A stretch of DNA of 64,000 bases, taken from assembly GCF_900603025.1 (NCBI RefSeq), contig NZ_LR026975.1:1116001-1180000 (forward strand), given 5' to 3'. The notes under the pieces were generated by a model that did not search any database, was not told the DNA's origin, and saw only the letters and a program-made list of their open reading frames with translations. This DNA comes from Mycolicibacterium hassiacum DSM 44199 (lineage in GTDB: Bacteria; Actinomycetota; Actinomycetes; Mycobacteriales; Mycobacteriaceae). Shown here in pieces: positions 1 through 64,000 of this stretch. Position 1 is the stretch's first letter; every line of letters starts with the position of its first letter. Position numbers and translations under genes: made by a program.

Positions 1-828
1 AAGGTCGCGCTGCAGCCAGACCGCAAGGTACTGGTGAAGTTCGACGCCGACCGCAGCACCAGGCTGACCGCCGGCACCGAGGCGGTGATCCGCTACCTGA
101 ACCTGGTGGGCGACCGCTACCTCGAACTGGTCGACTCGCCGGACGAGGCGAACGAGCTCCTGCCGCCGGGGGCGGTTATCCCCGAGTCGCGCACCACCCC
201 GGCGCTGGATCTCGATCTGCTGCTCGGTGGGCTCAAACCGGTGCTGCAGGGACTCAATCCGCAGGACGTCAACGCGCTCACCGGCTCGCTGGTGCAGATC
301 CTGCAGGGGCAGGGCGGAACTCTGGAGTCGCTGTTCGCCAAGTCGTCGTCGTTCACCAACGCGCTGGCCGACAACAATCAGGTGATCGAGCAGCTGATCG
401 GTGAGCTACGCGATGTGCTCGACACGCTGGCCGAGGACGGTGAGGAACTGACCGGTGCGGTCGACCGGCTCGAGCGGCTGGTCGCCGGGCTGGCCGAGGA
501 TCGCGATCCGATCGGTACCGCGATCGAGGCACTGGACAACGGCACCTCTTCGTTGGCGGACCTGCTCGGTCGGGGACGGCAGCCGCTGGCCGGCACGATC
601 GACGGGCTGCACCGGGTGGCGCCACTGGTCAACAACGATCTGGAGCGGCTGGACGCGACCATTCAGCGGCTGCCGGAGATCTACCGCAAGCTGGCACGGG
701 TGGGTGCCTATGGCGCCTTCTTCCCCTACTACATCTGCGGGGTGACGATCCGGGCCAGCGATCTCGAGGGCCGGACCGTGGTCTTCCCCTGGATCAAACA
801 GGAAACGGGAAGGTGCGTGGACGAGTAG
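1..828 (+). CDS. mceB: MceB-family mammalian-cell-entry protein, 5' end missing
   Basis: The reading frame is open from base 1, so the gene begins outside the window and only its C-terminal 275 residues are seen. The visible part starts in the MCE (MlaD-like) domain and continues through a long helical region with regularly spaced leucines. It ends in the stretch typical of MceB proteins (YYICGV near bases 727-744, then a C-terminal IKQETGRC). Mce proteins are periplasmic or cell-wall substrate-binding tubes that work with YrbE permeases to import lipids. mceC begins directly after the stop codon, so this is the second Mce gene of a standard mceA-F operon whose yrbEA, yrbEB and mceA genes should lie to the left. 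Which of the several mycobacterial Mce systems this is cannot be told from this fragment. Confidence 0.93.
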   Translation, partial: KVALQPDRKVLVKFDADRSTRLTAGTEAVIRYLNLVGDRYLELVDSPDEANELLPPGAVIPESRTTPALDLDLLLGGLKPVLQGLNPQDVNALTGSLVQILQGQGGTLESLFAKSSSFTNALADNNQVIEQLIGELRDVLDTLAEDGEELTGAVDRLERLVAGLAEDRDPIGTAIEALDNGTSSLADLLGRGRQPLAGTIDGLHRVAPLVNNDLERLDATIQRLPEIYRKLARVGAYGAFFPYYICGVTIRASDLEGRTVVFPWIKQETGRCVDE

Positions 829-1932
829 ATGCTGAAATACCGCGGCGCCCATTTGATGCGGGCCGGATTCATGGGTGTCACGCTCATCGTGCTCGTCATC
901 GCCATCGGGCTGCAGCCGGAGCGGCTGTACCAGTGGGCCTCGTCGCTGCGTTATCAGGCGCTGTTCACCGAGGCGGGTGGGCTCGCGCCCGGTAACGACG
1001 TGACCATATCCGGGATCAAGGTCGGGTCGGTATCGTCGATCTCCCTGGTCAACGGCGACGCGCTGGTCGAGTTCACCATCGACGGCCGATATCCGCTGGG
1101 TTCGGAGACCACCGCCCACATCCGCACCGGAACCCTGCTCGGCCAGCGGGAGTTGGCGCTGGAGTCAGCCGGATCCGGCACGCTAGACCGCAGCAAGCCG
1201 ATTCCGACGACGCGGACGACCTCGCCGTACTCCCTGGTCGATGCGCTCGGTGAGCTGACCACCAACACCGAAGGCACTGACACCGAATCGCTGAACCGGT
1301 CGCTGGACACCCTGGCCGAGACGTTGGATCAGATCGCACCGCAACTGGGACCGACGTTCGACGGGGTGTCGCGGTTGTCGCGGGCGCTGAACAGCCGCAA
1401 CGAGACACTGGCGGAGCTGTTGCGCACCGCGGGCGAGGTCACCCAGATCTTCGCCGAGCGCAGCCAGCAGGTGAACACGCTGATCCTCAACGCCAACGAC
1501 CTGATCGCGGTGCTCAACGAACGCCGCGAGGCGATCACCAGCCTGCTGCGAGCGACCACCGCGGTGTCGCAGGAGTTGTCGGCCTTGGTGGCCGACAACG
1601 AGCAGGAACTCGCCCCGGCGCTCGAGCATCTCAACGAGGTCACCGCGATGCTGGAGAAGAACCGCGACAACCTCGCGAAGATGCTGCCCGGCGCGGCCAA
1701 GTACTACCTGACGCAGGGCGAGATCGTGTCCAACGGTGCCTACTACAACGCGCTGATTCCGAACCTGGTCTTCGGTCAGATCCTGCAGCCGTTCCTGGAC
1801 TACGCCTTCGGATTCCGGCGAGGGATCGATGCCGGGCAGCCGCCCGACAACGTCGGACCCCGTGCCGAAATACCGTTCCCCGTCAACGCTCTTCCGCAAC
1901 CAGGAGATCTTCCCGATGACGGCAACCCGTAG
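829..1932 (+). CDS. mceC: MceC-family protein
   Basis: A 367-residue third Mce subunit. The ATG follows the mceB stop with no gap. A single N-terminal membrane anchor or uncleaved signal covers about residues 12-28 (MGVTLIVLVIAIGL). The MCE domain covers about residues 38-118, with the family's GNDVTISGIKVGSV motif. A long coiled-coil-like region of about 170 residues follows, rich in Leu/Glu/Asn repeats, and a conserved end (FGQILQPFLDYAFGFRRG). In characterised Mce complexes such subunits form a heterohexameric lipid tunnel spanning the cell envelope. The last 17 bases overlap the start of mceD, consistent with translational coupling. No missing residues or frame damage are visible. Confidence 0.95.
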   Translation: MLKYRGAHLMRAGFMGVTLIVLVIAIGLQPERLYQWASSLRYQALFTEAGGLAPGNDVTISGIKVGSVSSISLVNGDALVEFTIDGRYPLGSETTAHIRTGTLLGQRELALESAGSGTLDRSKPIPTTRTTSPYSLVDALGELTTNTEGTDTESLNRSLDTLAETLDQIAPQLGPTFDGVSRLSRALNSRNETLAELLRTAGEVTQIFAERSQQVNTLILNANDLIAVLNERREAITSLLRATTAVSQELSALVADNEQELAPALEHLNEVTAMLEKNRDNLAKMLPGAAKYYLTQGEIVSNGAYYNALIPNLVFGQILQPFLDYAFGFRRGIDAGQPPDNVGPRAEIPFPVNALPQPGDLPDDGNP

Positions 1933-3415
1933 GCGACTCGCGGTGGGCACCGCGATCGCGCTGATCATCGTCATGATCGGGGCGGCGGTGCTGCTGGTGC
2001 GGCAGGTGGTTTTCGGCCCGTACACCATCACGGCGTACTTCCCGACCGCCACCGCCATTTATCCCGGCGACGAGGTGCGGGTGTCGGGGGTGCGGGTCGG
2101 CACCATCGAGTCGATCACCCCGGAGGGCACCCGCACCAAGATGGTTCTCAAGATCGACCGGGACGTGCCGGTTCCGGCCGGCGCCAGGGCGGTGATCGTC
2201 GCGCAGAACCTGGTGGCGGCCCGTTATGTCCAGCTCACACCCCCGTACCGCAAGGGGGACGGGCCGACCATGCAGGACGGCGACGAGATCCCCATGAATC
2301 GCACCGCCGTGCCGGTCGAATGGGATCAGGTCAAGACCCAGTTGATGCGGTTGGCAACCGAGTTGGGGCCCAAGGGCGATCAGCCCGGTGCGGTGGCCGA
2401 CACCTCCGCCGCCAGGTTCATCGAGAGTGCCGCCGACGCGCTCGGCGACAACGGGGCCAAGCTGCGGGAAACCATCGCCCAGCTCTCCGGCGTGGCCAGG
2501 GTTTTCGCCGAAGGCAGCGGCAACATCGTCGACATCATCAAGAATCTGCAGACCTTCGTCGCCGCGCTGCGGGACAGCAAGCAGCAGATCGTGATGTTCG
2601 AGAACCGGCTCGCCACACTCAGCAGTGTTCTCAACGACAGCCGATCCGATCTGGACGCCGCGCTGAGCACGCTGTCGCACGCGATGGAGGAGGTGCAGCG
2701 CTTCGTGGCCGGCAGCCGCGAACTGACCGCCGAGCAGGTGCAGCGGTTGACCAACCTGACCCAGATCATCGTCGACCACCGGCTCGCGTTCGAGAACGTC
2801 CTGCACATCACGCCGAACGCAATCGCCAACTTCCAGAACATCTTCTACCCGAACGGCGGAGCGGTCACCGGCGCGTTCTCGCTGGTGAACTTCTCCAACC
2901 CGCTGCAGGTCATCTGCGGGATGATCGGGGCGGTCGCCAACGTCACCGCGGCCGAAACCGCGAAACTGTGCGCCCAGTACCTCGGACCGGCGGCGCGGCT
3001 GTTGAACTTCAACAACATTCCGCTGCCGATCAACGCCTATCTGCGGCCCGCGGTGAGCCCGGACAAGATCATCTACACCGACCCGAAGCTCGCGCCCGGC
3101 GGCTCCGGCCCCAACGACCCGCCCGAGCCGCCGCCGACCGTGTCGGCCTACACCGGCATGGGCGACGTGGCACCGCCGCCGGGTTGGGGCGCCCCGCCTG
3201 CACCGAGGGGGATGTACATGCCGACCGATGACGGCCCGGCGATCCCGTCGCCGGCGCTGTTCCCCGGCGCGCCGATTCCGGGGCCGCCCACTGTCATCTC
3301 GAACATTCCCCCTGGGGCGGAGGCGAAGTCGCCGAGCGTGCAGGACATGCTGCTGCCGTCCGGGCAACCGGCCGCCGACACGCCCCTGCTGCCCGCGGAA
3401 GGGGCACCGCGATGA
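1916..3415 (+). CDS. mceD: MceD-family protein
   Basis: A 499-residue fourth Mce subunit. The frame is open further upstream, but the ATG at 1916 is preferred: AGGAG lies at 1902-1906, and this start puts the membrane segment (about residues 9-29, VGTAIALIIVMIGAAVLLV) at the N-terminus. The MCE domain spans about residues 36-115 (GDEVRVSGVRVGTIESI). A long helical region follows, then a Pro-rich tail from about residue 395 with many PPP and GPP runs, probably extended in the cell wall. The first bases overlap mceC and the last four overlap mceE, so all five visible mce genes appear to be one translationally coupled unit for lipid import. Confidence 0.95.
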   Translation: MTATRRRLAVGTAIALIIVMIGAAVLLVRQVVFGPYTITAYFPTATAIYPGDEVRVSGVRVGTIESITPEGTRTKMVLKIDRDVPVPAGARAVIVAQNLVAARYVQLTPPYRKGDGPTMQDGDEIPMNRTAVPVEWDQVKTQLMRLATELGPKGDQPGAVADTSAARFIESAADALGDNGAKLRETIAQLSGVARVFAEGSGNIVDIIKNLQTFVAALRDSKQQIVMFENRLATLSSVLNDSRSDLDAALSTLSHAMEEVQRFVAGSRELTAEQVQRLTNLTQIIVDHRLAFENVLHITPNAIANFQNIFYPNGGAVTGAFSLVNFSNPLQVICGMIGAVANVTAAETAKLCAQYLGPAARLLNFNNIPLPINAYLRPAVSPDKIIYTDPKLAPGGSGPNDPPEPPPTVSAYTGMGDVAPPPGWGAPPAPRGMYMPTDDGPAIPSPALFPGAPIPGPPTVISNIPPGAEAKSPSVQDMLLPSGQPAADTPLLPAEGAPR

Positions 3416-4716
3416 TGCGTGGAACGAGGCGTTGGGGCGTGCGGGCGGCCATCTCCGCCGCCTGTGCGGTGCTGGGGTTGACCGGATGCTCCTTCCAGGG
3501 CATCAACTCGCTGCCGTTGCCGGGCGCGGTGGGCCGCGGGCCCGACTCGGTCAATTACCAGGTGGAGATCGATAACGTCGCGACGCTGGAGCCGAACTCA
3601 CCGGTGATGCTCGACGACGTGGTGGTCGGCAGCGTCGGCAGGATGACGGTCAAGGACTGGCACGCCGTCGTCGAGATCTCGGTGCAGCCCGATGTGGTGA
3701 TCCCGGCCAACGCGGTGGCCTCGGTGGGCCAGACCAGCCTGTTGGGGTCGATGCACCTGGCGCTGAACCCGCCACCCGGAGAACCACCGTCCGGTCGGCT
3801 CGAACCCGGGGCCACCATTCCGCGTAACTCGTCGTCGACCTACCCGACCACCGAACGCACGCTGGCGTCGCTGTCGACCGTCATCAACGGTGGCGGGCTG
3901 GGCCAGATCAGCGACATCATCCACAACTTCAGCGCAGCGGTGTCCGGCCGGGAGACCGAGATCCGCGAACTGCTCACCCGGCTGGACAATTTCGTCGGTG
4001 TCCTCGACGCCCAGCGCGACGACATCATCGCCGCGATCCAGCAGCTCAAGAGAGTCGCCGGAACGTTCGCCGGACAGCGCGAGGTACTCGACCGCGCATT
4101 GCGGGAGTTGCCACCGGCGATCGACGTGCTGATCGAACAGCGTCCACAGTTGACCACCGCGCTGCAGAAGCTCGGCCAGTTCGGCGATACCGCGACGAGA
4201 CTGGTCAATGAGGCCGGCGACGACCTGGTCAAGGACCTCGAGCATCTGGGACCGACGCTGGAGAAGATCGCCGACATCGGGCCCGATCTGAACCTGGCGC
4301 TGCTGTGGGCGACCGCGTTCCCGTACGGGCCGACGTTCGCCGACCGCATCACCCGCGGCGACTACATCAACCTGTTCGCCGTCTTCGACCTGACCTATCC
4401 GCGGTTGAAGAGGACGCTGCTGCTGGGCACCCGGTGGGGCGACGAGAACGCCAAGTTGATTCCCGCACCGGGCGATCCGTACTACCTGAACTACTCGTAC
4501 AACCCGCTGTCGCTGGGGGTGGCGCCACCGCCGCAGACCGCGCCGGCCGAGAAACCACCCGTGGACGCGCCGGTGCTGCCGGTGGCCCCGCCACCGCCGG
4601 CCGCGCCGTGGCTGCCGCAGTCGACGGTCACGCCGCAGGCGCAGATCTTCGCCGGGCCGTACGGAAATGAGCCGTCGGCGGAACCGAGAGCCGAAGCACC
4701 GGGAGGTGGGGGCTGA
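3412..4716 (+). CDS. mceE: MceE-family lipoprotein (LprK-like)
   Basis: A 434-residue fifth Mce subunit and the lipoprotein of the system. The N-terminus is a lipoprotein signal: basic residues, a hydrophobic stretch, then the lipobox LTGC with the lipidated cysteine at residue 26. The MCE domain follows at about residues 45-130 (SPVMLDDVVVGSVGRM), then a helical region and a Pro-rich tail from about residue 365. Two consecutive ATG codons (3412 and 3415) could start translation; the first overlaps the mceD stop by 4 bases. MceE is normally lipid-anchored and is thought to hold the Mce tunnel to the membrane or outer leaflet. The end overlaps mceF by one base. Confidence 0.95.
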   Translation: MMRGTRRWGVRAAISAACAVLGLTGCSFQGINSLPLPGAVGRGPDSVNYQVEIDNVATLEPNSPVMLDDVVVGSVGRMTVKDWHAVVEISVQPDVVIPANAVASVGQTSLLGSMHLALNPPPGEPPSGRLEPGATIPRNSSSTYPTTERTLASLSTVINGGGLGQISDIIHNFSAAVSGRETEIRELLTRLDNFVGVLDAQRDDIIAAIQQLKRVAGTFAGQREVLDRALRELPPAIDVLIEQRPQLTTALQKLGQFGDTATRLVNEAGDDLVKDLEHLGPTLEKIADIGPDLNLALLWATAFPYGPTFADRITRGDYINLFAVFDLTYPRLKRTLLLGTRWGDENAKLIPAPGDPYYLNYSYNPLSLGVAPPPQTAPAEKPPVDAPVLPVAPPPPAAPWLPQSTVTPQAQIFAGPYGNEPSAEPRAEAPGGGG

Positions 4717-6443
4717 TGCTGACCCGTTTCGTACGGAACCAGCTGATCATCTTCACGATCGCGTCGATCATCGGGATCGTGGTGATGGCCTTCACCTACA
4801 TGCAGGTGCCGACCCTGCTGGGTATCGGCCGGCTGACCGTCACCCTGGAACTGCCGGCCGCCGGTGGGCTGTACCGGTTCGGCAACGTCACCTACCGCGG
4901 CGTGCAGATCGGCAAGGTGACCGACGTACGGCTCACCGAAACCGGTGCCGAGGCGGTGTTGTCGCTCGCCACGACCCCGAAGATTCCCGCCGACCTCGAC
5001 GCCAAGGTGCTCAGCGTGTCGGCGGTCGGCGAACAGTACGTCGATCTGCTGCCGCGCACCGACTCCGGCCCCTATCTGCAGAACGGAGCGCGAATACCGC
5101 GGGACCGCACCACGATTCCGCAGGCTGTCGGCCCGATGCTGGACCAGGTCGACGCGCTGGTCGACAGCATCCCCGGCGATCGGATATCCGATCTGCTCGC
5201 GGAGTCGTTCAAGGCGTTCAACGGGGCCGGGCCGGACCTGCAGTCGCTGATCGACTCGGCGGCGACCATCACCCGCGACGCCAATGCGGTCTCGCCCCAG
5301 ACCCGGGCACTGATCGACGACAGTGGTCCGCTCATCGAGTCGCAGGCCGAGACGGCCGACGCGATCCGCACCTGGGCGCGCAGCCTGGCCGGGGTCACCG
5401 ACCAGCTGGAACGCAACGATCCCGAGATCCGGACGCTGCTGCAGCGCGGACCCGGCTTCGCCCAGGAGGTATCGCAGCTACTCGACCAGGTGAAACCCAC
5501 GCTGCCGGTGCTGCTGGCCAATCTGACCACGATCGGGCAGATCCTGGTCACCTACAACCCGTCGATCGAGCAGTTGCTGGTGATCTTCCCGGGCGTCGTC
5601 GCGGCTCAGCAGTCCTTCGGTCTGCAGCACAACAACCCGACCGGCCTGCCGCTGGGCGACTTCGCGCTGACCATCAACGACCCGCCGCCATGCACGGTCG
5701 GGTTCCTGCCGCCGTCGGCGTGGCGCAACCCGGAGGACACCACGACCGTCGACACCCCTGACGGGCTGTACTGCAAGCTGCCGCAGGACGCGCCCATCTC
5801 GGTGCGCGGTGCGCGCAACTATCCGTGCATGGCACACCCGGGCAAACGGGCACCCACTGTCGAACTGTGCAACGACCCCAAGGGATTTCAGCCGCTCGCG
5901 ATGCGCCAGCACACCCTCGGGCCGTACCCGCTCGACCCGAACCTGATCTCGCAGGGCATCCCGCCGGACGACCGGGTGGATTTTCAGGAGCGGATTTACG
6001 CACCGATCCAGGGAACTCCGTTGCCACCGGGTGCGGTGCCTTCCGGGGTGCCGCCGAGCGTGCTGCACGGCTCGCCCGAGGGGCCGATGGCGCCGCCGAT
6101 CCCGGTGGGGCCGCCCGCGCCCGGGCCGGCCCCGGCCAGTGCGCCACCGGCACCCGATTCGGTGGCTCCGCCACCGGGGTCCAATTCGGTGGCTCCGCCA
6201 CCGCCGCCGGGGAACTCGATCAACGGCACCCCGATCCCACCGGTCCCGGCCCCGCCCGACCACGGCGTGAGCGCCACGCCGAGCGCGCACATAGCGGGGC
6301 AGGGTCGTGTGACGCCGTCGGTCGCGGTCACCACCTACGACCCGAACACCGGAAAGTTCATCTCTCCCGACGGTTTTCTGCAGAAGCACACCAATCTTGT
6401 CGGGGGAGAGGGGAAGTCCTGGCAAGACCTGATGCCGACCTGA
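4716..6443 (+). CDS. mceF: MceF-family protein with long Pro-rich tail
   Basis: A 575-residue last Mce subunit, starting at the ATG that shares one base with the mceE stop. A membrane anchor lies at about residues 7-29. The MCE domain covers about residues 36-113 (FGNVTYRGVQIGKVTDV), followed by the helical region and a cysteine-containing segment (CTVGF, YCKLP, YPCMA, ELCND, residues about 325-390) of the kind found in MceF proteins. From about residue 425 the chain is Pro/Ala/Gly-rich, including a duplicated SVAPPP motif encoded by two 20-bp direct repeats at 6157-6176 and 6184-6203. The gene ends the mce operon; no Mce-associated (Mas) genes follow directly, but two lie about 11 kb downstream. 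Confidence 0.95.
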   Translation: MLTRFVRNQLIIFTIASIIGIVVMAFTYMQVPTLLGIGRLTVTLELPAAGGLYRFGNVTYRGVQIGKVTDVRLTETGAEAVLSLATTPKIPADLDAKVLSVSAVGEQYVDLLPRTDSGPYLQNGARIPRDRTTIPQAVGPMLDQVDALVDSIPGDRISDLLAESFKAFNGAGPDLQSLIDSAATITRDANAVSPQTRALIDDSGPLIESQAETADAIRTWARSLAGVTDQLERNDPEIRTLLQRGPGFAQEVSQLLDQVKPTLPVLLANLTTIGQILVTYNPSIEQLLVIFPGVVAAQQSFGLQHNNPTGLPLGDFALTINDPPPCTVGFLPPSAWRNPEDTTTVDTPDGLYCKLPQDAPISVRGARNYPCMAHPGKRAPTVELCNDPKGFQPLAMRQHTLGPYPLDPNLISQGIPPDDRVDFQERIYAPIQGTPLPPGAVPSGVPPSVLHGSPEGPMAPPIPVGPPAPGPAPASAPPAPDSVAPPPGSNSVAPPPPPGNSINGTPIPPVPAPPDHGVSATPSAHIAGQGRVTPSVAVTTYDPNTGKFISPDGFLQKHTNLVGGEGKSWQDLMPT

Positions 6444-6554
6444 TCGTGCCGCCGGGCTGGGCGACCCGAGAACGCCCGGCCCGGCGGTGGATCGGCCGAG
6501 TCGGCGATCAGCCGATCGAACCGATACGGCGGGCGGCGACGAGGTTGTCGCCGA

Positions 6555-7076
6555 TCAGCCGATCTTCTCCATCCACACCGGCATTTCGATGACGACCGGC
6601 TTGTTGACCCCGCACGCGCCGCTGGGGCTCTTGGTGACGTTGCGGCCGACCAGGAAATTGGTCTCGTGAGTGTCGCGCAATTCCGTCTGGCGGTTCCACC
6701 CCATCACCATGAACTTCTGGTGCCCCGGTGCGAAGGTGCCGTCGGGGCACGGCACCCAGTTCGGGATGTCGTGGTCGATGACCCAGTAGTCATCGAGCCG
6801 TGCGGTTGCGGTCCAGCCACGATCGCTCACCACGGTGCCGGTGCACTCGATCGGGCTCACGCAGTCGGTGGTGACGGTCCACGTCTCGATCACGGTCTGC
6901 TGCTTGTACTTGACCTCGTTGCCCTTGGCCCAATCGCCGTCGGACATGACGCGGTAGACGCCGTTGAGCGCGACACCGAAGTCGTCGTCCGCGTGGGCGG
7001 CCGGCACCAGCGCCGTCACTCCGGAAGTGAACGCGGCCGTCAGCCCGAGAAGAGCCCCCATTGCGCGCATACGCAC
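6555..7076 (-). CDS. Secreted protein of unknown function
   Basis: A 173-residue protein with a clear Sec signal peptide (about residues 1-29: MRMRAMGALLGLTAAFTSGV, cleavage after an AHA-type site). The mature part has cysteines placed as two likely disulphide pairs (TTDC...IEC and VPC...GAC) and many aromatic residues, as in small exported mycobacterial proteins of unknown role. Translation could start at residue 1, 3 or 6; the first is used here. It faces mceF tail to tail and is divergent from the secreted protein at 7148. I do not recognise a named family and assign no function. Its place next to an mce operon suggests an envelope location, which is inference only. Confidence 0.8.
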   Translation of the reverse strand: MRMRAMGALLGLTAAFTSGVTALVPAAHADDDFGVALNGVYRVMSDGDWAKGNEVKYKQQTVIETWTVTTDCVSPIECTGTVVSDRGWTATARLDDYWVIDHDIPNWVPCPDGTFAPGHQKFMVMGWNRQTELRDTHETNFLVGRNVTKSPSGACGVNKPVVIEMPVWMEKIG

Positions 7077-7147
7077 AGCTTAACCAGCGTGGAACCGAAC
7101 CTCGCCGAATGGGAGAATTTCGTTGCCGTTCATGGGAAAATGACCTC

Positions 7148-7555
7148 GTGCGATCCATCGTCGCGGCCTTTGCTGCCCTGCTTCCGCTCGGCGCGACCAT
7201 GGGCGCGATCGGTGTCGCGCCCCCGGGTGCAGCCGAGCCTCCGCCGGTGGTGTCCACCGACTGCGACAACCCCAGCTGCACGCCCGGGATCCAGCCCAAC
7301 GTGGTGCTCGGCTCGTATTGCAGTAACACGACGTACTACGTGTTCGGGGTGACCGACTGGGGACGGCTGGTGTTCTGCGGGTCCCCGCGGCGCTACGAGC
7401 CGAGGTGGTTCCGCTCGCCGGAGATGCACGGCATCAAACTCGAAGGCGACCTGTGCCCGGCGATGGACGGTGACGTCGCTCAGGCGCCCGACGGGTTGTT
7501 CCTGACCTGCGTCACCAAGAACGGTCGCAGCTATTGGGAGCGCGGAGACCTGTAG
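7148..7555 (+). CDS. Small secreted Cys-containing protein
   Basis: A 135-residue protein beginning at GTG 7148, chosen because it places a hydrophobic signal peptide (about residues 1-29, VRSIVAAFAALLPLGATMGA) at the N-terminus; an upstream ATG in the same frame would add 29 residues unlike a signal. The mature part has six cysteines (TDCDNPSC, SYC, FCG, LCPAM, TCV), suggesting a disulphide-stabilised exported domain. It is divergent from the secreted protein ending at 7076, with a 71-base shared promoter region, so the two may be co-regulated. I cannot assign a family. Confidence 0.72.
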   Translation: MRSIVAAFAALLPLGATMGAIGVAPPGAAEPPPVVSTDCDNPSCTPGIQPNVVLGSYCSNTTYYVFGVTDWGRLVFCGSPRRYEPRWFRSPEMHGIKLEGDLCPAMDGDVAQAPDGLFLTCVTKNGRSYWERGDL

Positions 7556-7598
7556 CGCCCCCGAGTGCGGAGCGAGCGTCCGCCGGCCGATGACGCGA

Positions 7599-7648
7599 GA
7601 CGCCGGGCCTCGCCAATGCGCTTGTCGCACATGGCGAAACCCGGCGTC
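7599..7648. terminator. Bidirectional stem-loop terminator candidate
   Basis: Perfect 9-bp arms GACGCCGGG (7599-7607) and CCCGGCGTC (7640-7648), with a second inner pair GCCA (7612-7615) and TGGC (7632-7635). It lies between two convergent genes (ends at 7555 and 7672), where a terminator for both strands is expected. No U-tract follows, as is usual in mycobacteria. Confidence 0.6.
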
Positions 7649-7671
7649 GGAAGCCCACTCGAGGGCGGCGG

Positions 7672-8964
7672 TCAGCCGAGCGGCGTGAACGTGATGTGCA
7701 GCTCCTTGAGCCCGCGCAGGATGAACGTCGGCTCGTACTCGTAGCGCCGGGCATCCCGGGGGCCGTGCTTCTCCTCGTCGACGTTGATGTCGCCGAGTCG
7801 GTCCAGCAGGCGCTCGATCGACACGCGGCCCTCCACGCGGGCGAGGGGAGCGCCCGGGCAGGAGTGGATGCCGCGGCTGAACGCGATGTGCTCACGCACG
7901 TTCTTGCGGTCCAGATCGAACTCGTGCGGGTTATCGAACCGAGCCGGGTCTCGGTTCGCCGCGCCCGGGCTCACCATTACCGTTGTGCCCGCCGGGACCG
8001 GATGGTCGCCGAGTTTCGTTGTCTTGCGGGCCATCCGGAACACGCTCTTGACCGGGGCGTCCATCCTCAGGCACTCCTCGATGAACACCGGGATCAGGCT
8101 GCGGTCTTCACGGAGCCGCTGCTGGATGTCGGGCCGGTCGGACAGCACCCGCAGCGCCGCCCCCAACAGCTTGGCCGTGGTCTCCTGGCCGGCCGCGAAC
8201 AGGAACGTCGCGGTGCGCACCACGTCGATGACGTCGGGGGTCGACCCGTCCGGGTATTTCGCGGTGGCGATCGAGGTCAGCACGTCGTTGCGCGGATTCT
8301 TGCGGCGCTCCTCGATGTAGCGGATGAACTTCTCGTCGGCCCACTCCAAGGGGTTGGTGACGATGAGCTCGTGATCGAGGCTGCCGATGTTGGTGCCCGG
8401 CCGCTGGGCACCGAAAGCCTCCCGGAAGTCCTCGTGGTCCTCCTCGGGCACGCCGAGCAGGTCGGCCACCACCAGCAGCGAGAACGGCTTGGCGTAGGCG
8501 GCGAGGAACTCGCAGCGGCCGTCGTTGATGAACTCGTCGATGTGGCGGTCGGCCAGGCGCCACATGAAGTCCTCGTTCTCCTTGAGGCGCTTGGGGGTGA
8601 GCAGTTTGGTGAGGATGGACCGGGCGTTGGTGTGCTCCGGCGGATCCATCGTCACCATGTGCTCGAACATGGGGATCTCGGTGCGGTGCTTGGCGATCTG
8701 CTCGGTGATGTCGTCGCCTTCCGGTGTGAACGGCAGCGGCGTGAACGGACCCATCACCGCGACGCACGACGAGAAGTTCTCGCTGTCCCGGTACACCGCG
8801 TTGGCCGCCTCCCAACCGGTCACCGCGAGCACGCCGTTGTGGATCGGACAGGCCACCGGGTCCTTGGCCCGGATGTGGTCGTAGTACGGGTGCGGATCCG
8901 GCACCAGCGAGGGATCGGTGAAGTAGTCGACCGAGTCGAAATCGATGCTCGAGTCCGTGCTCAT
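7672..8964 (-). CDS. Cytochrome P450
   Basis: A 430-residue soluble bacterial P450. The ATG at 8964 is used because a GGGAGGA ribosome site precedes it; an upstream in-frame start would add 32 residues of non-P450 sequence. Landmarks: I-helix oxygen-binding motif FAAGQETTA, K-helix EECLR (ExxR), and the haem-binding loop FSRGIHSCPGAP with the cysteine ligand at about residue 369. P450s of this class take electrons from ferredoxin and hydroxylate hydrophobic substrates. It is divergent from a TetR regulator with a palindromic operator between them, and sits beside an mce operon and CoA-linked catabolic genes, so oxidation of a lipid or steroid-like substrate is plausible. The CYP family number cannot be fixed by eye. 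Confidence 0.93.
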   Translation of the reverse strand: MSTDSSIDFDSVDYFTDPSLVPDPHPYYDHIRAKDPVACPIHNGVLAVTGWEAANAVYRDSENFSSCVAVMGPFTPLPFTPEGDDITEQIAKHRTEIPMFEHMVTMDPPEHTNARSILTKLLTPKRLKENEDFMWRLADRHIDEFINDGRCEFLAAYAKPFSLLVVADLLGVPEEDHEDFREAFGAQRPGTNIGSLDHELIVTNPLEWADEKFIRYIEERRKNPRNDVLTSIATAKYPDGSTPDVIDVVRTATFLFAAGQETTAKLLGAALRVLSDRPDIQQRLREDRSLIPVFIEECLRMDAPVKSVFRMARKTTKLGDHPVPAGTTVMVSPGAANRDPARFDNPHEFDLDRKNVREHIAFSRGIHSCPGAPLARVEGRVSIERLLDRLGDINVDEEKHGPRDARRYEYEPTFILRGLKELHITFTPLG

Positions 8965-9064
8965 GGGTTGGGTTCCTCCCGAATCGATGCCTGCCGCGCG
9001 TGCTGCTGGTCGTCGCGTGTGATGTCGCCCGGGTCCGTGAAAGGGCGACGGTTCGGCCATACGT

Positions 9065-9084
9065 TGCTGAGCACTTGCTTAGCA
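9065..9084. promoter_or_regulatory. Palindromic operator between P450 and tetR
   Basis: TGCTGAGCACTTGCTTAGCA matches its own reverse complement at 16 of 20 positions (pattern TGCTnAGCAnnTGCTnAGCA). It lies in the 189-base region between the divergent P450 and TetR genes and is the obvious candidate binding site for that TetR protein, perhaps autoregulating both directions. Confidence 0.6.
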
Positions 9085-9153
9085 TGGGATAGGGTCGAGG
9101 TCAAGGAGTCGGCGCCGGTCGAGCGGCGGTCGACGTTTCGGCAAAGGGGTGTG

Positions 9154-9750
9154 ATGGCGGCGCGGAGAATCGGCGCACCGGACGCCAAGAACCGTGGCGT
9201 CCTGCTTGACGCTGCCGAGAAACTGCTGCTCGAGGAGGGATACGCCGCGGTGACGTCGCGGCGGGTCGCCGAGCGTGCGGGTCTGAAACCCCAACTCGTG
9301 CACTACTACTTCCGCACCATGGACGACCTGTTCCTGGCGCTGTTCCGGCGGATGGCCGAGGCCGGGTTCGACGCGCTGGCGACCGCGTTGGCGGCGCCGC
9401 AGCCGCTGTGGGCGCTGTGGCGGTTCAGCACCCAGCACGACGCCGCCCGGCTCACCATCGAGTTCATGGGCCTGGCCATTCATCGCAAGGAGTTGCGCGC
9501 CGAAATCGTCGACACCGCCGAACGATTCCGCGAAGAGCAGAACAAGGCGATCGAGGCGGCGCTGGCCCGCTACGGCATCGACACCAACGAGGTGCCGCCG
9601 GTGGTGTGGACCGTGTTCGCGACCAGTGTCTCGCAGGCCCTGGCCCTGGAACGGGCGCTGGGCATCACGAGCGGGCACGCCGAGATGTTCGCCTACTGCG
9701 AGTCGTGGATCCGGCGACTGGAGGGCGAGCCGATCGAGGCGGCCGGCTGA
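9154..9750 (+). CDS. TetR-family transcriptional regulator
   Basis: A 198-residue regulator. The frame stays open far upstream as the antisense shadow of the P450 gene; ATG 9154 is the first start that yields only the TetR domain. The N-terminal helix-turn-helix covers about residues 14-60 (LLLEEGYAAVTSRRVAERAG, then LKPQLVHYYFRTMDDLFLALF). The C-terminal ligand and dimer domain is helical and of ordinary length. TetR proteins usually repress neighbouring genes until a small ligand, often an acyl-CoA in catabolic clusters, binds. The palindrome at 9065-9084 is its likely site, with the P450 as first target. The ligand is unknown. Confidence 0.92.
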   Translation: MAARRIGAPDAKNRGVLLDAAEKLLLEEGYAAVTSRRVAERAGLKPQLVHYYFRTMDDLFLALFRRMAEAGFDALATALAAPQPLWALWRFSTQHDAARLTIEFMGLAIHRKELRAEIVDTAERFREEQNKAIEAALARYGIDTNEVPPVVWTVFATSVSQALALERALGITSGHAEMFAYCESWIRRLEGEPIEAAG

Positions 9751-9783
9751 CGGCGCCGGTGGCGCGCCGGTCCACCGGTGCCG
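9751..9783. terminator. Stem-loop terminator between convergent genes
   Basis: Arms CGGCGCCGGTGG (9751-9762) and CCACCGGTGCCG (9772-9783) pair at 11 of 12 positions around a 9-base loop. It starts right after the tetR stop codon and lies just before the end of the convergent gene at 9792. Confidence 0.55.
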
Positions 9784-9791
9784 GCCGGTCC

Positions 9792-10256
9792 TCACCAGTG
9801 CCGAATGGAGCAGAGCGCGCCCTTCGGGCCCTGGTGGGTCTTCACCACCACCCCGTCGACGGCCAGCACGCAGTGGATGTTCGGGGTGGCCTGCCCCGGG
9901 CCGCTGGTGGCGGTCACCATCGCCCACTCATCGGGGTTCTTCAGCCACACGTCGAGATTCCACTGCTCATCGGGGCCGACGTGAACCTCCACCTTCGGGC
10001 TGTACACGTACGGGTTGTGGCTGTAGTCGGCCCACGTGGGCGGGTCCAGATCGCGATAGTAGATGTCCACCTTGGTGGGCTGTTCGGCGAACACCGTGTA
10101 CTTGACGCTGTGCATCGCCGGTGCGGGCGGCGGGGGATCCTCGGCGGCGGCCGACCCGGCCGGGCCGACCGCCGTCAGCGCCGACGCGGTCGCCGATACG
10201 AGCGCGAGACCAGCCACCCTGCGAACGCGACGCTGACGCACTGGCGAGGACATCAT
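9792..10256 (-). CDS. MmpS-like secreted protein
   Basis: A 154-residue exported protein. Two adjacent ATG codons (10256, 10253) are possible starts; longer upstream reading gives only Arg-rich shadow sequence. A signal peptide with basic start (RQRRVRR) and hydrophobic core (AGLALVSATASALTA) spans about residues 1-38 and is followed by a Pro-rich linker. The mature domain (VKYTVFAEQPTKVDIYYRDLD ... IHCVLAVDGVVV ... CSIRHW) follows the beta-rich pattern of the MmpS/transport-accessory fold, with two cysteines in the positions that pair in MmpS proteins. No MmpL transporter is adjacent. The role is unknown; the call rests on pattern similarity, so the family assignment is moderate. Confidence 0.65.
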   Translation of the reverse strand: MMSSPVRQRRVRRVAGLALVSATASALTAVGPAGSAAAEDPPPPAPAMHSVKYTVFAEQPTKVDIYYRDLDPPTWADYSHNPYVYSPKVEVHVGPDEQWNLDVWLKNPDEWAMVTATSGPGQATPNIHCVLAVDGVVVKTHQGPKGALCSIRHW

Positions 10257-10311
10257 CTGCGCATGGTAGATCGACACGTGTCGTCGAGGAAGCCGAATTC
10301 CCGCACCGTGG

Positions 10312-11457
10312 TCACAGCGACAGGATCGTCGCCGACGCCGTACCCGGAGCCCCGTAGACCTGCGCCAGGCCGACTTTCGGCTTGCCCGGCACCTGACGGT
10401 CACCGGCCTCACCGCGCAGTTGGCGAACGATCTCGTGCACCTGGCGCAACCCCGATGCGCCGATGGGCTCGCCGTTGGCGATCAGGCCGCCGTCGGTGTT
10501 GACGGGGATCGAGCCGCCGATCTCGGTGGCGCCCTCGGCGATCAGCTTCTCCTGCTCACCGTCGGCGCACAGCCCGGTCTCGGCCATGTGGATGATCTCC
10601 GCGCCCGCATCGGTGTCCTGCAGCTGCGCGATGTCGACGTCCTCCGGTCCGATCCCGGCCGCCTCGTAGGCCGCCCGCGCGGCGTAGACCGTCGGGGACA
10701 CGTCCTCCTCGAGCGGCGCGCAGGTGGCATGCACCTCGTAGGCGCCGTAGCGGCGAGTCCGGATCTCGCTGGCCCGCACGTACACCGGTTTGTCGGTGAA
10801 CCGGTGCGCGATATCGCCGCGGCACATGATGACCGCCGCCGCGCCCTCGTCGGGAGCGCAGAACATGTACTGGGTCAGCGGATAGTTCAGCACCGCCGAG
10901 TTCAGGATCTCCTCGACCGACAGTTCCTTGCGGCGGAACGCGTTCGGGTTCAGCGCGCCGTTGCGGTAGTTCTTGTTGGCCACCTTCGCCAGGGTTTCCT
11001 GGGAGATCCCGTGGTCGTGGATGTAGCGGTTGGCCTTCATGCCGAAGAACTTGGTGGTGACGAACTGCCCGTTCTCGGCGTACCACTGCGGCAGCGCGAG
11101 CTTGGCCGGGTCGTCGGTGAACGCGCCGCGCGGGTGCTTGTCGAGCCCCACCGCGATGCCGATGTCGTACTTGCCCAGCCGGATGGTGTCGGCGGTCTGC
11201 TGGATCGCCGACGCGGCGGTGGCGCACGCGTTGAACACGTTGGTGAACGTGATTCCGGTGAGCCCGACCAGGCGGGTGACCGCGTCGGGGTTGGACACCT
11301 CGTAGCTGCCGCCGAAGCCGAACTGGATGTCCTTCCACTCCAGGCCGGCGTCGGCCAGCGCGGCCTGGATGGCTTCGGCGCCCATCTCCATCGCGGTCTT
11401 GTCGAAACGGCCGAACGGGTGCAGGCCCACGCCGATGATGGCGACGTCGTTGGTCAT
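10312..11457 (-). CDS. Thiolase-fold lipid-transfer protein (Ltp/SCP-x type)
   Basis: A 381-residue thiolase superfamily protein of the Ltp/SCP-x thiolase branch. The nucleophile-region cysteine is in FNACATAASAI at about residue 78, and the C-terminal part keeps the VNTDGGLIANGEPIGASG glycine-rich region. It lacks the second catalytic cysteine loop of classical degradative thiolases. In mycobacteria several such proteins (for example Ltp2) act with a DUF35/OB-fold partner as retro-aldolases in sterol side-chain breakdown, and a DUF35 gene lies 15 bases upstream on the same strand. The pair is therefore predicted to cleave a CoA-linked beta-hydroxy or beta-keto acyl substrate. Whether it is thiolase or aldolase cannot be decided by eye. 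Confidence 0.87.
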   Translation of the reverse strand: MTNDVAIIGVGLHPFGRFDKTAMEMGAEAIQAALADAGLEWKDIQFGFGGSYEVSNPDAVTRLVGLTGITFTNVFNACATAASAIQQTADTIRLGKYDIGIAVGLDKHPRGAFTDDPAKLALPQWYAENGQFVTTKFFGMKANRYIHDHGISQETLAKVANKNYRNGALNPNAFRRKELSVEEILNSAVLNYPLTQYMFCAPDEGAAAVIMCRGDIAHRFTDKPVYVRASEIRTRRYGAYEVHATCAPLEEDVSPTVYAARAAYEAAGIGPEDVDIAQLQDTDAGAEIIHMAETGLCADGEQEKLIAEGATEIGGSIPVNTDGGLIANGEPIGASGLRQVHEIVRQLRGEAGDRQVPGKPKVGLAQVYGAPGTASATILSL

Positions 11458-11472
11458 GTGTCGGGTCCTCTC

Positions 11473-11904
11473 TTACACCGGCCGGAAGGCGAAGGTGACG
11501 ATCTCGTTGCCGTCCTCGTCGGTGGTGAACGGCACCATGGTCAGCTCGACCTCCTGGCCGAATTGCAGCTTGGCCGGGTCGTTCTCGGTCAGTCGGCCCT
11601 CGACGCGGACGACGTCACCGAGTTGGACCAAACCGACGCCGAACGGGACGAAATCCTTGCCGGTCGGCCCCTTGTACGGCGGGCCGGGCGGGAAGCCCTG
11701 CGTGGTCCAGGCGACCAGGGTGCCGCGGCGGGGGAGTTTCACCTCCGACATCTCGGCCGCGCTGCACTTCGGGCAGCGATTCTGCACGGGGAAGACGGTG
11801 GCGCCGCAGGCACCGCAGTTGCTGCCGATGAGCTGCGGGTTCGGATCGGGCCACGTGGAGATTTCCGGTGCGAGAGCTTTCTGTGTCGACACGGCGTTGA
11901 CCAT
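11473..11904 (-). CDS. DUF35 OB-fold, zinc-ribbon partner protein
   Basis: A 143-residue protein with an N-terminal rubredoxin-like zinc ribbon (CGAC ... CPKC, residues about 31-49) and a C-terminal OB-fold (about residues 55-143). This is the DUF35 architecture that pairs with thiolase-like Ltp proteins or forms part of acyl-CoA-binding aldolase/hydratase complexes in steroid catabolism. It is the first gene of a two-gene operon with the thiolase-like gene 15 bases downstream. An inverted repeat (GTTCTC n7 GAGAAC) lies 14 bases upstream of the start codon and is a candidate operator. Confidence 0.88.
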   Translation of the reverse strand: MVNAVSTQKALAPEISTWPDPNPQLIGSNCGACGATVFPVQNRCPKCSAAEMSEVKLPRRGTLVAWTTQGFPPGPPYKGPTGKDFVPFGVGLVQLGDVVRVEGRLTENDPAKLQFGQEVELTMVPFTTDEDGNEIVTFAFRPV

Positions 11905-11917
11905 AATCGGAAACGAC

Positions 11918-11936
11918 GTTCTCGTCTAGAGAGAAC
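11918..11936. promoter_or_regulatory. Inverted repeat GTTCTC-n7-GAGAAC upstream of DUF35/Ltp operon
   Basis: Perfect 6-bp arms separated by 7 bases directly upstream of the DUF35 start. Arms of nearly the same sequence and the same spacing occur at 12834-12852, and the same half-sites in opposite order occur at 14464-14478. This suggests one regulator controls all three units. Confidence 0.45.
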
Positions 11937-12012
11937 AGCTGCGGAACGGCTTGTTGTCGGGTATCTCTCGGCTGCCTAGCTGTTCGGGTGACCGGGCGGG
12001 CCTTGACTCCGC

Positions 12013-12070
12013 CGAGCAGACGCGAAAACCCCTGATTACAGCAACTTTCGGGGGTGTGCGCGTCTGCTCG
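12013..12070. terminator. Long stem-loop downstream of enoyl-CoA hydratase gene
   Basis: Perfect 12-bp arms CGAGCAGACGCG (12013-12024) and CGCGTCTGCTCG (12059-12070), with a second inner stem ACCCC (12028-12032) and GGGGT (12051-12055). It begins about 20 bases beyond the hydratase stop on the minus strand, the expected place for a terminator. The extended two-part stem also resembles dispersed palindromic repeats, so it may be a repeat element acting as terminator. Confidence 0.55.
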
Positions 12071-12089
12071 CGGGGAAAAGGGGGGGCGC

Positions 12090-12806
12090 CTACTTGTTGC
12101 GGTTCATGACCTTGTCGGCGGCGGCCCAGTGCTCGTCGGACACCCACAGCCGCGCGAACGCCGCCACCGCCTCGGTGGTGGTCGCCCCCTTCATCACCCG
12201 CTTGATCTCGCCGGCGGGCCGGCTCGCCAGCGCCCGTGCGATCGCCCGCCAGTCCGGCTCGAACGACGCCCGCGGCAGCACCAGATCGACCAGGCCGATC
12301 CGCTCGGCCTCGGCCGCGTCGATCACCATGCCGGTGCCCGCGAGCAGCAGCGCCTTGCTGTAGCCCACCAGTTCCACGAGTCGTTCGGCGCCGCCCCAGG
12401 CCGGCATGATCTCCAGCGTCACCTGGTTGAAGCCGATCTTGATGTCGTCGGCGGCCAGCCGGATGTCGGCCGACACGGCGAACTCCGCGCCTCCGCCGAG
12501 GGCGTGACCGTTGAGCACCGCGATGGTCGGACCCGGGAAGCCGGCGATCCGGTCGCAGATCGCGCGCATCCGCCACGCCATCGTCGACGCGTCGAACTCG
12601 GTGCGCAGCGCGGCCAGTTCCTTCAGGTCACCGCCGGAGACGAACGCACGATCACCGGCCCCGGTGATCACCAGCGCCCGCGCGCCCTCGGCGCCGTCGA
12701 GCGCCTTGTTCAGTTGGTCCATCGTCTCCAGGGAGATGGCGTTGCGCGCCTGTGGGCGGTCGATGGTGATCACCGCCAGGCCGTCGTCCAGTTCGAGGTC
12801 GACCAT
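12090..12806 (-). CDS. Enoyl-CoA hydratase/isomerase family protein
   Basis: A 238-residue crotonase-fold protein, slightly shorter than typical EchA proteins (about 250-265). Oxyanion-hole segments are visible: RAFVSGGDLKELA (about residues 53-65) and GHALGGGAEFAVSADIRLA (about 98-116). The usual hydratase glutamate positions are not plain, and a glutamate occurs in GGAERLVELVG. It probably hydrates or isomerises a ring- or branched-acyl-CoA. It is divergent from the acyl-CoA ligase gene at 12888, with an 81-base shared promoter region holding ATTCTC/GAGAAT repeats. The substrate is unknown. Confidence 0.9.
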   Translation of the reverse strand: MVDLELDDGLAVITIDRPQARNAISLETMDQLNKALDGAEGARALVITGAGDRAFVSGGDLKELAALRTEFDASTMAWRMRAICDRIAGFPGPTIAVLNGHALGGGAEFAVSADIRLAADDIKIGFNQVTLEIMPAWGGAERLVELVGYSKALLLAGTGMVIDAAEAERIGLVDLVLPRASFEPDWRAIARALASRPAGEIKRVMKGATTTEAVAAFARLWVSDEHWAAADKVMNRNK

Positions 12807-12811
12807 TATTC

Positions 12812-12852
12812 ATTCTCCGGCCACGGTATTGGCATTCTCGCATGGGGAGAAT
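12812..12852. promoter_or_regulatory. ATTCTC/GAGAAT repeats in divergent promoter
   Basis: The 81-base space between the hydratase and ligase genes contains ATTCTC at 12812-12817 and again at 12834-12839, then GAGAAT at 12847-12852. The last two form an inverted repeat with a 7-base spacer, the same geometry as at 11918-11936. This is a candidate operator controlling both directions. Confidence 0.5.
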
Positions 12853-12887
12853 AGCATCACCCTCAAACTGGAGGTGCGCGGTAGGCG

Positions 12888-14465
12888 ATGCGAAAAATCC
12901 CGGCTGAACTGATCAAACGGTACGAACAGGAAGGCTGGTGGACCCCCGAGACGCTGGGTGACCTGATCGCCGACGGCCTGCGGGACAGTCCGGACACCGG
13001 ATTCTGGGTGCACTCGGACGTCCGCCCGTTCTCGGGCACCTTCGCCGACGTCGAACAACACGCCCGCCGACTGGCCGCCGGTCTGCGCAACCGCGGTGTG
13101 GGCCCGGGCGACGTGGTGGCGCTGCAACTGCCGAACTGGATGGAGGCCGCGGCCACGTTCTGGGCGTCGGTGTTCATCGGCGCGGTCGTGGTGCCGATCG
13201 TGCACTTCTACGGCCGCAAGGAACTCGGCCACATCCTCGCCACCGCGCGACCCAGGGTGTTCGTCACCGCCGAGCAGTTCGGCCGGACGAGCTATCACCC
13301 CGACCTGTGCGCCGGCATTCCGATCGTCGCCCTGGTCGGCGCCGGGGACCGTGAATTCGCCCGCAACGAATACCGTTTCGAGGACCTCCTGGACGACGTG
13401 CCGCTGACCGACACGGTGCGTGTCGACCCGGCCGGCCCGGCCCTGATCGCGTTCACCTCCGGCACCACCAGCGCACCCAAAGGGGTGATCCACAGCCATC
13501 AGACGCTCGGATTCGAAACCCGCCAGCTGCTGGAGAACTACCCGCCCGATCGCGGACGCCAGCTGACCGCGACGCCGATCGGCCACTTCATCGGCATGCT
13601 GAGCGCGTTCCTCATCCCGGTGCTCGAGCGCGCCCCGATCGATCTGGCCGACGTGTGGGACCCGGGCAAGGTGCTCAAGCTGATGGAGACCGAGGGGCTG
13701 TCGATCGGCGGCGGCCCACCGTATTTCGTGACCAGCCTGCTCGACCACCCGGACTGCACCGCCGAGCACGTCGCCCGGTTCAAGACGGTCGGTCTCGGCG
13801 GGTCGACGGTCCCGGCGGCGGTGACACGCCGGTTGGCCGACCTGGGACTGTTCGTCTTCCGCTCCTACGGCAGCTCCGAGCACCCGTCCATCACCGGCTC
13901 GAGACCCGATGCGCCCGAGGAGAAGCGGCTTTTCACCGACGGCAATCCCAGGCCCGGAGTGGAGATCCGGCTCGGTCCCGATGGCGAGATCTACAGCCGC
14001 GGACCGGATCTGTGCCTGGGTTACACCGACGACGAGCTCACCGCGCGGGCTTTCGACGACGAAGGCTGGTATCGCACCGGCGATATCGGCGTGCTTGACG
14101 ACGACGGCTATCTGACCATCACCGATCGCAAGTCCGACGTGATCATCCGCGGCGGCGAGAACATCAGCGCTCTCGAAGTCGAGGAGGTGCTGCTGGGTAT
14201 GCCCAGCGTGGCCGAGGCGGTGGTGGTCGCCGCACCCGACGAACGTCTCGGCGAGCACGCGGCCGCGGTACTGCGGCTGCGGGAGGGCTGTCCGATGCCC
14301 ACCCTCGACGAGGTCCGTGCCCACTTCAAGAAGGCGGGTGTGGCGATCCAGAAGTGGCCCGAGGAGTTGCACCAGGTGCCGGCCGGGCAGGACTTTCCCC
14401 GTACTGCCAGCGGCAAAGTGCAGAAGTTCCTGGTGCGGCAGGACGTTGCGGCCCGCAAGAAATGA
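12888..14465 (+). CDS. Acyl-CoA synthetase (AMP-forming)
   Basis: A 525-residue ANL-superfamily ligase, starting at an ATG shortly after the weak ribosome site GGAGGTG. Landmarks: phosphate loop FTSGTTSAPKGV at about residues 189-200, the YGSSEHPS adenine motif, WYRTGDIG, RKSDVIIRGGENIS hinge, and the C-terminal catalytic lysine motif TASGKVQK at about residues 506-513. It resembles cyclohexanecarboxylate-CoA and medium or branched acid CoA ligases more than long-chain FadDs, judged only from the spacing and the EHPS motif. It activates a carboxylic acid with ATP and CoA. It is probably co-regulated with the divergent hydratase and followed by an amidohydrolase and a second ligase in the same direction. 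Confidence 0.92.
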   Translation: MRKIPAELIKRYEQEGWWTPETLGDLIADGLRDSPDTGFWVHSDVRPFSGTFADVEQHARRLAAGLRNRGVGPGDVVALQLPNWMEAAATFWASVFIGAVVVPIVHFYGRKELGHILATARPRVFVTAEQFGRTSYHPDLCAGIPIVALVGAGDREFARNEYRFEDLLDDVPLTDTVRVDPAGPALIAFTSGTTSAPKGVIHSHQTLGFETRQLLENYPPDRGRQLTATPIGHFIGMLSAFLIPVLERAPIDLADVWDPGKVLKLMETEGLSIGGGPPYFVTSLLDHPDCTAEHVARFKTVGLGGSTVPAAVTRRLADLGLFVFRSYGSSEHPSITGSRPDAPEEKRLFTDGNPRPGVEIRLGPDGEIYSRGPDLCLGYTDDELTARAFDDEGWYRTGDIGVLDDDGYLTITDRKSDVIIRGGENISALEVEEVLLGMPSVAEAVVVAAPDERLGEHAAAVLRLREGCPMPTLDEVRAHFKKAGVAIQKWPEELHQVPAGQDFPRTASGKVQKFLVRQDVAARKK

Positions 14466-14478
14466 GAATACGATTCTC
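14464..14478. promoter_or_regulatory. Perfect palindrome GAGAAT-ACG-ATTCTC before amidohydrolase gene
   Basis: The 15-base GAGAATACGATTCTC overlaps the stop codon of the ligase gene and lies 22 bases before the amidohydrolase start. Its half-sites match those at 11918-11936 and 12812-12852. The layout resembles the palindromes bound by KstR-like TetR regulators, but the regulator is not known. Confidence 0.55.
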
Positions 14479-14500
14479 CCGGTAAGAAAAGGAGTGTTCC

Positions 14501-15691
14501 ATGGGCCAACTATCGCATCGCGTTGAGCTGCCCTTTCCGCTGTTCGATGCGGATAACCATCTGTATGAGCCGCCTGAGGCGCTGACCAAGTACCTGCCCA
14601 AGGAGTACAAGGACGTCGTCCAGTACGTGCAGGTCAACGGTCGCACCAAGATCGCTGTCAAAGGGCAGATCAGCAACTACATCCCGAACCCGACCTTCGA
14701 GGTGGTGGCCCGGCCGGGGGCGTGGGAGGAGTACTTCAAGTTCGGCAACCCGGAGGGCAAGAGCAAGCGCGAGCTGTTCGGCGAGCCCATGCGCTCGATC
14801 CCGGCGTTCTTCGAGCCGGGGCCGCGGCTGGAGCTGATGGACCAGCTCGGCGTCGACCGCACCCTGATGTTCCCGACGCTGGCCAGCCTCCTCGAGGAGC
14901 GGCTGCGTGACGATCCGGTCACCATCCACGTGATCGTCCATGCGCTGAACCAGTGGCTCGACGAGGTCTGGGGCTTCAACTACAAGAACCGCATCTTCAC
15001 CACCCCGGTGATCACCCTGCCGATCGTGGAGAAGGCGATCGAGGAACTGGAGTGGTGCGTCAAGCGCGGGGCGCGCGCCATCCTGATCCGCCCGGCCCCG
15101 GTGCCCGGCTTCCGCGGTCCGCGCTCGTTCGCGCTGCCGGAGTTCGACCCGTTCTGGGAGCGCGTCGTCGAATACGACGTGTTCGTCGGCATGCACTCCT
15201 CGGACAGCGGCTACTCGCGCTACACCTCCGAGTGGGACGGCGTCGAGAAGGAGATGCGGCCGTTCGAGACCAACCCGATGGCCATTCTCAACGAGTGGCG
15301 GCCGATCCAGGATGCGGTGGCGTCGTGGGTCATTCACGGTGCGCTGTACCGCCATCCGAAGCTGAAGGTCGGCATCGTCGAGGCCGGCTCGAAGTGGATG
15401 TTCCCGCTGCTGGACAACATGGCCGAGGTCTACAAGAAGGCACCGGAATGCTTCCCGAGCGACCCGGTCGAGATGATCAAGAACCGCATCTACGTGAGCC
15501 CGTTCTACGAGGAGGGCATCGACGAACTGATCAACCTCGTCGGTGTTGATCACGTGCTCTACGGGTCCGACTGGCCGCATCCGGAGGGCCTGGCGGAGCC
15601 GACACACTATGTGACGGCGCTCGAGCACCTCTCGGTCGAGGACCAGGCCAAGATCATGGGCGGCAACCTCAGCCGCCTCGTGACCGTGTGA
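14501..15691 (+). CDS. Amidohydrolase-family (amidohydrolase 2) protein
   Basis: A 396-residue metal-dependent hydrolase of the COG2159/amidohydrolase 2 family. The ATG follows a strong AAAAGGAG site. Visible metal or active-site elements: DADNHLYEP near the N-terminus (residues about 16-24, Asp and His replacing the classical HxH), GMHSSD at about residue 229, and a C-terminal YGSDWPHPEG at about residue 350 with the conserved aspartate. Members hydrolyse or decarboxylate cyclic substrates, and in actinobacterial ring-degradation clusters open rings or cleave CoA-linked intermediates. The next gene overlaps by 4 bases, so the two are translationally coupled. The substrate is unknown. Confidence 0.88.
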   Translation: MGQLSHRVELPFPLFDADNHLYEPPEALTKYLPKEYKDVVQYVQVNGRTKIAVKGQISNYIPNPTFEVVARPGAWEEYFKFGNPEGKSKRELFGEPMRSIPAFFEPGPRLELMDQLGVDRTLMFPTLASLLEERLRDDPVTIHVIVHALNQWLDEVWGFNYKNRIFTTPVITLPIVEKAIEELEWCVKRGARAILIRPAPVPGFRGPRSFALPEFDPFWERVVEYDVFVGMHSSDSGYSRYTSEWDGVEKEMRPFETNPMAILNEWRPIQDAVASWVIHGALYRHPKLKVGIVEAGSKWMFPLLDNMAEVYKKAPECFPSDPVEMIKNRIYVSPFYEEGIDELINLVGVDHVLYGSDWPHPEGLAEPTHYVTALEHLSVEDQAKIMGGNLSRLVTV

Positions 15692-17145
15692 GTTACGTAC
15701 CCGAATGGCAGACCATCCCAGAGATGGTCGCCAGCGCGGCGGACCGCTTCGGCGACGCGGAAGCGGTCGTCGACGGTCCGCTGCGCCTCACCTTCACCGA
15801 GCTGGTGCACCGGATCCGGTGTGCCGCAGGGGCGTTCGCTGATCTCGGGATCGACAAGGGCGACCGGGTGGCGATCTGGGCGCCCAACAGTGCGGAGTGG
15901 ATCATCGCCGCGTTCGGTCTGCTCACCGCCGGTGGGGTGCTGGTCCCGGTCAACACCCGCTTCAAGACCGACGAGGCCGCCGACATCATCGGCCGCAGCA
16001 AGGCGCGGGCGGTGCTGGTGCAGAAGGGGTTCCTCGGCCAGGACTACACCGCGCCGGCGGGCGTTCCGGTCATCGACCTGAAATCGGATTTTTTGTCCAG
16101 TGGCAAACCGTTCGCCCGCGAGGTCAGCGGCACCGACATCGCCGACGTCATCTTCACCTCGGGCACCACCGGCCGGCCCAAGGGCGCGATGATGAACCAC
16201 CGGCAGACCCTGCGGATGTACGAGGAGTGGGCGACGCTGGCGGATCTGCGCGAGGGCGACCGCTACCTGATGATCAACCCGTACTTCCATACCTTCGGGC
16301 TCAAGGCCGGGTTGGTCGCTTCGTTCCTGCGCGGCGCCACGATGGTGCCGATGGCGGTGTTCGACATCGACCGGGCGGTGGAGCTGATCGAGCGGGAGCG
16401 GATCACCATGCTGCCGGGGCCGCCGACGCTGTACCACTCGCTGCTGGCCGTGCGGGACAAGAGCAAGCTGGCGACGCTGCGTGCGGCGGTGACCGGCGCG
16501 GCCGACATTCCGGTCGAGCTGATCAGGCGGATCCGCGACGAGCTGCCGTTCCAGAGCCTGATGACCGGATACGGCCTGACCGAGGCCGGCAACGTCACGC
16601 TGTCGCGGCCGGGCGACACCCCCGAGCAGGTGGCTACCACGGCGGGGTTGCCGTGCGACGGTGTGGAGGTCCGCATCGCCGACGACGGCGAGGTGCTGGT
16701 CCGCGGCTACGGCGTGATGCAGGGCTACCTCGACGATCCGGTCGCGACCGCCGAGGCGATCGACGCGGACGGCTGGCTGCACACCGGAGACCTCGGCAAC
16801 TTCGACGACACCGGCCGGCTGCGCATCATCGGCCGCAAGAAGGACATGTTCATCGTCGGCGGCTTCAACGCCTACCCGGCCGAGATCGAGGGGTTCCTGA
16901 TGCAGCATCCGGCGGTCGCGCAGGCCGCCGTCATCGGCGTGCCCGACGAGCGGCTCGGCCAGGTGGGCAAGGCGTTCGTCGTGCTCAAGGACGGCGCGCC
17001 GGCCGTCAGCGCCGACGACCTGATCGCCTGGAGCCGGGAGCGGATGGCCGGTTTCAAGGTGCCGCGGTACGTGGAGTTCCTCGATGCGCTGCCGCTCAAC
17101 GCGACCGGCAAGGTGATGAAGGATCAACTGCAGAAGCGCGGCTGA
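15688..17145 (+). CDS. FadD3-like acyl-CoA ligase
   Basis: A 485-residue AMP-forming acyl-CoA ligase starting at a GTG that overlaps the amidohydrolase stop. It has the phosphate loop [12 protein letters not shown] at about residues 156-167, a YGLTEAGN motif, [27 protein letters not shown], and the C-terminal NATGKVMK lysine. The overall pattern ([47 protein letters not shown]) is close to FadD3, which activates the steroid-derived indanedione propanoate (HIP). The genuine kstR2-controlled fadD3 lies elsewhere in mycobacteria, so this is more likely a paralogue for a related propionate-bearing ring acid; no symbol is given for that reason. Confidence 0.9.
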
Positions 17146-17324
17146 CCGCTCGACACCTCGAGTGCGGGGGAGCGTGTGCGCCCGCCGGGCCGCATCGGGT
17201 AAGAAGGTCGATCAGGAACCCGCCGCTCGTTGGGAAGCGTCTCGGTCAACGAGTATCGTCGCGGCGACATGCACAAACGGATAATGACGTTCTCACAGGT
17301 GGGCGCAACGATAGGGAGGTCGCC

Positions 17325-18215
17325 GTGCCGTCATTTCGGCGTCGAGAGTCGGTGAGCGACACCGCGCAGGCGGAGAGGCCGCCCGCGGAGCCCGGCTCGG
17401 CCCAGGACCCCCCCGGCTTGGCCCAGGACCCCGTCGACAACCCGGACCAGGCGTTGGAGCTGGCCGAGGCGGAGGCCGCCGCGGCCGAGGCCGCCGCGGC
17501 AGCGGCCCGTGCCCGCGCCGAGGCGTTGCGGCTGCGCAAGGCGGCGGAGGAGCGCGCCCGGACCACCCGGCAGGGGGACGACCCGCAGCTGACCGACCAG
17601 GGCACGAGCGGTGCGGCCGAGGCCGTCGATCCGGCGGAGCCGGCAGTGGAAGCGCCGGCCGTGGAAGCGCCGACCGCTCAGGAGGCGCCCGCCCTGGAGT
17701 CGGGCGAACGGGGCGGATCCGGGCGCTGGCGGCTGGCGGCGAAGATCGCCGCGGCGACCGTTGCCGTCGTCGTCACCCTCGGGCTGCTGGGGTTGAGCGG
17801 CTACTGGTTCTACCAGGTCCGCCTCTTCGACCAGGAGCAGCAGCGGCGGGCCGAGTTCGCCGCCGCGGGCCGGCAGGCCGTGGTCAACCTGATGTCGCTG
17901 GACTTCAACAAGGTCGAGGAGGACGTCAAACGGATCATGGACAGCTCCACCGGCCAGTTCAAGACCGATTTCGGATTGCAGGCCGAGGATTTCATCAAGG
18001 TCGCCCAGGAGTCGAAGGTGGTCACCGACGTGACGGTGAACTCCACCGCGGTGCAATCCATGGATGACGACTCGGCTCTGGTCCTGGTGGCCGCGACCTC
18101 GCGGGTGACCAACGCGGCCGGTGCCAAACAGGAGCCGCGGGCCTGGCGGCTGGCGGTGAACCTGCAGCGGGAAGGCGACCAGATCAAGATGTCGAAAGTT
18201 GAGTTCGTGCCGTGA
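17325..18215 (+). CDS. Mce-associated membrane protein (Omam-like) with Ala-rich coiled coil
   Basis: A 296-residue protein from GTG 17325, preceded by GGGAGG at 17314-17319. The frame is open far upstream only as a shadow of the ligase gene. Regions: an acidic, Ala/Glu-rich probable coiled coil (about residues 36-90), a Pro/Ala linker, one membrane helix at about residues 142-165 ([19 protein letters not shown]), then an outside domain with the NTF2-like fold of Mce-associated (Mas/Omam) proteins. In M. tuberculosis the orphan Mce-associated protein OmamA stabilises Mce1 and Mce4 transporters. The next gene encodes a second such protein and overlaps by 4 bases. Support of the mce system at 1-6443 is an inference. 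Confidence 0.85.
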
Positions 18216-18808
18216 CCGTCGACGACGAAGCCACAACGACCTCCGCGGTGGGTGATGCGGAGACCACCACGGCGGCCACCGCACCGGCCCGGCCCGGCCC
18301 GGTGCGCCAGTTCCTGAGGCTGCTGCTCCGCCATCTCGGGGTGGTGCTGTTGACCGTTGCGCTGCTCGGCTCCGCCGGCCTGGCCGCCGGGGTGTACTTC
18401 CTCGAATACCGGCCCGCGAAACAGGTCGACGACGAGGTCGCCCAGACTGTGCTCGAAGCCGCCAAGCAGGGCATGGAGGCGCTGCTGTCGTATTCGCCGG
18501 AGTCGTTCGAGCGGGACTTCGCGACCGCCAAGGAGCATCTGACCGGTGACTTCCTTTCGTACTACACGAATTTCACCGAGCAGATCGTCACCCCGGCGGT
18601 CAAGCAGAAGCAGGTCAAGACCAGTGCCGCAGTGGTGCGGTCGGCGGTGGAGAAGCTCGAACCGGACAAGGCCGTCGTGCTGGTGTTCGTCAACCAGGTG
18701 ACCACCAGCAAGGAGAACCCGGACGGAGCCTTCCAGGCCAGCAGTGTGAAGGTCGGCCTGGAGAAGATCGACGGTCGCTGGCTGATCTCCGAGTTCACCC
18801 CGGTCTAG
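18212..18808 (+). CDS. Mce-associated membrane protein (Omam-like)
   Basis: A 198-residue protein starting at a GTG inside the stop region of the preceding gene. A short Thr/Ala-rich cytoplasmic N-terminus is followed by one membrane helix at about residues 42-65 ([20 protein letters not shown]) and a soluble domain typical of Mas/Omam proteins ([20 protein letters not shown]; a C-terminal WLISEFTPV). Same family as its upstream neighbour, and the two probably form a heteromeric pair as seen with other adjacent Mce-associated genes. No enzymatic residues are expected. Confidence 0.88.
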
Positions 18809-18824
18809 TTCGACGAGGTCGGCT

Positions 18825-19487
18825 GTGCGGTGTTACGGCATTGTGCCGCTACCGGTTTCGGTCGTCGATAACCGCGCGGCGGCGTTCGAACCCGTGGGTG
18901 GGCGGGCCCCGCTCGCGCACGTGGTGCACACGCTGTCGGCCACCGGTCCGGTCGTCGTCGCGGCGGCCGGTCCCCTGGTCGAGGAGGTGCGTGCCTGCCT
19001 GGCCGGGAACGGGTTGTCCGCGGCCGAACTGGTGGTGGCCGGGGCCGCGGCGACCCGCGCGGAATGCCTTGCCGCCGCGCTGGACGACGCGCCCGATCAG
19101 GTGCTGGTGCACGACATCGCCCACCCGTTGGCGCCGAGCGGTCTGGCCGCACGGGTGGTCGCGGCGGTACGCGGCGGTGCGGACGCGGTGGTGCCCGCGG
19201 TTCCGGTGACCGACAGCGTCAAGGTCGTCGACCCGAACGGGACGATCACCGGTGCGCTGGACCGCGAGCGGTTGCGCGCCGTGCAGTACCCGCGCGGCTA
19301 TACGACGGCCGTGTTGCGCGCGCTGCTGGCCGATCACACCGCCGAGGACGGCGACGAGTTGGCGGTGGCGCTGCGGACCGGCGTGCCGGTCACCTTCGTC
19401 GAGGGGGACCCGGACGCGTTTCGGGTCAGGCTCCCGCACGACGGCGCGTTCGCCGCCGCGGTCATCGCGGGTCGCCGGGTGAGCTGA
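18825..19487 (+). CDS. IspD-like cytidylyltransferase lacking the CTP-binding loop
   Basis: A 220-residue protein of the IspD/TarI cytidylyltransferase fold, from GTG 18825. It keeps late motifs of the family: VHDIAHPL (the VHDAARP position, about residues 90-97), PVTDSVKVVD (about 127-136), AVQYPRGY (the VQTPQ position) and DGDELAVAL. The N-terminal glycine-rich AAGxGxR loop that binds CTP is absent; the chain begins RCYGIVPLPVSVVDNRAAAF instead. It is therefore probably an inactive or altered relative rather than a working MEP-pathway enzyme. It converges with, and overlaps by 26 bases, a second IspD-like gene that has the loop. Confidence 0.8.
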   Translation: MRCYGIVPLPVSVVDNRAAAFEPVGGRAPLAHVVHTLSATGPVVVAAAGPLVEEVRACLAGNGLSAAELVVAGAAATRAECLAAALDDAPDQVLVHDIAHPLAPSGLAARVVAAVRGGADAVVPAVPVTDSVKVVDPNGTITGALDRERLRAVQYPRGYTTAVLRALLADHTAEDGDELAVALRTGVPVTFVEGDPDAFRVRLPHDGAFAAAVIAGRRVS

Positions 19488-20193
19488 GCAACCGTTCCGC
19501 GACGGCGACGTCCGGGGCGTAGGTGACCTTGATATTGCGCCGGTCGCCCGGAAACGTCCGCACCCGCACGTCCGTGTACGCCGCCACACACGCCGAGGTG
19601 TCGGTGCCGTCGAACCCGTCGCGTGCCGCCGCGCGGTAGGCGGCGAGCAGCTCCGGTGCGCGGAACGCCTGCGGGGTCTGCACCCCCACCAGCGCCGCGC
19701 CCGCGGGGAGGTCGGGAACGCCGACGCGGTCGGCCTCGAGCGCGACCACGTCGTCGAGCGGCAGCGCGGGTACCGCGCCGCCGTGCTCGCGCGCGACCGA
19801 CAGGGCGGTGCCGAACAACCGCGGTCCGGCCACCGGGCGGGCGGCGTCGTGAATCAGCACCACATCGACGGACCCGGATTCGATGTCGGCCGCCAGATAA
19901 TTCAGCAGGTTGGTCTCCGAGCCATGCCGACTGTTTCCGCCTTCGACGAATTCGATTGAGATCGAGGGTAATTCGGCGGAAACGGTGCGCTCGGCCAGTT
20001 CGCGTTCACCGCGCCGGAACACCAGCACCACCCGGGTGACGCCCGGTACCCGGCTGAGCGTGTCCAGTGACCACGTCACCATCGAGCGGCCGCCCACCCG
20101 TAGGTAGGCCTTGTTGCCGTCGGCGCCGACCCGGGTGCCCATGCCGGCCGCCAGCACCGCGGCCACCGCTGCGGGTTCCGATGACGTGCTCAC
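19462..20193 (-). CDS. IspD/TarI-family nucleotide-sugar-alcohol cytidylyltransferase
   Basis: A 243-residue protein starting at GTG 20193. All nucleotidyltransferase motifs of the IspD family are visible: AAVLAAGMGTRVGADGNKAYLRVGG (about residues 11-35, glycine-rich loop and lysine; the arginine binds phosphate), VLIHDAARP (about 111-119), GVQTPQAF (about 170) and DGTDTSACV. IspD makes CDP-methylerythritol in isoprenoid synthesis, and the related TarI makes CDP-ribitol. In mycobacteria ispD normally sits next to ispF; it stands alone here, so this is probably a paralogue and the substrate is uncertain. Confidence 0.85.
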   Translation of the reverse strand: MSTSSEPAAVAAVLAAGMGTRVGADGNKAYLRVGGRSMVTWSLDTLSRVPGVTRVVLVFRRGERELAERTVSAELPSISIEFVEGGNSRHGSETNLLNYLAADIESGSVDVVLIHDAARPVAGPRLFGTALSVAREHGGAVPALPLDDVVALEADRVGVPDLPAGAALVGVQTPQAFRAPELLAAYRAAARDGFDGTDTSACVAAYTDVRVRTFPGDRRNIKVTYAPDVAVAERLLSSPGDPR

Positions 20194-20335
20194 CCCGGCA
20201 TTGTGTCATCGTCAGCCGCGGCCACGGTCGGCACCGGCGGCAGCGGGACCGCGGCGTTTAGCGGCTGGGCGACGGTGGAACCCCCGGTGGTAGCCGGCGG
20301 CCGAATTCCGCGCCAGGCCACGTCAGGAGGAGCAC

Positions 20336-20755
20336 ATGCCCAAGACCACCAGGACCGGCAGCGCACGCAAGAGCGAGTTGCCGAGCACGCTACAGAAGTC
20401 GGATGCCAAGGCGCAGAGGACATTTGCCAAAGCGCATGATGCGGCTGTGCGGGAGTACGGGGAAGGTGAGCGCGCCCATCGGGTGGCATACGCCGCGCTC
20501 AAGCACAGTTATGAGAAGGTCGGCGATCACTGGGAGCCGAAGGCGCGCAAGGGCCCGTCGGACCAGCGCGCCCGCAGCGGCGGACCCAATGCGCGGGGCG
20601 CGACCGCCGAGGGGGTCGACGCGTCGGCCCCGAAGAAGCACCTGGTCGAAGTGGCGCGGCGGCTCGAAATCCCCGGACGGTCGACGATGTCCAAGGGCCA
20701 GCTGGTCACGGCGATCAAGAAGGCGAATCGTCGGATCAGCGCGCGCAACCGCTGA
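20336..20755 (+). CDS. ChaB-family protein with C-terminal SAP/Rho-N-like domain
   Basis: A 139-residue basic protein with AGGAGGA just before the ATG. Residues about 13-70 match the ChaB fold (LPSTLQKSDAKAQRTFAKAH ... HRVAYAALKHSYEK). ChaB is named for the cation transport regulator of E. coli, though its biochemical role is unclear. After a basic, low-complexity linker (about residues 70-98), residues about 99-135 (HLVEVARRLEIPGRSTMSKG, then QLVTAIKKAN) look like a SAP or Rho N-terminal helix-extension-helix, so nucleic acid binding is possible. It is a single gene, convergent with the MFS gene that ends 6 bases beyond its stop. Confidence 0.85.
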   Translation: MPKTTRTGSARKSELPSTLQKSDAKAQRTFAKAHDAAVREYGEGERAHRVAYAALKHSYEKVGDHWEPKARKGPSDQRARSGGPNARGATAEGVDASAPKKHLVEVARRLEIPGRSTMSKGQLVTAIKKANRRISARNR

Positions 20756-20761
20756 ATATCG

Positions 20762-22057
20762 TCAGCGCTGGGTCTCGGGCTGGGTTCGGAATCCCTCGAG
20801 CAGCATCGACTCCTGCTCGAGGCGCATGAGGCGGCGTGCCTTGTGCCGGGTGATGAGGATGCCGACGACGGCCAGGGCCCAGACCGCGTACTGGACCGTC
20901 CAGGCGAGCCGGAACGCGTCGAACGAATAGCCGCCGGCGTGGTCCAGCACCACCCCCATGGCCTGCATCACCAGCAGTGAGGCGGTGAACCCGCCCATGT
21001 TCACCATCCCGGACGCGGTGCCGAGAGTGGCACCCGGGTTGAACGTGCGGGCGAAGTCGAAACCGACCATCGAACCGGGGCCGCCGACCGAGATGATCAC
21101 GACCAGCAGCACCAACAGCCACAGCGGCGCCGGGCTCGGCAGCGCCAGGACCACCGACCAGATCAGCGCGTTGCTGATGACGATGGTCAGCACCAGGCGC
21201 GATCTGCGATGCGGAAACCGTCCGGTGAGAATGCCGATCACCACCCCTGCGGCGATCGCGGTGACCACCGACAGGGTCAGCATCATGCCCGCGCCGGTCG
21301 GCGAGAGTCCCTGTGCCACCGTGAGGTAGGGCACGCCCCACATCAGCGCGAACACCGTCACCGAGAACTGCGTACCCATATGGGTGAAGAAGCCCAGGCG
21401 GGTGCCGGGCCGCAGCCACACGGTCTTGACGCTGGCCAGGGTCTCGCGCAGGGACACCGCGGACTCCGTGGCGCGGCCGTCGGGGGTGTTTCGCACCAGC
21501 AACACCGTCAGCACGATCGACAACACCCCGATCGCCGCCACCGAGATGTAGGCGGGCGTCCAGCCGAACGCGGTCAGCACCGCGAAGAACGGCACCGCCG
21601 ACAGGACCTGACCGAGCTGCCCGCAGATCCCGGTGAGCTGGGTGACCAGCGGCACCCGCCGCGGCGCGAACCAGTGCGGCACCAGCCGCAGCACGGAGAT
21701 GAACGTGAACGCATCGCCGAGCCCGACCACCGCACGCGCGGCGATGGCCACCGGAAGGGATTCGGTCACCGCCAGCACGAGCTGCCCGGTCGCCATCAGC
21801 GCCGCGCCGCCGGCGATCAGCGTGCGCGAACCGAACCGGTCGAGCAGCAACCCGGCCGGCACCTGGGCGCCGGCGTACACGATCACCTGCAGTACGACGA
21901 ACGTCGACAGCACCGACGGGCTGGCGTCGAACCGGTCGGCGGCCTGCAGGCCCGAGACCCCGAGAGTGGTGCGGTCGAGCACCGCGACGATGTAGGCGAG
22001 GAGTCCGGTGGCCCAGACGATCCAGGAGCGCACACCGAACCCTTCGCTTGTCCTCAC
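20762..22057 (-). CDS. MFS transporter
   Basis: A 431-residue major facilitator with about 12 membrane helices in two halves. GTG 22057 is chosen because GGAGG precedes it and it starts the protein just before the first helix; upstream in-frame starts add a hydrophilic Gly-rich tail. Motif A appears after helix 2 (GLLLDRFGSRTLIAGG), and the long central loop with basic residues separates helices 6 and 7. The pattern is that of the drug:H+ or organic-acid branch (ACS/NNP-like), but the substrate cannot be read from the sequence. The promoter region is shared with the MerR gene that the IS3 element interrupts. Confidence 0.9.
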   Translation of the reverse strand: MRTSEGFGVRSWIVWATGLLAYIVAVLDRTTLGVSGLQAADRFDASPSVLSTFVVLQVIVYAGAQVPAGLLLDRFGSRTLIAGGAALMATGQLVLAVTESLPVAIAARAVVGLGDAFTFISVLRLVPHWFAPRRVPLVTQLTGICGQLGQVLSAVPFFAVLTAFGWTPAYISVAAIGVLSIVLTVLLVRNTPDGRATESAVSLRETLASVKTVWLRPGTRLGFFTHMGTQFSVTVFALMWGVPYLTVAQGLSPTGAGMMLTLSVVTAIAAGVVIGILTGRFPHRRSRLVLTIVISNALIWSVVLALPSPAPLWLLVLLVVIISVGGPGSMVGFDFARTFNPGATLGTASGMVNMGGFTASLLVMQAMGVVLDHAGGYSFDAFRLAWTVQYAVWALAVVGILITRHKARRLMRLEQESMLLEGFRTQPETQR

Positions 22058-22358
22058 GTGTCCACCGCCTCCGCAGCCATCCTGGTCGACGAACCGCTGC
22101 GCAGGCCAATTCCTCGACGGTGAACTCACTCACCCCGGTTCGCCGCGCCTGTTGCCGCCGGGTCGAGAACAAGTTGGCTGTCATCACATGGGCGTCGACA
22201 ACGGCTAATGCGCTGGCTCGGCAAAAGGCGCATTTGAGCTCGCTTAGAAGAATGCAAAAGGCGAATATCCAGAAAGCGAAGATCACTTCGCTCACCGGGC
22301 CGCGGCGCGGTTACAGTTGGTCACATGAATGGGGCACAACGGCGCGCCCCCGGCGGGG
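22058..22358. other. Intergenic region between MFS gene and IS3 element
   Basis: About 300 bases, less GC-rich than the surroundings. It contains two direct copies of GCAAAAGGCG (22221-22230 and 22254-22263) and an in-frame ATG (22329) that would have begun the MerR-type protein before the IS insertion. No other gene is seen. Confidence 0.6.
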
Positions 22359-22428
22359 GGGTCTGCTGCACGAACAGGTGACATCTGAGTTGGCTTGTCC
22401 AGCGTGGGCAGGCTGGAAGGATGTCCCC

Positions 22429-22737
22429 ATGGCAAGGCCCTATCCCCGTGAGTTCCGCGACGACGTCGTGCGCGTGGCCCGCAACCGCGAAGACGGTGTG
22501 ACGATCGAGCAGATCGCCACCGATTTCGGTGTGCACCCGATGACGCTGCACAAATGGCTTCGCCAGGCCGACATCGACGAGGGCACCAAGCCCGGTAGAA
22601 CCACCAGCGAGTCCGGTGAGCTGCGTGAGGCCCGGCGTCGGATCAAGCTGCTCGAGCTGGAGAACGAGGTGCTGCGCCGGGCCGCGGCGTATCTGTCACA
22701 GGCCAACCTGCCGGGAAAAGGCTCTACCCGCTCGTGA
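22429..22737 (+). CDS. IS3-family transposase OrfA
   Basis: A 102-residue protein with a helix-turn-helix (about residues 22-44: TIEQIATDFGVHPMTLHKWL) that recognises the element ends, and a C-terminal leucine-zipper-like helix (about residues 65-90: RRRIKLLELENEVLRRAAAY) for multimer formation. It overlaps orfB by 4 bases. In IS3 elements a -1 ribosomal slip normally fuses OrfA to OrfB, and GGGAAAAGG near 22721-22729 is a possible slip site. Confidence 0.92.
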   Translation: MARPYPREFRDDVVRVARNREDGVTIEQIATDFGVHPMTLHKWLRQADIDEGTKPGRTTSESGELREARRRIKLLELENEVLRRAAAYLSQANLPGKGSTRS

Positions 22738-23594
22738 AAGAGCTCGCCGCCGACGGGATCCCCGTCGCGGTGACGTGCCGGGTACTCAAGCTCGCCCGCC
22801 AACCGTATTACCGCTGGCTGGCCGCCCCAGTCACCGACGCCGACCTCGTTGAGGCCTACCGCGCCAACGCCCTGTTCGACGCTCACCACGAGGACCCCGA
22901 GTTCGGGTACCGCTACCTGGCCGAAGAGGCCCGCGACGCCGGCGAACCGATGGCCGAGCGCACCGCGTGGCGCATCTGCTCGCACAATCGCCTGTGGAGC
23001 GTGTTCGGCAAGCGCAAACGCGGCAAGAACGGCAAGCCCGGCCCACCAGTCCACGACGATCTCGTCGAACGTGACTTCACCGCTGAGGCGCCGAATCAGC
23101 TGTGGCTGGCCGATATTACCGAACACCGCACCGGCGAGGGCAAGCTCTACCTCTGCGCCATCAAAGACGTGTTCTCCAACCGCATCGTCGGCTACAGCAT
23201 CGACTCCCGGATGAAGTCCCGACTGGCCACCCGTGCACTGCACAGCGCGGTAGCCCGACGCGGAGATGTCGCCGGGTGCATTCTGCATTCGGATCGTGGA
23301 TCTCAGTTCAGGTCAAGGAGATTCGTACACGCGCTGCACCATCACGACATGGTCGGCTCCATGGGGCGCGTCGGCGCGGCCGGCGACAACGCAGCCATGG
23401 AGAGCTTCTTCAGCCTGCTGCAGAAGAACGTCTTGGACCGCCGCCGTTGGCGCACCCGAGAAGAGCTGCGGATCGCGATCGTCATCTGGATCGAACGGAC
23501 CTACCATCGCCGCCGGCGCCAGGCCGGCCTCGACCGGTTGACCCCCATCGAGTTCGAAGCCATCATGACCACACCGGCCAGTCAGGCCGCGTGA
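22734..23594 (+). CDS. IS3-family transposase OrfB (DDE integrase domain)
   Basis: A 286-residue catalytic part of the transposase. The DDE triad is visible: WLADIT (first Asp, about residue 125), HSDRGSQ (second Asp, about 185) and AMESFFSLLQ (Glu, about 222), with the IS3-type D-35-E spacing and the following K/R region. An HTH_21-like segment (about residues 43-90) precedes it. It overlaps orfA in the -1 frame. Translation either starts at the GTG at 22734 or continues from OrfA by frameshift. The gene appears intact. Confidence 0.93.
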   Translation: MKELAADGIPVAVTCRVLKLARQPYYRWLAAPVTDADLVEAYRANALFDAHHEDPEFGYRYLAEEARDAGEPMAERTAWRICSHNRLWSVFGKRKRGKNGKPGPPVHDDLVERDFTAEAPNQLWLADITEHRTGEGKLYLCAIKDVFSNRIVGYSIDSRMKSRLATRALHSAVARRGDVAGCILHSDRGSQFRSRRFVHALHHHDMVGSMGRVGAAGDNAAMESFFSLLQKNVLDRRRWRTREELRIAIVIWIERTYHRRRRQAGLDRLTPIEFEAIMTTPASQAA

Positions 23595-23638
23595 CCGAAA
23601 CTGTCACCTGTTCGTGCAGCAGACCCGGGCCCAGGTGG

Positions 23639-24382
23639 ATGCACTTGACTGAGTACCGTCTCGACGAGCTGTCGCAGGTCTCGGGCGTGAGCGTCCGCAA
23701 CATCCGCGCGTACCGCGAGCGCGGGTTGCTCGATCCACCTCGCCGGGTCGGCCGGACGTCCGTCTACTCCGATCAGCACCTGTCCCAGCTGCGGGCCATC
23801 AGCCATCTGCTGCGGCGCGGCTTCACATCGGTGCAGATCGCCGACTTCTTCGCCGCGCTGCGCCGCGGCGCGGATCTCGCCGAGGCGCTGGGCGTCGACC
23901 GGTCCATGGTGGTGCCCGCCGATCGGGGCGAGCCGGCGCGGCCTGTTCGCATCGACGCCGGCTCCGCCGAGGCCGCCGAGTTGGTCGAGTCGGGCCTCGC
24001 CGACCTCACCGCCGACGGCGTGGTGTTCCGTGACCCGGCCATCGCCGGGCTCATCGCCCGTGCTCCCGATCCACTGGTGTACGTGCGCGCGCTGCTGCGG
24101 CTGCAGGCCGCGATCGAGGAGCCGGCTGATCGACTGGTGACGGCCTTCGTGGAGGCGCTGATGGCGTCTGTCGCGGCCGTCGTCGGCGCGGCGGGCCGGA
24201 CCAGCGCGGCCGCCGAGACGGTCGAGCGGCTGGTCCGCGATCACCGCGAGCTGTGGGGATGGGTGGTGTCCGAGCGGCTGGACAAGTCACTGCAACGGCA
24301 TCTGTCCGGTCCCGCAGCGCAGTACGCGGGCGGGGTCGCGCTGGGCGGAGCGTGGCGGTCCCGGACGCCCGACGCCGGATAG
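23639..24382 (+). CDS. MerR-family regulator, 5' end displaced by IS3 element
   Basis: A 247-residue regulator. An N-terminal MerR winged helix-turn-helix covers about residues 5-75 (YRLDELSQVSGVSVRNIRAY, RERGLLDPPRRVGRTSVY), with a long C-terminal helical domain of unknown ligand. The ATG at 23639 lies 12 bases beyond the IS end. Removing the IS and one GGG copy joins an in-frame ATG at 22329 to this gene with 13 extra N-terminal residues, so the native start and promoter may lie on the other side of the element. Expression now may depend on an IS promoter. It was originally divergent from the MFS gene, which may be its target. Confidence 0.83.
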   Translation: MHLTEYRLDELSQVSGVSVRNIRAYRERGLLDPPRRVGRTSVYSDQHLSQLRAISHLLRRGFTSVQIADFFAALRRGADLAEALGVDRSMVVPADRGEPARPVRIDAGSAEAAELVESGLADLTADGVVFRDPAIAGLIARAPDPLVYVRALLRLQAAIEEPADRLVTAFVEALMASVAAVVGAAGRTSAAAETVERLVRDHRELWGWVVSERLDKSLQRHLSGPAAQYAGGVALGGAWRSRTPDAG

Positions 24383-24398
24383 CGGCGGCGGCACCCGG

Positions 24399-24416
24399 TC
24401 AGCGCTGCAGCGCTGA
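24399..24416. promoter_or_regulatory. 18-bp perfect palindrome
   Basis: TCAGCGCTGCAGCGCTGA is its own reverse complement. It lies 17 bases after the MerR-type gene and 70 bases before the Tat-exported gene. It could be an operator for the latter, or part of a terminator stem for the former. Confidence 0.4.
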
Positions 24417-24485
24417 GGAACCTGATGCAGTTGTTATCAATGACACTGCAGTGATTCTTGAGAAATCTGTCGTACTCTGTGGTAC

Positions 24486-25232
24486 GTGTCCGCGCCCTGG
24501 TCGAAGCCGGTTGCTCGACGCAGTCTGCTCAAGGGTGTGGCCGCGGCACCGGCCGCGCTCACCCTGGGCGCTGGGTTGTCGGCCCTGACGGCGACCGCCC
24601 CGACCGCGTCGGGCGCTCCGTTGGGGATCCTGCTGGACTACGCCGCCGGCGTGATCAAGGCCGCCGACATCAAGGCGTCCGGCGCGATCGGCGCGATCCG
24701 GTACGTCTCGGACCGCCGCCCGGGCGGAGAGTGGATGCTCGGCAAGCCGATCCAGCTGGCCGAGGCGCGTGATCTGTATCAACACGGCCTCAAGATCGTG
24801 TCCTGCTACCAGTACGGCAAGCAGGACACCGCCGACTGGCTCGGTGGTTACCGGGCCGGGGTCGCCCACGCGAAGCGCGGATGGCAACTGCACGTGGCGG
24901 CCGGCGGATCCTACGGTGCGCCGATCTACGCCTCGATCGACGACAACCCGACCTACGAGCAGTACAAACAGTTGGTCGCGCCCTACCTCAAAGGCTGGGA
25001 GGCCGTACTGGGCCGCCAACGGGTCGGGCTATACGCCAACTCCAAGACCATCGAATGGGCGGTTCAGGACGGGTTGTGCTCGTATTACTGGCAGCACAAC
25101 TGGGGCTCGCCCGGGAAGGTCGCTCACCCCGCCGCCCATCTCCATCAGGTGGAGATCGACAAGCGCAAAGTGGGCGGCGTCGGGGTCGACATCAACCACA
25201 TTCTCAAGCCCCGATTCGGGCAGTGGGACTGA
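24486..25232 (+). CDS. Tat-exported glycoside-hydrolase-like (DUF1906) protein, Rv2525c-like
   Basis: A 248-residue exported protein starting at GTG 24486. The signal peptide has the twin-arginine motif ARRSLLKG (about residues 10-17), a hydrophobic core and an Ala-rich cleavage region, so it is exported folded by Tat. The mature domain (GILLDYAAGVIKAADIKASG, YQYGKQDTADWLGGYRAG, APIYASIDDNP, QVEIDKRKVGGVGVDIN) matches DUF1906, a TIM-barrel related to peptidoglycan glycoside hydrolases. M. tuberculosis Rv2525c is a known Tat substrate whose loss alters beta-lactam sensitivity. As in that species it lies next to fas, here in the same direction. Confidence 0.92.
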   Translation: MSAPWSKPVARRSLLKGVAAAPAALTLGAGLSALTATAPTASGAPLGILLDYAAGVIKAADIKASGAIGAIRYVSDRRPGGEWMLGKPIQLAEARDLYQHGLKIVSCYQYGKQDTADWLGGYRAGVAHAKRGWQLHVAAGGSYGAPIYASIDDNPTYEQYKQLVAPYLKGWEAVLGRQRVGLYANSKTIEWAVQDGLCSYYWQHNWGSPGKVAHPAAHLHQVEIDKRKVGGVGVDINHILKPRFGQWD

Positions 25233-25736
25233 AAACCTTACCGATCGGTAAGTATTTCCAGCAAACTTTTTCCGGTCGCTGACGGACCGTTCGAGGCGGC
25301 GCTCGCGCCGTCACCGAACGGCTGCGGCGCGCCGCCGCAGGCCAGAGGGCCGAAAATTCATAGGTAACGATTTGATAACAATGTCGCCTTGATCAGGGCA
25401 GTTGTGCCTACTCGACCGTAACCACCTGCACGCAGCAGGTTTGGTTCCCAACCCCTCGGCGCGTGGGCGGCCGGCTGTGACCGAATAGGCGGTTACCCGT
25501 GCGTAGAACTCGCTAGTAACCATTTCGGGCGCGAAAATCACCCCGTCTCTTATGACACTCTTAGTACGGCTGGCGGGGTTGCCCGCGGCCTCGTCGGCGT
25601 CGCGAGACCGCCCGCGCCCGAGCCAGCCCGATTCGACGCCGAATCACGGCCCGCGCTGCGCGCCGACCAGAGCCTTCCGATACGACGAGCGAGACGCGCG
25701 AGACACGCGAGACAGCACTGAGGGAGATAGCCAGAC
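25233..25736. promoter_or_regulatory. fas upstream region with palindrome and GTTAC boxes
   Basis: About 500 non-coding bases. A perfect 16-bp palindrome CTTACCGATCGGTAAG lies at 25237-25252, just after the Rv2525c-like stop. Further on are four GGTAAC/GTAACC/GGTTAC boxes (25363-25368, 25418-25423, 25491-25496, 25516-25521); the last two form an inverted pair with a 19-base spacer. In mycobacteria FasR, a TetR protein, activates the fas-acpS promoter, so one of these may be its site; I cannot match its consensus from memory. AGGGAGA at 25721-25727 is the ribosome site of fas. Confidence 0.5.
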
Positions 25737-28700
25737 GTGACGATCAACGAGCAGCATCGGGTGTCCACCGACCCGCGGCCCGGCGCCGCGGGCTCAGTCG
25801 CCGGCGCGCATGCGCTCGTTGACCGGCTCAACGCCGGTGAGCCGTATGCCGTGGTCTTCGGCGGTCAGGGTGGTTCCTGGCTGGAGAACCTCGAGGAGCT
25901 GGTGAGCTCGGCGGGGATCGAATCCGAGCTCAACGAGATCGTCCGTGAGGCCGAGTTGCTGCTCGAGCCGGTGGCGCGCGAACTGGTGGTGGTCCGCCCG
26001 ATCGGCTTCGAGCCGATGCAGTGGGTGCGGGCACTGGCTGCCGAGGAACCGATCCCGACCCAGAAGCAGCTGACCACCGCCGCGATCTCCGCGCCCGGCA
26101 TCATGCTCACCCAGATCGCGGCCATCCGGGCGCTGGTGCGCCAGGGGCTGGACCTCTACGGGGCGCCGCCGGTCGCGATGGCGGGCCACTCCCAGGGCAA
26201 GTACGCCTGTCACGCACTGCGCGCCAAGGGGGCGCGAGACGCCGAGATCCTGGCCATTCTGCAGCTCGGCGGCGCCGCCGGGTCGCTGATCTCGCGGCGG
26301 CGAGGCATGGTCGGCCGGGGCGACAAGACCCCGATGGTGTCGGTGTCCAACGTCGATCCCGACCGCATCGCCGAGCTGCTCGAGGAGTTCTCCAAGGACG
26401 TCCGCACCGTGCTGCCGCCGGTGCTGTCGATCCGCAACGGCCGCCGGTCGGTGGTCATCACCGGCACCCCCGAACAGCTCGGCCGTTTCGAGCTGTACTG
26501 CAAGAAGATCACCGAGAAGGAAGAGGCCGAGCGCAAGAACAAGCTCCGCGGCGGCGCGGTGTTCTCGCCGCGCTTCGAACCCGTGCAGGTCGAGGTCGGC
26601 TTCCACACCCCGCGCCTGCAGCCCGCGGTCGACCTGATGGACAGCTGGGCGGCCCGCACCGGGCTGGACGCCGAACTGGCCCACGACTACGCCGAGAGCG
26701 TGTTCGTCAAGCCGGTCGACTGGGTCGCCGAGGTCGAGCAGCTGGCCGACTCCGGCGCCAAGTGGTTCATCGACCTCGGGCCGACCGACACCGCCACCCG
26801 GCTGACCGCGCCGATCGTGCGCGGCCTGGGCATCGGGCTGGTACCGGCCGCGACCCGCTCCGGCCAGCGCAGCCTGTTCACCGTCGGTGCCGAGCCCGAG
26901 GTGCCGCCGGCGTGGTCGAGCTACGCGCCCACGACCGTGCAGCTGCCCGACGGATCGGTCAAGCTGTCGACCAAGTTCACCCGGCTGACCGGGCGGTCCC
27001 CGATCCTGCTGGCGGGCATGACCCCGACCACCGTCGACGCGAAGATCGTCGCGGCGGCCGCCAACGCCGGCCACTGGGCCGAGCTGGCCGGCGGCGGTCA
27101 GGTCACCGAGGAGATCTTCGAGAACCGCATCGCCGAGCTGACCCAGCTGCTGGAGCCCGGCCGCGCGATCCAGTTCAACTCGCTGTTCCTCGACCCGTAT
27201 CTGTGGAAACTGCAGATCGGCGGAAAACGCTTGGTGCAGAAGGCTCGTCAGTCCGGCGCCCCGATCGACGGCGTGGTCGTCTCGGCGGGTGTGCCGGACC
27301 TCGAGGAAGCCGTCGAGCTGATCAAGGAACTCAACAGCGTCGGCATCAGCCACGTGGTGTTCAAGCCCGGCACCATCGACCAGATCAAGGCGGTGATCAA
27401 CATCGCCTCCGAGGTGCCCGACCGCGACGTCATCGCCCACATCGAGGGCGGCCGCGCCGGTGGCCACCACTCCTGGGAGGACCTCGATGATCTGCTCCTG
27501 AACACCTACGCCGATCTGCGCAAGCTGCCCAACATCACCATCTGCGTCGGCGGCGGTATCGGGACCCCGGAGCGGGCGGCGGAGTACCTGATCGGCACCT
27601 GGGCCAAGAGGTACGGCTTCCCGGAGATGCCGGTGGACGGCATCCTGGTGGGCACCGCCGCGATGGCCACCAAGGAGGCCACCACCAGCCCGCAGGTGAA
27701 GAAGCTTCTGGTGGAGACCACCGGTACCGACGAATGGGTGGGCGCGGGCAAGGCCGTCAACGGAATGGCCTCCGGGCGCAGCCAACTGGGCGCCGACATC
27801 CACGAGATCGACAACTCCGCATCGCGCTGCGGCCGACTGCTCGACGAGGTGGCCGGCGACGAGGAAGCGGTTCAGGCGCGGCGCGACGAGATCATCGCCG
27901 CGATGGCCAAGACCGCCAAGCCGTACTTCGGCGACGTCGGCGAGATGACCTACCTGCAGTGGCTGCGCCGCTACATCGAATTGGCGATCGGCGACGGCAA
28001 CAGCACCGCCGACACCGCCCGGCCGGACAGCCCGTGGATCGCCGACACCTGGCGGGACCGCTTCGCCGAGATGCTCAAGCGCGCCGAGGCGCGCCTGCAC
28101 CCGCAGGACTCCGGCCCCATCCCGACCCTGTTCGCAGATCCCGATCTGCTCGAAAGGCCTTCGGAGGCAATCGATCTGCTGGTACGGCACTATCCCGAGG
28201 CGGCGACGCTGAAGCTGCACCCCGCCGATGTGCCGTGGTTCATCACCCTGTGCAAGACGCCGGGCAAGCCGGTGAACTTCGTGCCGGTCATCGACAAGGA
28301 CGTCCGGCGGTGGTGGCGCAGCGACTCGCTGTGGCAGGCTCACGACGCGCGCTACGACGCCGATCAGGTGTGCATCATCCCGGGCATCCAGGCGGTGGCG
28401 GGCATCACCCGCGTCGACGAACCGGTCGGGGAACTGCTCGATCGCTTCGAGCAGGCCGCGATCGACCGGGTGCTGGCCGCCAACGGAACTCCCACGCCGG
28501 TGGCCTCGCGCCGGCAGGCCCGCCCGGACCTGACCGGTCCGCTGGCGGTGGTGCTGGACTCGCCGGACGTGCAGTGGGCCGGCCGCACCGCGATCAACCC
28601 GGTGCACCGGATCGGCGCGCCGAGCGAGTGGCAGGTCAACGACGTGCCCGGCAAACCGAGCGCCACCCACCCGAACACCGGGGCGCGGCTGGAGACCCGC

Positions 28701-31700
28701 GGCGACGCGTCGGTGGTGCTCAGCGTGCCGCTCAGCGACACCTGGATCGACATCCCGTTCACGCTGCCGCCGTGCATCGTCAACGGCGGTATGCCGATGG
28801 TCACCGTCGAGGACGCCTCGGCCGCCATGCGCAAGGTGCTGGCGATCGCCGCGGGGGTGGACGGCCCGGACGCGCTGCCGGCGGTCGTCGACGGCACCGC
28901 GACCGTCGAGGTCGACTGGGATCCCGAGACGGTGGCCGATCACACCGGGGTGACCGCGACCTTCGGCCCGCCGCTGGCGCCCGGGCTGAGCCTGGTGCCC
29001 GATGCGCTGGTCGGGCTGTGCTGGCCGGCGGTGTTCGCGGTGATCGGTTCGGCGGCCACCGAGGACGGCTTCCCGGTCGTCGAGGGTCTGCTCAGCCTGG
29101 TGCACCTCGACCACGCCGCTCACCTGCTGACGCAGATGCCGAAGTCGCCGGCCCGATTGACCGTCACCGCAACGGTTTCCACCGCCTTCGACACCGAGAT
29201 CGGTCGGGTGATCCCGGTGTCGGTGAGCATCACCGACTCCGACGGCAAGAAGCTGGTGGCGCTCGAGGAGCGGTTCGCGATCCGTGGCCGCACCGGCAAC
29301 GTCGAGCTCGCCGATCCGCCGCGCGCCGGCGGGGCGATCACCGACAACGCCAACGAGACACCGCGGCGGCGCCGGCGGGAGGTGAAGGTCACCGCGCCCA
29401 GCGACATGAGCGCGTTCGCCGTGGTCTCCGGTGACCACAACCCGATCCACACCGATCGGGCGGCGGCGCTGCTGGCCGGGCTGGAATCGCCCATCGTGCA
29501 CGGCATGTGGTTGTCGGCCGCGGCGCAGCACGTGGTCACCGCGACCGACGGCAAGCCGGCCCCGCCGGCGCGGGTGGTGGGCTGGACCGCCCGGTTCCTC
29601 GGCATGGTGCTGCCCGGCGACCAGATCGAGTTCCGCGTCGACCGGGTCGGCATCGACCGCGGCGCCGAGATCGTCGAGGTGGCGGCCCGCGTCGACAACG
29701 AGCTGGTGATGTCGGCGACCGCGCAACTGGCCGCGCCCAAGACCGTCTACGCGTTCCCCGGCCAGGGCATCCAGCACAAGGGCATGGGCATGGAGGTTCG
29801 CGCCCGGTCCAAGGCCGCCCGCAAGGTGTGGGACAGCGCCGACAAGTTCACCCGCGAGACGCTGGGTTTCTCGGTGCTGCACGTGGTGCGGGACAACCCC
29901 ACCAGCCTGATCGCCAACGGCGTGCACTACCACCACCCCGACGGGGTGCTGTACCTGACGCAGTTCACCCAGGTGGCCATGGCCACGGTGGCGGCCGCGC
30001 AGGTCGCCGAGATGCGGGAGAAGGGCGCGTTCGTCGAGGACGCGATCGCCTGCGGGCACTCGGTCGGCGAGTACACCGCGCTGGCCTGCGTGTCCGGCGT
30101 GTACGAGCTCGAGGCGCTGCTGGAGGTGGTGTTCCACCGCGGCAGCAAGATGCACGACATCGTCCCGCGGGATCACCTGGGCCGGTCCAACTACCGGCTG
30201 GCGGCGATCCGCCCGTCGCAGATCGGCCTCGACGACGCCAACGTCAAGGACTTCGTCGCCGAGATCTCCGAGCGCACAGGCGAATTCCTGGAGATCGTCA
30301 ACTACAACCTGCGCGGTTCGCAGTACGCGGTGGCCGGCACCGTGCGCGGCCTGGAGGCGCTGGAGGAGGAGGTCGAGCGGCGACGCCAGATCACCGGCGG
30401 GAAGCGCTCGTTCATCCTGGTGCCCGGCATCGACGTGCCGTTCCACTCGTCGGTGCTGCGGGTCGGCGTCGACGACTTCCGCCGCAGCCTCGAACGGGTG
30501 ATGCCGCGCGACAAGGATCCCGACCTGATCGTCGGGCGCTACATCCCGAACCTGGTGCCCAAGCCGTTCTCGCTGGACAAGGAGTTCATCCAGGAGATCC
30601 GGGATCTGGTGCCGGCGACCTCGCTCGACGAGGTGCTCGAGGACTACGAGACCTGGCGCAACGAGCGGCCGCGTGAGCTGTGCCGCAAGATCGTCATCGA
30701 GCTGCTGGCCTGGCAGTTCGCCAGCCCGGTGCGCTGGATCGAGACGCAGGACCTGCTGTTCTGCGAGGAGGCCGCCGGCGGTCTGGGCGTGGAGCGGTTC
30801 GTCGAGATCGGCGTGAAGAACTCGCCGACCGTCGCGGGCCTGGCGGCCAACACGCTCAAGCTGCCCGAGTACTCGCACAGCACCGTCGAGGTGCTCAACG
30901 CCGAGCGCGATGCCGCGGTGCTGTTCGCCACCGACACCGATCCGGAACCGGAGGTCGACGAGGAGCCCGCCGAACCCGAGGCGAGCGCGCCCGCCGAGGC
31001 CACGCCGGCGCCGGAAGCCCCGGCAGCCCCGGCGGCCCCGACCGCCGCACCCGGCGCCCCGCGCCCGGACGATCTGACCTTCGACGCGGCCGACGCCACC
31101 ATGGCGCTGATCGCGCTGTCGGCGAAGATGCGCATCGACCAGATCGAACCGCTCGACTCCATCGAGTCGATCACCGACGGCGCGTCGTCGCGGCGCAACC
31201 AGCTGCTGGTCGACCTCGGCTCGGAGCTCAACCTGGGCGCGATCGACGGTGCCGCCGAGGCGGATCTGGCCTCCCTCAAGGGGCAGGTCACCAAGCTCGC
31301 CCGCACCTACAAGCCGTTCGGCCCGGTGCTGTCGGACGCGATCAACGACCAGCTGCGCACGGTCCTCGGACCGTCCGGCAAGCGGCCGGCCTACATCGCC
31401 GAGCGGGTCAAAAAGACCTGGGAACTCGGCGACGGCTGGGCCAAGCACGTCACCGTCGAGGTGGCGCTGGGCACCCGTGAGGGCTCCTCGGTGCGCGGCG
31501 GCGATCTCGGCGGTCTGCACAGCGGTGCGCTGCCCGACGCCGCGAGCGTCGACAAGGCCATCGACGCCGCCGTGCAGGCGGTCGCCGCCCGGCACGGGGT
31601 GACGGTGACGATGCCGTCGGCCGGCGGTGCCGGCGGCGGCGTGGTCGACTCGGCGGCGCTCGGTGAGTTCGCCGAGAAGGTGACCGGCCCCAACGGCGTG

Positions 31701-34700
31701 CTGGCGTCGGCGGCCCGGCTGATCCTCGACGAGTTGGGCCTGCAGACCCCGGTCAGCCTGCCCGAGGCCACCGACTCCGAGTTGATCGACCTGGTGACCG
31801 CCGAACTGGGTTCGGACTGGCCGCGTCTGGTGGCGCCGGCGTTCGACAGCCGCAAGGCGGTGCTGCTCGACGACCGGTGGGCCAGTGCCCGCGAGGACCT
31901 GGTCCGGATCTGGCTGATGGACGAGGACGAGGTCGACGCCAACTGGGCGCGGCTGTCCGAGCGGTTCGAGGGCACCGGCCACATCGTCGGCAAGCAGGCC
32001 ACCTGGTGGCAGGGCAAGGCGCTGGCGGCGGGCCGCAACATCCACGCCTCGCTGTACGGCCGGGCCGCCGCGGGTGCGGAGAACCCGAACAAGGGCCGCT
32101 ACAGCGACGAGGTCGCCGTCGTCACCGGCGCCTCGAAGGGGTCGATCGCCGCGTCGGTGGTGGCCAAACTGCTCGACGGCGGCGCGACCGTGATCGCAAC
32201 CACCTCGCGCCTGGACGACGAGCGGTTGGCGTTCTACCGCAACCTGTATCGCGACAACGCCCGCTATCAGGCCAAGCTGTGGGTGGTGCCGGCCAACATG
32301 GCGTCCTACGCCGACATCGACGCGCTCGTCGAGTGGGTCGGTACCGAGCAGACCGAAAGCCTCGGGCCGCAGTCGATCCACATCAAGGACGCGCTGACGC
32401 CGACGCTGCTGTTCCCGTTCGCCGCACCGCGGGTGGCCGGCGATCTGTCGGAGGCGGGCTCGCGCGCCGAGATGGAGATGAAGGTGCTGCTGTGGGCGGT
32501 GGAGCGGCTGATCGCCGGGCTGTCGCGGGTCGGCGCCGAACGCGACATCGCCTCGCGCCTGCACGTGGTGCTGCCCGGCTCACCGAACCGCGGCATGTTC
32601 GGCGGCGACGGCGCCTACGGCGAGGCCAAGTCCGCACTGGACGCGATCGTCGCCCGGTGGAAGGCCGAATCGTCGTGGTCGCAGCGGGTTTCGCTGGCGC
32701 ACGCGCTGATCGGCTGGACCAAGGGCACCGGGCTCATGGGCCACAACGACGTCATCGTCGACGCGGTCGAGGCGGCCGGGGTGAAGACCTTCACCACCGA
32801 CGAGATGGCGGCGATGCTGCTCGACCTGTGCACGGTCGAGGCGAAGGTCGCGGCGGCCCGCGAACCGCTGACGGCGGACCTGACCGGCGGCCTGGCCGAT
32901 GCCGAACTCGACATGGCCGAGCTGGCCGCCAAGGCACGTGAGGAGATGGCCAACGCCGACAGCACTGCCGAGGAGACCGATCCGCCCGGCACCATCAAGG
33001 CGCTGCCGTCACCGCCGCGCGGCTGGCGCTCGGCGCCGCCGCCGCCGTGGGAGGATCTCGACGTCGACCCGTCCGAGCTGGTCGTCATCGTCGGCGGGGC
33101 CGAACTCGGCCCGTACGGCTCGTCGCGCACCCGGTTCGAGATGGAGGTCGAGAACGAGCTCTCCGCCGCCGGTGTGCTGGAGCTGGCCTGGACCACCGGC
33201 CTGGTCAAGTGGGAGAACGACCCCACCCCGGGCTGGTACGACACCCAGACCGGCGAGCTGGTCGACGAGAGCGAGCTGGTCGAGCGCTACCACGACGCCG
33301 TGCTCGAGCGGGTGGGCATCCGCGAGTTCGTCGACGACGGCGCGATCGACCCCGATCACGCCTCGCCGCTGCTGGTTTCGGTGTTCCTCGACAAGGACTT
33401 CACCTTCGTGGTGTCGTCCGAGGAGGAGGCCCGGGCGTTCAAGCAGTTCGATCCCGAGCACACCGTGATCGCCCCGGTTCCGGACAGCAACGACTGGCAG
33501 GTCACCCGCAAGGCCGGCACCGAGATCCGGGTGCCGCGCAAGGTGAAGCTGTCGCGCACGGTCGGTGCGCAGGTGCCCACCGGATTCGATCCGATGGTCT
33601 ACGGCGTCACCCAGGAGATGATGAACTCCATTGACCGGCTGTCCATTTGGAACCTGGTCACCACGGTCGACGCGTTCCTGTCGGCGGGCTTCACCCCGGC
33701 CGAGCTGATGCGCTGGGTGCACCCGAGCCTGGTGGCCAGTACCCAGGGCACCGGCATGGGCGGCATGACGTCGATGCAGACCATGTATCACGGCAACCTG
33801 CTCGGCCGGAACAAGCCGAACGACATCCTGCAGGAGGTCCTGCCGAACGTCGTCGCCGCACATGTGATGCAGTCCTACATCGGCAGCTACGGCGCGATGA
33901 TCCACCCGGTGGGTGCGTGCGCGACCGCGGCGGTGTCGATCGAGGAGGGCGTCGACAAGATCCGGCTGGGCAAGGCGCAGTTCGTGGTCGCCGGCGGCTA
34001 CGACGACCTCACGCTGGAGGCGATCATCGGTTTCGGCGACATGGCCGCCACCGCCAACACCGAGGCGATGCGCGCCAGGGGCATCAGCGATGCGCGGTTC
34101 TCCCGGCCCAACGACCGGCGCCGGCTCGGCTTCGTCGAGGGCCAGGGCGGCGGCACGATCCTGCTGGCGCGAGGCGACCTCGCGCTGAAGATGGGTCTGC
34201 CGGTGATGGCCGTGGTCGCCTACGTGTCGTCGTTCGCCGACGGGGTGCACACCTCGATCCCCGCCCCCGGCATCGGTGCGCTTGCCGCCGGCCGCGGCGG
34301 CAAAGACTCCGAGCTGGCCCGCTCGCTGGCCAAGCTCGGCGTCGGGCCCGACGACATCGCGGTGGTGTCCAAGCACGACACCTCGACGCTGGCCAACGAC
34401 CCGAACGAGACGGAGCTGCACGAGCGGTTGGCCGACGCGCTCGGCCGCTCGCCGGGGGCGCCGCTGTTCGTGGTCTCGCAGAAGAGCCTGACCGGCCACT
34501 CGAAGGGCGGTGCGGCGGCCTTCCAGACCATCGGCCTGTGCCAGTTGCTGCGTGAGGGCGTCATCCCGCCGAACCGCAGCCTCGACTGTGTCGACGACGA
34601 GCTGGCCGACGCCGAACACCTGGTGTGGGTCCGCGAGACGCTGCGGCTGGGCGACAAGTTCCCGTTGAAGGCGGGCCTGGTCACTAGCCTCGGGTTCGGC

Positions 34701-34979
34701 CACGTGTCGGGTCTGATCGCGCTGGTGCATCCGCAGGCGTTCATCGCCGCTCTGAAACCCGAAGAGCGCGAGGACTATCTGCGGCGTGCCGAGGAACGCG
34801 TGCGGGCCGGGCAGCTGCGGTTGGCGTCGGCGATCGCCGGTGGGCCGCCGCTGTACGAGAAGCCGGCCGACCGCCGGTTCAGCCCGGACGCCCCGGAGAA
34901 GGTGCAGGAAGCCGAGATGCTGCTCAACCCGCAGGCTCGGCTCGGCGATGATGATGTCTATGTGCCGTTCCGACAGTGA
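25737..34979 (+). CDS. fas: Type I fatty acid synthase (FAS-I), full length
   Basis: A 3080-residue single-chain synthase that makes acyl-CoA primers (C16-C26) for phospholipids and mycolic acids. Domain order, with approximate residues: acetyl transferase (35-380, Ser152 in GHSQGK), enoyl reductase (400-750, LAGMTPTTVDAKIVAAAANA), central hydratase scaffold, MaoC-like dehydratase (1210-1330, VSGDHNPIHTDRA), malonyl/palmitoyl transferase (1335-1720, FPGQGIQ and Ser1442 in GHSVGE), a Pro/Ala linker (about 1735-1780), ACP (phosphopantetheine serine in GASSRRNQ, residue 1817 or 1818), ketoreductase (about 2120-2380, VVTGASKGSIA), and ketosynthase (2600-3000, Cys2728 in GACATA, then SKHDTST and KSLTGHSKG). 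All active sites are present. Starts at GTG with AGGGAGA upstream. acpS follows 15 bases later. Confidence 0.98.
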   Translation: MTINEQHRVSTDPRPGAAGSVAGAHALVDRLNAGEPYAVVFGGQGGSWLENLEELVSSAGIESELNEIVREAELLLEPVARELVVVRPIGFEPMQWVRALAAEEPIPTQKQLTTAAISAPGIMLTQIAAIRALVRQGLDLYGAPPVAMAGHSQGKYACHALRAKGARDAEILAILQLGGAAGSLISRRRGMVGRGDKTPMVSVSNVDPDRIAELLEEFSKDVRTVLPPVLSIRNGRRSVVITGTPEQLGRFELYCKKITEKEEAERKNKLRGGAVFSPRFEPVQVEVGFHTPRLQPAVDLMDSWAARTGLDAELAHDYAESVFVKPVDWVAEVEQLADSGAKWFIDLGPTDTATRLTAPIVRGLGIGLVPAATRSGQRSLFTVGAEPEVPPAWSSYAPTTVQLPDGSVKLSTKFTRLTGRSPILLAGMTPTTVDAKIVAAAANAGHWAELAGGGQVTEEIFENRIAELTQLLEPGRAIQFNSLFLDPYLWKLQIGGKRLVQKARQSGAPIDGVVVSAGVPDLEEAVELIKELNSVGISHVVFKPGTIDQIKAVINIASEVPDRDVIAHIEGGRAGGHHSWEDLDDLLLNTYADLRKLPNITICVGGGIGTPERAAEYLIGTWAKRYGFPEMPVDGILVGTAAMATKEATTSPQVKKLLVETTGTDEWVGAGKAVNGMASGRSQLGADIHEIDNSASRCGRLLDEVAGDEEAVQARRDEIIAAMAKTAKPYFGDVGEMTYLQWLRRYIELAIGDGNSTADTARPDSPWIADTWRDRFAEMLKRAEARLHPQDSGPIPTLFADPDLLERPSEAIDLLVRHYPEAATLKLHPADVPWFITLCKTPGKPVNFVPVIDKDVRRWWRSDSLWQAHDARYDADQVCIIPGIQAVAGITRVDEPVGELLDRFEQAAIDRVLAANGTPTPVASRRQARPDLTGPLAVVLDSPDVQWAGRTAINPVHRIGAPSEWQVNDVPGKPSATHPNTGARLETRGDASVVLSVPLSDTWIDIPFTLPPCIVNGGMPMVTVEDASAAMRKVLAIAAGVDGPDALPAVVDGTATVEVDWDPETVADHTGVTATFGPPLAPGLSLVPDALVGLCWPAVFAVIGSAATEDGFPVVEGLLSLVHLDHAAHLLTQMPKSPARLTVTATVSTAFDTEIGRVIPVSVSITDSDGKKLVALEERFAIRGRTGNVELADPPRAGGAITDNANETPRRRRREVKVTAPSDMSAFAVVSGDHNPIHTDRAAALLAGLESPIVHGMWLSAAAQHVVTATDGKPAPPARVVGWTARFLGMVLPGDQIEFRVDRVGIDRGAEIVEVAARVDNELVMSATAQLAAPKTVYAFPGQGIQHKGMGMEVRARSKAARKVWDSADKFTRETLGFSVLHVVRDNPTSLIANGVHYHHPDGVLYLTQFTQVAMATVAAAQVAEMREKGAFVEDAIACGHSVGEYTALACVSGVYELEALLEVVFHRGSKMHDIVPRDHLGRSNYRLAAIRPSQIGLDDANVKDFVAEISERTGEFLEIVNYNLRGSQYAVAGTVRGLEALEEEVERRRQITGGKRSFILVPGIDVPFHSSVLRVGVDDFRRSLERVMPRDKDPDLIVGRYIPNLVPKPFSLDKEFIQEIRDLVPATSLDEVLEDYETWRNERPRELCRKIVIELLAWQFASPVRWIETQDLLFCEEAAGGLGVERFVEIGVKNSPTVAGLAANTLKLPEYSHSTVEVLNAERDAAVLFATDTDPEPEVDEEPAEPEASAPAEATPAPEAPAAPAAPTAAPGAPRPDDLTFDAADATMALIALSAKMRIDQIEPLDSIESITDGASSRRNQLLVDLGSELNLGAIDGAAEADLASLKGQVTKLARTYKPFGPVLSDAINDQLRTVLGPSGKRPAYIAERVKKTWELGDGWAKHVTVEVALGTREGSSVRGGDLGGLHSGALPDAASVDKAIDAAVQAVAARHGVTVTMPSAGGAGGGVVDSAALGEFAEKVTGPNGVLASAARLILDELGLQTPVSLPEATDSELIDLVTAELGSDWPRLVAPAFDSRKAVLLDDRWASAREDLVRIWLMDEDEVDANWARLSERFEGTGHIVGKQATWWQGKALAAGRNIHASLYGRAAAGAENPNKGRYSDEVAVVTGASKGSIAASVVAKLLDGGATVIATTSRLDDERLAFYRNLYRDNARYQAKLWVVPANMASYADIDALVEWVGTEQTESLGPQSIHIKDALTPTLLFPFAAPRVAGDLSEAGSRAEMEMKVLLWAVERLIAGLSRVGAERDIASRLHVVLPGSPNRGMFGGDGAYGEAKSALDAIVARWKAESSWSQRVSLAHALIGWTKGTGLMGHNDVIVDAVEAAGVKTFTTDEMAAMLLDLCTVEAKVAAAREPLTADLTGGLADAELDMAELAAKAREEMANADSTAEETDPPGTIKALPSPPRGWRSAPPPPWEDLDVDPSELVVIVGGAELGPYGSSRTRFEMEVENELSAAGVLELAWTTGLVKWENDPTPGWYDTQTGELVDESELVERYHDAVLERVGIREFVDDGAIDPDHASPLLVSVFLDKDFTFVVSSEEEARAFKQFDPEHTVIAPVPDSNDWQVTRKAGTEIRVPRKVKLSRTVGAQVPTGFDPMVYGVTQEMMNSIDRLSIWNLVTTVDAFLSAGFTPAELMRWVHPSLVASTQGTGMGGMTSMQTMYHGNLLGRNKPNDILQEVLPNVVAAHVMQSYIGSYGAMIHPVGACATAAVSIEEGVDKIRLGKAQFVVAGGYDDLTLEAIIGFGDMAATANTEAMRARGISDARFSRPNDRRRLGFVEGQGGGTILLARGDLALKMGLPVMAVVAYVSSFADGVHTSIPAPGIGALAAGRGGKDSELARSLAKLGVGPDDIAVVSKHDTSTLANDPNETELHERLADALGRSPGAPLFVVSQKSLTGHSKGGAAAFQTIGLCQLLREGVIPPNRSLDCVDDELADAEHLVWVRETLRLGDKFPLKAGLVTSLGFGHVSGLIALVHPQAFIAALKPEEREDYLRRAEERVRAGQLRLASAIAGGPPLYEKPADRRFSPDAPEKVQEAEMLLNPQARLGDDDVYVPFRQ

Positions 34980-34994
34980 GATAACGACAGGCCG

Positions 34995-35387
34995 ATGGCG
35001 ATAGTCGGGGTGGGGATCGACGTGGTGTCCATCCCCGACTTCGCCGAGCAGGTCGATCAACCGGGGACCGTCTTCGCCGAGACGTTCACCCCGGGCGAGC
35101 GGCGCCACGCCGCCGACAAGAGTTCGTCGGCGGCGCGGCACCTGGCGGCGCGCTGGGCCGCCAAGGAGGCCGTGATCAAGGCGTGGTCGGGATCCCGGTT
35201 CGCCAAGCGCCCGGTGCTGCCCGAGGGGATCCACCGCGACATCGAGGTGATCACCGACATGTGGGGCCGGCCGAAGGTGCGACTGTCCGGCGCGATCGCC
35301 GAGCACCTCAAGGATGTGACCATCCACGTGTCGCTCACCCACGAGGGCGATACCGCGGCCGCGGTGGCGATCCTCGAGGAACGCTGA
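34995..35387 (+). CDS. acpS: Holo-ACP synthase (4'-phosphopantetheinyl transferase)
   Basis: A 130-residue enzyme that transfers phosphopantetheine from CoA to ACP serines, chiefly that of FAS-I (and AcpM). Both magnesium and CoA motifs are present: VGVGIDVVSI with Asp9, and WAAKEAVIKA with Glu58. Length is normal for the AcpS class. It follows fas by 15 bases, the conserved fas-acpS operon of mycobacteria, so substrate and activator are made together. Confidence 0.96.
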   Translation: MAIVGVGIDVVSIPDFAEQVDQPGTVFAETFTPGERRHAADKSSSAARHLAARWAAKEAVIKAWSGSRFAKRPVLPEGIHRDIEVITDMWGRPKVRLSGAIAEHLKDVTIHVSLTHEGDTAAAVAILEER

Positions 35388-35436
35388 CACCGACGCGTCG
35401 ACGTGCCGTGGGTGGTGGCGGCCGCGGGTCGTTACC

Positions 35437-36786
35437 GTGGTGATCGTGGGTGATCTGGCACAGCGGGTGCGCGACGTGCTGCCGTCGGTGCGCCGCGACC
35501 TCGAGGAGTTGATCCGCATCGAGTCGGTGTGGGCCGATCCGGCCCGCCGTGGTGAGGTGCAGCGCAGCGCCGAGACGGTGGCCCGCATGCTGCGCGACAC
35601 GGGGTTCGGTGAGGTCTCGATCGTCAGCGAGGGCGGCGCACCGGCCGTCATCGCCCGGCACCCGGCCCCGCCCGGCGCCCCGACGGTGCTGCTGTACGCC
35701 CATCACGATGTGCAGCCCGAAGGCGATCCCGCCCAGTGGCATTCGCCGCCGTTCGAGCCCGCCGAGCGCGACGGCCGGCTCTACGGGCGCGGGGCGGCCG
35801 ACGACAAGGCCGGCATCGCAACGCATCTGGCCGCGTTCCGGGCGCACGACGGCAACCCGCCGGTCGGGGTGACGGTGTTCGTCGAGGGGGAGGAGGAATC
35901 GGGCTCGCCGTCGCTGGCCCGGTTGCTCGCCGCACACCGCGACACCCTGGCCGCCGACGTCATCGTCATCGCCGACTCGGACAACTGGAGCACCGAGGTG
36001 CCCTCGCTGACCGTGTCGTTGCGCGGGCTGGTCGACTGTGTGGTGGAGGTCGCCACCCTCGACCACGGGCTGCATTCCGGGCTCTGGGGCGGTGCGGTGC
36101 CCGACGCGCTGTCGGCGCTGGTGCGGCTGCTGGCCAGCCTGCACGACGACGACGGCAACGTCGCGGTCGAGGGATTGCACGAGGCGAAGGCGGCCGATGT
36201 CGACTTCCCGCCGGAACGGTTGCGGGCCGAGGCGGGACTGCTCGACGGTGTCAGTGAGATCGGCACCGGCTCAGTGCCGCAACGGCTTTGGGCCAAACCC
36301 GCGATCACCGTGATCGGCATCGACGCCACCCCGGTGGACAAGGCGTCGAACACGTTGATCCCCCGGGCACGCGCGAAGGTCAGCATGCGCGTCGCACCCG
36401 GCGGTGACGCCCGCGTACACCTGGAGGCGCTGACCCGGCATCTGCAGACCCACGCGCCGTGGGGTGCGCGGGTGACCGTCACCCCCGGCGACATCGGCGA
36501 GCCGTTCGCGATCGACGCCAGCGGTCCGGTGTACGACGCGGCGAGGGCGGCGTTCCGGCGGGCGTGGGGTGTCGACGCGGTGGATACCGGTGTCGGCGGG
36601 TCGATTCCGTTCATCGCCGAGTTCGCGGCGGCGTTCCCGTCGGCGAAGATCCTGGTGACCGGGGTCGAGGATCCGGCGACCCAGGCGCACAGCGTCAACG
36701 AGAGCCTGCACCTGGGGGTGTTGGAGCGCGCCGCGACGGCCGAGGCGCTGCTGCTGGACTACCTGGCCAACGGCGTGCCGAACTGA
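35437..36786 (+). CDS. M20-family metallopeptidase (dipeptidase-like)
   Basis: A 449-residue zinc peptidase of the M20 family, equivalent by position to Rv2522c. The metal ligands are visible in order: YAHHDVQPEG (His, Asp nearby, about residue 90), YGRGAADDKAG (bridging Asp, about 118), EGEEESGS (catalytic Glu and metal Glu, about 150), IADSDNW (about 180) and, near the end, QAHSVNES (His, about 424). A lid/dimer domain lies between about residues 195 and 320. It may hydrolyse dipeptides or acyl-amino acids in the cytoplasm. A GTG at 35446 is an alternative start. It ends 6 bases before the convergent bcp gene. Confidence 0.92.
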   Translation: MVIVGDLAQRVRDVLPSVRRDLEELIRIESVWADPARRGEVQRSAETVARMLRDTGFGEVSIVSEGGAPAVIARHPAPPGAPTVLLYAHHDVQPEGDPAQWHSPPFEPAERDGRLYGRGAADDKAGIATHLAAFRAHDGNPPVGVTVFVEGEEESGSPSLARLLAAHRDTLAADVIVIADSDNWSTEVPSLTVSLRGLVDCVVEVATLDHGLHSGLWGGAVPDALSALVRLLASLHDDDGNVAVEGLHEAKAADVDFPPERLRAEAGLLDGVSEIGTGSVPQRLWAKPAITVIGIDATPVDKASNTLIPRARAKVSMRVAPGGDARVHLEALTRHLQTHAPWGARVTVTPGDIGEPFAIDASGPVYDAARAAFRRAWGVDAVDTGVGGSIPFIAEFAAAFPSAKILVTGVEDPATQAHSVNESLHLGVLERAATAEALLLDYLANGVPN

Positions 36787-36792
36787 GAAGGG

Positions 36793-37266
36793 TTACAGGC
36801 CCAGATCGCGGCGCAGCTTGGCGACGTGGCCGGTGGCCTTGACGTTGTACTGGGCCAGCGCGATCTTGCCCTTCTCGTCGACGACGAAGGTCGAGCGGAT
36901 GACGCCCTCGACGGTCTTGCCGTACATCTTCTTCTCGCCGTAGGCGCCGTACGCCTTGAGCACCTTCTTGTCGGGGTCGGACAGCAGCGGGAAGGTCAGC
37001 TGCTGGTTGTCTCGGAACTTCGCGAGCTTCTCCGGCTTGTCGGGGGAGATGCCGACGACGTCGAGGCCGGCGTCGTTGAGGTCACGCAGATTGTCGCGGA
37101 AATCGCAGGCCTGCTTGGTGCAGCCGGGCGTGGACGCAGCGGGGTAGAAGTAGACGATGACCTTGCGGCCCTTGTAGTCGGAGAGCTTGACGGTGTTGCC
37201 GTCGGCGTCGGGCAGGCTGAACGCCGGGGCCTTGTCGCCGACCTCGAGTCGGGGGGTCTCTGCCAC
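36793..37266 (-). CDS. bcp: Peroxiredoxin Bcp (thiol peroxidase)
   Basis: A 157-residue bacterioferritin-comigratory-type peroxiredoxin, reducing peroxides and lipid hydroperoxides. GTG 37266 is chosen: AGAAGGGA lies 7 bases upstream and the resulting length equals the usual Bcp length; longer in-frame starts give a non-conserved head. The thioredoxin-fold active site is STPGCTKQAC, with the peroxidatic Cys49 and resolving Cys54 of the atypical 2-Cys class. The preceding region (YFYPAA) and the later SDPDKKVLKAYGAYG are family hallmarks. It is divergent from the DUF3618 gene with a 101-base gap. Confidence 0.95.
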   Translation of the reverse strand: MAETPRLEVGDKAPAFSLPDADGNTVKLSDYKGRKVIVYFYPAASTPGCTKQACDFRDNLRDLNDAGLDVVGISPDKPEKLAKFRDNQQLTFPLLSDPDKKVLKAYGAYGEKKMYGKTVEGVIRSTFVVDEKGKIALAQYNVKATGHVAKLRRDLGL

Positions 37267-37367
37267 GCTGCGATCCCTTCTCATAGACCAGTGCGCTGCG
37301 CGGTGGGCACGCTGATCTAGGGTAGTGGCGCAGACCACCAAAAGCGGAGTCGGCTTGGAGGCATGAC

Positions 37368-37595
37368 GTGGCGGACCGCGATCCCGACACCATCCAGCAG
37401 GAGATCGACCAGGCCCGGGACCAGTTGGCCCAGACCATCGACTCCCTGGCCGAGCGGGTCAACCCGACCCGGCTCGCTGACGACGCGAAAGCGGCGGTGG
37501 TGCGTTTCGTGACCCAACCCGTGGTCGCGGCGTCGTTGGCGGGTGTGGGACTCGTGGTCGTGGCCCTGGTTTTCCGCCGGATACGGCGGAGATGA
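37368..37595 (+). CDS. Small membrane protein, DUF3618 (Rv2520c-like)
   Basis: A 75-residue protein from GTG 37368. N-terminal half is an amphipathic helix (IQQEIDQARDQLAQTIDSLA, about residues 9-28) typical of DUF3618, followed by one membrane helix (about residues 52-69, VAASLAGVGLVVVALVF) and a basic end FRRIRRR. Equivalent position to Rv2520c beside bcp. Function unknown. The last codons and stop lie inside the first copy of a 26-bp tandem repeat, so changes in that repeat could alter its C-terminus. Confidence 0.88.
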   Translation: MADRDPDTIQQEIDQARDQLAQTIDSLAERVNPTRLADDAKAAVVRFVTQPVVAASLAGVGLVVVALVFRRIRRR

Positions 37596-37694
37596 GCCCC
37601 AGCCGGATACGGCGGAGATGAGCCCCAGCCGGATACGGCGGAGATGAGCCCCAGCCGGATACGGCGGAGATGAGCCCCAGCCGGATACGGCGGC
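37577..37694. repeat. 26-bp tandem repeat, four full copies plus a partial fifth
   Basis: Units begin at 37577, 37603, 37629 and 37655, apparently identical, with a truncated copy at 37681-37694. Each unit starts CCGGATACGGCGGAGATGAG. The array begins within the last codons of the DUF3618 gene and includes its TGA. It has the form of a VNTR/MIRU locus and is probably variable in copy number between strains. There are no spacers, so it is not a CRISPR array. Confidence 0.93.
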
Positions 37695-38320
37695 CGGTGG
37701 CGTCGGGTCTGGTCGTTCAGCGACGGAGTGCTGATCTGAACCACGCCCCAAGCGAGAAGCTGGGCGGGTTGGCGACTCGGCCGATGCGGCTGCAGCTGTA
37801 CACCGTGAGGAGCGTGTCCGCGGGGCGCGGCACCCTCGATCAAGGACCCCGCCGGGCTGGAAGCCGGGCGGCGGAAGTCCGACATCAGATAAATCCTTCG
37901 ATTCGGGGACGGGGCAGGTTGTCCGTCGGGGCAGCCGTGATGCGGCCCACACGGACTCTAGCAAAGATACCCGGGTCCACTGGATCGAAACCGGGCAACT
38001 CCGAGCGATCGATTCCGATACGCCGTAACGCTATCTTGTGAGCGATACCGCCGGTCCCGGTGTCGGACTCGTGCCGGCCGGGGGCGGCACGATATTTCTG
38101 CAGATAGATGGCGAGATTGCCCTGATCATCGGGTTACTGCGGGGTAATCCCGGACGGCCGGCCCAGCGAACACGGATCTCCGATGTGCGTGGATGCTTGC
38201 CGCGGTCTTCGGCGGTAGGCGCGTGGTGAACTTGGCAAGCTTTCGGTGGATGGCTGCGCCGCTGGAGATGGAGGCGGTGCAGGGCCGCGTCTGTGGACTG
38301 AAGCAGCTCGCGGATAAAGC
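37695..38320. other. Intergenic region without a supported gene
   Basis: About 625 bases between the tandem repeat and the tRNA-Lys terminator. Short open frames exist on both strands but lack ribosome sites or recognisable motifs. No RNA gene or element is recognised. Confidence 0.55.
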
Positions 38321-38352
38321 GATGAGGCCGGGAACATGTCCCCGGCCTCATC
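38321..38352 (-). terminator. Intrinsic terminator of tRNA-Lys
   Basis: Perfect 12-bp arms GATGAGGCCGGG (38321-38332) and CCCGGCCTCATC (38341-38352) around an 8-base loop. It starts 7 bases beyond the 3' end of the tRNA on the minus strand. Confidence 0.8.
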
Positions 38353-38359
38353 GGTCTGG

Positions 38360-38432
<73 letters not shown>

Positions 38433-38598
38433 GTGCCTGTGAGACAATAACAAAGCCACGGCGTCAAAACGAAATCCGGCCGTGTGTGATCTTGTCTGCG
38501 ACGTCGCTGTCGCGTGGTATCCATTGCCCTCACCGTAGACTGGTGAGTAACTTGGGGTGCTCTTCGTTGTCATTCGAGCTGCGAGGTGGGAACAAAGT

Positions 38599-39816
38599 AT
38601 GTGGAAGGACCGTGCTGCGGCCCGTCCGCGTCGCTTCAGAGGGTGGTTGGTCGCCGCCTTGGTTCCGGCTCTCGTGCTCGAATTGTCGTCATGCGGCCGT
38701 GAGACGGCTCCGCCGGAACCGGAGTACATCGCCGACAAGGGAACGCCGTTCCACGATCTGCTCATCCCCAAGCTCACGGCGTCGGTGACCGACGGTGCGA
38801 TCGATGTGAGCGTGGATTCCCCGGTGACCGTGTCCGCCGAGGACGGCGTGCTGGGCGCGGTCACCATGGTCAACGAGAGCGGCCGGCAGATCGAGGGTGC
38901 CTACAGCCCCGACGGGCTGACCTGGTCGACCACCGAGTCGCTGGGCTACAACCGGCGCTACACGCTGACCGCGGAGTCGTTGGGGCTCGGCGGCAAGACC
39001 ACCCGGCAGATCACCTTCCAGACGCATTCGCCGGACACCCAGACCATGCCGTACGTGGTTCCGAGCAACGGCGAGGTCGTCGGCGTGGGGCAGCCGGTCG
39101 CGATCCGGTTCGACGAGGACATCCCGAACCGGTTGGCGGCGCAGCGGGCCATCACCATCAAGACGGACCCGCCGGTGGAGGGTGCGTTCTACTGGCTCAA
39201 CAACCGCGAGGTGCGCTGGCGGCCGGCGAAGTTCTGGAAGCCGGGCACCAAGGTCGAGGTACAGGTCAAGGTGTACGGCGTCGAACTCGGCGACGGGTTG
39301 TTCGGCCAGGAGAACGTCGAGACCTCCTTCACGATCGGTGACGAGGTCATCAGCACGGTCGACGACAACACCAAGACCATGACCGTGCGGCGCAACGGTG
39401 AGGTCATCAAGACGATGCCGGTGTCGATGGGCAAGAACAGCACGCCCACCAACAACGGCATCTACATCGTGGGGGAGAAGCGGGACCACATGGTCATGGA
39501 CTCCTCGACCTACGGGGTCCCGGTCAACTCGCCCGACGGATACCGCACCGAGGTCAGTTGGGCCACCCAGATCTCCTACAGCGGCATCTACGTGCACGCG
39601 GCCCCGTGGTCGGTGGGCAGCCAGGGCCACACCAACGTCAGCCACGGCTGTATCAACGTCAGTACCGAGAACGGGCGCTGGTTCTACGACAACTCCAAGC
39701 GCGGTGACGTCGTCGAAGTCATCAACACCGTGGGACCGCCCCTGCCGGGCACCGACGGACTCGGCGACTGGAACATCCCGTGGGAGCAGTGGAAGGCGGG
39801 TAACGCCAACATCTGA
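38599..39816 (+). CDS. ldtB: L,D-transpeptidase, LdtMt2 (LppS) type lipoprotein
   Basis: A 405-residue peptidoglycan cross-linking enzyme that forms 3-3 (Dap-Dap) bridges and is inhibited by carbapenems. ATG 38599 is preferred (GAGGTGGG upstream); the frame opens 14 codons earlier. The lipoprotein signal ends at LSSC, Cys32. Two Ig-like domains follow (about residues 45-145 and 146-245), then the YkuD catalytic domain (about 250-380). The active-site loop reads HGCINVS with nucleophile Cys351, and the upstream IYVHAAPWS holds the conserved His. The C-terminal extension ends [16 protein letters not shown], as in LdtMt2 (Rv2518c). A TAGACT at 38536-38541 could be a -10 box. Confidence 0.96.
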
Positions 39817-39910
39817 TCGTCACGAGTTCGGGCCCCGGCGTGACGCCGGGGCCCGTTTCGTTTCGTCTGTGCGGCTTGCTCCGCGGCGGCTTGCCTGCGC
39901 GCGGCGTTGT

Positions 39911-39976
39911 GCAACGGAATAGCATTCCCGGCTGTGGTCGGGGCCTCCACGACGACCAGGAATGCTATTCCGTTGC
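39911..39976. repeat. 66-bp inverted-repeat element, copy 1
   Basis: Perfect 18-bp arms GCAACGGAATAGCATTCC (39911-39928) and its complement (39959-39976) around a 30-base centre that itself partly pairs (TGGTCG with CGAC..CCA). Near-identical copies lie at 47061-47118 and 48783-48848 in the same orientation. It lies 95 bases after ldtB and could work as a two-way terminator. It marks the left edge of the accessory island. Confidence 0.9.
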
Positions 39977-40457
39977 AGACCGGGGGCCGTGGCTAGGAGG
40001 CATGCGTTGGGGGCGCGCTTGAGTAACGCCAGGTATCGCATCGTAAAAACTTTGTTACGCGCTTCCGTGCCTCATCGACCAAAAAACAGCCTCTGAGCTG
40101 CTGATTTACCGACAAGAGACCCTCTCTCCTGGGAGTAATCGACCTGCCCCATCTGTTGCGGGGACGAAAAGCGGGCCTCAACATAAGGACGTCAAACATT
40201 CGCCGGTATCGGCAGGAATCGAAACTAATCGATGACGCTGTCACTCCTTATGTGAGGCCGCCGCGATGTAGAGCTATCCAACCAGTACCACTCATTTCCG
40301 GCATCGACGGGCTGAATTAATCCCTACATAGCCCGGCTCATCGATCTGTATTGAGTCCTGCGCTATGCGCCTTGCGATGCCAGCTGCCCGAATTCGGGCC
40401 TAGGCGAGCTTTTCTCTGTATTTCTGAATTCCATCCGAATCTGCGCGGAAAGGAGAA
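39977..40457. other. Leader region of the accessory island, with inverted repeat
   Basis: About 480 non-coding bases, clearly less GC-rich than the core genome. An imperfect inverted repeat at 40174-40189 and 40245-40259 (GGCCTCAACATAAGGA against TCCTTATGTGAGGCC, one bulged base) encloses 55 bases. It may be a long hairpin in the leader of the downstream operon, or the remains of a small mobile element. AAGGAG at 40450-40455 serves the next gene. Confidence 0.55.
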
Positions 40458-40901
40458 ATGGTGATCCCTATACCCGGCCCCGGAACTCCCGAGCGGGAGC
40501 GGCTCATCAACGAGCACAAGGAGTGCATCGATTCCATGAAGGGAGTCGCCGGCTGCTCGATTCTCAAATGCGATCCACCCGGGGACACGACGAACGTGTC
40601 TGGTGGCATTCATGAGGACATGCTGCTGAACCGGGTGCTCATCCGGATGCGGGCACAGCCGGCGGCCGGCAAGCTGGTCGACGTCTGCACCAAGCCGGAA
40701 AAGGAGTGGCGTATTGCTCGATTGTCTGGCATTCGGGGCGTGCCGCCAGAATTCGTAAACGACAAGGTGTACGACAACGAACACGATCCCCAGCACGACA
40801 TTTTCTTGATGCGGCTGGATGAGCTTCCCGAGTCCGACGGTTTTCCCGAACATTTCGGGGAGGGATGGAAACGTCGCGACGACAACTGGGCTGCTACGTG
40901 A
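40458..40901 (+). CDS. N,N-dimethylformamidase small (alpha) subunit-like protein
   Basis: A 147-residue protein with a strong AAGGAG site before its ATG. Size and place, directly upstream of a large dimethylformamidase-like gene, match the alpha subunit (about 130 residues) of N,N-dimethylformamidase, which hydrolyses dimethylformamide to formate and dimethylamine. Visible features: an N-terminal helical segment with two cysteines (SMKGVAGCSILKCDPP, about residues 28-43) and a tail rich in charged and aromatic residues (HFGEGWKRRDDNW). No catalytic residues are expected in this subunit. The natural substrate in mycobacteria is unknown. Its large-subunit partner is disrupted, so any activity is probably lost. 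Confidence 0.7.
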   Translation: MVIPIPGPGTPERERLINEHKECIDSMKGVAGCSILKCDPPGDTTNVSGGIHEDMLLNRVLIRMRAQPAAGKLVDVCTKPEKEWRIARLSGIRGVPPEFVNDKVYDNEHDPQHDIFLMRLDELPESDGFPEHFGEGWKRRDDNWAAT

Positions 40902-40971
40902 CCAGTGTTTGCGAGCGCCCAATAGCAGAAAATTGTGCAGCTGAATACTGACCTGGCATGGGAGATCTTTA

Positions 40972-41769
40972 ATGGCTTGGATGCGCTTGACCGGGTACGC
41001 CGATAAGTTCAGTGTGCACCCGGGTGATTCCATCAAGTTCTACGTCAATTGCGACGGCCCCAAGGAATACGACGTTCAACTGGTTCGGATGGTGCATTGC
41101 GACACCAATCCCAAGGGCCCGGGCCTGATCGAAGAGAAGATCGACGCACCGGTCAACAAGCGGTATCCGGGCCGCAAGCAGATCATCCACAGCGGCTCGT
41201 ACGGATACGTGGAAGACCGGCCGCAGTTCCGCCTGCAGAGCTTCACATTGCAGTGCTGGATCTGGCCGACCGCGCCCAAGACCCACCCGCGGTACTGGAA
41301 GCACGGCGCGCAGGGGCTCGTCACCAAGTGGTATGACGGCAAGGGCTACGGGCTGTTCATCAACGAGGAGGGATGCCCGGAGCTGCGGATCAACGACACC
41401 CGCATCACCAACAATGTCCCGCTGCGCGACCACGCGTGGCACTTCCTGGCCGCGACGTTCGACGCCGAAACCGGCACTGCCACGCTGTACCACGAGCCGC
41501 AGATCGTCTACGCCCTCGACCCGGAGATCGAACCGGTGGTCACCTCGGTGAGCGGGCCGGTGCTGCACGACGACAGCCCGGTGGTACTGGCGGGTTACAC
41601 CAGGGAGCACACCGACGATCCCCTCGCCCGGTCCTCGGTGCCGCAGGGCATCGTCATCGGTGGTCACTACAACGGCAAACTCGACAGCCCGCGGATCTGC
41701 AACCGGGCGCTGAGCCGGCTCGAGATCGAGACCATGAAGCATGGTGGCACGCGGGGCATGGAGGAATTG
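40972..41769 (+). pseudogene. Dimethylformamidase-like large subunit, 5' part, split by IS256 element
   Basis: The first 266 codons of a large-subunit gene that an IS256-family element cuts at 41770. GGGAG precedes the ATG. The fragment holds an N-terminal beta domain, then a LamG/concanavalin-like domain (about residues 85-240: FTLQCWIWPTAP, GLVTKWYDGKGYGLFINEEG, HAWHFLAATFDAETGTATLY), as in the large subunit of N,N-dimethylformamidase. Reading on into the IS adds 20 foreign residues before a stop. Joining codon TTG (41767-41769) to CTC at 43246 restores one frame (EEL-LRDMTERR) and a product of about 804 residues, close to the family's about 760. Confidence 0.82.
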
Positions 41770-43239
41770 TCAATACCTGTGGATCGGGGTGTTTCAGGCG
41801 ACCTCCGTTCCGGCGTGCTGACCGCCGTCTGAGGGCGATGTTGGCGGGGTGATGTCGGTGGGTCGTTCGAGCAGTCTGCCTTTATGGAAGACCGCGCCGG
41901 CGCGGACCAGGGCGACCAGGTGTGGGGCGTTGACGGCACGCCAGCGGGCCGCGGCGGCGTCGATGAGCTTGTAGGCCATCGCTAGTCCGGCCGCTCGTGA
42001 TCCGGGCCCCTTGGTGACCTTGGTCCTCAAACGCACTGTGGCAAAGGTGGATTCGATCGGATTCGTCGTTCGCAGATGAATCCAATGTTCGGCCGGATAC
42101 TTGTAGAATTCCAGCAGCACATCGAGGTCGTCGGTGATCTTAGCGACCGCCTTGGGATACTTCGCGCCGAAGTCGGCCTCGAAGGCCTTGACCGCGATCT
42201 GGGCCTTGTCGATATCCTCGGCGTTGTAGATCTCCTTGATCGCCGCCAGCGCCGACGGGTGCGCTGATTTCGGCAGTGCAGCAAGAACATTGGCCTGCTT
42301 ATGAAACCAGCACCGCTGCTCTTTGGTGGCCGGGAAAACCTCGCGGACTGCTTTCCAGAACCCGAGCGCGCCATCGCCGATCGCGAGTACGGGGGCGGTC
42401 ATGCCGCGGCGCTTGCAGTCGCGCAACAGATCGGCCCACGACTCGGCCGACTCGCGGTAGCCGTCGGTGATCGCCACGAGCTCCTTGCGGCCATCAGCAC
42501 GCACGCCCAGCATCACCAGCAGACAGAGCTTTTCCTGGTCCAGCCGCACCTTGAGGTGAATGCCGTCGACCCACAGATACACGTAATCAGTGGCCGAGAG
42601 GTCGCGGGCCCCAAACGCGCGGGCCTCGTCTTGCCACTGCGCCGTGAGCCGGGTGATCGTGCTGGCCGACAGCCCAGCGCCGGAGCCGAGGAACTGCTCG
42701 AGGGCAGGGGTGAAATCGTTGCTCGACAGGCCGTGCAGGTACAGCAGCGGCAGTACCTCGCTCATCTGCGGCGACTTGCGCGCCCAGGCCGGCAGGATCG
42801 CCGAGGAGAACCGCTTGCGTTCACCGGTGTCGGGGTCGACACGGCGGTCGTTGACCCGCGGCGCTTTCACCTGCACCGCGCCGGCGGCGGTCAGCACCTC
42901 CCGGGGCTGGTGATAGCCGTTTCGCACCACCAACCGGTGACCGTTCTCGTCGAGTTGATCGGCGAACTGCGCCACGTAGGCGGCGACCTCGGCCTGCAAC
43001 GCCGCGGCCAGCATCTGCCGGGCCCCGTCGCGGACGATCTCATCCAACAACGACCGACCAGCACCGCTGGCCTTGTCGTTGGCGTCCTCGGTGTCGTGAA
43101 CTACGGTGAGCATGGGCGTACCTTCCCAACCAGCGCGCCAACGCCGGTCTTGATCGAATACCTGATTCCGTGAAGATCATCCCCGGGAAGGTGCGCCCAT
43201 CTTCACGCCCCCACACCGAGGCTCATCCACAGGTATTGA
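41770..43239 (-). mobile_element. IS256-family insertion sequence
   Basis: A 1470-bp element ending in perfect 15-bp inverted repeats TCAATACCTGTGGAT at 41770-41784 and (complement) 43225-43239, with weaker pairing further in. It carries one transposase gene on the minus strand. A clean 8-bp target duplication, usual for this family, is not seen; only ATTG is shared by the flanks (41766-41769 and 43242-43245). It inserts within the dimethylformamidase-like large-subunit gene, antisense to it. Confidence 0.9.
41794..43113 (-). CDS. IS256-family (mutator-type) transposase
   Basis: A 439-residue DDE transposase, apparently intact. Catalytic residues: WVDGIHLKVR (first Asp, about residue 181), IGDGALGFWKAV (second Asp, about 247) and NPIESTFATVRLRT (Glu, about 352). 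The CWFHK motif (about residue 268, C/D-2-H signature of the family) lies between the second Asp and the Glu. The N-terminal part includes a DNA-binding region with VRNGYHQPREVLT. The element ends 24 bases beyond the stop codon. Confidence 0.95.
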   Translation of the reverse strand: MLTVVHDTEDANDKASGAGRSLLDEIVRDGARQMLAAALQAEVAAYVAQFADQLDENGHRLVVRNGYHQPREVLTAAGAVQVKAPRVNDRRVDPDTGERKRFSSAILPAWARKSPQMSEVLPLLYLHGLSSNDFTPALEQFLGSGAGLSASTITRLTAQWQDEARAFGARDLSATDYVYLWVDGIHLKVRLDQEKLCLLVMLGVRADGRKELVAITDGYRESAESWADLLRDCKRRGMTAPVLAIGDGALGFWKAVREVFPATKEQRCWFHKQANVLAALPKSAHPSALAAIKEIYNAEDIDKAQIAVKAFEADFGAKYPKAVAKITDDLDVLLEFYKYPAEHWIHLRTTNPIESTFATVRLRTKVTKGPGSRAAGLAMAYKLIDAAAARWRAVNAPHLVALVRAGAVFHKGRLLERPTDITPPTSPSDGGQHAGTEVA

Positions 43240-43245
43240 TCATTG

Positions 43246-44862
43246 CTCCGGGACATGACCGAACGCCGCCACGCCGGTCCCAGCTCGAAGCTGGCTGAAA
43301 CCGTGGTGGCCGCATGGGACTTCTCCGACGGCATCAACACGATCGTCGCCAAGGACCACGGTCCGTACCTGTTCCACGCCCAGCTCGTCAACTGCCCGAC
43401 CCGCGCCATGACCGGGCACAACTGGACCGGGCAGAACTTCGACTGGAAGCACGCTCCCGAGGAGTACGGCGCGATCCACTTCCACGACGACGACGTCGAC
43501 GACGCGCGCTGGGACGTCGACTTCGAATGGCAGGTGCCGGCCGACTTCAAGAGCGACTCCTACGCGATGAAGCTCACCACACCGGAAGGCGACGAGGACT
43601 ACATCCCGTTCTTCGTCGTACCGCGGGTGGGCCAGGAGCAGTCCAAGATCGCGGTGATGATCCCGACGATCAGCTACATGGCGTACGCCAACGAACACCT
43701 TGCGAACAACGCCGGCGGCGCCGAGCTGCTTGTCTACCGGGTGCCGATCATGCAGCACCAGAACATGTTCCTGTCGGAGCACCGCGAGTACGGCGGCTCG
43801 ATCTACGACACCCGCACCGACGGCAGCGGCATCTGCCTGTCGTCGCGGCTGCGGCCGATCCTGAGCATGCGCCCGAAGTACGACCACTTCCTCACCCAGG
43901 CACCGTGGCAGTATCCGGCCGACCACCACCTCATCTACTGGCTCAACAAGATGGGCTACCAGTACGACATCATCACCGACGAGGATGTCACCTACGACGG
44001 GCTGGCCCGGCTGGAGAACTACAACGTCGTCATCACCGGCTCCCACCCCGAACACAACTCGGGACCGCAGCTCGACGCACTGCACGACTACACCCAGCGG
44101 GGCGGCCGGCTGATGTACATGGGTGCCGACGGCTGGTACTGGGTGCACTCATACCACCCGGCCTACGACGACCGCGGCCGCGGCGTCATCACCGAAATGC
44201 GCCGCTGCGAGTCGGGCATCCGCACCTGGCGCGCCGACCCGGGCGAGTACTACCACCAGTCGACCGGGGAGCTCGGCGGTATGTGGCGGTTCCGCGGACG
44301 GTACCTGCACACCGTCGCCGGCACCGGTATGTCGTCGGAGGGCTTCGACGTGTCGACCTACTACACGCGGACACCGGAAAGCCTTGATCCCCGCGTGTCG
44401 TGGGCTTTCGAGGGCATCGACTACGACGAGAAGCTCGGCAACTTCGGGCTGGTCGGCGGTGGTGCCGCGGGTACCGAACTCGACATCGTCGACACCATGC
44501 TCGGCTCCCCGCCACACACGCTGGTGGTCGCGACCTCGGCGGGACGGCACACCGAGGGCTACCTGTTGGTGATGGAGGACTTCGGCTTCAACCAGCAGGG
44601 TCTCGACGGCACCCAGCACCCGCGGGTGCGATCGGACATCGCGTATCACGAAACTCCCAACGGCGGAGCGTGTTTCGCATTCAGCTCGATCGCCTTCTGT
44701 GGTGCGCTGCCTTGGAACGACTGCGACAACAACATCTCCCGGCTGGTCAAGAACGTTCTGGACCGGTTCATGCAGGACGGTCCGCTTCCGCCGCCGCCAC
44801 CGGAGGCGTTCGTCCACCGGGGCCGTGCGGACTACGAGCCGCCGGTGAAGGCAGCCAAGTGA
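43246..44862 (+). pseudogene. Dimethylformamidase-like large subunit, 3' part
   Basis: The remaining 538 codons of the gene split by the IS256 element. They hold a second beta domain (about bases 43290-43620), then the catalytic part with a class I glutamine-amidotransferase-like fold (VMIPTISYMAYANEHL, YDIITDEDVTYDGLARLENY, NVVITGSHPEHNSG, GGRLMYMGADGWYW). Dimethylformamidase has a mononuclear iron held by two tyrosines and a glutamate in this part; several candidate Tyr/Glu positions exist here (SYMAYAN, PGEYYHQSTGELGGMWR), but I cannot align them surely. An ATG at 43255 might allow separate translation, but without the N-terminal domains the protein is unlikely to be functional. Confidence 0.82.
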
Positions 44863-44953
44863 GTTGCTGACCGAGGTGCCCGGTGGCGCGGTGTCGGACC
44901 GCGTCACCGGGCCACCCGATCTCGGTGTCGACACCCGGAAAGACGTGTACGCG

Positions 44954-46058
44954 ATGAATCATCCCGACCGTGCATACCGCGACGAGGGTCTGGATCTGAC
45001 CGACGAGCGACTCTATGCAAACGTCCGGTGTAACGGTGCCGAGGCAACCGATCTACCGGCCGTCGCCTACCGCTCGAAGGTTTTCAGCGATCTGGAGGAC
45101 GAGAAGATCTGGACCCGCACCTGGGTCTGTGCGGGTACCGCCGACCAGATTCCCGACCCGGGCGATCTGCTCCCGTTCACCGTGGGAAACCACGGCATAC
45201 ACCTGGAACGACAGCTCGACGGCACCATCGCCGGGCGCTTCAACTTCGCCCAGCACGGCGGCTGCCGCACGGTCCCGCTGCAGTGCCAGACCGGGGTCAA
45301 GACTAAGTGTTCGTACACGTCGTGCGGTTACAGCCGCGACCGCGACGGTCATCCGCGCCGCGGATGTCGACGACAACGAGGCGATGACCTATCAGTACCT
45401 GGGCACCCGGCCGGACCGATTGCTGCCGGTGCGGTCCGCTCGCGTCGGACCCTTGGTGTTCGTCAACCTCGACTACGCCGGCAAGGACCTGCCCGATGGC
45501 ACCGCCTATCCCGGTCCGCTCCCGGAAGGGGCCGCCCACGCCGGCGAGTGGTGCGAGCTGGACTGCAACTGGAAGCTCGCCGGTGAAGCACTGCTGGTTG
45601 CGCTGGTGCGGGCCGGTTTCGGCGTAGCGGCACGGTTGTTCGCCTCGGTCGCCGACGAGCCGTCCGCGGCGTCGGAGCTCCCGGCCGCCGGGTCGGCGGG
45701 CAGCGTGTCGGTGGACTGGGTGTTTCCCAACCTGCTGACGGTCAGATCCGACGACCGCGCCCTTTTCCTGGTTACCCAACCGACCGGGATGTCGACCTGC
45801 CTGATCCGTCCGCACCTGCTGGGCCGGGGCGCGGACTCCCCGGAATCCGACCAGGAGTGGGAACAGGTGCGCGAGGGCATGGCCGCCGTCGGTATGCAGC
45901 GCCAGCGGGAGGCCGAACGCGCAGATGCGGATCGACCGTGCGCACCCGGCGTGCCCGACGAGATCTCGCCGGTGCTGCAGCGGTTCCGCAGTGCCGTGGT
46001 GGACAAGATCCTCGCGACGCACCAGTACTACTGGAACGCGCCGCTGTACGCCCCCTGA
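44954..46058 (+). pseudogene. Rieske-oxygenase-like protein, frameshifted and missing metal ligands
   Basis: Two frames together encode about 367 residues with the layout of a ring-hydroxylating oxygenase alpha subunit. The frame changes between GAC (45344-45346) and GTC (45348-45350); removing one G at 45347 restores CGYSRDRDVIRAAD. The Rieske-like segment (AQHGGCRTVPLQ ... KCSYTSCGYSRD) keeps one His and one Cys of the cluster motif: the CxH pair reads AQH, and CxxH reads CSYT. The catalytic part (NWKLAGEALL onward) lacks the two histidines that normally bind iron. So the intact ancestor was probably already a non-oxygenase relative. The start ATG at 44954 is tentative. Follows the dimethylformamidase-like gene in the same direction. 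Confidence 0.72.
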
Positions 46059-46067
46059 GGAGTTGCA

Positions 46068-46373
46068 GTGCTCTACAGCGTTCAGCAGATCCGGTACGAC
46101 TGCCTGGCCTTCATCAAGGAACTCGGCGGCAGTTTCGCGGATTTCGTTATCGGTGTCGGCGAGAATCCCCGCTCGGCGCTGTTCACCGTCCACAACGTGC
46201 ACCCGGAGCGGGATGCGTGGATGTACCGGCAGGCGCTGAGCTTCGCCGCGGTGCGCACCGTCAACAACTACTTTGTTGGCAAGCTCGGGGTGGATGGTGC
46301 CGAGGTGACCTCGGGTCCCGACGATTGCGACTGCATCTACCTGTACAAGAAGAGCGAAACCACAACACCCTGA
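46068..46373 (+). CDS. Unrecognised 101-residue protein of the dimethylformamidase-like cluster
   Basis: Starts at GTG 46068 with GAGGAG just upstream, 9 bases after the frameshifted Rieske-like gene, so it belongs to the same operon. The chain has no signal peptide or membrane helix. It looks like a compact alpha/beta domain with conserved-looking spots VHNVHPERDAWMYRQAL and DDCDCIYLYKK, the two close cysteines being the only obvious ligand pair. I do not recognise a family. It may be a partner of the Rieske-like protein; this is a guess from position. Confidence 0.6.
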   Translation: MLYSVQQIRYDCLAFIKELGGSFADFVIGVGENPRSALFTVHNVHPERDAWMYRQALSFAAVRTVNNYFVGKLGVDGAEVTSGPDDCDCIYLYKKSETTTP

Positions 46374-46398
46374 AACGATCCGGACATCGAGGTGGGAG

Positions 46399-47043
46399 AT
46401 GGCCGCATCGAGTGACACGAACACCTCATCGGCAGCTCTTGATGCCTATCAGCGGGGTGACTACGCGACCGCACGAGAGCTCTGGCTTCCGCTCGCCGAA
46501 GCGGGAGACCCAGAGGCGCAGGCCTGGATCGGCTCCCTATATGCCCATGGCGAAGGCGTCGACATCGACGACGCCGCCGCGTTCAGCTGGTACTTGCGTT
46601 CGGCGGAGGGAGGAAACCCGTTCGCGCAGAACAATGTCGGTGTCATGTACGCGTTGGGTCGGGGGACTTCCAAGGATGCCGTGCTCGCGGTGAAGTGGTT
46701 CATGATCGCGGCGGACAATGGCGACCAGCACGCGCAGTTCAACCTGGCGTCCTGTTATGCGACTGGTGACGGGGTCGACCGTGACCCCGAACGCGCGGCC
46801 TACTGGTATCGCCGAGCCGCCGAAGCCGGGCACACGGCGTCTCAGGCCCGGCTCGGCTACCTGTATTCGACCGGCCAGGGTGTTCCCAGAGACCGGGTGG
46901 AAGCCTTTGTGTGGCTGTCCCTGGCGGCCCGGCATGGGGTCGGCAATGCGTTGGCGGCCCTGGAGTCGGTCGTTCGGGAGATGTCAGCCGAAGAGAAGCA
47001 CGCCGGCGCCGAGCGACTGCGGGAGTTTGGCCTCGTCGCGTGA
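46399..47043 (+). CDS. Sel1-repeat (TPR-like) protein
   Basis: A 214-residue soluble protein built of about four Sel1-like repeats: AEAGDPEAQAWIGSLYAHGE (residues about 34-53), AEGGNPFAQNNVGVMYALGR, ADNGDQHAQFNLASCYATGD and AEAGHTASQARLGYLYSTGQ, spaced 36 residues apart. These helix pairs form solenoids for protein-protein contacts. No signal peptide is seen. It follows the 101-residue gene by 25 bases and closes the island's plus-strand operon. Its stop is 18 bases before repeat copy 2. Partner unknown. Confidence 0.88.
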   Translation: MAASSDTNTSSAALDAYQRGDYATARELWLPLAEAGDPEAQAWIGSLYAHGEGVDIDDAAAFSWYLRSAEGGNPFAQNNVGVMYALGRGTSKDAVLAVKWFMIAADNGDQHAQFNLASCYATGDGVDRDPERAAYWYRRAAEAGHTASQARLGYLYSTGQGVPRDRVEAFVWLSLAARHGVGNALAALESVVREMSAEEKHAGAERLREFGLVA

Positions 47044-47060
47044 CGCAGGCACTGATAACA

Positions 47061-47118
47061 CGGAATAGCATTCCCGGCTGTGGTCAGGGCCTCCACGACG
47101 ACCAGGAATGCTATTCCG
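47061..47118. repeat. 66-bp-type inverted-repeat element, copy 2
   Basis: Perfect 14-bp arms CGGAATAGCATTCC (47061-47074) and CGGAATAGCATTCC complement (47105-47118); the outer four bases on the left differ from copy 1. The 30-base centre differs from copy 1 by one base. Similarity to copy 1 continues about 25 bases to the right (GTTGCAGACC...GTGGCTAG). It lies between convergent genes, as a two-way terminator would. Confidence 0.9.
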
Positions 47119-47140
47119 TTGCAGACCCGGGGGGTTGTGG

Positions 47141-47659
47141 CTAGCGCTTCCAGAGATCTGTTATCTCCGAGGGAATTTCGTCTCGGCTGACCGCGGTCTT
47201 CGTCCATCGACCGGTCGAGTCCGGTGACACGTATGACACCGCGACGTCGCCCGAGTACACCCAGAGTTGATGTGGTTCTGTCGTCAGCCAGGTGATCAAC
47301 ACGCCGTGGCGCGTGCTGTACGCGTAGTCATCGCGGAACACCTCTTCGCCGGCGCGGCCGCGCACAACGACCGTCCAGGTCTCGACACCGTTCTGATCCG
47401 GACCCGGCTCCGCGTACGCGGTGAACTGCCCGGACGGTGACTGCCGCGGGTGATCCGGTCGAACGGCGCGACCGTCGGCAGAAGGGTCGGACATCGCGCA
47501 ACCCGCGAGTAAAGTCAACGCCGCCAGGACGGCGGCCAGGACACCTGCGGTTACCGCCGTCGAGCCGACACCGAACCGCGTCGCCCGAACCGACGACCGA
47601 CCGTATCCACCAGGTGCCCACAAGGCAGGGTAGCGCGGCCGTCGGGGGCTGATCGTCAC
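47141..47659 (-). CDS. Putative lipoprotein
   Basis: A 172-residue exported protein if started at GTG 47659; a GTG at 47569 gives 142 residues and a more normal lipoprotein signal, with the lipidated cysteine (LAGC) at residue 24 instead of 54. The mature part (SGQFTAYAEPGPDQNGVETW ... VFRDDYAYSTRHGVLITWL ... LWVYSGDVAVSYV) is beta-rich with regular aromatic residues, like a single small beta-sandwich. No family recognised. The IS481 element begins only 16 bases upstream of the longer start, so its native promoter has probably been cut off. Confidence 0.75.
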   Translation of the reverse strand: MTISPRRPRYPALWAPGGYGRSSVRATRFGVGSTAVTAGVLAAVLAALTLLAGCAMSDPSADGRAVRPDHPRQSPSGQFTAYAEPGPDQNGVETWTVVVRGRAGEEVFRDDYAYSTRHGVLITWLTTEPHQLWVYSGDVAVSYVSPDSTGRWTKTAVSRDEIPSEITDLWKR

Positions 47660-47669
47660 GAGAACGTGC

Positions 47670-48641
47670 CTAGCTGTTCTTCACGGGTAGGTTGTGAACG
47701 CGTAGGCGGTCGATAGGTGTCATTCCGCCGATGCCGGTGTGGGGTCGGTGGTGATTGTAGTGATGCAGCCAGTGCTGGTAGGTTCCGGCGCGTTCGGCCT
47801 CAGAGCGGTAGGTCTGCGCATAGGCCCATTCAGTGGTCAGGGTGCGGTTGAATCGCTCGACTTTGCCGTTGGTCTGCGGCCGGTAGGGCCGGGTCCTCTT
47901 GTGGGCGATGTCGGGGCCGAGCGCTTCAGCGAAATTCTTTGACCGGTAACAGGATCCATTGTCGGTCAACACCCGCTTGACGGTAATGCCATGGTCGGCG
48001 AAGAACGCGCTGGCGCGTTTCCAGAACCCCGCGGCGGTTTCTTTGCGTTCGTCGGCGAGGTCCTCGGAATACGCCAGCCGGGAGTGGTCATCAACGGCGT
48101 GGTGCAAGAACGTGTATCCCATGCCGCAGCGGTTGCGCCGGCCGGCTTGGCGACCCAGCTTGCGATGGCCGCCCCCGTCGGGGATGCGGCCCAGTTTCTT
48201 GACGTCGACATGGACCAAGTCGCCGGGAGCCGGGTGCTCATAGCGGCGGGGTTTGGGCCGGCGTACCGGCAACCCGGTGTTCTGGTCCAGGTGCCGCAGC
48301 AATGGCATGCGGTAGCGGCGTAACACCGCTTCTACCGTTGACCGCGCCAACCGCAAATGGGCGGCGATACGATGTGGGCCCCACCGCCGGGTGAAGCGCA
48401 GGTTGACGATGCGCCGCTCACGTCGTTTCGGCAACCGCAACGGACTGCGATGCGGCCGGCTGGGCCGGTCTACCATCGCTGCTTCGCCACCGTCGCGATA
48501 ACGGTCGGCCCATTTCTTGGCTGTGGCCACCGAACATTGGAACCGCTCAGCAGCGCGCCGCAAACTCCAGCCCTGATCAACAACAGCCTGCGCAAGCCGC
48601 AACCGCCCACGAGGAGTCAACGAAGCATTAGCGTGGACCAT
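47670..48641 (-). CDS. IS481-family transposase
   Basis: A 323-residue DDE transposase. N-terminal helix-turn-helix (about residues 8-45, TPRGRLRLAQAVVDQGWSLR), a second HTH region, then the integrase core: LVHVDVKKLG (first Asp, about residue 148), VLTDNGSCYRS (second Asp) and NGKVERFNRTL (Glu, about 255). The stop codon TAG (complement of 47670-47672) lies outside the element end, in the duplicated target sequence CCTAGC, so the insertion site supplies the stop. Confidence 0.94.
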   Translation of the reverse strand: MVHANASLTPRGRLRLAQAVVDQGWSLRRAAERFQCSVATAKKWADRYRDGGEAAMVDRPSRPHRSPLRLPKRRERRIVNLRFTRRWGPHRIAAHLRLARSTVEAVLRRYRMPLLRHLDQNTGLPVRRPKPRRYEHPAPGDLVHVDVKKLGRIPDGGGHRKLGRQAGRRNRCGMGYTFLHHAVDDHSRLAYSEDLADERKETAAGFWKRASAFFADHGITVKRVLTDNGSCYRSKNFAEALGPDIAHKRTRPYRPQTNGKVERFNRTLTTEWAYAQTYRSEAERAGTYQHWLHHYNHHRPHTGIGGMTPIDRLRVHNLPVKNS

Positions 48642-48748
48642 GAGGACCTCTCGGTAATCGGATGTGCGTGTTTGGTAACCACACCGATACCGGAGGTCCT
48701 CACCTACTTCCGCTCACCACGCCGTTCACAACCTGTCTGGGAGTTACA
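47675..48748 (-). mobile_element. IS481-family insertion sequence with 6-bp target duplication
   Basis: A 1074-bp element from TGT to ACA with imperfect terminal inverted repeats, whose inner 12 bases are identical (AGGTTGTGAACG at 47689-47700, complement at 48723-48734). It is flanked by direct copies of CCTAGC (47669-47674 and 48749-48754), which fits the NCTAGN target known for Bordetella IS481. The element appears complete. Confidence 0.93.
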
Positions 48749-48782
48749 CCTAGCGCGGCGCTCGACCCCGCTTCGTCCGCTC

Positions 48783-48848
48783 GCAACGGAATAGCATTCC
48801 CGGCTGTGGTCGGGGCCTGTACAACGACCAGGAATGCTATTCCGCGGC
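48783..48848. repeat. 66-bp inverted-repeat element, copy 3
   Basis: Left arm GCAACGGAATAGCATTCC (48783-48800) is identical to copy 1. The right arm (48831-48848) differs at two bases, and the centre differs from copy 1 at three or so. Same orientation as copies 1 and 2. It lies 35 bases beyond the IS481 right end and marks the right edge of the island. Confidence 0.88.
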
Positions 48849-48924
48849 AAATGGGGGGCAAGTGAGGGGGTGGGGGAGCGCAAGAGCGCAAAGAGTCGCT
48901 GGGGGAGACGTCACCCGAAAACGA

Positions 48925-48962
48925 GCACCGCCCCACCGACGTTGTCGCGGGTGGGGCGGTGC
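48925..48962 (-). terminator. Intrinsic terminator of tRNA-His
   Basis: Arms GCACCGCCCCACC (48925-48937) and GGTGGGGCGGTGC (48950-48962) are perfect 13-bp complements. On the minus strand the stem is followed by TCGTTTTCGGG, a short T-run. It begins 9 bases after the tRNA 3' end. Confidence 0.85.
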
Positions 48963-48971
48963 TGCACTCGG

Positions 48972-49045
48972 GGTGGCTGACGGGACTCGAACCCGCGACA
49001 TCCAGGACCACAACCTGGTGCTCTACCAGCTGAACTACAGCCACC
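48972..49045 (-). tRNA. tRNA-His (anticodon GUG)
   Basis: Minus-strand cloverleaf: acceptor GUGGCUG pairs with CAGCCAC, anticodon loop UUGUGGU (GUG), T-loop GUUCGAG. A G at position -1 (49045) faces the C discriminator (48972), the hallmark of tRNA-His. CCA is not encoded. It separates the accessory island from orn. Confidence 0.96.
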
Positions 49046-49077
49046 ATTGCCAACCGTGCCGGTCGGCGACGTCGATC

Positions 49078-49779
49078 TTAGCCGCTCGAGTTCCCGTTCT
49101 CCGAATCGGTGCCCGCCGACCCGTTCGAGATGCCGCCCGAGCCGCCGTCGGAGGTGCCTTTCGAACCGTTCGCCGAACCGGTCAACTCGGCCGCGATCGC
49201 GGCGATTTCGCTGGTCGACGGCCCGGGCTGGGGCACGAACGCCGTCCGCCGGTAGAACTCCAGCTCGCGGATCGACTCGTGGATGTCGGCCAGCGCCCGG
49301 TGCGCCAGCCCCTTCTCCGGCTGTCCGAAGTAGATCCGCGGGTACCAGCGCCGGCACAGCTCCTTGATCGAGCTGACGTCGATCATCCGGTAGTGCAGGT
49401 AGTCGTCGAGGCGCGGCATGTCCCGGGCGATGAAGCCACGGTCGGTCGCGATGGAGTTGCCCGCCAGCGGCGCCGTCTTGGCCTGTTTGACGTGGGTCCG
49501 GATGTAGTCGAGCACCATTTCCTCGGCGGTCGCCACATCGACGGTCGAGGCGCGCACCTCCTCGATCAGCCCCGACCGGGTGTGCATGTCCTTCACCACG
49601 TCGATCATCGACGACAGCGCCTCCTCGTCGGCGTGGATGACCACGTCGATGCCGTCGCCCAGGATGTTCAGGTCCGCGTCGGTGACCAGAACCGCGATCT
49701 CGATCAGCCGGTCCCGTTTGAGGTCCAGGCCGGTCATCTCGCAGTCGATCCACACCAGTTCATCACGCACGTCGCTCAC
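49078..49779 (-). CDS. orn: Oligoribonuclease
   Basis: A 233-residue 3'-5' exonuclease of the DEDDh family that degrades 2-5-nt RNAs and pGpG to mononucleotides. Motifs: [10 protein letters not shown] with Asp12 and Glu14, [37 protein letters not shown], and [14 protein letters not shown] with the catalytic His/Asp. GTG 49779 gives the usual nine residues before the first motif; GTG 49770 and ATG 49797 are alternatives, the last overlapping the divergent gene. The C-terminal about 40 residues are a Gly/Ser/Asn-rich tail beyond the catalytic domain. Confidence 0.95.
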
Positions 49780-49795
49780 AGTACTGTTTGCGTTC

Positions 49796-51346
49796 ATGAG
49801 CACCGATCCAAGCGCCACCCCCGCACAAGAGATCGCCGCCGGCTACGCCTTCGACGGCCCGGCGCTGAACCTCGGCACGGTCGTCGTCGACGGCGAATGC
49901 CACCCCGACGCCCAGGTGCGCATCCCGCTGGCCACGGTCAACCGCCACGGCCTGGTCGCCGGGGCCACCGGCACCGGTAAGACCAAGTCGCTGCAGCTGA
50001 TGGCCGAACAGCTGTCGGCCGCCGGGGTGCCGTGCCTGATGGCCGACGTCAAGGGCGATCTGTCGGGGCTGGCGCGGCCCGGCGCCGGCAACGACCGCAT
50101 CACCCAGCGCGCCGCCGACACCGGTGACGACTGGACGCCCACGGCCTATCCGGTGGAATTCCTGTCGCTGGGGTCCGGCGGGATCGGGGTGCCGGTGCGG
50201 GCCACGGTGTCGAGCTTCGGTCCGATCCTGCTGTCGAAGGTGCTCGGGCTGAACCAGACCCAGGAGTCCACCCTCGGGCTGATCTTCCACTGGGCCGACC
50301 AGCAGGGGCTGCCGCTGCTGGACCTCAAGGACCTCCGTGCGGTCATCCAGTACCTGACCAGCGAGGAGGGCAAACCGGAGCTCAAGGCGCTGGGTGCGGT
50401 GTCGCCCACCACCGCCGGGGTCATCCTGCGGGCCCTGGTCAACCTGGAGGCCGACGGCGGGGACACCTTCTTCGGCGAGCCCGAGTTCGACCCCACCGAC
50501 CTGATGCGGGTCGACGCGCAGGGCCGCGGCGTCATCACCCTGCTCGAGGTCGGCGAGCAGGCCCGCCGCCCGGTGCTGTTCTCGACCTTCCTGATGTGGG
50601 TGCTGGCCGACCTGTTCACCTCGCTGCCCGAGGTCGGTGACCTGGACAAGCCCAAGCTGGTCTTCTTCTTCGACGAGGCGCACCTGCTGTTCGCCGACGC
50701 GTCGAAGGCCTTCCTCGAGCAGGTCGAGCAGACCGTCAAGCTGATCCGCTCCAAGGGCGTGGGCGTGTTCTTCTGCACCCAGCTGCCCACCGACATCCCC
50801 AACGACGTGCTCTCGCAGTTGGGCGCCCGGATCCAGCACGCGCTGCGCGCGTTCACCCCCGACGACCAGAAGGCGCTCGCCAGGACCGTGCGCACCTACC
50901 CGAAGACCAAGGTCTACGACCTGGAGAGCGCGCTGACGTCGCTGGGCATCGGCGAGGCGGTGGTGACCGTGCTCTCGGAGAAGGGCGCCCCGACCCCGGT
51001 GGCGTGGACCCGGATGCGCTCCCCGCGCTCGCTGATGGACACCATCGGCGCCGACGCGATCAAAGCCGCCGCGCAGGCGTCGCCGCTGCAGGCCGAGTAC
51101 GGCCAGACCATCGACCGTGAATCGGCCTACGAACGGCTGGCCAGCCGGCTCGCGGCACCGCCGAGCTTCGGCGGGGTCAGCACCAAGGGCGAGGTGAAGA
51201 TCACCAAACCGGCCGAACCCAGCAAGCTCGAGAAGGCGCTGTCCAACCCGGCGTTCAGGGCCGCGCTGCGCGCCGCGGGCACGGTGATCGGCCGCGAGAT
51301 CACCCGCAGCCTGCTGGGCACCGGCAAGCGCGGCGGCCGCCGCTGA
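49796..51346 (+). CDS. HerA-like ATPase (DUF853), Rv2510c-like
   Basis: A 516-residue P-loop ATPase of the HerA/FtsK-related DUF853 family. Walker [11 protein letters not shown] is at about residues 56-65, Walker [11 protein letters not shown] at about 293-302, and a sensor-like [11 protein letters not shown] follows. The C-terminal region (about residues 440-516) is basic and ends GTGKRGGRR. These proteins may act as DNA translocases or helicases, but the mycobacterial role is unknown. The gene is divergent from orn; only 16 bases separate the two start codons, so the promoters must overlap the coding sequences or give leaderless transcripts. Confidence 0.92.
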
Positions 51347-51369
51347 GCGGCCGGCGCTGAGCGGCGGGC

Positions 51370-52176
51370 TCAGCCGCCGGCGAGCTTCTTGTAGATCGCG
51401 CCGACGATCGGTGTCACGATCGCGCGCGGCGTGTAGGCCGACGCGACCGACATCGCCTTGGAAGTCACCCCCGGCACCACGCGCATCTTGTTGCGCTCCA
51501 ACGCATCCAACGACTCGCGCGCGGTGTACTGCGTCGATATCCACAAGAACTCGGGGATGACCTTCTCGACCAGCGACCGCTCCTCGTCGGCCGGCAGGCT
51601 CTCGCGCACCGGGCCCGGCGCCAACAGCGTCACGTGGACGCCGACGCTCTTGAGCTCGCCGCGCAGCGACTCGCTGAACGTGTTCACGAAGGCCTTGCTG
51701 GCCGCGTAGGTCGCGTTGTTGGGGATCGGCGAATTGCCCGCCGCCGACCCGGAGATCAGGATGCCGCCGGCGCGGCGCTGCACCATGCCCGGCAGCACCG
51801 CCAGCACCAGGTCGTGCACCCCGAGCACGTTCAGCTGCACCTGGGCCTTCTCCCCGGCGGGATCCAGCGACATCAGCGGACCGAAGGTCGCGGTGCCGGC
51901 GTTGGCACACAGGATCGAGATGTTGCGGGCGGCGAGCTCGGTGCACAGCTCCTCGCGCTGGGCCGGGTCGGCGAGGTCGACCGCACGCACCTCCACGGTC
52001 ACGCCGTATTCGGTGCTGAGTCGGTCGGCCAACGCCTTGAGCACCTCCTCGCGGCGCGCGGTGATGATCAGGTTGTGGCCGCGCGCGGCGAGTTCGGTGG
52101 CCAGCGCTTCACCGATGTTCTGCGATGCGCCGGTGACGACGGCCCGGGCATCGGCGCTGGGTGCGGGTACAGGCAT
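51370..52176 (-). CDS. cmrA: Mycolate (beta-keto) reductase CmrA, SDR family
   Basis: A 268-residue short-chain dehydrogenase, the same length as Rv2509. It is predicted to reduce the beta-keto product of Pks13 condensation to mature mycolic acid. The ATG at 52176 starts just before the Rossmann motif VTGASQNIGEA (about residues 13-23); the frame upstream is non-conserved. NADPH and catalytic elements: CANAGTATFG, ISGSAAGNSPIPNNATYAAS with the Ser/Tyr/Lys set (YAASK). The C-terminal region (YTPRAIVTPIVGAIYKKLAGG) is typical of the family. Neighbour order with orn and the HerA-like gene matches the M. tuberculosis locus, supporting orthology. Confidence 0.9.
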   Translation of the reverse strand: MPVPAPSADARAVVTGASQNIGEALATELAARGHNLIITARREEVLKALADRLSTEYGVTVEVRAVDLADPAQREELCTELAARNISILCANAGTATFGPLMSLDPAGEKAQVQLNVLGVHDLVLAVLPGMVQRRAGGILISGSAAGNSPIPNNATYAASKAFVNTFSESLRGELKSVGVHVTLLAPGPVRESLPADEERSLVEKVIPEFLWISTQYTARESLDALERNKMRVVPGVTSKAMSVASAYTPRAIVTPIVGAIYKKLAGG

Positions 52177-52201
52177 GGCCGGGACTATATCGTGGGCCAC
52201 C

Positions 52202-53530
52202 ATGAGCGAACTGCGGTCGCCCGCGCAGACCGCGCGACGGTCGCAGATCCTTGCGTGGGCGTTGTGGGATTTCGGTGCCACCGGCCTCAACGCCGTCGTC
52301 GTGACGTTCGTGTTCTCGGTGTATCTCACCGACTCGGTCGGCGCCGATCTGCCCGGTGACATCAGCGCCACCGGTTATCTGGGCTGGGCGCTCGGCGGCG
52401 CCGGGTTGGTGGTCGCGCTGCTCGCACCGGCCACCGGGGTGTGGGTCGACGCCGCGCGCCGGCGCCGCCGCGCGCTCGCGACGCTCAGCCTGGCGGCGCT
52501 GGCCCTGACCGTCGCGATGGGGACGGTCCGTGACGACTACCACTATCTCGCGTTCGGGTTGATCCTGATCGCTGCCACCTCGGCCTGCGTGGACCTGGCC
52601 ACCGTGCCCTACAACGCGATGCTGCGCCAGCTGAGCACCCCGCACACTTCCGGCCAGATCTCCGGAATCGGTTTGGGACTGGGCTATATCGGCAGTGTCG
52701 TGCTGCTGCTGGCGGTGTATTTCGGGTTCATCGCCGGTGACGGCGAGCACACCGGGCTGCTCGGCGTCCCGGTCGCCGACGGGCAGAACGTGCGCACCGC
52801 AATGGTGTTCGTCGCGATCTGGTTCGGGATGTTCGCGCTGCCGGTGCTGATCGCGGTCCCCAGCGCCGCCGATCCGTTCCCGGACCGGGACCGGACCGGC
52901 TTGTTCGGCGCGTACCGCACGCTGTGGAGCGAGATCCGCGGCGAATGGCGCCGCGACCGCAACGTGGTCTACTACCTGATCGCCAGTGCGGTGTTCCGCG
53001 ACGGGCTGACCGGCATCTTCGCCTTCGGCGCGGTGCTCGGCGTGCGGGTGTACGGCGTCTCGCAGGCCGATGTGCTGCTGTTCGGGGTCAGCGCCAGCGT
53101 CGTGGCCGCCGTCGGTGCCGTCATCGGCGGGCGGTTCGACGACCGGTTCGGCGCCAAACCGGTGATCCTCGCCTCACTGGTGGCGATCATCGCGGTCGGT
53201 GCGACCCTGATGGCGCTGTCGGGTCCGCGCGCGTTCTGGGCCTGCGGGCTGCTGCTGTGCCTGTTCATCGGGCCCACCCTGTCGGCGGCGCGCACACTGA
53301 TGATGCGGCTGTCGGCCGAAGGCAAGGAGGGCATGGCGTTCGGGCTCTACACCACCACCGGGCGGGCGGTGTCCTACCTGGCGCCGATGCTGTTCTCGAC
53401 GTTCATCGCGATCTTCGGTACCGACCGCGCCGGGATGGGCGGGATCCTGGTCGTGCTCGTCGTCGGCCTGGCGGCGATGCTGGCGGTGAAGCCGGCGAGT
53501 TCGCGTGGTCCGGCCCTACCCGCCGGGTAG
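52202..53530 (+). CDS. MFS transporter (Rv2508c-like, UMF1/Atg22 type)
   Basis: A 442-residue membrane protein with about 12 helices, ATG at 52202, divergent from cmrA by 25 bases. The N-terminus (WALWDFGATGLNAVVVTFVF) and the loop after helix 3 (LATVPYNAMLRQLSTPHTSG) match the Atg22/UMF1-like branch of the major facilitator superfamily. Motif-A-like sequence GGRFDDRFGAKP lies between helices 8 and 9. Substrate is unknown; the constant link with cmrA in mycobacteria suggests an envelope or lipid-related role, by inference. It ends 4 bases before the convergent MmpS-like gene. Confidence 0.9.
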   Translation: MSELRSPAQTARRSQILAWALWDFGATGLNAVVVTFVFSVYLTDSVGADLPGDISATGYLGWALGGAGLVVALLAPATGVWVDAARRRRRALATLSLAALALTVAMGTVRDDYHYLAFGLILIAATSACVDLATVPYNAMLRQLSTPHTSGQISGIGLGLGYIGSVVLLLAVYFGFIAGDGEHTGLLGVPVADGQNVRTAMVFVAIWFGMFALPVLIAVPSAADPFPDRDRTGLFGAYRTLWSEIRGEWRRDRNVVYYLIASAVFRDGLTGIFAFGAVLGVRVYGVSQADVLLFGVSASVVAAVGAVIGGRFDDRFGAKPVILASLVAIIAVGATLMALSGPRAFWACGLLLCLFIGPTLSAARTLMMRLSAEGKEGMAFGLYTTTGRAVSYLAPMLFSTFIAIFGTDRAGMGGILVVLVVGLAAMLAVKPASSRGPALPAG

Positions 53531-53534
53531 CCGG

Positions 53535-54326
53535 TCAGCCCGCTCCGGTGCAGACCGTCAGCCCGGCGCCGCTGCGCCGGGCGACCACCACGCCGTCGAT
53601 GCTGATCGTGCACACCACCTCGCGCCCGACGTTGATGATGGTGAGGCTGGCGATCTCCGCGGCGGGCGCCTCCAGCTGAGCCTCGGCCGACCACGGCAGC
53701 AGCACGTTGAACTCGGTCTGCAGCATCGTGTCGGTGCCGATGTAGGTGATGTTGATCGCCCGGCCCTCGCCCTCGACGGTGTAGACGACGGTCTGGGTGG
53801 CGCTCGACGGGGTGCGGGTGGTGGTCGGCGGCCCACCCGGTGTCGGTGACGGCGCCGGAACCGCCGGCCTGGTGGGCGTGCGCCGCGGCGTCGAGGGAGT
53901 CGGGATGGTCGTCGACGGGGTGGTCAACGACGGCGGAGGAGCCACCACGGTGTCCTCCGAACCGTTGTCGTAGACCACCACCAGCGCGATGACCAGCGCG
54001 ATGACGACCAGCACCGAGGCGCCGGCCAGCGCCCACAGCCAGCGCGGGGCTTTCGGCTGCTCGGGCGGGGGCGGCGCCTCCGAGTCTCCTCCGTGCTCCG
54101 GCCCGGCGTAGCCGTGCTGGGCCGCGCCGTAGGGGCCGTACTGGGCGTACGGATCCTCGCCGGGGTACGCCGGCAGCTGCTCGGTCGGCGGAAGCGATCG
54201 GTACGTCGGGGCGTACTGCGTCTCGCTCGCGTACGCCGGATCGCCGTAGCCCGGGTAGCCGGGCCGCCATGGGCCGGTCGGGTCGTACCCGTAGGGACCG
54301 GGTTGGCCCTCACGTGGATCGGTCAT
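53535..54326 (-). CDS. Pro-rich membrane protein with MmpS-like domain (Rv2507-like)
   Basis: A 263-residue protein from ATG 54326 (GAGG 5 bases before). Three parts: a cytoplasmic Pro/Tyr/Gly-rich region (about residues 1-93, many YGP/PGY motifs), one membrane helix (about 98-119, ALAGASVLVVIALVIALVVV), then a Thr/Pro linker and a C-terminal beta domain (about 180-263: VVYTVEGEGRAINITYIGTD, VVCTISIDGVVVA, two cysteines) like that of MmpS proteins. MmpS proteins partner MmpL lipid exporters, but no mmpL gene is adjacent. Equivalent in position to Rv2507. Confidence 0.85.
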   Translation of the reverse strand: MTDPREGQPGPYGYDPTGPWRPGYPGYGDPAYASETQYAPTYRSLPPTEQLPAYPGEDPYAQYGPYGAAQHGYAGPEHGGDSEAPPPPEQPKAPRWLWALAGASVLVVIALVIALVVVYDNGSEDTVVAPPPSLTTPSTTIPTPSTPRRTPTRPAVPAPSPTPGGPPTTTRTPSSATQTVVYTVEGEGRAINITYIGTDTMLQTEFNVLLPWSAEAQLEAPAAEIASLTIINVGREVVCTISIDGVVVARRSGAGLTVCTGAG

Positions 54327-54415
54327 GCCCACCTCATGGTTGCGAGATTACCTGCGCGCCGGGGTGAGGGTCCGAACCGGTGATCGAGTCGTCGTCGGCG
54401 GAAGGGCCGGGCAGA

Positions 54416-56293
54416 ATGGGTGCGGTGACCGTGCAGGTGCGCCGGATTTACGGCCCGTCGATGTCCCCGGATGCCACCGCGTTCGCGCATCTGGTCGACG
54501 ACGGCGGCTTCCCCCGCGCGGTGCAGCGCTTCCTGCGCGGCTGGCGGGCCAGTTCGTCGCGGGATGTGGAGCTGCCGGTGCACGGGCCGGTGCTGCGGGT
54601 GCTGCACTCGGCCGACGGCCACTATCTGGCGTGTGAGGTGGCCCCCGAAGGCAGCACACGAAGCCAGATCTGGGTGGTGACAACCGATCCCGACGACCGA
54701 GCGGCCTGGCGCATCGACAGCTGGCCGGAGGGGATGCCCGAGGGCACCGCCGAGGTCATCGCCTGGGACGGCAACCGGGTCGCGGCGATCCTCACCGGGG
54801 AGGACGGTGTCGGCAGTTCGGTCCTGATCGACCCGGCTGACGGCAGCACCGTCGTGCTGGACCGGCGCTCGGGCGGACGGCTTGTCGACGCGTGGGCCGG
54901 CTCGGCGCTGGTGCGGGTCGGCCCACGCGGCTACCGCGAACTGATCCTGCTACGCGGCGGTACCGAGATCGCTTTGCTTCCTTACGATCCCGGCTCCACC
55001 ACTGACGCCGGCGTCATCCTCGACGACCACGGGCCGCGCCGGTTGCGCGCCGGGTTCGACGGTGAGCTCACCGAGCTGTACCAGCCCGCCACCGCGTACC
55101 CGATCGACAGCACCGAGGGTTATGTGCGGGCGCTGGTGCGCAGCGAGAACGGCACCACCCACGCCCGGCTGCTCGAGGTCACCGCGACCGCCGACGGGGT
55201 GGCCTATCAGGTGATCGCCGAACGGCCGGGCTTCGAACTCGACGAGTTCGTGGTCAGCGACGACATGTCCACGGTGGCGATCCTGTGGAATATCTACGGC
55301 GCCAGCGAATTACAGATACTCGACCTGACCGACTACACCCTGCACGAACCGATACCGCTGCCCGGCATGGTGGCCAGCCAGCTCAGCATCAGCGCCGGCG
55401 GTTCGATGCTGGCGATGACCGTCGAGGGTCCCTCGCTGCCGCCGACGGTGGAGTTGGTCAATCCGCGCACGCGGGAATGGGAGCCGGTGGACCGGGAACC
55501 GAGCCTGGGTCCGATCAGCCCGGATCCGACGTTGGAGCGGATCATCACCCGCGACGGTCTGCCGATCACCGGGTGGCTGTTCCGCCCGCGTGGCGAACCG
55601 ATCGGGGCGATGTTGTTCCTGCACGGCGGGCCCGAGGGGCAGGGCCGGCCCGGATACAACGAGTTCTTCCCGTCGCTGGTTGACAGCGGGATCACCGTGT
55701 TCCTGCCGAATGTGCGCGGATCGGGCGGATTCGGGCGCGCGTTCATGCACGCCGACGACCGGGAGCGCCGGTTCGCGGCGATCGACGACGTTGCCGACTC
55801 GGTGCTGTTCCTCGCCGAGAACGGCTACGCGCCGCGGGATCGGATCGCTTGTTGCGGATGGTCCTACGGCGGCTACCTCACCCAGGCGGCGTTGGCGTTT
55901 CACCCGGATCTGTTCGCCGCGGGCATCAGCATCTGCGGGATGAGCGACCTCAACACGTGGTATTGCACCACCGAACCCTGGATCGCCGCTGCCGCCTACC
56001 CGAAGTACGGCCATCCGATCAGCGACCGCGAGCTGCTGGCCGAGCTGTCGCCGCTGCAGCGGGTCGAGTCCATCACCGCTCCGCTGCTGTTGGTGCACGG
56101 TGCCAACGACACCAATGTCCCACCCACCGAGTCGCAGCAGATGTTCGAGGCGCTGCGTGACCTGGGTCGCACCACCGAGTACCTGGTCTTCGACGACGAC
56201 GGCCATGAGATCGACAAACGGGAGAACCGGGTGGTGCTGCTCGACGCGATGAGCCGCTGGCTGCACAAGGCGTTCGCCGCGCGCCGGGGCTGA
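54416..56293 (+). CDS. S9-family prolyl oligopeptidase (acylaminoacyl-peptidase-like)
   Basis: A 625-residue cytoplasmic serine peptidase. The N-terminal half (about residues 10-370) is a beta-propeller with recurring blade patterns; the C-terminal half is an alpha/beta hydrolase. Catalytic triad: Ser in GWSYGGYL (about residue 483), Asp in HGANDTNVPP (about 563) and His in DDGHEI (about 598). The oxyanion region is LFLHGGPEGQGRPG. It removes short or blocked peptides. Start is uncertain: ATG 54416 is used, while GTG 54380 or 54425 is possible. It is divergent from the MmpS-like gene and has no counterpart at the M. tuberculosis locus that I recall. Confidence 0.92.
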   Translation: MGAVTVQVRRIYGPSMSPDATAFAHLVDDGGFPRAVQRFLRGWRASSSRDVELPVHGPVLRVLHSADGHYLACEVAPEGSTRSQIWVVTTDPDDRAAWRIDSWPEGMPEGTAEVIAWDGNRVAAILTGEDGVGSSVLIDPADGSTVVLDRRSGGRLVDAWAGSALVRVGPRGYRELILLRGGTEIALLPYDPGSTTDAGVILDDHGPRRLRAGFDGELTELYQPATAYPIDSTEGYVRALVRSENGTTHARLLEVTATADGVAYQVIAERPGFELDEFVVSDDMSTVAILWNIYGASELQILDLTDYTLHEPIPLPGMVASQLSISAGGSMLAMTVEGPSLPPTVELVNPRTREWEPVDREPSLGPISPDPTLERIITRDGLPITGWLFRPRGEPIGAMLFLHGGPEGQGRPGYNEFFPSLVDSGITVFLPNVRGSGGFGRAFMHADDRERRFAAIDDVADSVLFLAENGYAPRDRIACCGWSYGGYLTQAALAFHPDLFAAGISICGMSDLNTWYCTTEPWIAAAAYPKYGHPISDRELLAELSPLQRVESITAPLLLVHGANDTNVPPTESQQMFEALRDLGRTTEYLVFDDDGHEIDKRENRVVLLDAMSRWLHKAFAARRG

Positions 56294-56423
56294 ACCCGAC
56301 GCCACCGGCCGGGGCTGAACGCACGCCGCCTCGGAACTCGTCAAGGCCGCCAGGTTTGGGCAAATTGTCCCCAGGGTAAGCCTCTGCCAGGTCGATGACG
56401 GCCCACACGGACGGAGGCGCAGC

Positions 56424-56657
56424 ATGCGAGGAATCATCGGTGTCGTCGTGCTCGTTTGGCTGGTGATCGGGGTCGTGGCGGCGTTCCAGCGGGACTACTT
56501 CAAGACGGGGGAGGCCAACTGCGCGACCGCCGCGCGGGTGGCGCTGACCGTCCTGGCCGGCCCGCTCAACTACGCCGGTGTGAATCCCAAAGTCGACTGC
56601 AATATCCCGGAGCCCAGTGCTGCCGGGCCGTATCAGAAGCCCGTTGCCGCGGCGTAA
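56424..56657 (+). CDS. Small membrane or exported protein
   Basis: A 77-residue protein with a GGAGG site before its ATG. One hydrophobic helix (about residues 3-21, GIIGVVVLVWLVIGVVAAF), then a polar tail with two cysteines (ANCATAARVAL, VDCNIPEP). No function known. The next gene, 23 bases on, encodes another tiny membrane protein, so they form a two-gene unit. Confidence 0.7.
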   Translation: MRGIIGVVVLVWLVIGVVAAFQRDYFKTGEANCATAARVALTVLAGPLNYAGVNPKVDCNIPEPSAAGPYQKPVAAA

Positions 56658-56680
56658 CGGACAACAAGAAGGAGTGGGTC

Positions 56681-56833
56681 ATGATCATCCTCGGGATCAT
56701 CCTGGCGGTGCTGGGATATTTCATGTGGGCACCGCTGATGTACATCGGCATCGCGCTGATCGTCGTCGGTGCGGTGTTCTGGTTGCTGGGCAGCGTGGGA
56801 CGCCCGGTCGGCGGCCGGCGCGCCTGGTATTAA
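56681..56833 (+). CDS. Tiny two-helix membrane protein
   Basis: A 50-residue protein (ATG 56681 after AAGGAG) consisting of two short hydrophobic helices (MIILGIILAVLGYFMW and MYIGIALIVVGAVFWLLG) and a basic tail ending RRAWY. Such proteins are common in mycobacteria and of unknown role. Its TAA overlaps the TAA of the convergent regulator gene at 56830-56833. Confidence 0.72.
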   Translation: MIILGIILAVLGYFMWAPLMYIGIALIVVGAVFWLLGSVGRPVGGRRAWY

Positions 56834-57477
56834 CCGGCCGAGTCCGGCGGACCTGCCGGCAGCTGGGTCAACGCGCGCACTGTCATCTCGCGAAGGACAG
56901 TGCGCGCGTTGGCCTTTGCTGTCTTCGAGGCGTTGGGTTTGAGCGAATGCGGCGTGGAGTTCAACAGCCCGAAGGTGGCGTGCGCCATCACCCGGGCCTC
57001 CTCCTCGCCGAGTTCCGGACGCACCCGCTGTAGCACGTCGACCCAGATCTCGACGTACTGGCGCTGCTTTCGGCGCACCAGCCGACGGGCCGAATCCGGC
57101 AGATTGCTCAGGTCGCGGTCCTGGATGCGGATCAGGTCCGATTCCTCCAGCGCGAAGTCGAGGTGGAAGTCGATCAACGCGTCGAGTGCGGCGCGGGGAT
57201 CGACGACGCGGGCGACCACGTCGGTGGCGCCGTCGAGCAGCCGGGTGCTGATGCCCACCAGCAGTTCGACCAGCAGCGCCTCCTTGTTGGGGAAGTGGCG
57301 GTAGATCGCCGGCCCGCTGACGCCCGCCGCGGCGCCGATGTCCTCGAGCCGCACCGCCAGATAGCCGCGTTCGGCCACCAGGCGTTCGGCCGCGGCGATG
57401 AGCTTGCCGCGCCGGTCCGATTTCGCCCGGCTGCGTGCGGTGGCGCCGTCCGAGGCCCGGCGCTCGACCGACGGCAT
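56830..57477 (-). CDS. bkaR: TetR-family repressor BkaR of branched-chain keto-acid operon
   Basis: A 215-residue regulator; ATG 57477 is preferred because GGAGAGGA lies just upstream and the frame beyond it is non-conserved. After an Arg-rich head the HTH covers about residues 22-65 (LVAERGYLAVRLEDIGAAAG, VSGPAIYRHFPNKEALL). The C-terminal effector domain is helical. It is divergent from accD1, with a paired palindrome between them, exactly the arrangement of BkaR (Rv2506), which represses the branched-chain keto-acid genes. It presumably blocks the accD1-bkdA operon until an intermediate accumulates. Its stop overlaps that of the tiny membrane protein. Confidence 0.9.
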   Translation of the reverse strand: MPSVERRASDGATARSRAKSDRRGKLIAAAERLVAERGYLAVRLEDIGAAAGVSGPAIYRHFPNKEALLVELLVGISTRLLDGATDVVARVVDPRAALDALIDFHLDFALEESDLIRIQDRDLSNLPDSARRLVRRKQRQYVEIWVDVLQRVRPELGEEEARVMAHATFGLLNSTPHSLKPNASKTAKANARTVLREMTVRALTQLPAGPPDSAG

Positions 57478-57510
57478 CGACGTCCTCTCCGTCAAGTGGT
57501 TTACATCTCG

Positions 57511-59124
<1,614 letters not shown>

Positions 59125-59127
59125 AAC

Positions 59128-61125
59128 ATGACTGCCAAGGCCTTCGACACAGTTCTGATCGCCAACCGCGGTGAGATCGCGGTGCGGGTGATCCGCACGC
59201 TGCGCCGGATGGGGATCCGCTCGGTCGCGGTGTTCAGCGACGCCGACGCGAACGCCCGGCACGTCGCCGAGGCCGATGCCGCCGTGCACATCGGTCCCGC
59301 GCCCGCGCGCCGGAGCTACCTCGACATCGGTGCCGTGGTCGACGCGGCGCGCCGAACCGGGGCGCAGGCCGTGCACCCCGGTTACGGATTCCTCGCCGAG
59401 AACGCACAGTTCGCCGCCGCGCTGGCCGAGGCGGGGATCGTGTTCATCGGCCCGTCGGCGGCCGCCATCGAGACGATGGGCGACAAGATCGCCGCCCGCG
59501 CCGCGGTGTCGGCGTTCGGGGTGCCGGTGGTGCCCGGGGTGTCCGAACCCGGGCTGACCGACGAGGCACTGATCGCCGGGGCCGCCGACATCGGCTACCC
59601 GGTGCTGGTCAAACCGTCGGCCGGTGGCGGCGGCAAGGGCATGCGGGTGGTGCACGACCCGGCCGAGCTGCCGGCCGCGCTGGCCGCCGCCCGACGCGAG
59701 GCCGCCTCCGCATTCGGCGACGACACCCTGTTCATCGAGCGATTCGTCACCAACCCCCGCCACATCGAGGTGCAGGTCCTCGCCGACGGCTACGGCAACG
59801 TCGTCCACCTCGGCGAACGAGAGTGCAGCCTGCAGCGGCGTCATCAGAAGGTGATCGAGGAGGCGCCGTCGCCGCTGCTCGACGCCGCGACGCGGGCCCG
59901 CATCGGCGCGGCCGCCTGCGACACCGCCCGCAGCGTGTCCTACACCGGGGCGGGCACGGTCGAGTTCATCGTGTCCGCGGATCGGCCCGACGAGTTCTTC
60001 TTCATGGAGATGAACACCCGCCTACAGGTCGAGCACCCGGTCACCGAGTTGGTGACCGGCATCGACCTGGTCGAGCAGCAGGTGCGCATCGCGGCCGGGG
60101 AGAAGCTGCCGGTCGGCCAGGACGACATCACGCTCACCGGACACGCCATCGAGGCCCGGGTATACGCCGAGGACCCCGGCCGGGGCTTCCTGCCGACCGG
60201 CGGTACGGTGCTCGGTCTGGCCGAACCTACCGGGCCCGGGGTCCGGGTGGACTCCGGACTCGCGCTCGGCACGGTGGTCGGCAGCGACTACGACCCGATG
60301 CTGGCCAAGGTGATCGCGCACGGCGCCGACCGGGCGCAGGCGCTGCGCACGCTGGACCGTGCGCTGGCCGAGACCGCGGTGCTCGGCGTCGGCACCAACA
60401 TCGAGTTCCTGCGCTACCTGCTGGCCGACGCCGACGTCGTCGCGGGCCGGCTCGACACCGGTCTGCTGGACCGCCGGCTGCCGGATTTCCGGCCCGCCGA
60501 TCCCGACGACCGGACGCTGATCGCCGCCGGTGCGTATCTGTGGCTGCGCGCCTGGCCCGATCCGGTCGGCGACCTGTGGGCGGTGCCGTCGGGCTGGCGG
60601 ATCGGTGAACCGGCGCCGGTCAGCTACCGGTTGCGCGCCGGGCAGCGCACCGACCACGTCTATTTGACCGGCACCCCCGGCTCGGCCACCGCGCGCGTGG
60701 AGGACGGCGAATCCCACATGCTGACAGCCGCTTTGACCGGTGATCGGCTCACCGTCACGCTCGACGGGCTGCGTACCGACTACCTCGTCGCCGCGGCCGA
60801 CGGGCAGCTGTGGCTGGCCGGACCGGACGGTACCGCGGTCATCGAGGAGGTGCGCGAAGCGCCGGTGCGCCCCGACGACGAGCACAGCGGCGATGCCGAG
60901 CTGACCAGCCCGATGCCGGGATCGGTGGTGGCCGTGGGTGTTACGGATGGACAACGGGTTCGGGCGGGCACCGTCGTGGTGACCGTCGAGGCGATGAAGA
61001 TGGAACACGCGCTGACCACCCCGGTCGACGGCGTGGTGGAACTGCTGGTCGCCGTCGGCGACCAGGTGAAGGTGGGCCAGCCGCTGGCGCGGGTCACCAC
61101 CGCAACCGAGGAGGAACAGTCATGA
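59128..61125 (+). CDS. accA1: Acyl-CoA carboxylase alpha subunit AccA1 (biotin carboxylase-BCCP)
   Basis: A 665-residue biotin-dependent subunit. Biotin carboxylase domain (about residues 5-450): [19 protein letters not shown]-grasp loop [11 protein letters not shown] (about 161-171), [41 protein letters not shown] middle linker domain follows, and a C-terminal BCCP (about 590-665) with EAMKMEH, biotinylated Lys624. ATP-driven carboxylation of biotin feeds AccD1. The end overlaps fadE19 by 4 bases. Confidence 0.96.
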
Positions 61126-62285
61126 GCGATTTCCTCGCCACGGGCGACCTGCCCGATCACTACGCGCAACTCGCCAAGACCGTGCGCGACTTCGCGCAGT
61201 CCGTGGTGGCGCCGGTCGCGGCCAAACACGATGCCGAGCATTCGTTCCCGTACGAGGTCGTGGCGGGCATGGCCGAGATGGGCCTGTTCGGGCTGCCGTT
61301 CCCGGAGGAGTACGGCGGCATGGGCGGCGACTACTTCGCGCTGTGCCTCGCGCTGGAGGAGCTCGGCAAGGTCGACCAGAGCGTGGCGATCACGCTCGAG
61401 GCCGGGGTGTCGCTGGGCGCGATGCCGATCTACCGGTTCGGCAACGAGAAGCAGAAACAGGAGTGGCTGCCGCTGCTGGCCAGCGGCAAGGCGCTCGGCG
61501 CGTTCGGCCTGACCGAGGCCGGCGGCGGCACCGACGCGGGCTCTCCGCGCACCACCGCCCGTCTGGAGAACGGCGAGTGGGTGATCAACGGCAGCAAGCA
61601 GTTCATCACCAACTCGGGCACCGACATCACCCGGCTGGTCACCGTCACCGCTGTCACCGGGGAGAAACCCGATGGCAAGAAGGAGATCTCGGCGATCATG
61701 GTGCCGGTCCCGACGCCGGGTTTCACCGCCGAACCGGCCTACAACAAGGTCGGCTGGAACGCCTCGGACACCCACCCGCTGACCTTCGACAACGTGCGGG
61801 TACCCGAGGAGAACCTGCTCGGTGAACGCGGCCGGGGCTACGCCAACTTCCTGCGCATCCTCGACGAGGGCCGGATCGCGATCGCCGCGCTGTCGGTCGG
61901 TGCGGCGCAGGGCTGCGTCGACGAATGCGTGCGCTACGCCAAGGAACGCGAGGCGTTCGGCCGGAAGATCGGTGAATTCCAGGCGATCTCGTTCAAGATC
62001 GCGCGGATGGAGGCCCGCGCTCACGCCGCCCGCACCGCCTACTACGACGCCGCCGCGCTGATGCTGGCGGGCAAGCCGTTCAAGAAGGCCGCCGCGATCG
62101 CCAAGCTGGTGGCCAGCGAGGCGGCCATGGACAACGCCCGCGACGCGACCCAGATCTTCGGCGGATACGGCTTCATGAACGAGTACACCGTCGCCCGGCA
62201 TTACCGGGACAGCAAGATTCTCGAGATCGGGGAGGGGACAACCGAGGTGCAGTTGATGTTGATCGCGCGGGAGGCCGGCCTGTGA
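61122..62285 (+). CDS. fadE19: Acyl-CoA dehydrogenase FadE19
   Basis: A 387-residue flavin acyl-CoA dehydrogenase, starting at ATG 61122 with GAGGAA upstream. FAD and substrate motifs: [14 protein letters not shown] (about residues 126-139), [27 protein letters not shown], and the C-terminal [20 protein letters not shown] with catalytic Glu354 in the position used by short-chain and short/branched-chain dehydrogenases. Operon context (AccD1/AccA1, BkdA) points to isovaleryl-CoA or 2-methyl-branched acyl-CoA as substrate. The end overlaps the MaoC gene by 4 bases. Confidence 0.94.
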
Positions 62286-62782
62286 CCGGGGCGGGCGAGC
62301 AGAAGCGGGTCGTCGTTCAGCGCGGCCTGTGGTACGAGGAGTTCGAGACCGGGGTGATCTACCAGCACCGGCCCGGGCGCACCATCACCGAGGCCGACAA
62401 CGTGCTGTTCACCACGCTGACCATGAACACCCAGGCGCTGCACCTCGACGCCGCGTTCTCCGACGCGTTGCCGCCGTTCCACCAGCGGCTGGTCAACTCG
62501 ATGTTCACGCTGTCGACGCTGGTCGGCCTGTCGGTCGCGCAATTGACCCAGGGCACCATCGTGGCTAACCTCGGCTTCGGCGAGATCGCCTTCCCGAAGC
62601 CGCTTTTCCACGGCGACACGCTCTACGCGGAGTCGGAGGTGCTCGACAAACGGGAGTCCAAGAGCCGGCCGGGCGAAGGGATCGTCACGTTCTCCCACAT
62701 CGGGCGCAACCAGCACGGTGAGATCGTGGCGACCGCGACCCGCAAGACCCTGGTGCGCAAGCGTCCGGCGGAGGCGCAGTGA
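62282..62782 (+). CDS. MaoC-like hydratase (Rv2499c-like)
   Basis: A 166-residue hot-dog-fold hydratase from GTG 62282. Recognisable parts: GRTITEADNVLFTTLTMNTQ (about residues 32-51, the Asp/His-type R-hydratase motif in the form DNVLFTTLTMNTQALHLD) and NLGFGEIAFPKPLFHGDTLY (about 98-117, with FPKP and HGD). By position it probably hydrates 3-methylglutaconyl-CoA, or a related enoyl-CoA, between the carboxylase and the lyase of the leucine pathway. Overlaps 4 bases with both neighbours. Confidence 0.9.
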   Translation: MTGAGEQKRVVVQRGLWYEEFETGVIYQHRPGRTITEADNVLFTTLTMNTQALHLDAAFSDALPPFHQRLVNSMFTLSTLVGLSVAQLTQGTIVANLGFGEIAFPKPLFHGDTLYAESEVLDKRESKSRPGEGIVTFSHIGRNQHGEIVATATRKTLVRKRPAEAQ

Positions 62783-63609
62783 TGGGCGAGTCGGCGCTGG
62801 CACACGCGGGTCCGGGCTGGCTGTTCTGCCCGGCTGACCGGCCGGAGCGGTTCGCCAAGGCGGCCGCGGCGGCCGATGTGGTGATCCTCGACCTCGAGGA
62901 CGGGGTGGCCGCCAAGGACCGCCCGGCCGCCCGTGAGGCGCTGATCGCCTCGCAGCTGGACCCGACCCGCACCGTGGTGCGGCTCAACCCGGCCGGCACC
63001 CCCGACCACCAGCTGGACCGCGAGGCGGTGGCCAAGACCCCCTACCGCAGCGTGATGCTGGCGAAGACCGAATCCGCCGATCAGGTCGCCGCGCTGGCGC
63101 CGCTGGAGGTGGTGGTACTCGTCGAAACGCCGCTGGGCGCCCTCAACGTCACCGAGACCGCGCGCGTCGACAACGCCGTCGCGGTGATGTGGGGTGCGGA
63201 GGACCTGTTCGCCGTCACCGGCGGCACCGCCAACCGCCGGCCGGACGGCAGCTACCGCGACGTCGCCCAGCACGTGCGCTCGCAGAGCCTGCTGGCCGCC
63301 AAGGCCTACGGCAGACTCGCCCTCGACTCGGTCTACCTGGACATCAAGGACCTCGACGGGCTGCGCGCCGAGGCCGATGACGCCGTCGCCGTCGGGTTCG
63401 ACGCCAAGGTGGCCATCCACCCGTCCCAGGTCGACGTCATCCGGGCCGCCTACGCCCCGACCCCGGAGCAGGTGGACTGGGCGCGCCGGGTACTGGACAC
63501 GGCCCGCAGCCAACGTGGGGTTTTCCAGTTCGAGGGCATAATGGTGGATGCCCCAGTGCTGCGGCGAGCCGAGCGCATCGTCCAGCTGGCGCCCCACCCC
63601 GGCGCATAG
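62779..63609 (+). CDS. citE: CitE-like beta-hydroxyacyl-CoA lyase (Rv2498c, Bhl-like)
   Basis: A 276-residue TIM-barrel lyase of the HpcH/HpaI-CitE family, starting at GTG 62779 or ATG 62782. Motifs: LFCPADRPERFAKAAAAADV (about residues 15-34), ILDLEDGV with Asp/Glu metal ligands (about 36-43), MLAKTESADQV, VVLVETPLGALNV (about 113-125), MWGAEDLFA (about 136-144) and AIHPSQVDVI. M. tuberculosis Rv2498c is reported as a bifunctional lyase acting on HMG-CoA (leucine catabolism) and citramalyl-CoA (itaconate breakdown), which fits this operon. Confidence 0.92.
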   Translation: MMGESALAHAGPGWLFCPADRPERFAKAAAAADVVILDLEDGVAAKDRPAAREALIASQLDPTRTVVRLNPAGTPDHQLDREAVAKTPYRSVMLAKTESADQVAALAPLEVVVLVETPLGALNVTETARVDNAVAVMWGAEDLFAVTGGTANRRPDGSYRDVAQHVRSQSLLAAKAYGRLALDSVYLDIKDLDGLRAEADDAVAVGFDAKVAIHPSQVDVIRAAYAPTPEQVDWARRVLDTARSQRGVFQFEGIMVDAPVLRRAERIVQLAPHPGA

Positions 63610-63709
63610 CTGGCAGCCTCCCACCCGAGGTCCGGGCCCGGTCGCCACCGCGCTGAGCACCTCAGTCGCCTGACGGCGCGACCCGCCGTCGGAGACCCAA
63701 GGAGGCGGT

Positions 63710-64000
63710 ATGGCAGGGTCCGTTCAGCGCACCCCGAAATCGGACACCGTGCCGGTCGACCCGGATGTCCCGGTTGTCGAGCTGGAGCCGATCCAGTTGC
63801 TCGCTCCCGACGGGACACCGACCGACGAGACCCGATACCGCCGCGATCTGCCGCCCGAGACCCTTGCCTGGCTCTACGAGCTGATGGTCGTCACGCGCGA
63901 CCTCGACGGCGAGTTCGTCAATCTGCAACGCCAGGGCGAGTTGGCGCTGTTCGCCTCGTGCCGCGGTCAGGAGGCCGCCCACATCGGCGCCGCCGCATGT
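63710..64000 (+). CDS. bkdA: Branched-chain keto-acid dehydrogenase E1 alpha (BkdA/PdhA), 3' end outside window
   Basis: The first 97 codons of an E1 alpha subunit, ATG 63710 with GGAGG at 63701-63705. After a polar head (about residues 1-45) the conserved domain begins: RYRRDLPPETLAWLYELM, VVTRDLDGEFVNLQRQGELA, FASCRGQEAAHIGAAA, the start of the thiamine-diphosphate-binding alpha chain. The enzyme decarboxylates leucine-, valine- and isoleucine-derived keto acids, feeding the upstream operon. A 100-base gap without a clear terminator separates it from citE, so it may be in the same transcript. Confidence 0.92.
   Translation, partial: MAGSVQRTPKSDTVPVDPDVPVVELEPIQLLAPDGTPTDETRYRRDLPPETLAWLYELMVVTRDLDGEFVNLQRQGELALFASCRGQEAAHIGAAAC

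Follow-up and report, generated by a model that had tools for sequence, protein, structure and literature searches.

Five genes on the forward strand of the window (the whole stretch of 64,000 nucleotides analysed here, from Mycolicibacterium hassiacum DSM 44199) are read, with a little more confidence than doubt, as a horizontally acquired and broken copy of an operon for an iron amidohydrolase of the N,N-dimethylformamidase (DMFase) type. The enzyme would consist of a small subunit (S) and a large subunit (L), accompanied by dedicated accessory proteins, namely R and in most cases also U and SEL. DMFase-type enzymes are known mainly from the degradation of an industrial solvent, and the operon points to a natural substrate for them; it may also supply helper proteins of the two-Tyr, one-Glu iron site. 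It is widespread in bacteria and uncharacterised; neither the operon nor R as a non-oxygenase was found in the literature searched, in which the S-L pair itself is mentioned. The operon is a case, open to test, in which the fold of a redox enzyme serves in a metal protein that is not an oxygenase. In the window, a catabolic cluster of probably proteobacterial origin has been gained by a mycobacterium and then broken.

Layout and decay of the cluster

All five genes are carried on one strand (+) and are flanked by an L,D-transpeptidase gene and tRNA-His:

40458..40901, + strand: S, DMFase-alpha-like small subunit of 147 aa, open (ORF; position 5' of L)
40972..41769, + strand: L part 1, N-terminal region and LamG-like domain (Pfam Laminin_G_3, E 5e-11)
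41770..43239, - strand: IS256-family insertion within L (transposase model and inverted ends; outer ends set by eye)
43252..44862, + strand: L part 2, DMFA2_C catalytic domain (Pfam PF20254, E 2e-91; frame open from 43243)
44955..46058, + strand: R, Rieske-oxygenase-alpha homologue with a four-cysteine site, frameshifted (ATG start; frame change near 45350)
46068..46373, + strand: U, 101 aa, small uncharacterised family, GTG start, open (ORF; recurs in relatives)
46399..47043, + strand: SEL, Sel1-repeat protein of 214 aa, open, the fifth conserved gene (Pfam Sel1, E 1e-42)

A sequence-only reading of this DNA had placed S, L, a Rieske-like gene and U in succession on one strand, and the frames at 40458-46373 confirm this; SEL and the island boundaries described below lie beyond the segment that it covered. 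Its claims of decay by an IS and a frameshift and of a mycobacterial host also hold. The transposase of the insert in L (41794-43113, - strand) belongs to the IS256 family (NF033543, 296 bits against a cut-off of 150), the inverted ends of the element (41760-41784 and 43225-43249) are 88% complementary, and R changes frame as listed. With L interrupted and R frameshifted, the system in the window is probably dead, and the frames of S, U and SEL remain open. L part 2 has a single matching place in the genome itself (one contig of 5.27 Mb). Pfam gave no match at E 0.1 for S, U or the first part of R, and the sole match of the second part of R, to Ring_hydroxyl_A, is sub-threshold (19.5 bits against a cut-off of 24.9).

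The operon among relatives and its origin

The same gene order and sequence are found in 72 related loci, so the cluster in the window is not a chance arrangement. These mainly proteobacterial loci were collected in a single scan of species genomes, which selected them through words of one L, and do not constitute an independent sample. R is present in all 72, with its start 32 to 792 bp beyond the L match, and was picked by script as one open frame in 59; S lies 5' of L in 71, the remaining locus ending at a contig end. U and SEL (3' of L) occur in 68 loci each, and all five genes in 67. The expectation that the genes would be found together elsewhere was thus correct. As for the set of four genes then proposed, the four do recur, but the operon holds at least five, SEL having been missed, and a transporter is added in most relatives. 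The actinobacterial genomes in which copies were to be sought do contribute four mycobacterial loci to the 72, but these are the four that lack U and SEL (S-L-R). U and SEL are therefore not obligatory, given these four loci and a cluster without SEL on plasmid pAMI5 of Paracoccus aminophilus. U lies 3' of R/L in 63 loci and 5' on the opposite strand in five (L020, L031, L035, L040 and L064, all betaproteobacterial records by title). The spacing is tight: with starts taken from our own ORF picks, the median distance is 70 bp from the L stop to the R start (37 loci) and 29 bp from R to the match of the next gene (36 loci).

Two further samples show how R is distributed among owners of the catalytic domain. 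DMFA2_C, counted at 1e-40, occurs in 52 of 289 alphaproteobacterial genomes and R in only three (over 440 bits; next best 101), each time adjoining a DMFA2_C match by coordinates; the search centre (the L029 genome) accounts for one of the three, a second shares its R with L028, and G262 alone is new. Strong U matches are confined to the same three genomes, and weak U relatives occur in four others, outside the 52. In the window's genus, 31 of 297 genomes carry DMFA2_C. Thirty loci, one per genome, have R beside L in nine cases (the window's own plus eight, four of these eight genomes being already among the 72), and the other 21 gave no R match within a flank of roughly 1.5 kb. A tree of 81 DMFA2_C rows, which took 27 of the 72 loci and left out near-identical rows and fragments, comprises 33 R-clade rows and 48 rows without R, the latter including the canonical dmfA2 of P. 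aminophilus (L081). Association with R changes once on this tree (support 100/100), and none of 500 shuffles does as well.

The cluster sits within a genomic island whose parts outside the operon are as follows:

39817..48969, unstranded: genomic island, bounded by the L,D-transpeptidase gene (38557-39816) on the left and the 3' end of tRNA-His on the right
39916..39971, unstranded: 56-bp palindromic element, copy 1, at the left edge of the island (13-bp inverted arms)
47062..47117, unstranded: 56-bp palindromic element, copy 2, directly 3' of the cluster and SEL (repeat search)
47670..48641, - strand: IS481-like transposase, in the island, outside the operon (Pfam rve_3, LZ_Tnp_IS481)
48788..48843, unstranded: 56-bp palindromic element, copy 3, near the right edge of the island (repeat search)
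48970-49044, - strand: tRNA-His, right neighbour of the island

A small gene at 47141-47659, lipoprotein-like by eye and without a Pfam match, forms the right part of the island together with the IS481-like transposase. The 56-bp element has perfect 13-bp arms and is present in three copies in the window and four in the genome (the fourth at position 1,030,137); a search of 36 relatives, with two mismatches allowed, returned no copy. It may mark the limits of small mobile cassettes, or be a repeat of the REP/MITE kind.

The L,D-transpeptidase gene of the left flank was looked up in 20 relatives, 12 of the loci being from the same genus. The two flanks, about 9.15 kb apart in the window (the island measures about 9.1 kb), are 41 to 498 bp apart, with the island absent, in five of the 12 (L181, L182, L183, L188 and L189); the left flank alone was matched in six, and neither flank in one (L199). 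L198, from another genus, also has both flanks. On the 81-row tree the L of the window falls in a set of 24 rows (support 100/98), of which the others are, by record title, 22 proteobacterial rows and one acidobacterial MAG; eight other R-bearing mycobacterial rows branch outside this set. The L of the window shares 80-89% identity with the 68 loci from outside the mycobacteria, against 63-71% with the four from mycobacteria. Since five mycobacterial relatives lack the island and the sequences among which L falls are mainly proteobacterial, the cluster was probably acquired horizontally, and a proteobacterial donor is the simplest reading.

The probable amidohydrolase and its likely type of substrate

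S-L is very probably an iron amidohydrolase of the DMFase type, judged from sequence. L belongs to the DMFase family, as had been proposed, and not to an unrelated one: part 2 matches DMFA2_C with 307 bits (curated cut-off 27; E 2e-91) and PDB 6lvb at E 2e-133. The S of the window gives a weak phmmer match to the DMFase small subunit, 6lvb_B (E 0.038). According to the study of the Paracoccus enzyme (PMC7686228), the Fe(III) ligands of DMFase are Tyr399, Tyr440 and Glu521, activity is lost in the parDMFase variants Y440A, E521A, H519A, E657A and N547A, and stabilisation of the oxyanion is the role proposed for Asn547. On alignment to 6lvb the Tyr/Tyr/Glu site claimed earlier for these small and large subunits was found, and the three ligands, His519 and Glu657 are kept in all 33 R-clade rows, the window included, and in all 48 others. 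Position 547, by contrast, is Asp in 33/33 R-clade rows, again with the window, and Asn in 44 of the 48 others. The change is not strictly tied to R, as Asp547 is also seen in four mycobacterial L proteins without R (L145-L148), which make up a second, separate L-like clade.

The nearest known systems differ in the same respect. DmfA1/DmfA2 of Paracoccus (6lvb) shares with S-L the small and large subunit, the LamG-like and DMFA2_C regions, the three ligands, His519 and Glu657, but has Asn547 in place of Asp and belongs to a separate clade; its canonical locus on plasmid pAMI2 consists of a LuxR-type regulator, dmfA1 and dmfA2, without a match to R, U or SEL. N-acetyl-(R)-beta-phenylalanine acylase (PDB 8huy / 8i5a), on which no paper was found in the literature searched, is of the same superfamily (E 1e-104 to L part 2) and keeps the Tyr, Tyr, His and Glu residues; unlike the L of the window, it has Asn at position 547 in the alignment.

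P. aminophilus carries both types, dmfA1-dmfA2 on pAMI2 (L081) and S-L-R-U without SEL on pAMI5 (L080), where a binding-protein gene lies upstream and an AmiS/UreI-type gene downstream. Retention of the iron ligands, His519 and Glu657 would also suit ordinary DMFases for DMF or N-methylformamide, next to which R, U and SEL are incidental, and the owners include methylotrophic genera such as Methylorubrum and Hyphomicrobium. This explanation is improbable in view of three observations: the residue replaced by Asp in 33/33 rows is reported to be essential in parDMFase, canonical dmfA2 lies outside the clade, and P. aminophilus without pAMI2 cannot use DMF, despite its pAMI5 clade member, as stated in PMC4543880. 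The same paper reports that the S-L pair of pAMI5 was not found linked to DMF use. N547D and these published genetics make it improbable that the clade enzyme is a strict DMFase; the label dimethylformamidase-like given to the cluster earlier stands for the iron site and probably not for the substrate. The mechanism of the clade is probably that of DMFase, and the substrate a different compound.

The neighbouring genes give an indication of what this compound may be. Homologues of a binding protein, UrtB and UrtC, that is, of an amide/urea-type ABC transporter, were found in 58 of the 72 loci. In L008 (a Rhodospirillaceae MAG) the UrtB, C, D and E models score over their cut-offs, and the binding proteins of L008 and L029 stay below the cut-off for UrtA (312 and 335 against 493 bits). 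The binding protein is related to urea-binding proteins and AmiC, in the manner of Urt/Fmd/AmiC-type systems; Fmd is a short-chain amide ABC transporter, and the literature search returned no paper on it. Unlike most of the related loci, the island in the window has no transporter, although its genome has three other relatives of the binding protein. Among 73 records (the 72 and pAMI5), a urease alpha homologue is present in 14, an aliphatic amidase in five and AmiS in two. The transporter together with urease, amidase and AmiS neighbours therefore points to small amide or urea-like nitrogen compounds. Since the pAMI5 clade member is reported as not linked to DMF use, the substrate is probably a small amide-like compound other than DMF. 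In the relatives, such an amide- or urea-like compound would be imported by the Urt/Fmd-type transporter encoded upstream and then hydrolysed by S-L at the Fe(III) site of two Tyr and one Glu, where Asp, seen at this position in the sequences, would substitute for the oxyanion Asn of DMFase.

R and its putative partners

R keeps the overall fold of a Rieske oxygenase alpha subunit, and its nearest folds include the N-demethylases CntA and stachydrine demethylase. The sequence-only reading had taken it for a Rieske-oxygenase-like partner; homology and fold agree with this, but both oxygenase metal sites are gone and an oxygenase step is unsupported. Rieske oxygenase alpha subunits such as those of biphenyl and toluene dioxygenase and CntA have Cys-x-His ... 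Cys-x2-His ligands and a two-His motif for mononuclear iron. In R the first Cys and the last His of the Rieske ligands are replaced, and the two-His motif after NWK is absent from all 45 R proteins and present in 23/23 controls, these being canonical oxygenases from nineteen further genomes that match the R profile at 1e-20. R instead has four cysteines, C-x6-C-x7-C-x4-C, in 72/72 loci and in none of the 23 controls, and His-x2-His in 71 of 72; all four Cys are present in the R piece of the window. Much of the Cys loop in the R model (107-110, 112-125) has pLDDT under 50. The R proteins of three mycobacterial loci score 85-109 bits against 75-104 for canonical oxygenases, and it is their cysteines and position that distinguish these low-scoring proteins; seven of eight mycobacterial R proteins are short.

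By these sequence criteria R is very probably not an oxygenase, and the annotation of at least one R-type protein (that of pAMI5) as "biphenyl 2,3-dioxygenase" is contradicted by the missing metal sites. The idea that R is an active oxygenase with a cluster of unusual type, removing methyl groups from the amine freed by S-L, would agree with the fold matches to the two demethylases and with the methylotrophic owner genera; set against the replaced Rieske ligands, the loss of the two-His motif in every R compared and a mycobacterial R that is short in seven of eight cases, it is very improbable. Among the neighbour proteins annotated, no ferredoxin or reductase was recognised; such partners of an oxygenase can also be encoded elsewhere. 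We infer that R is a metal-binding accessory protein of the amidohydrolase with a putative metal site. R descends from Rieske oxygenase alpha subunits, has lost both of their metal sites and has gained four invariant Cys and two nearly invariant His, which presumably hold a metal ion or an Fe-S cluster ligated by cysteine. As an accessory protein specific to this L clade, it would most likely assist in the loading, retention or stability of the iron enzyme, and U and SEL would be its partners.

Going by their linkage to S-L, R, U and SEL would act in maturing, stabilising or regulating the enzyme, and their association with it could also reflect a regulatory or structural role. A sharper version is put forward only tentatively: R would be a non-oxygenase metalloprotein with an all-cysteine and HxxH site that the amidohydrolase requires for its maturation or as a redox guard, forming, mostly with two further small proteins, an accessory system for two-Tyr, one-Glu iron enzymes with an amide-, urea- or amidine-like natural substrate. 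It is rather unlikely that the three proteins are a sensing or regulatory module, in which the Cys site of R senses metal, oxygen or redox and acts through the Sel1-repeat adaptor either on the enzyme itself or on expression of its genes. Sel1 repeats mediate contacts between proteins, R combines a strongly conserved Cys/His core with a variable C-terminal half, and U and SEL change places between loci yet remain near each other (SEL-U in 21 and U-SEL in 11 of 37 loci), all of which such a module would accommodate; a Pfam scan of R and U proteins, however, gave no DNA-binding or signalling domain, and a separate two-component system or HTH regulator stands near some loci.

For U, the AF2 model has a pLDDT of 94, a structure search with it gave no convincing match, and distant relatives share a WYVG core by eye. 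Stand-alone distant relatives with this core were seen in alphaproteobacteria (L176-L179), three of the four with a glycine-rich C-terminal part, and two of them, L177 and L178, adjoin what appear by eye to be type I restriction genes.
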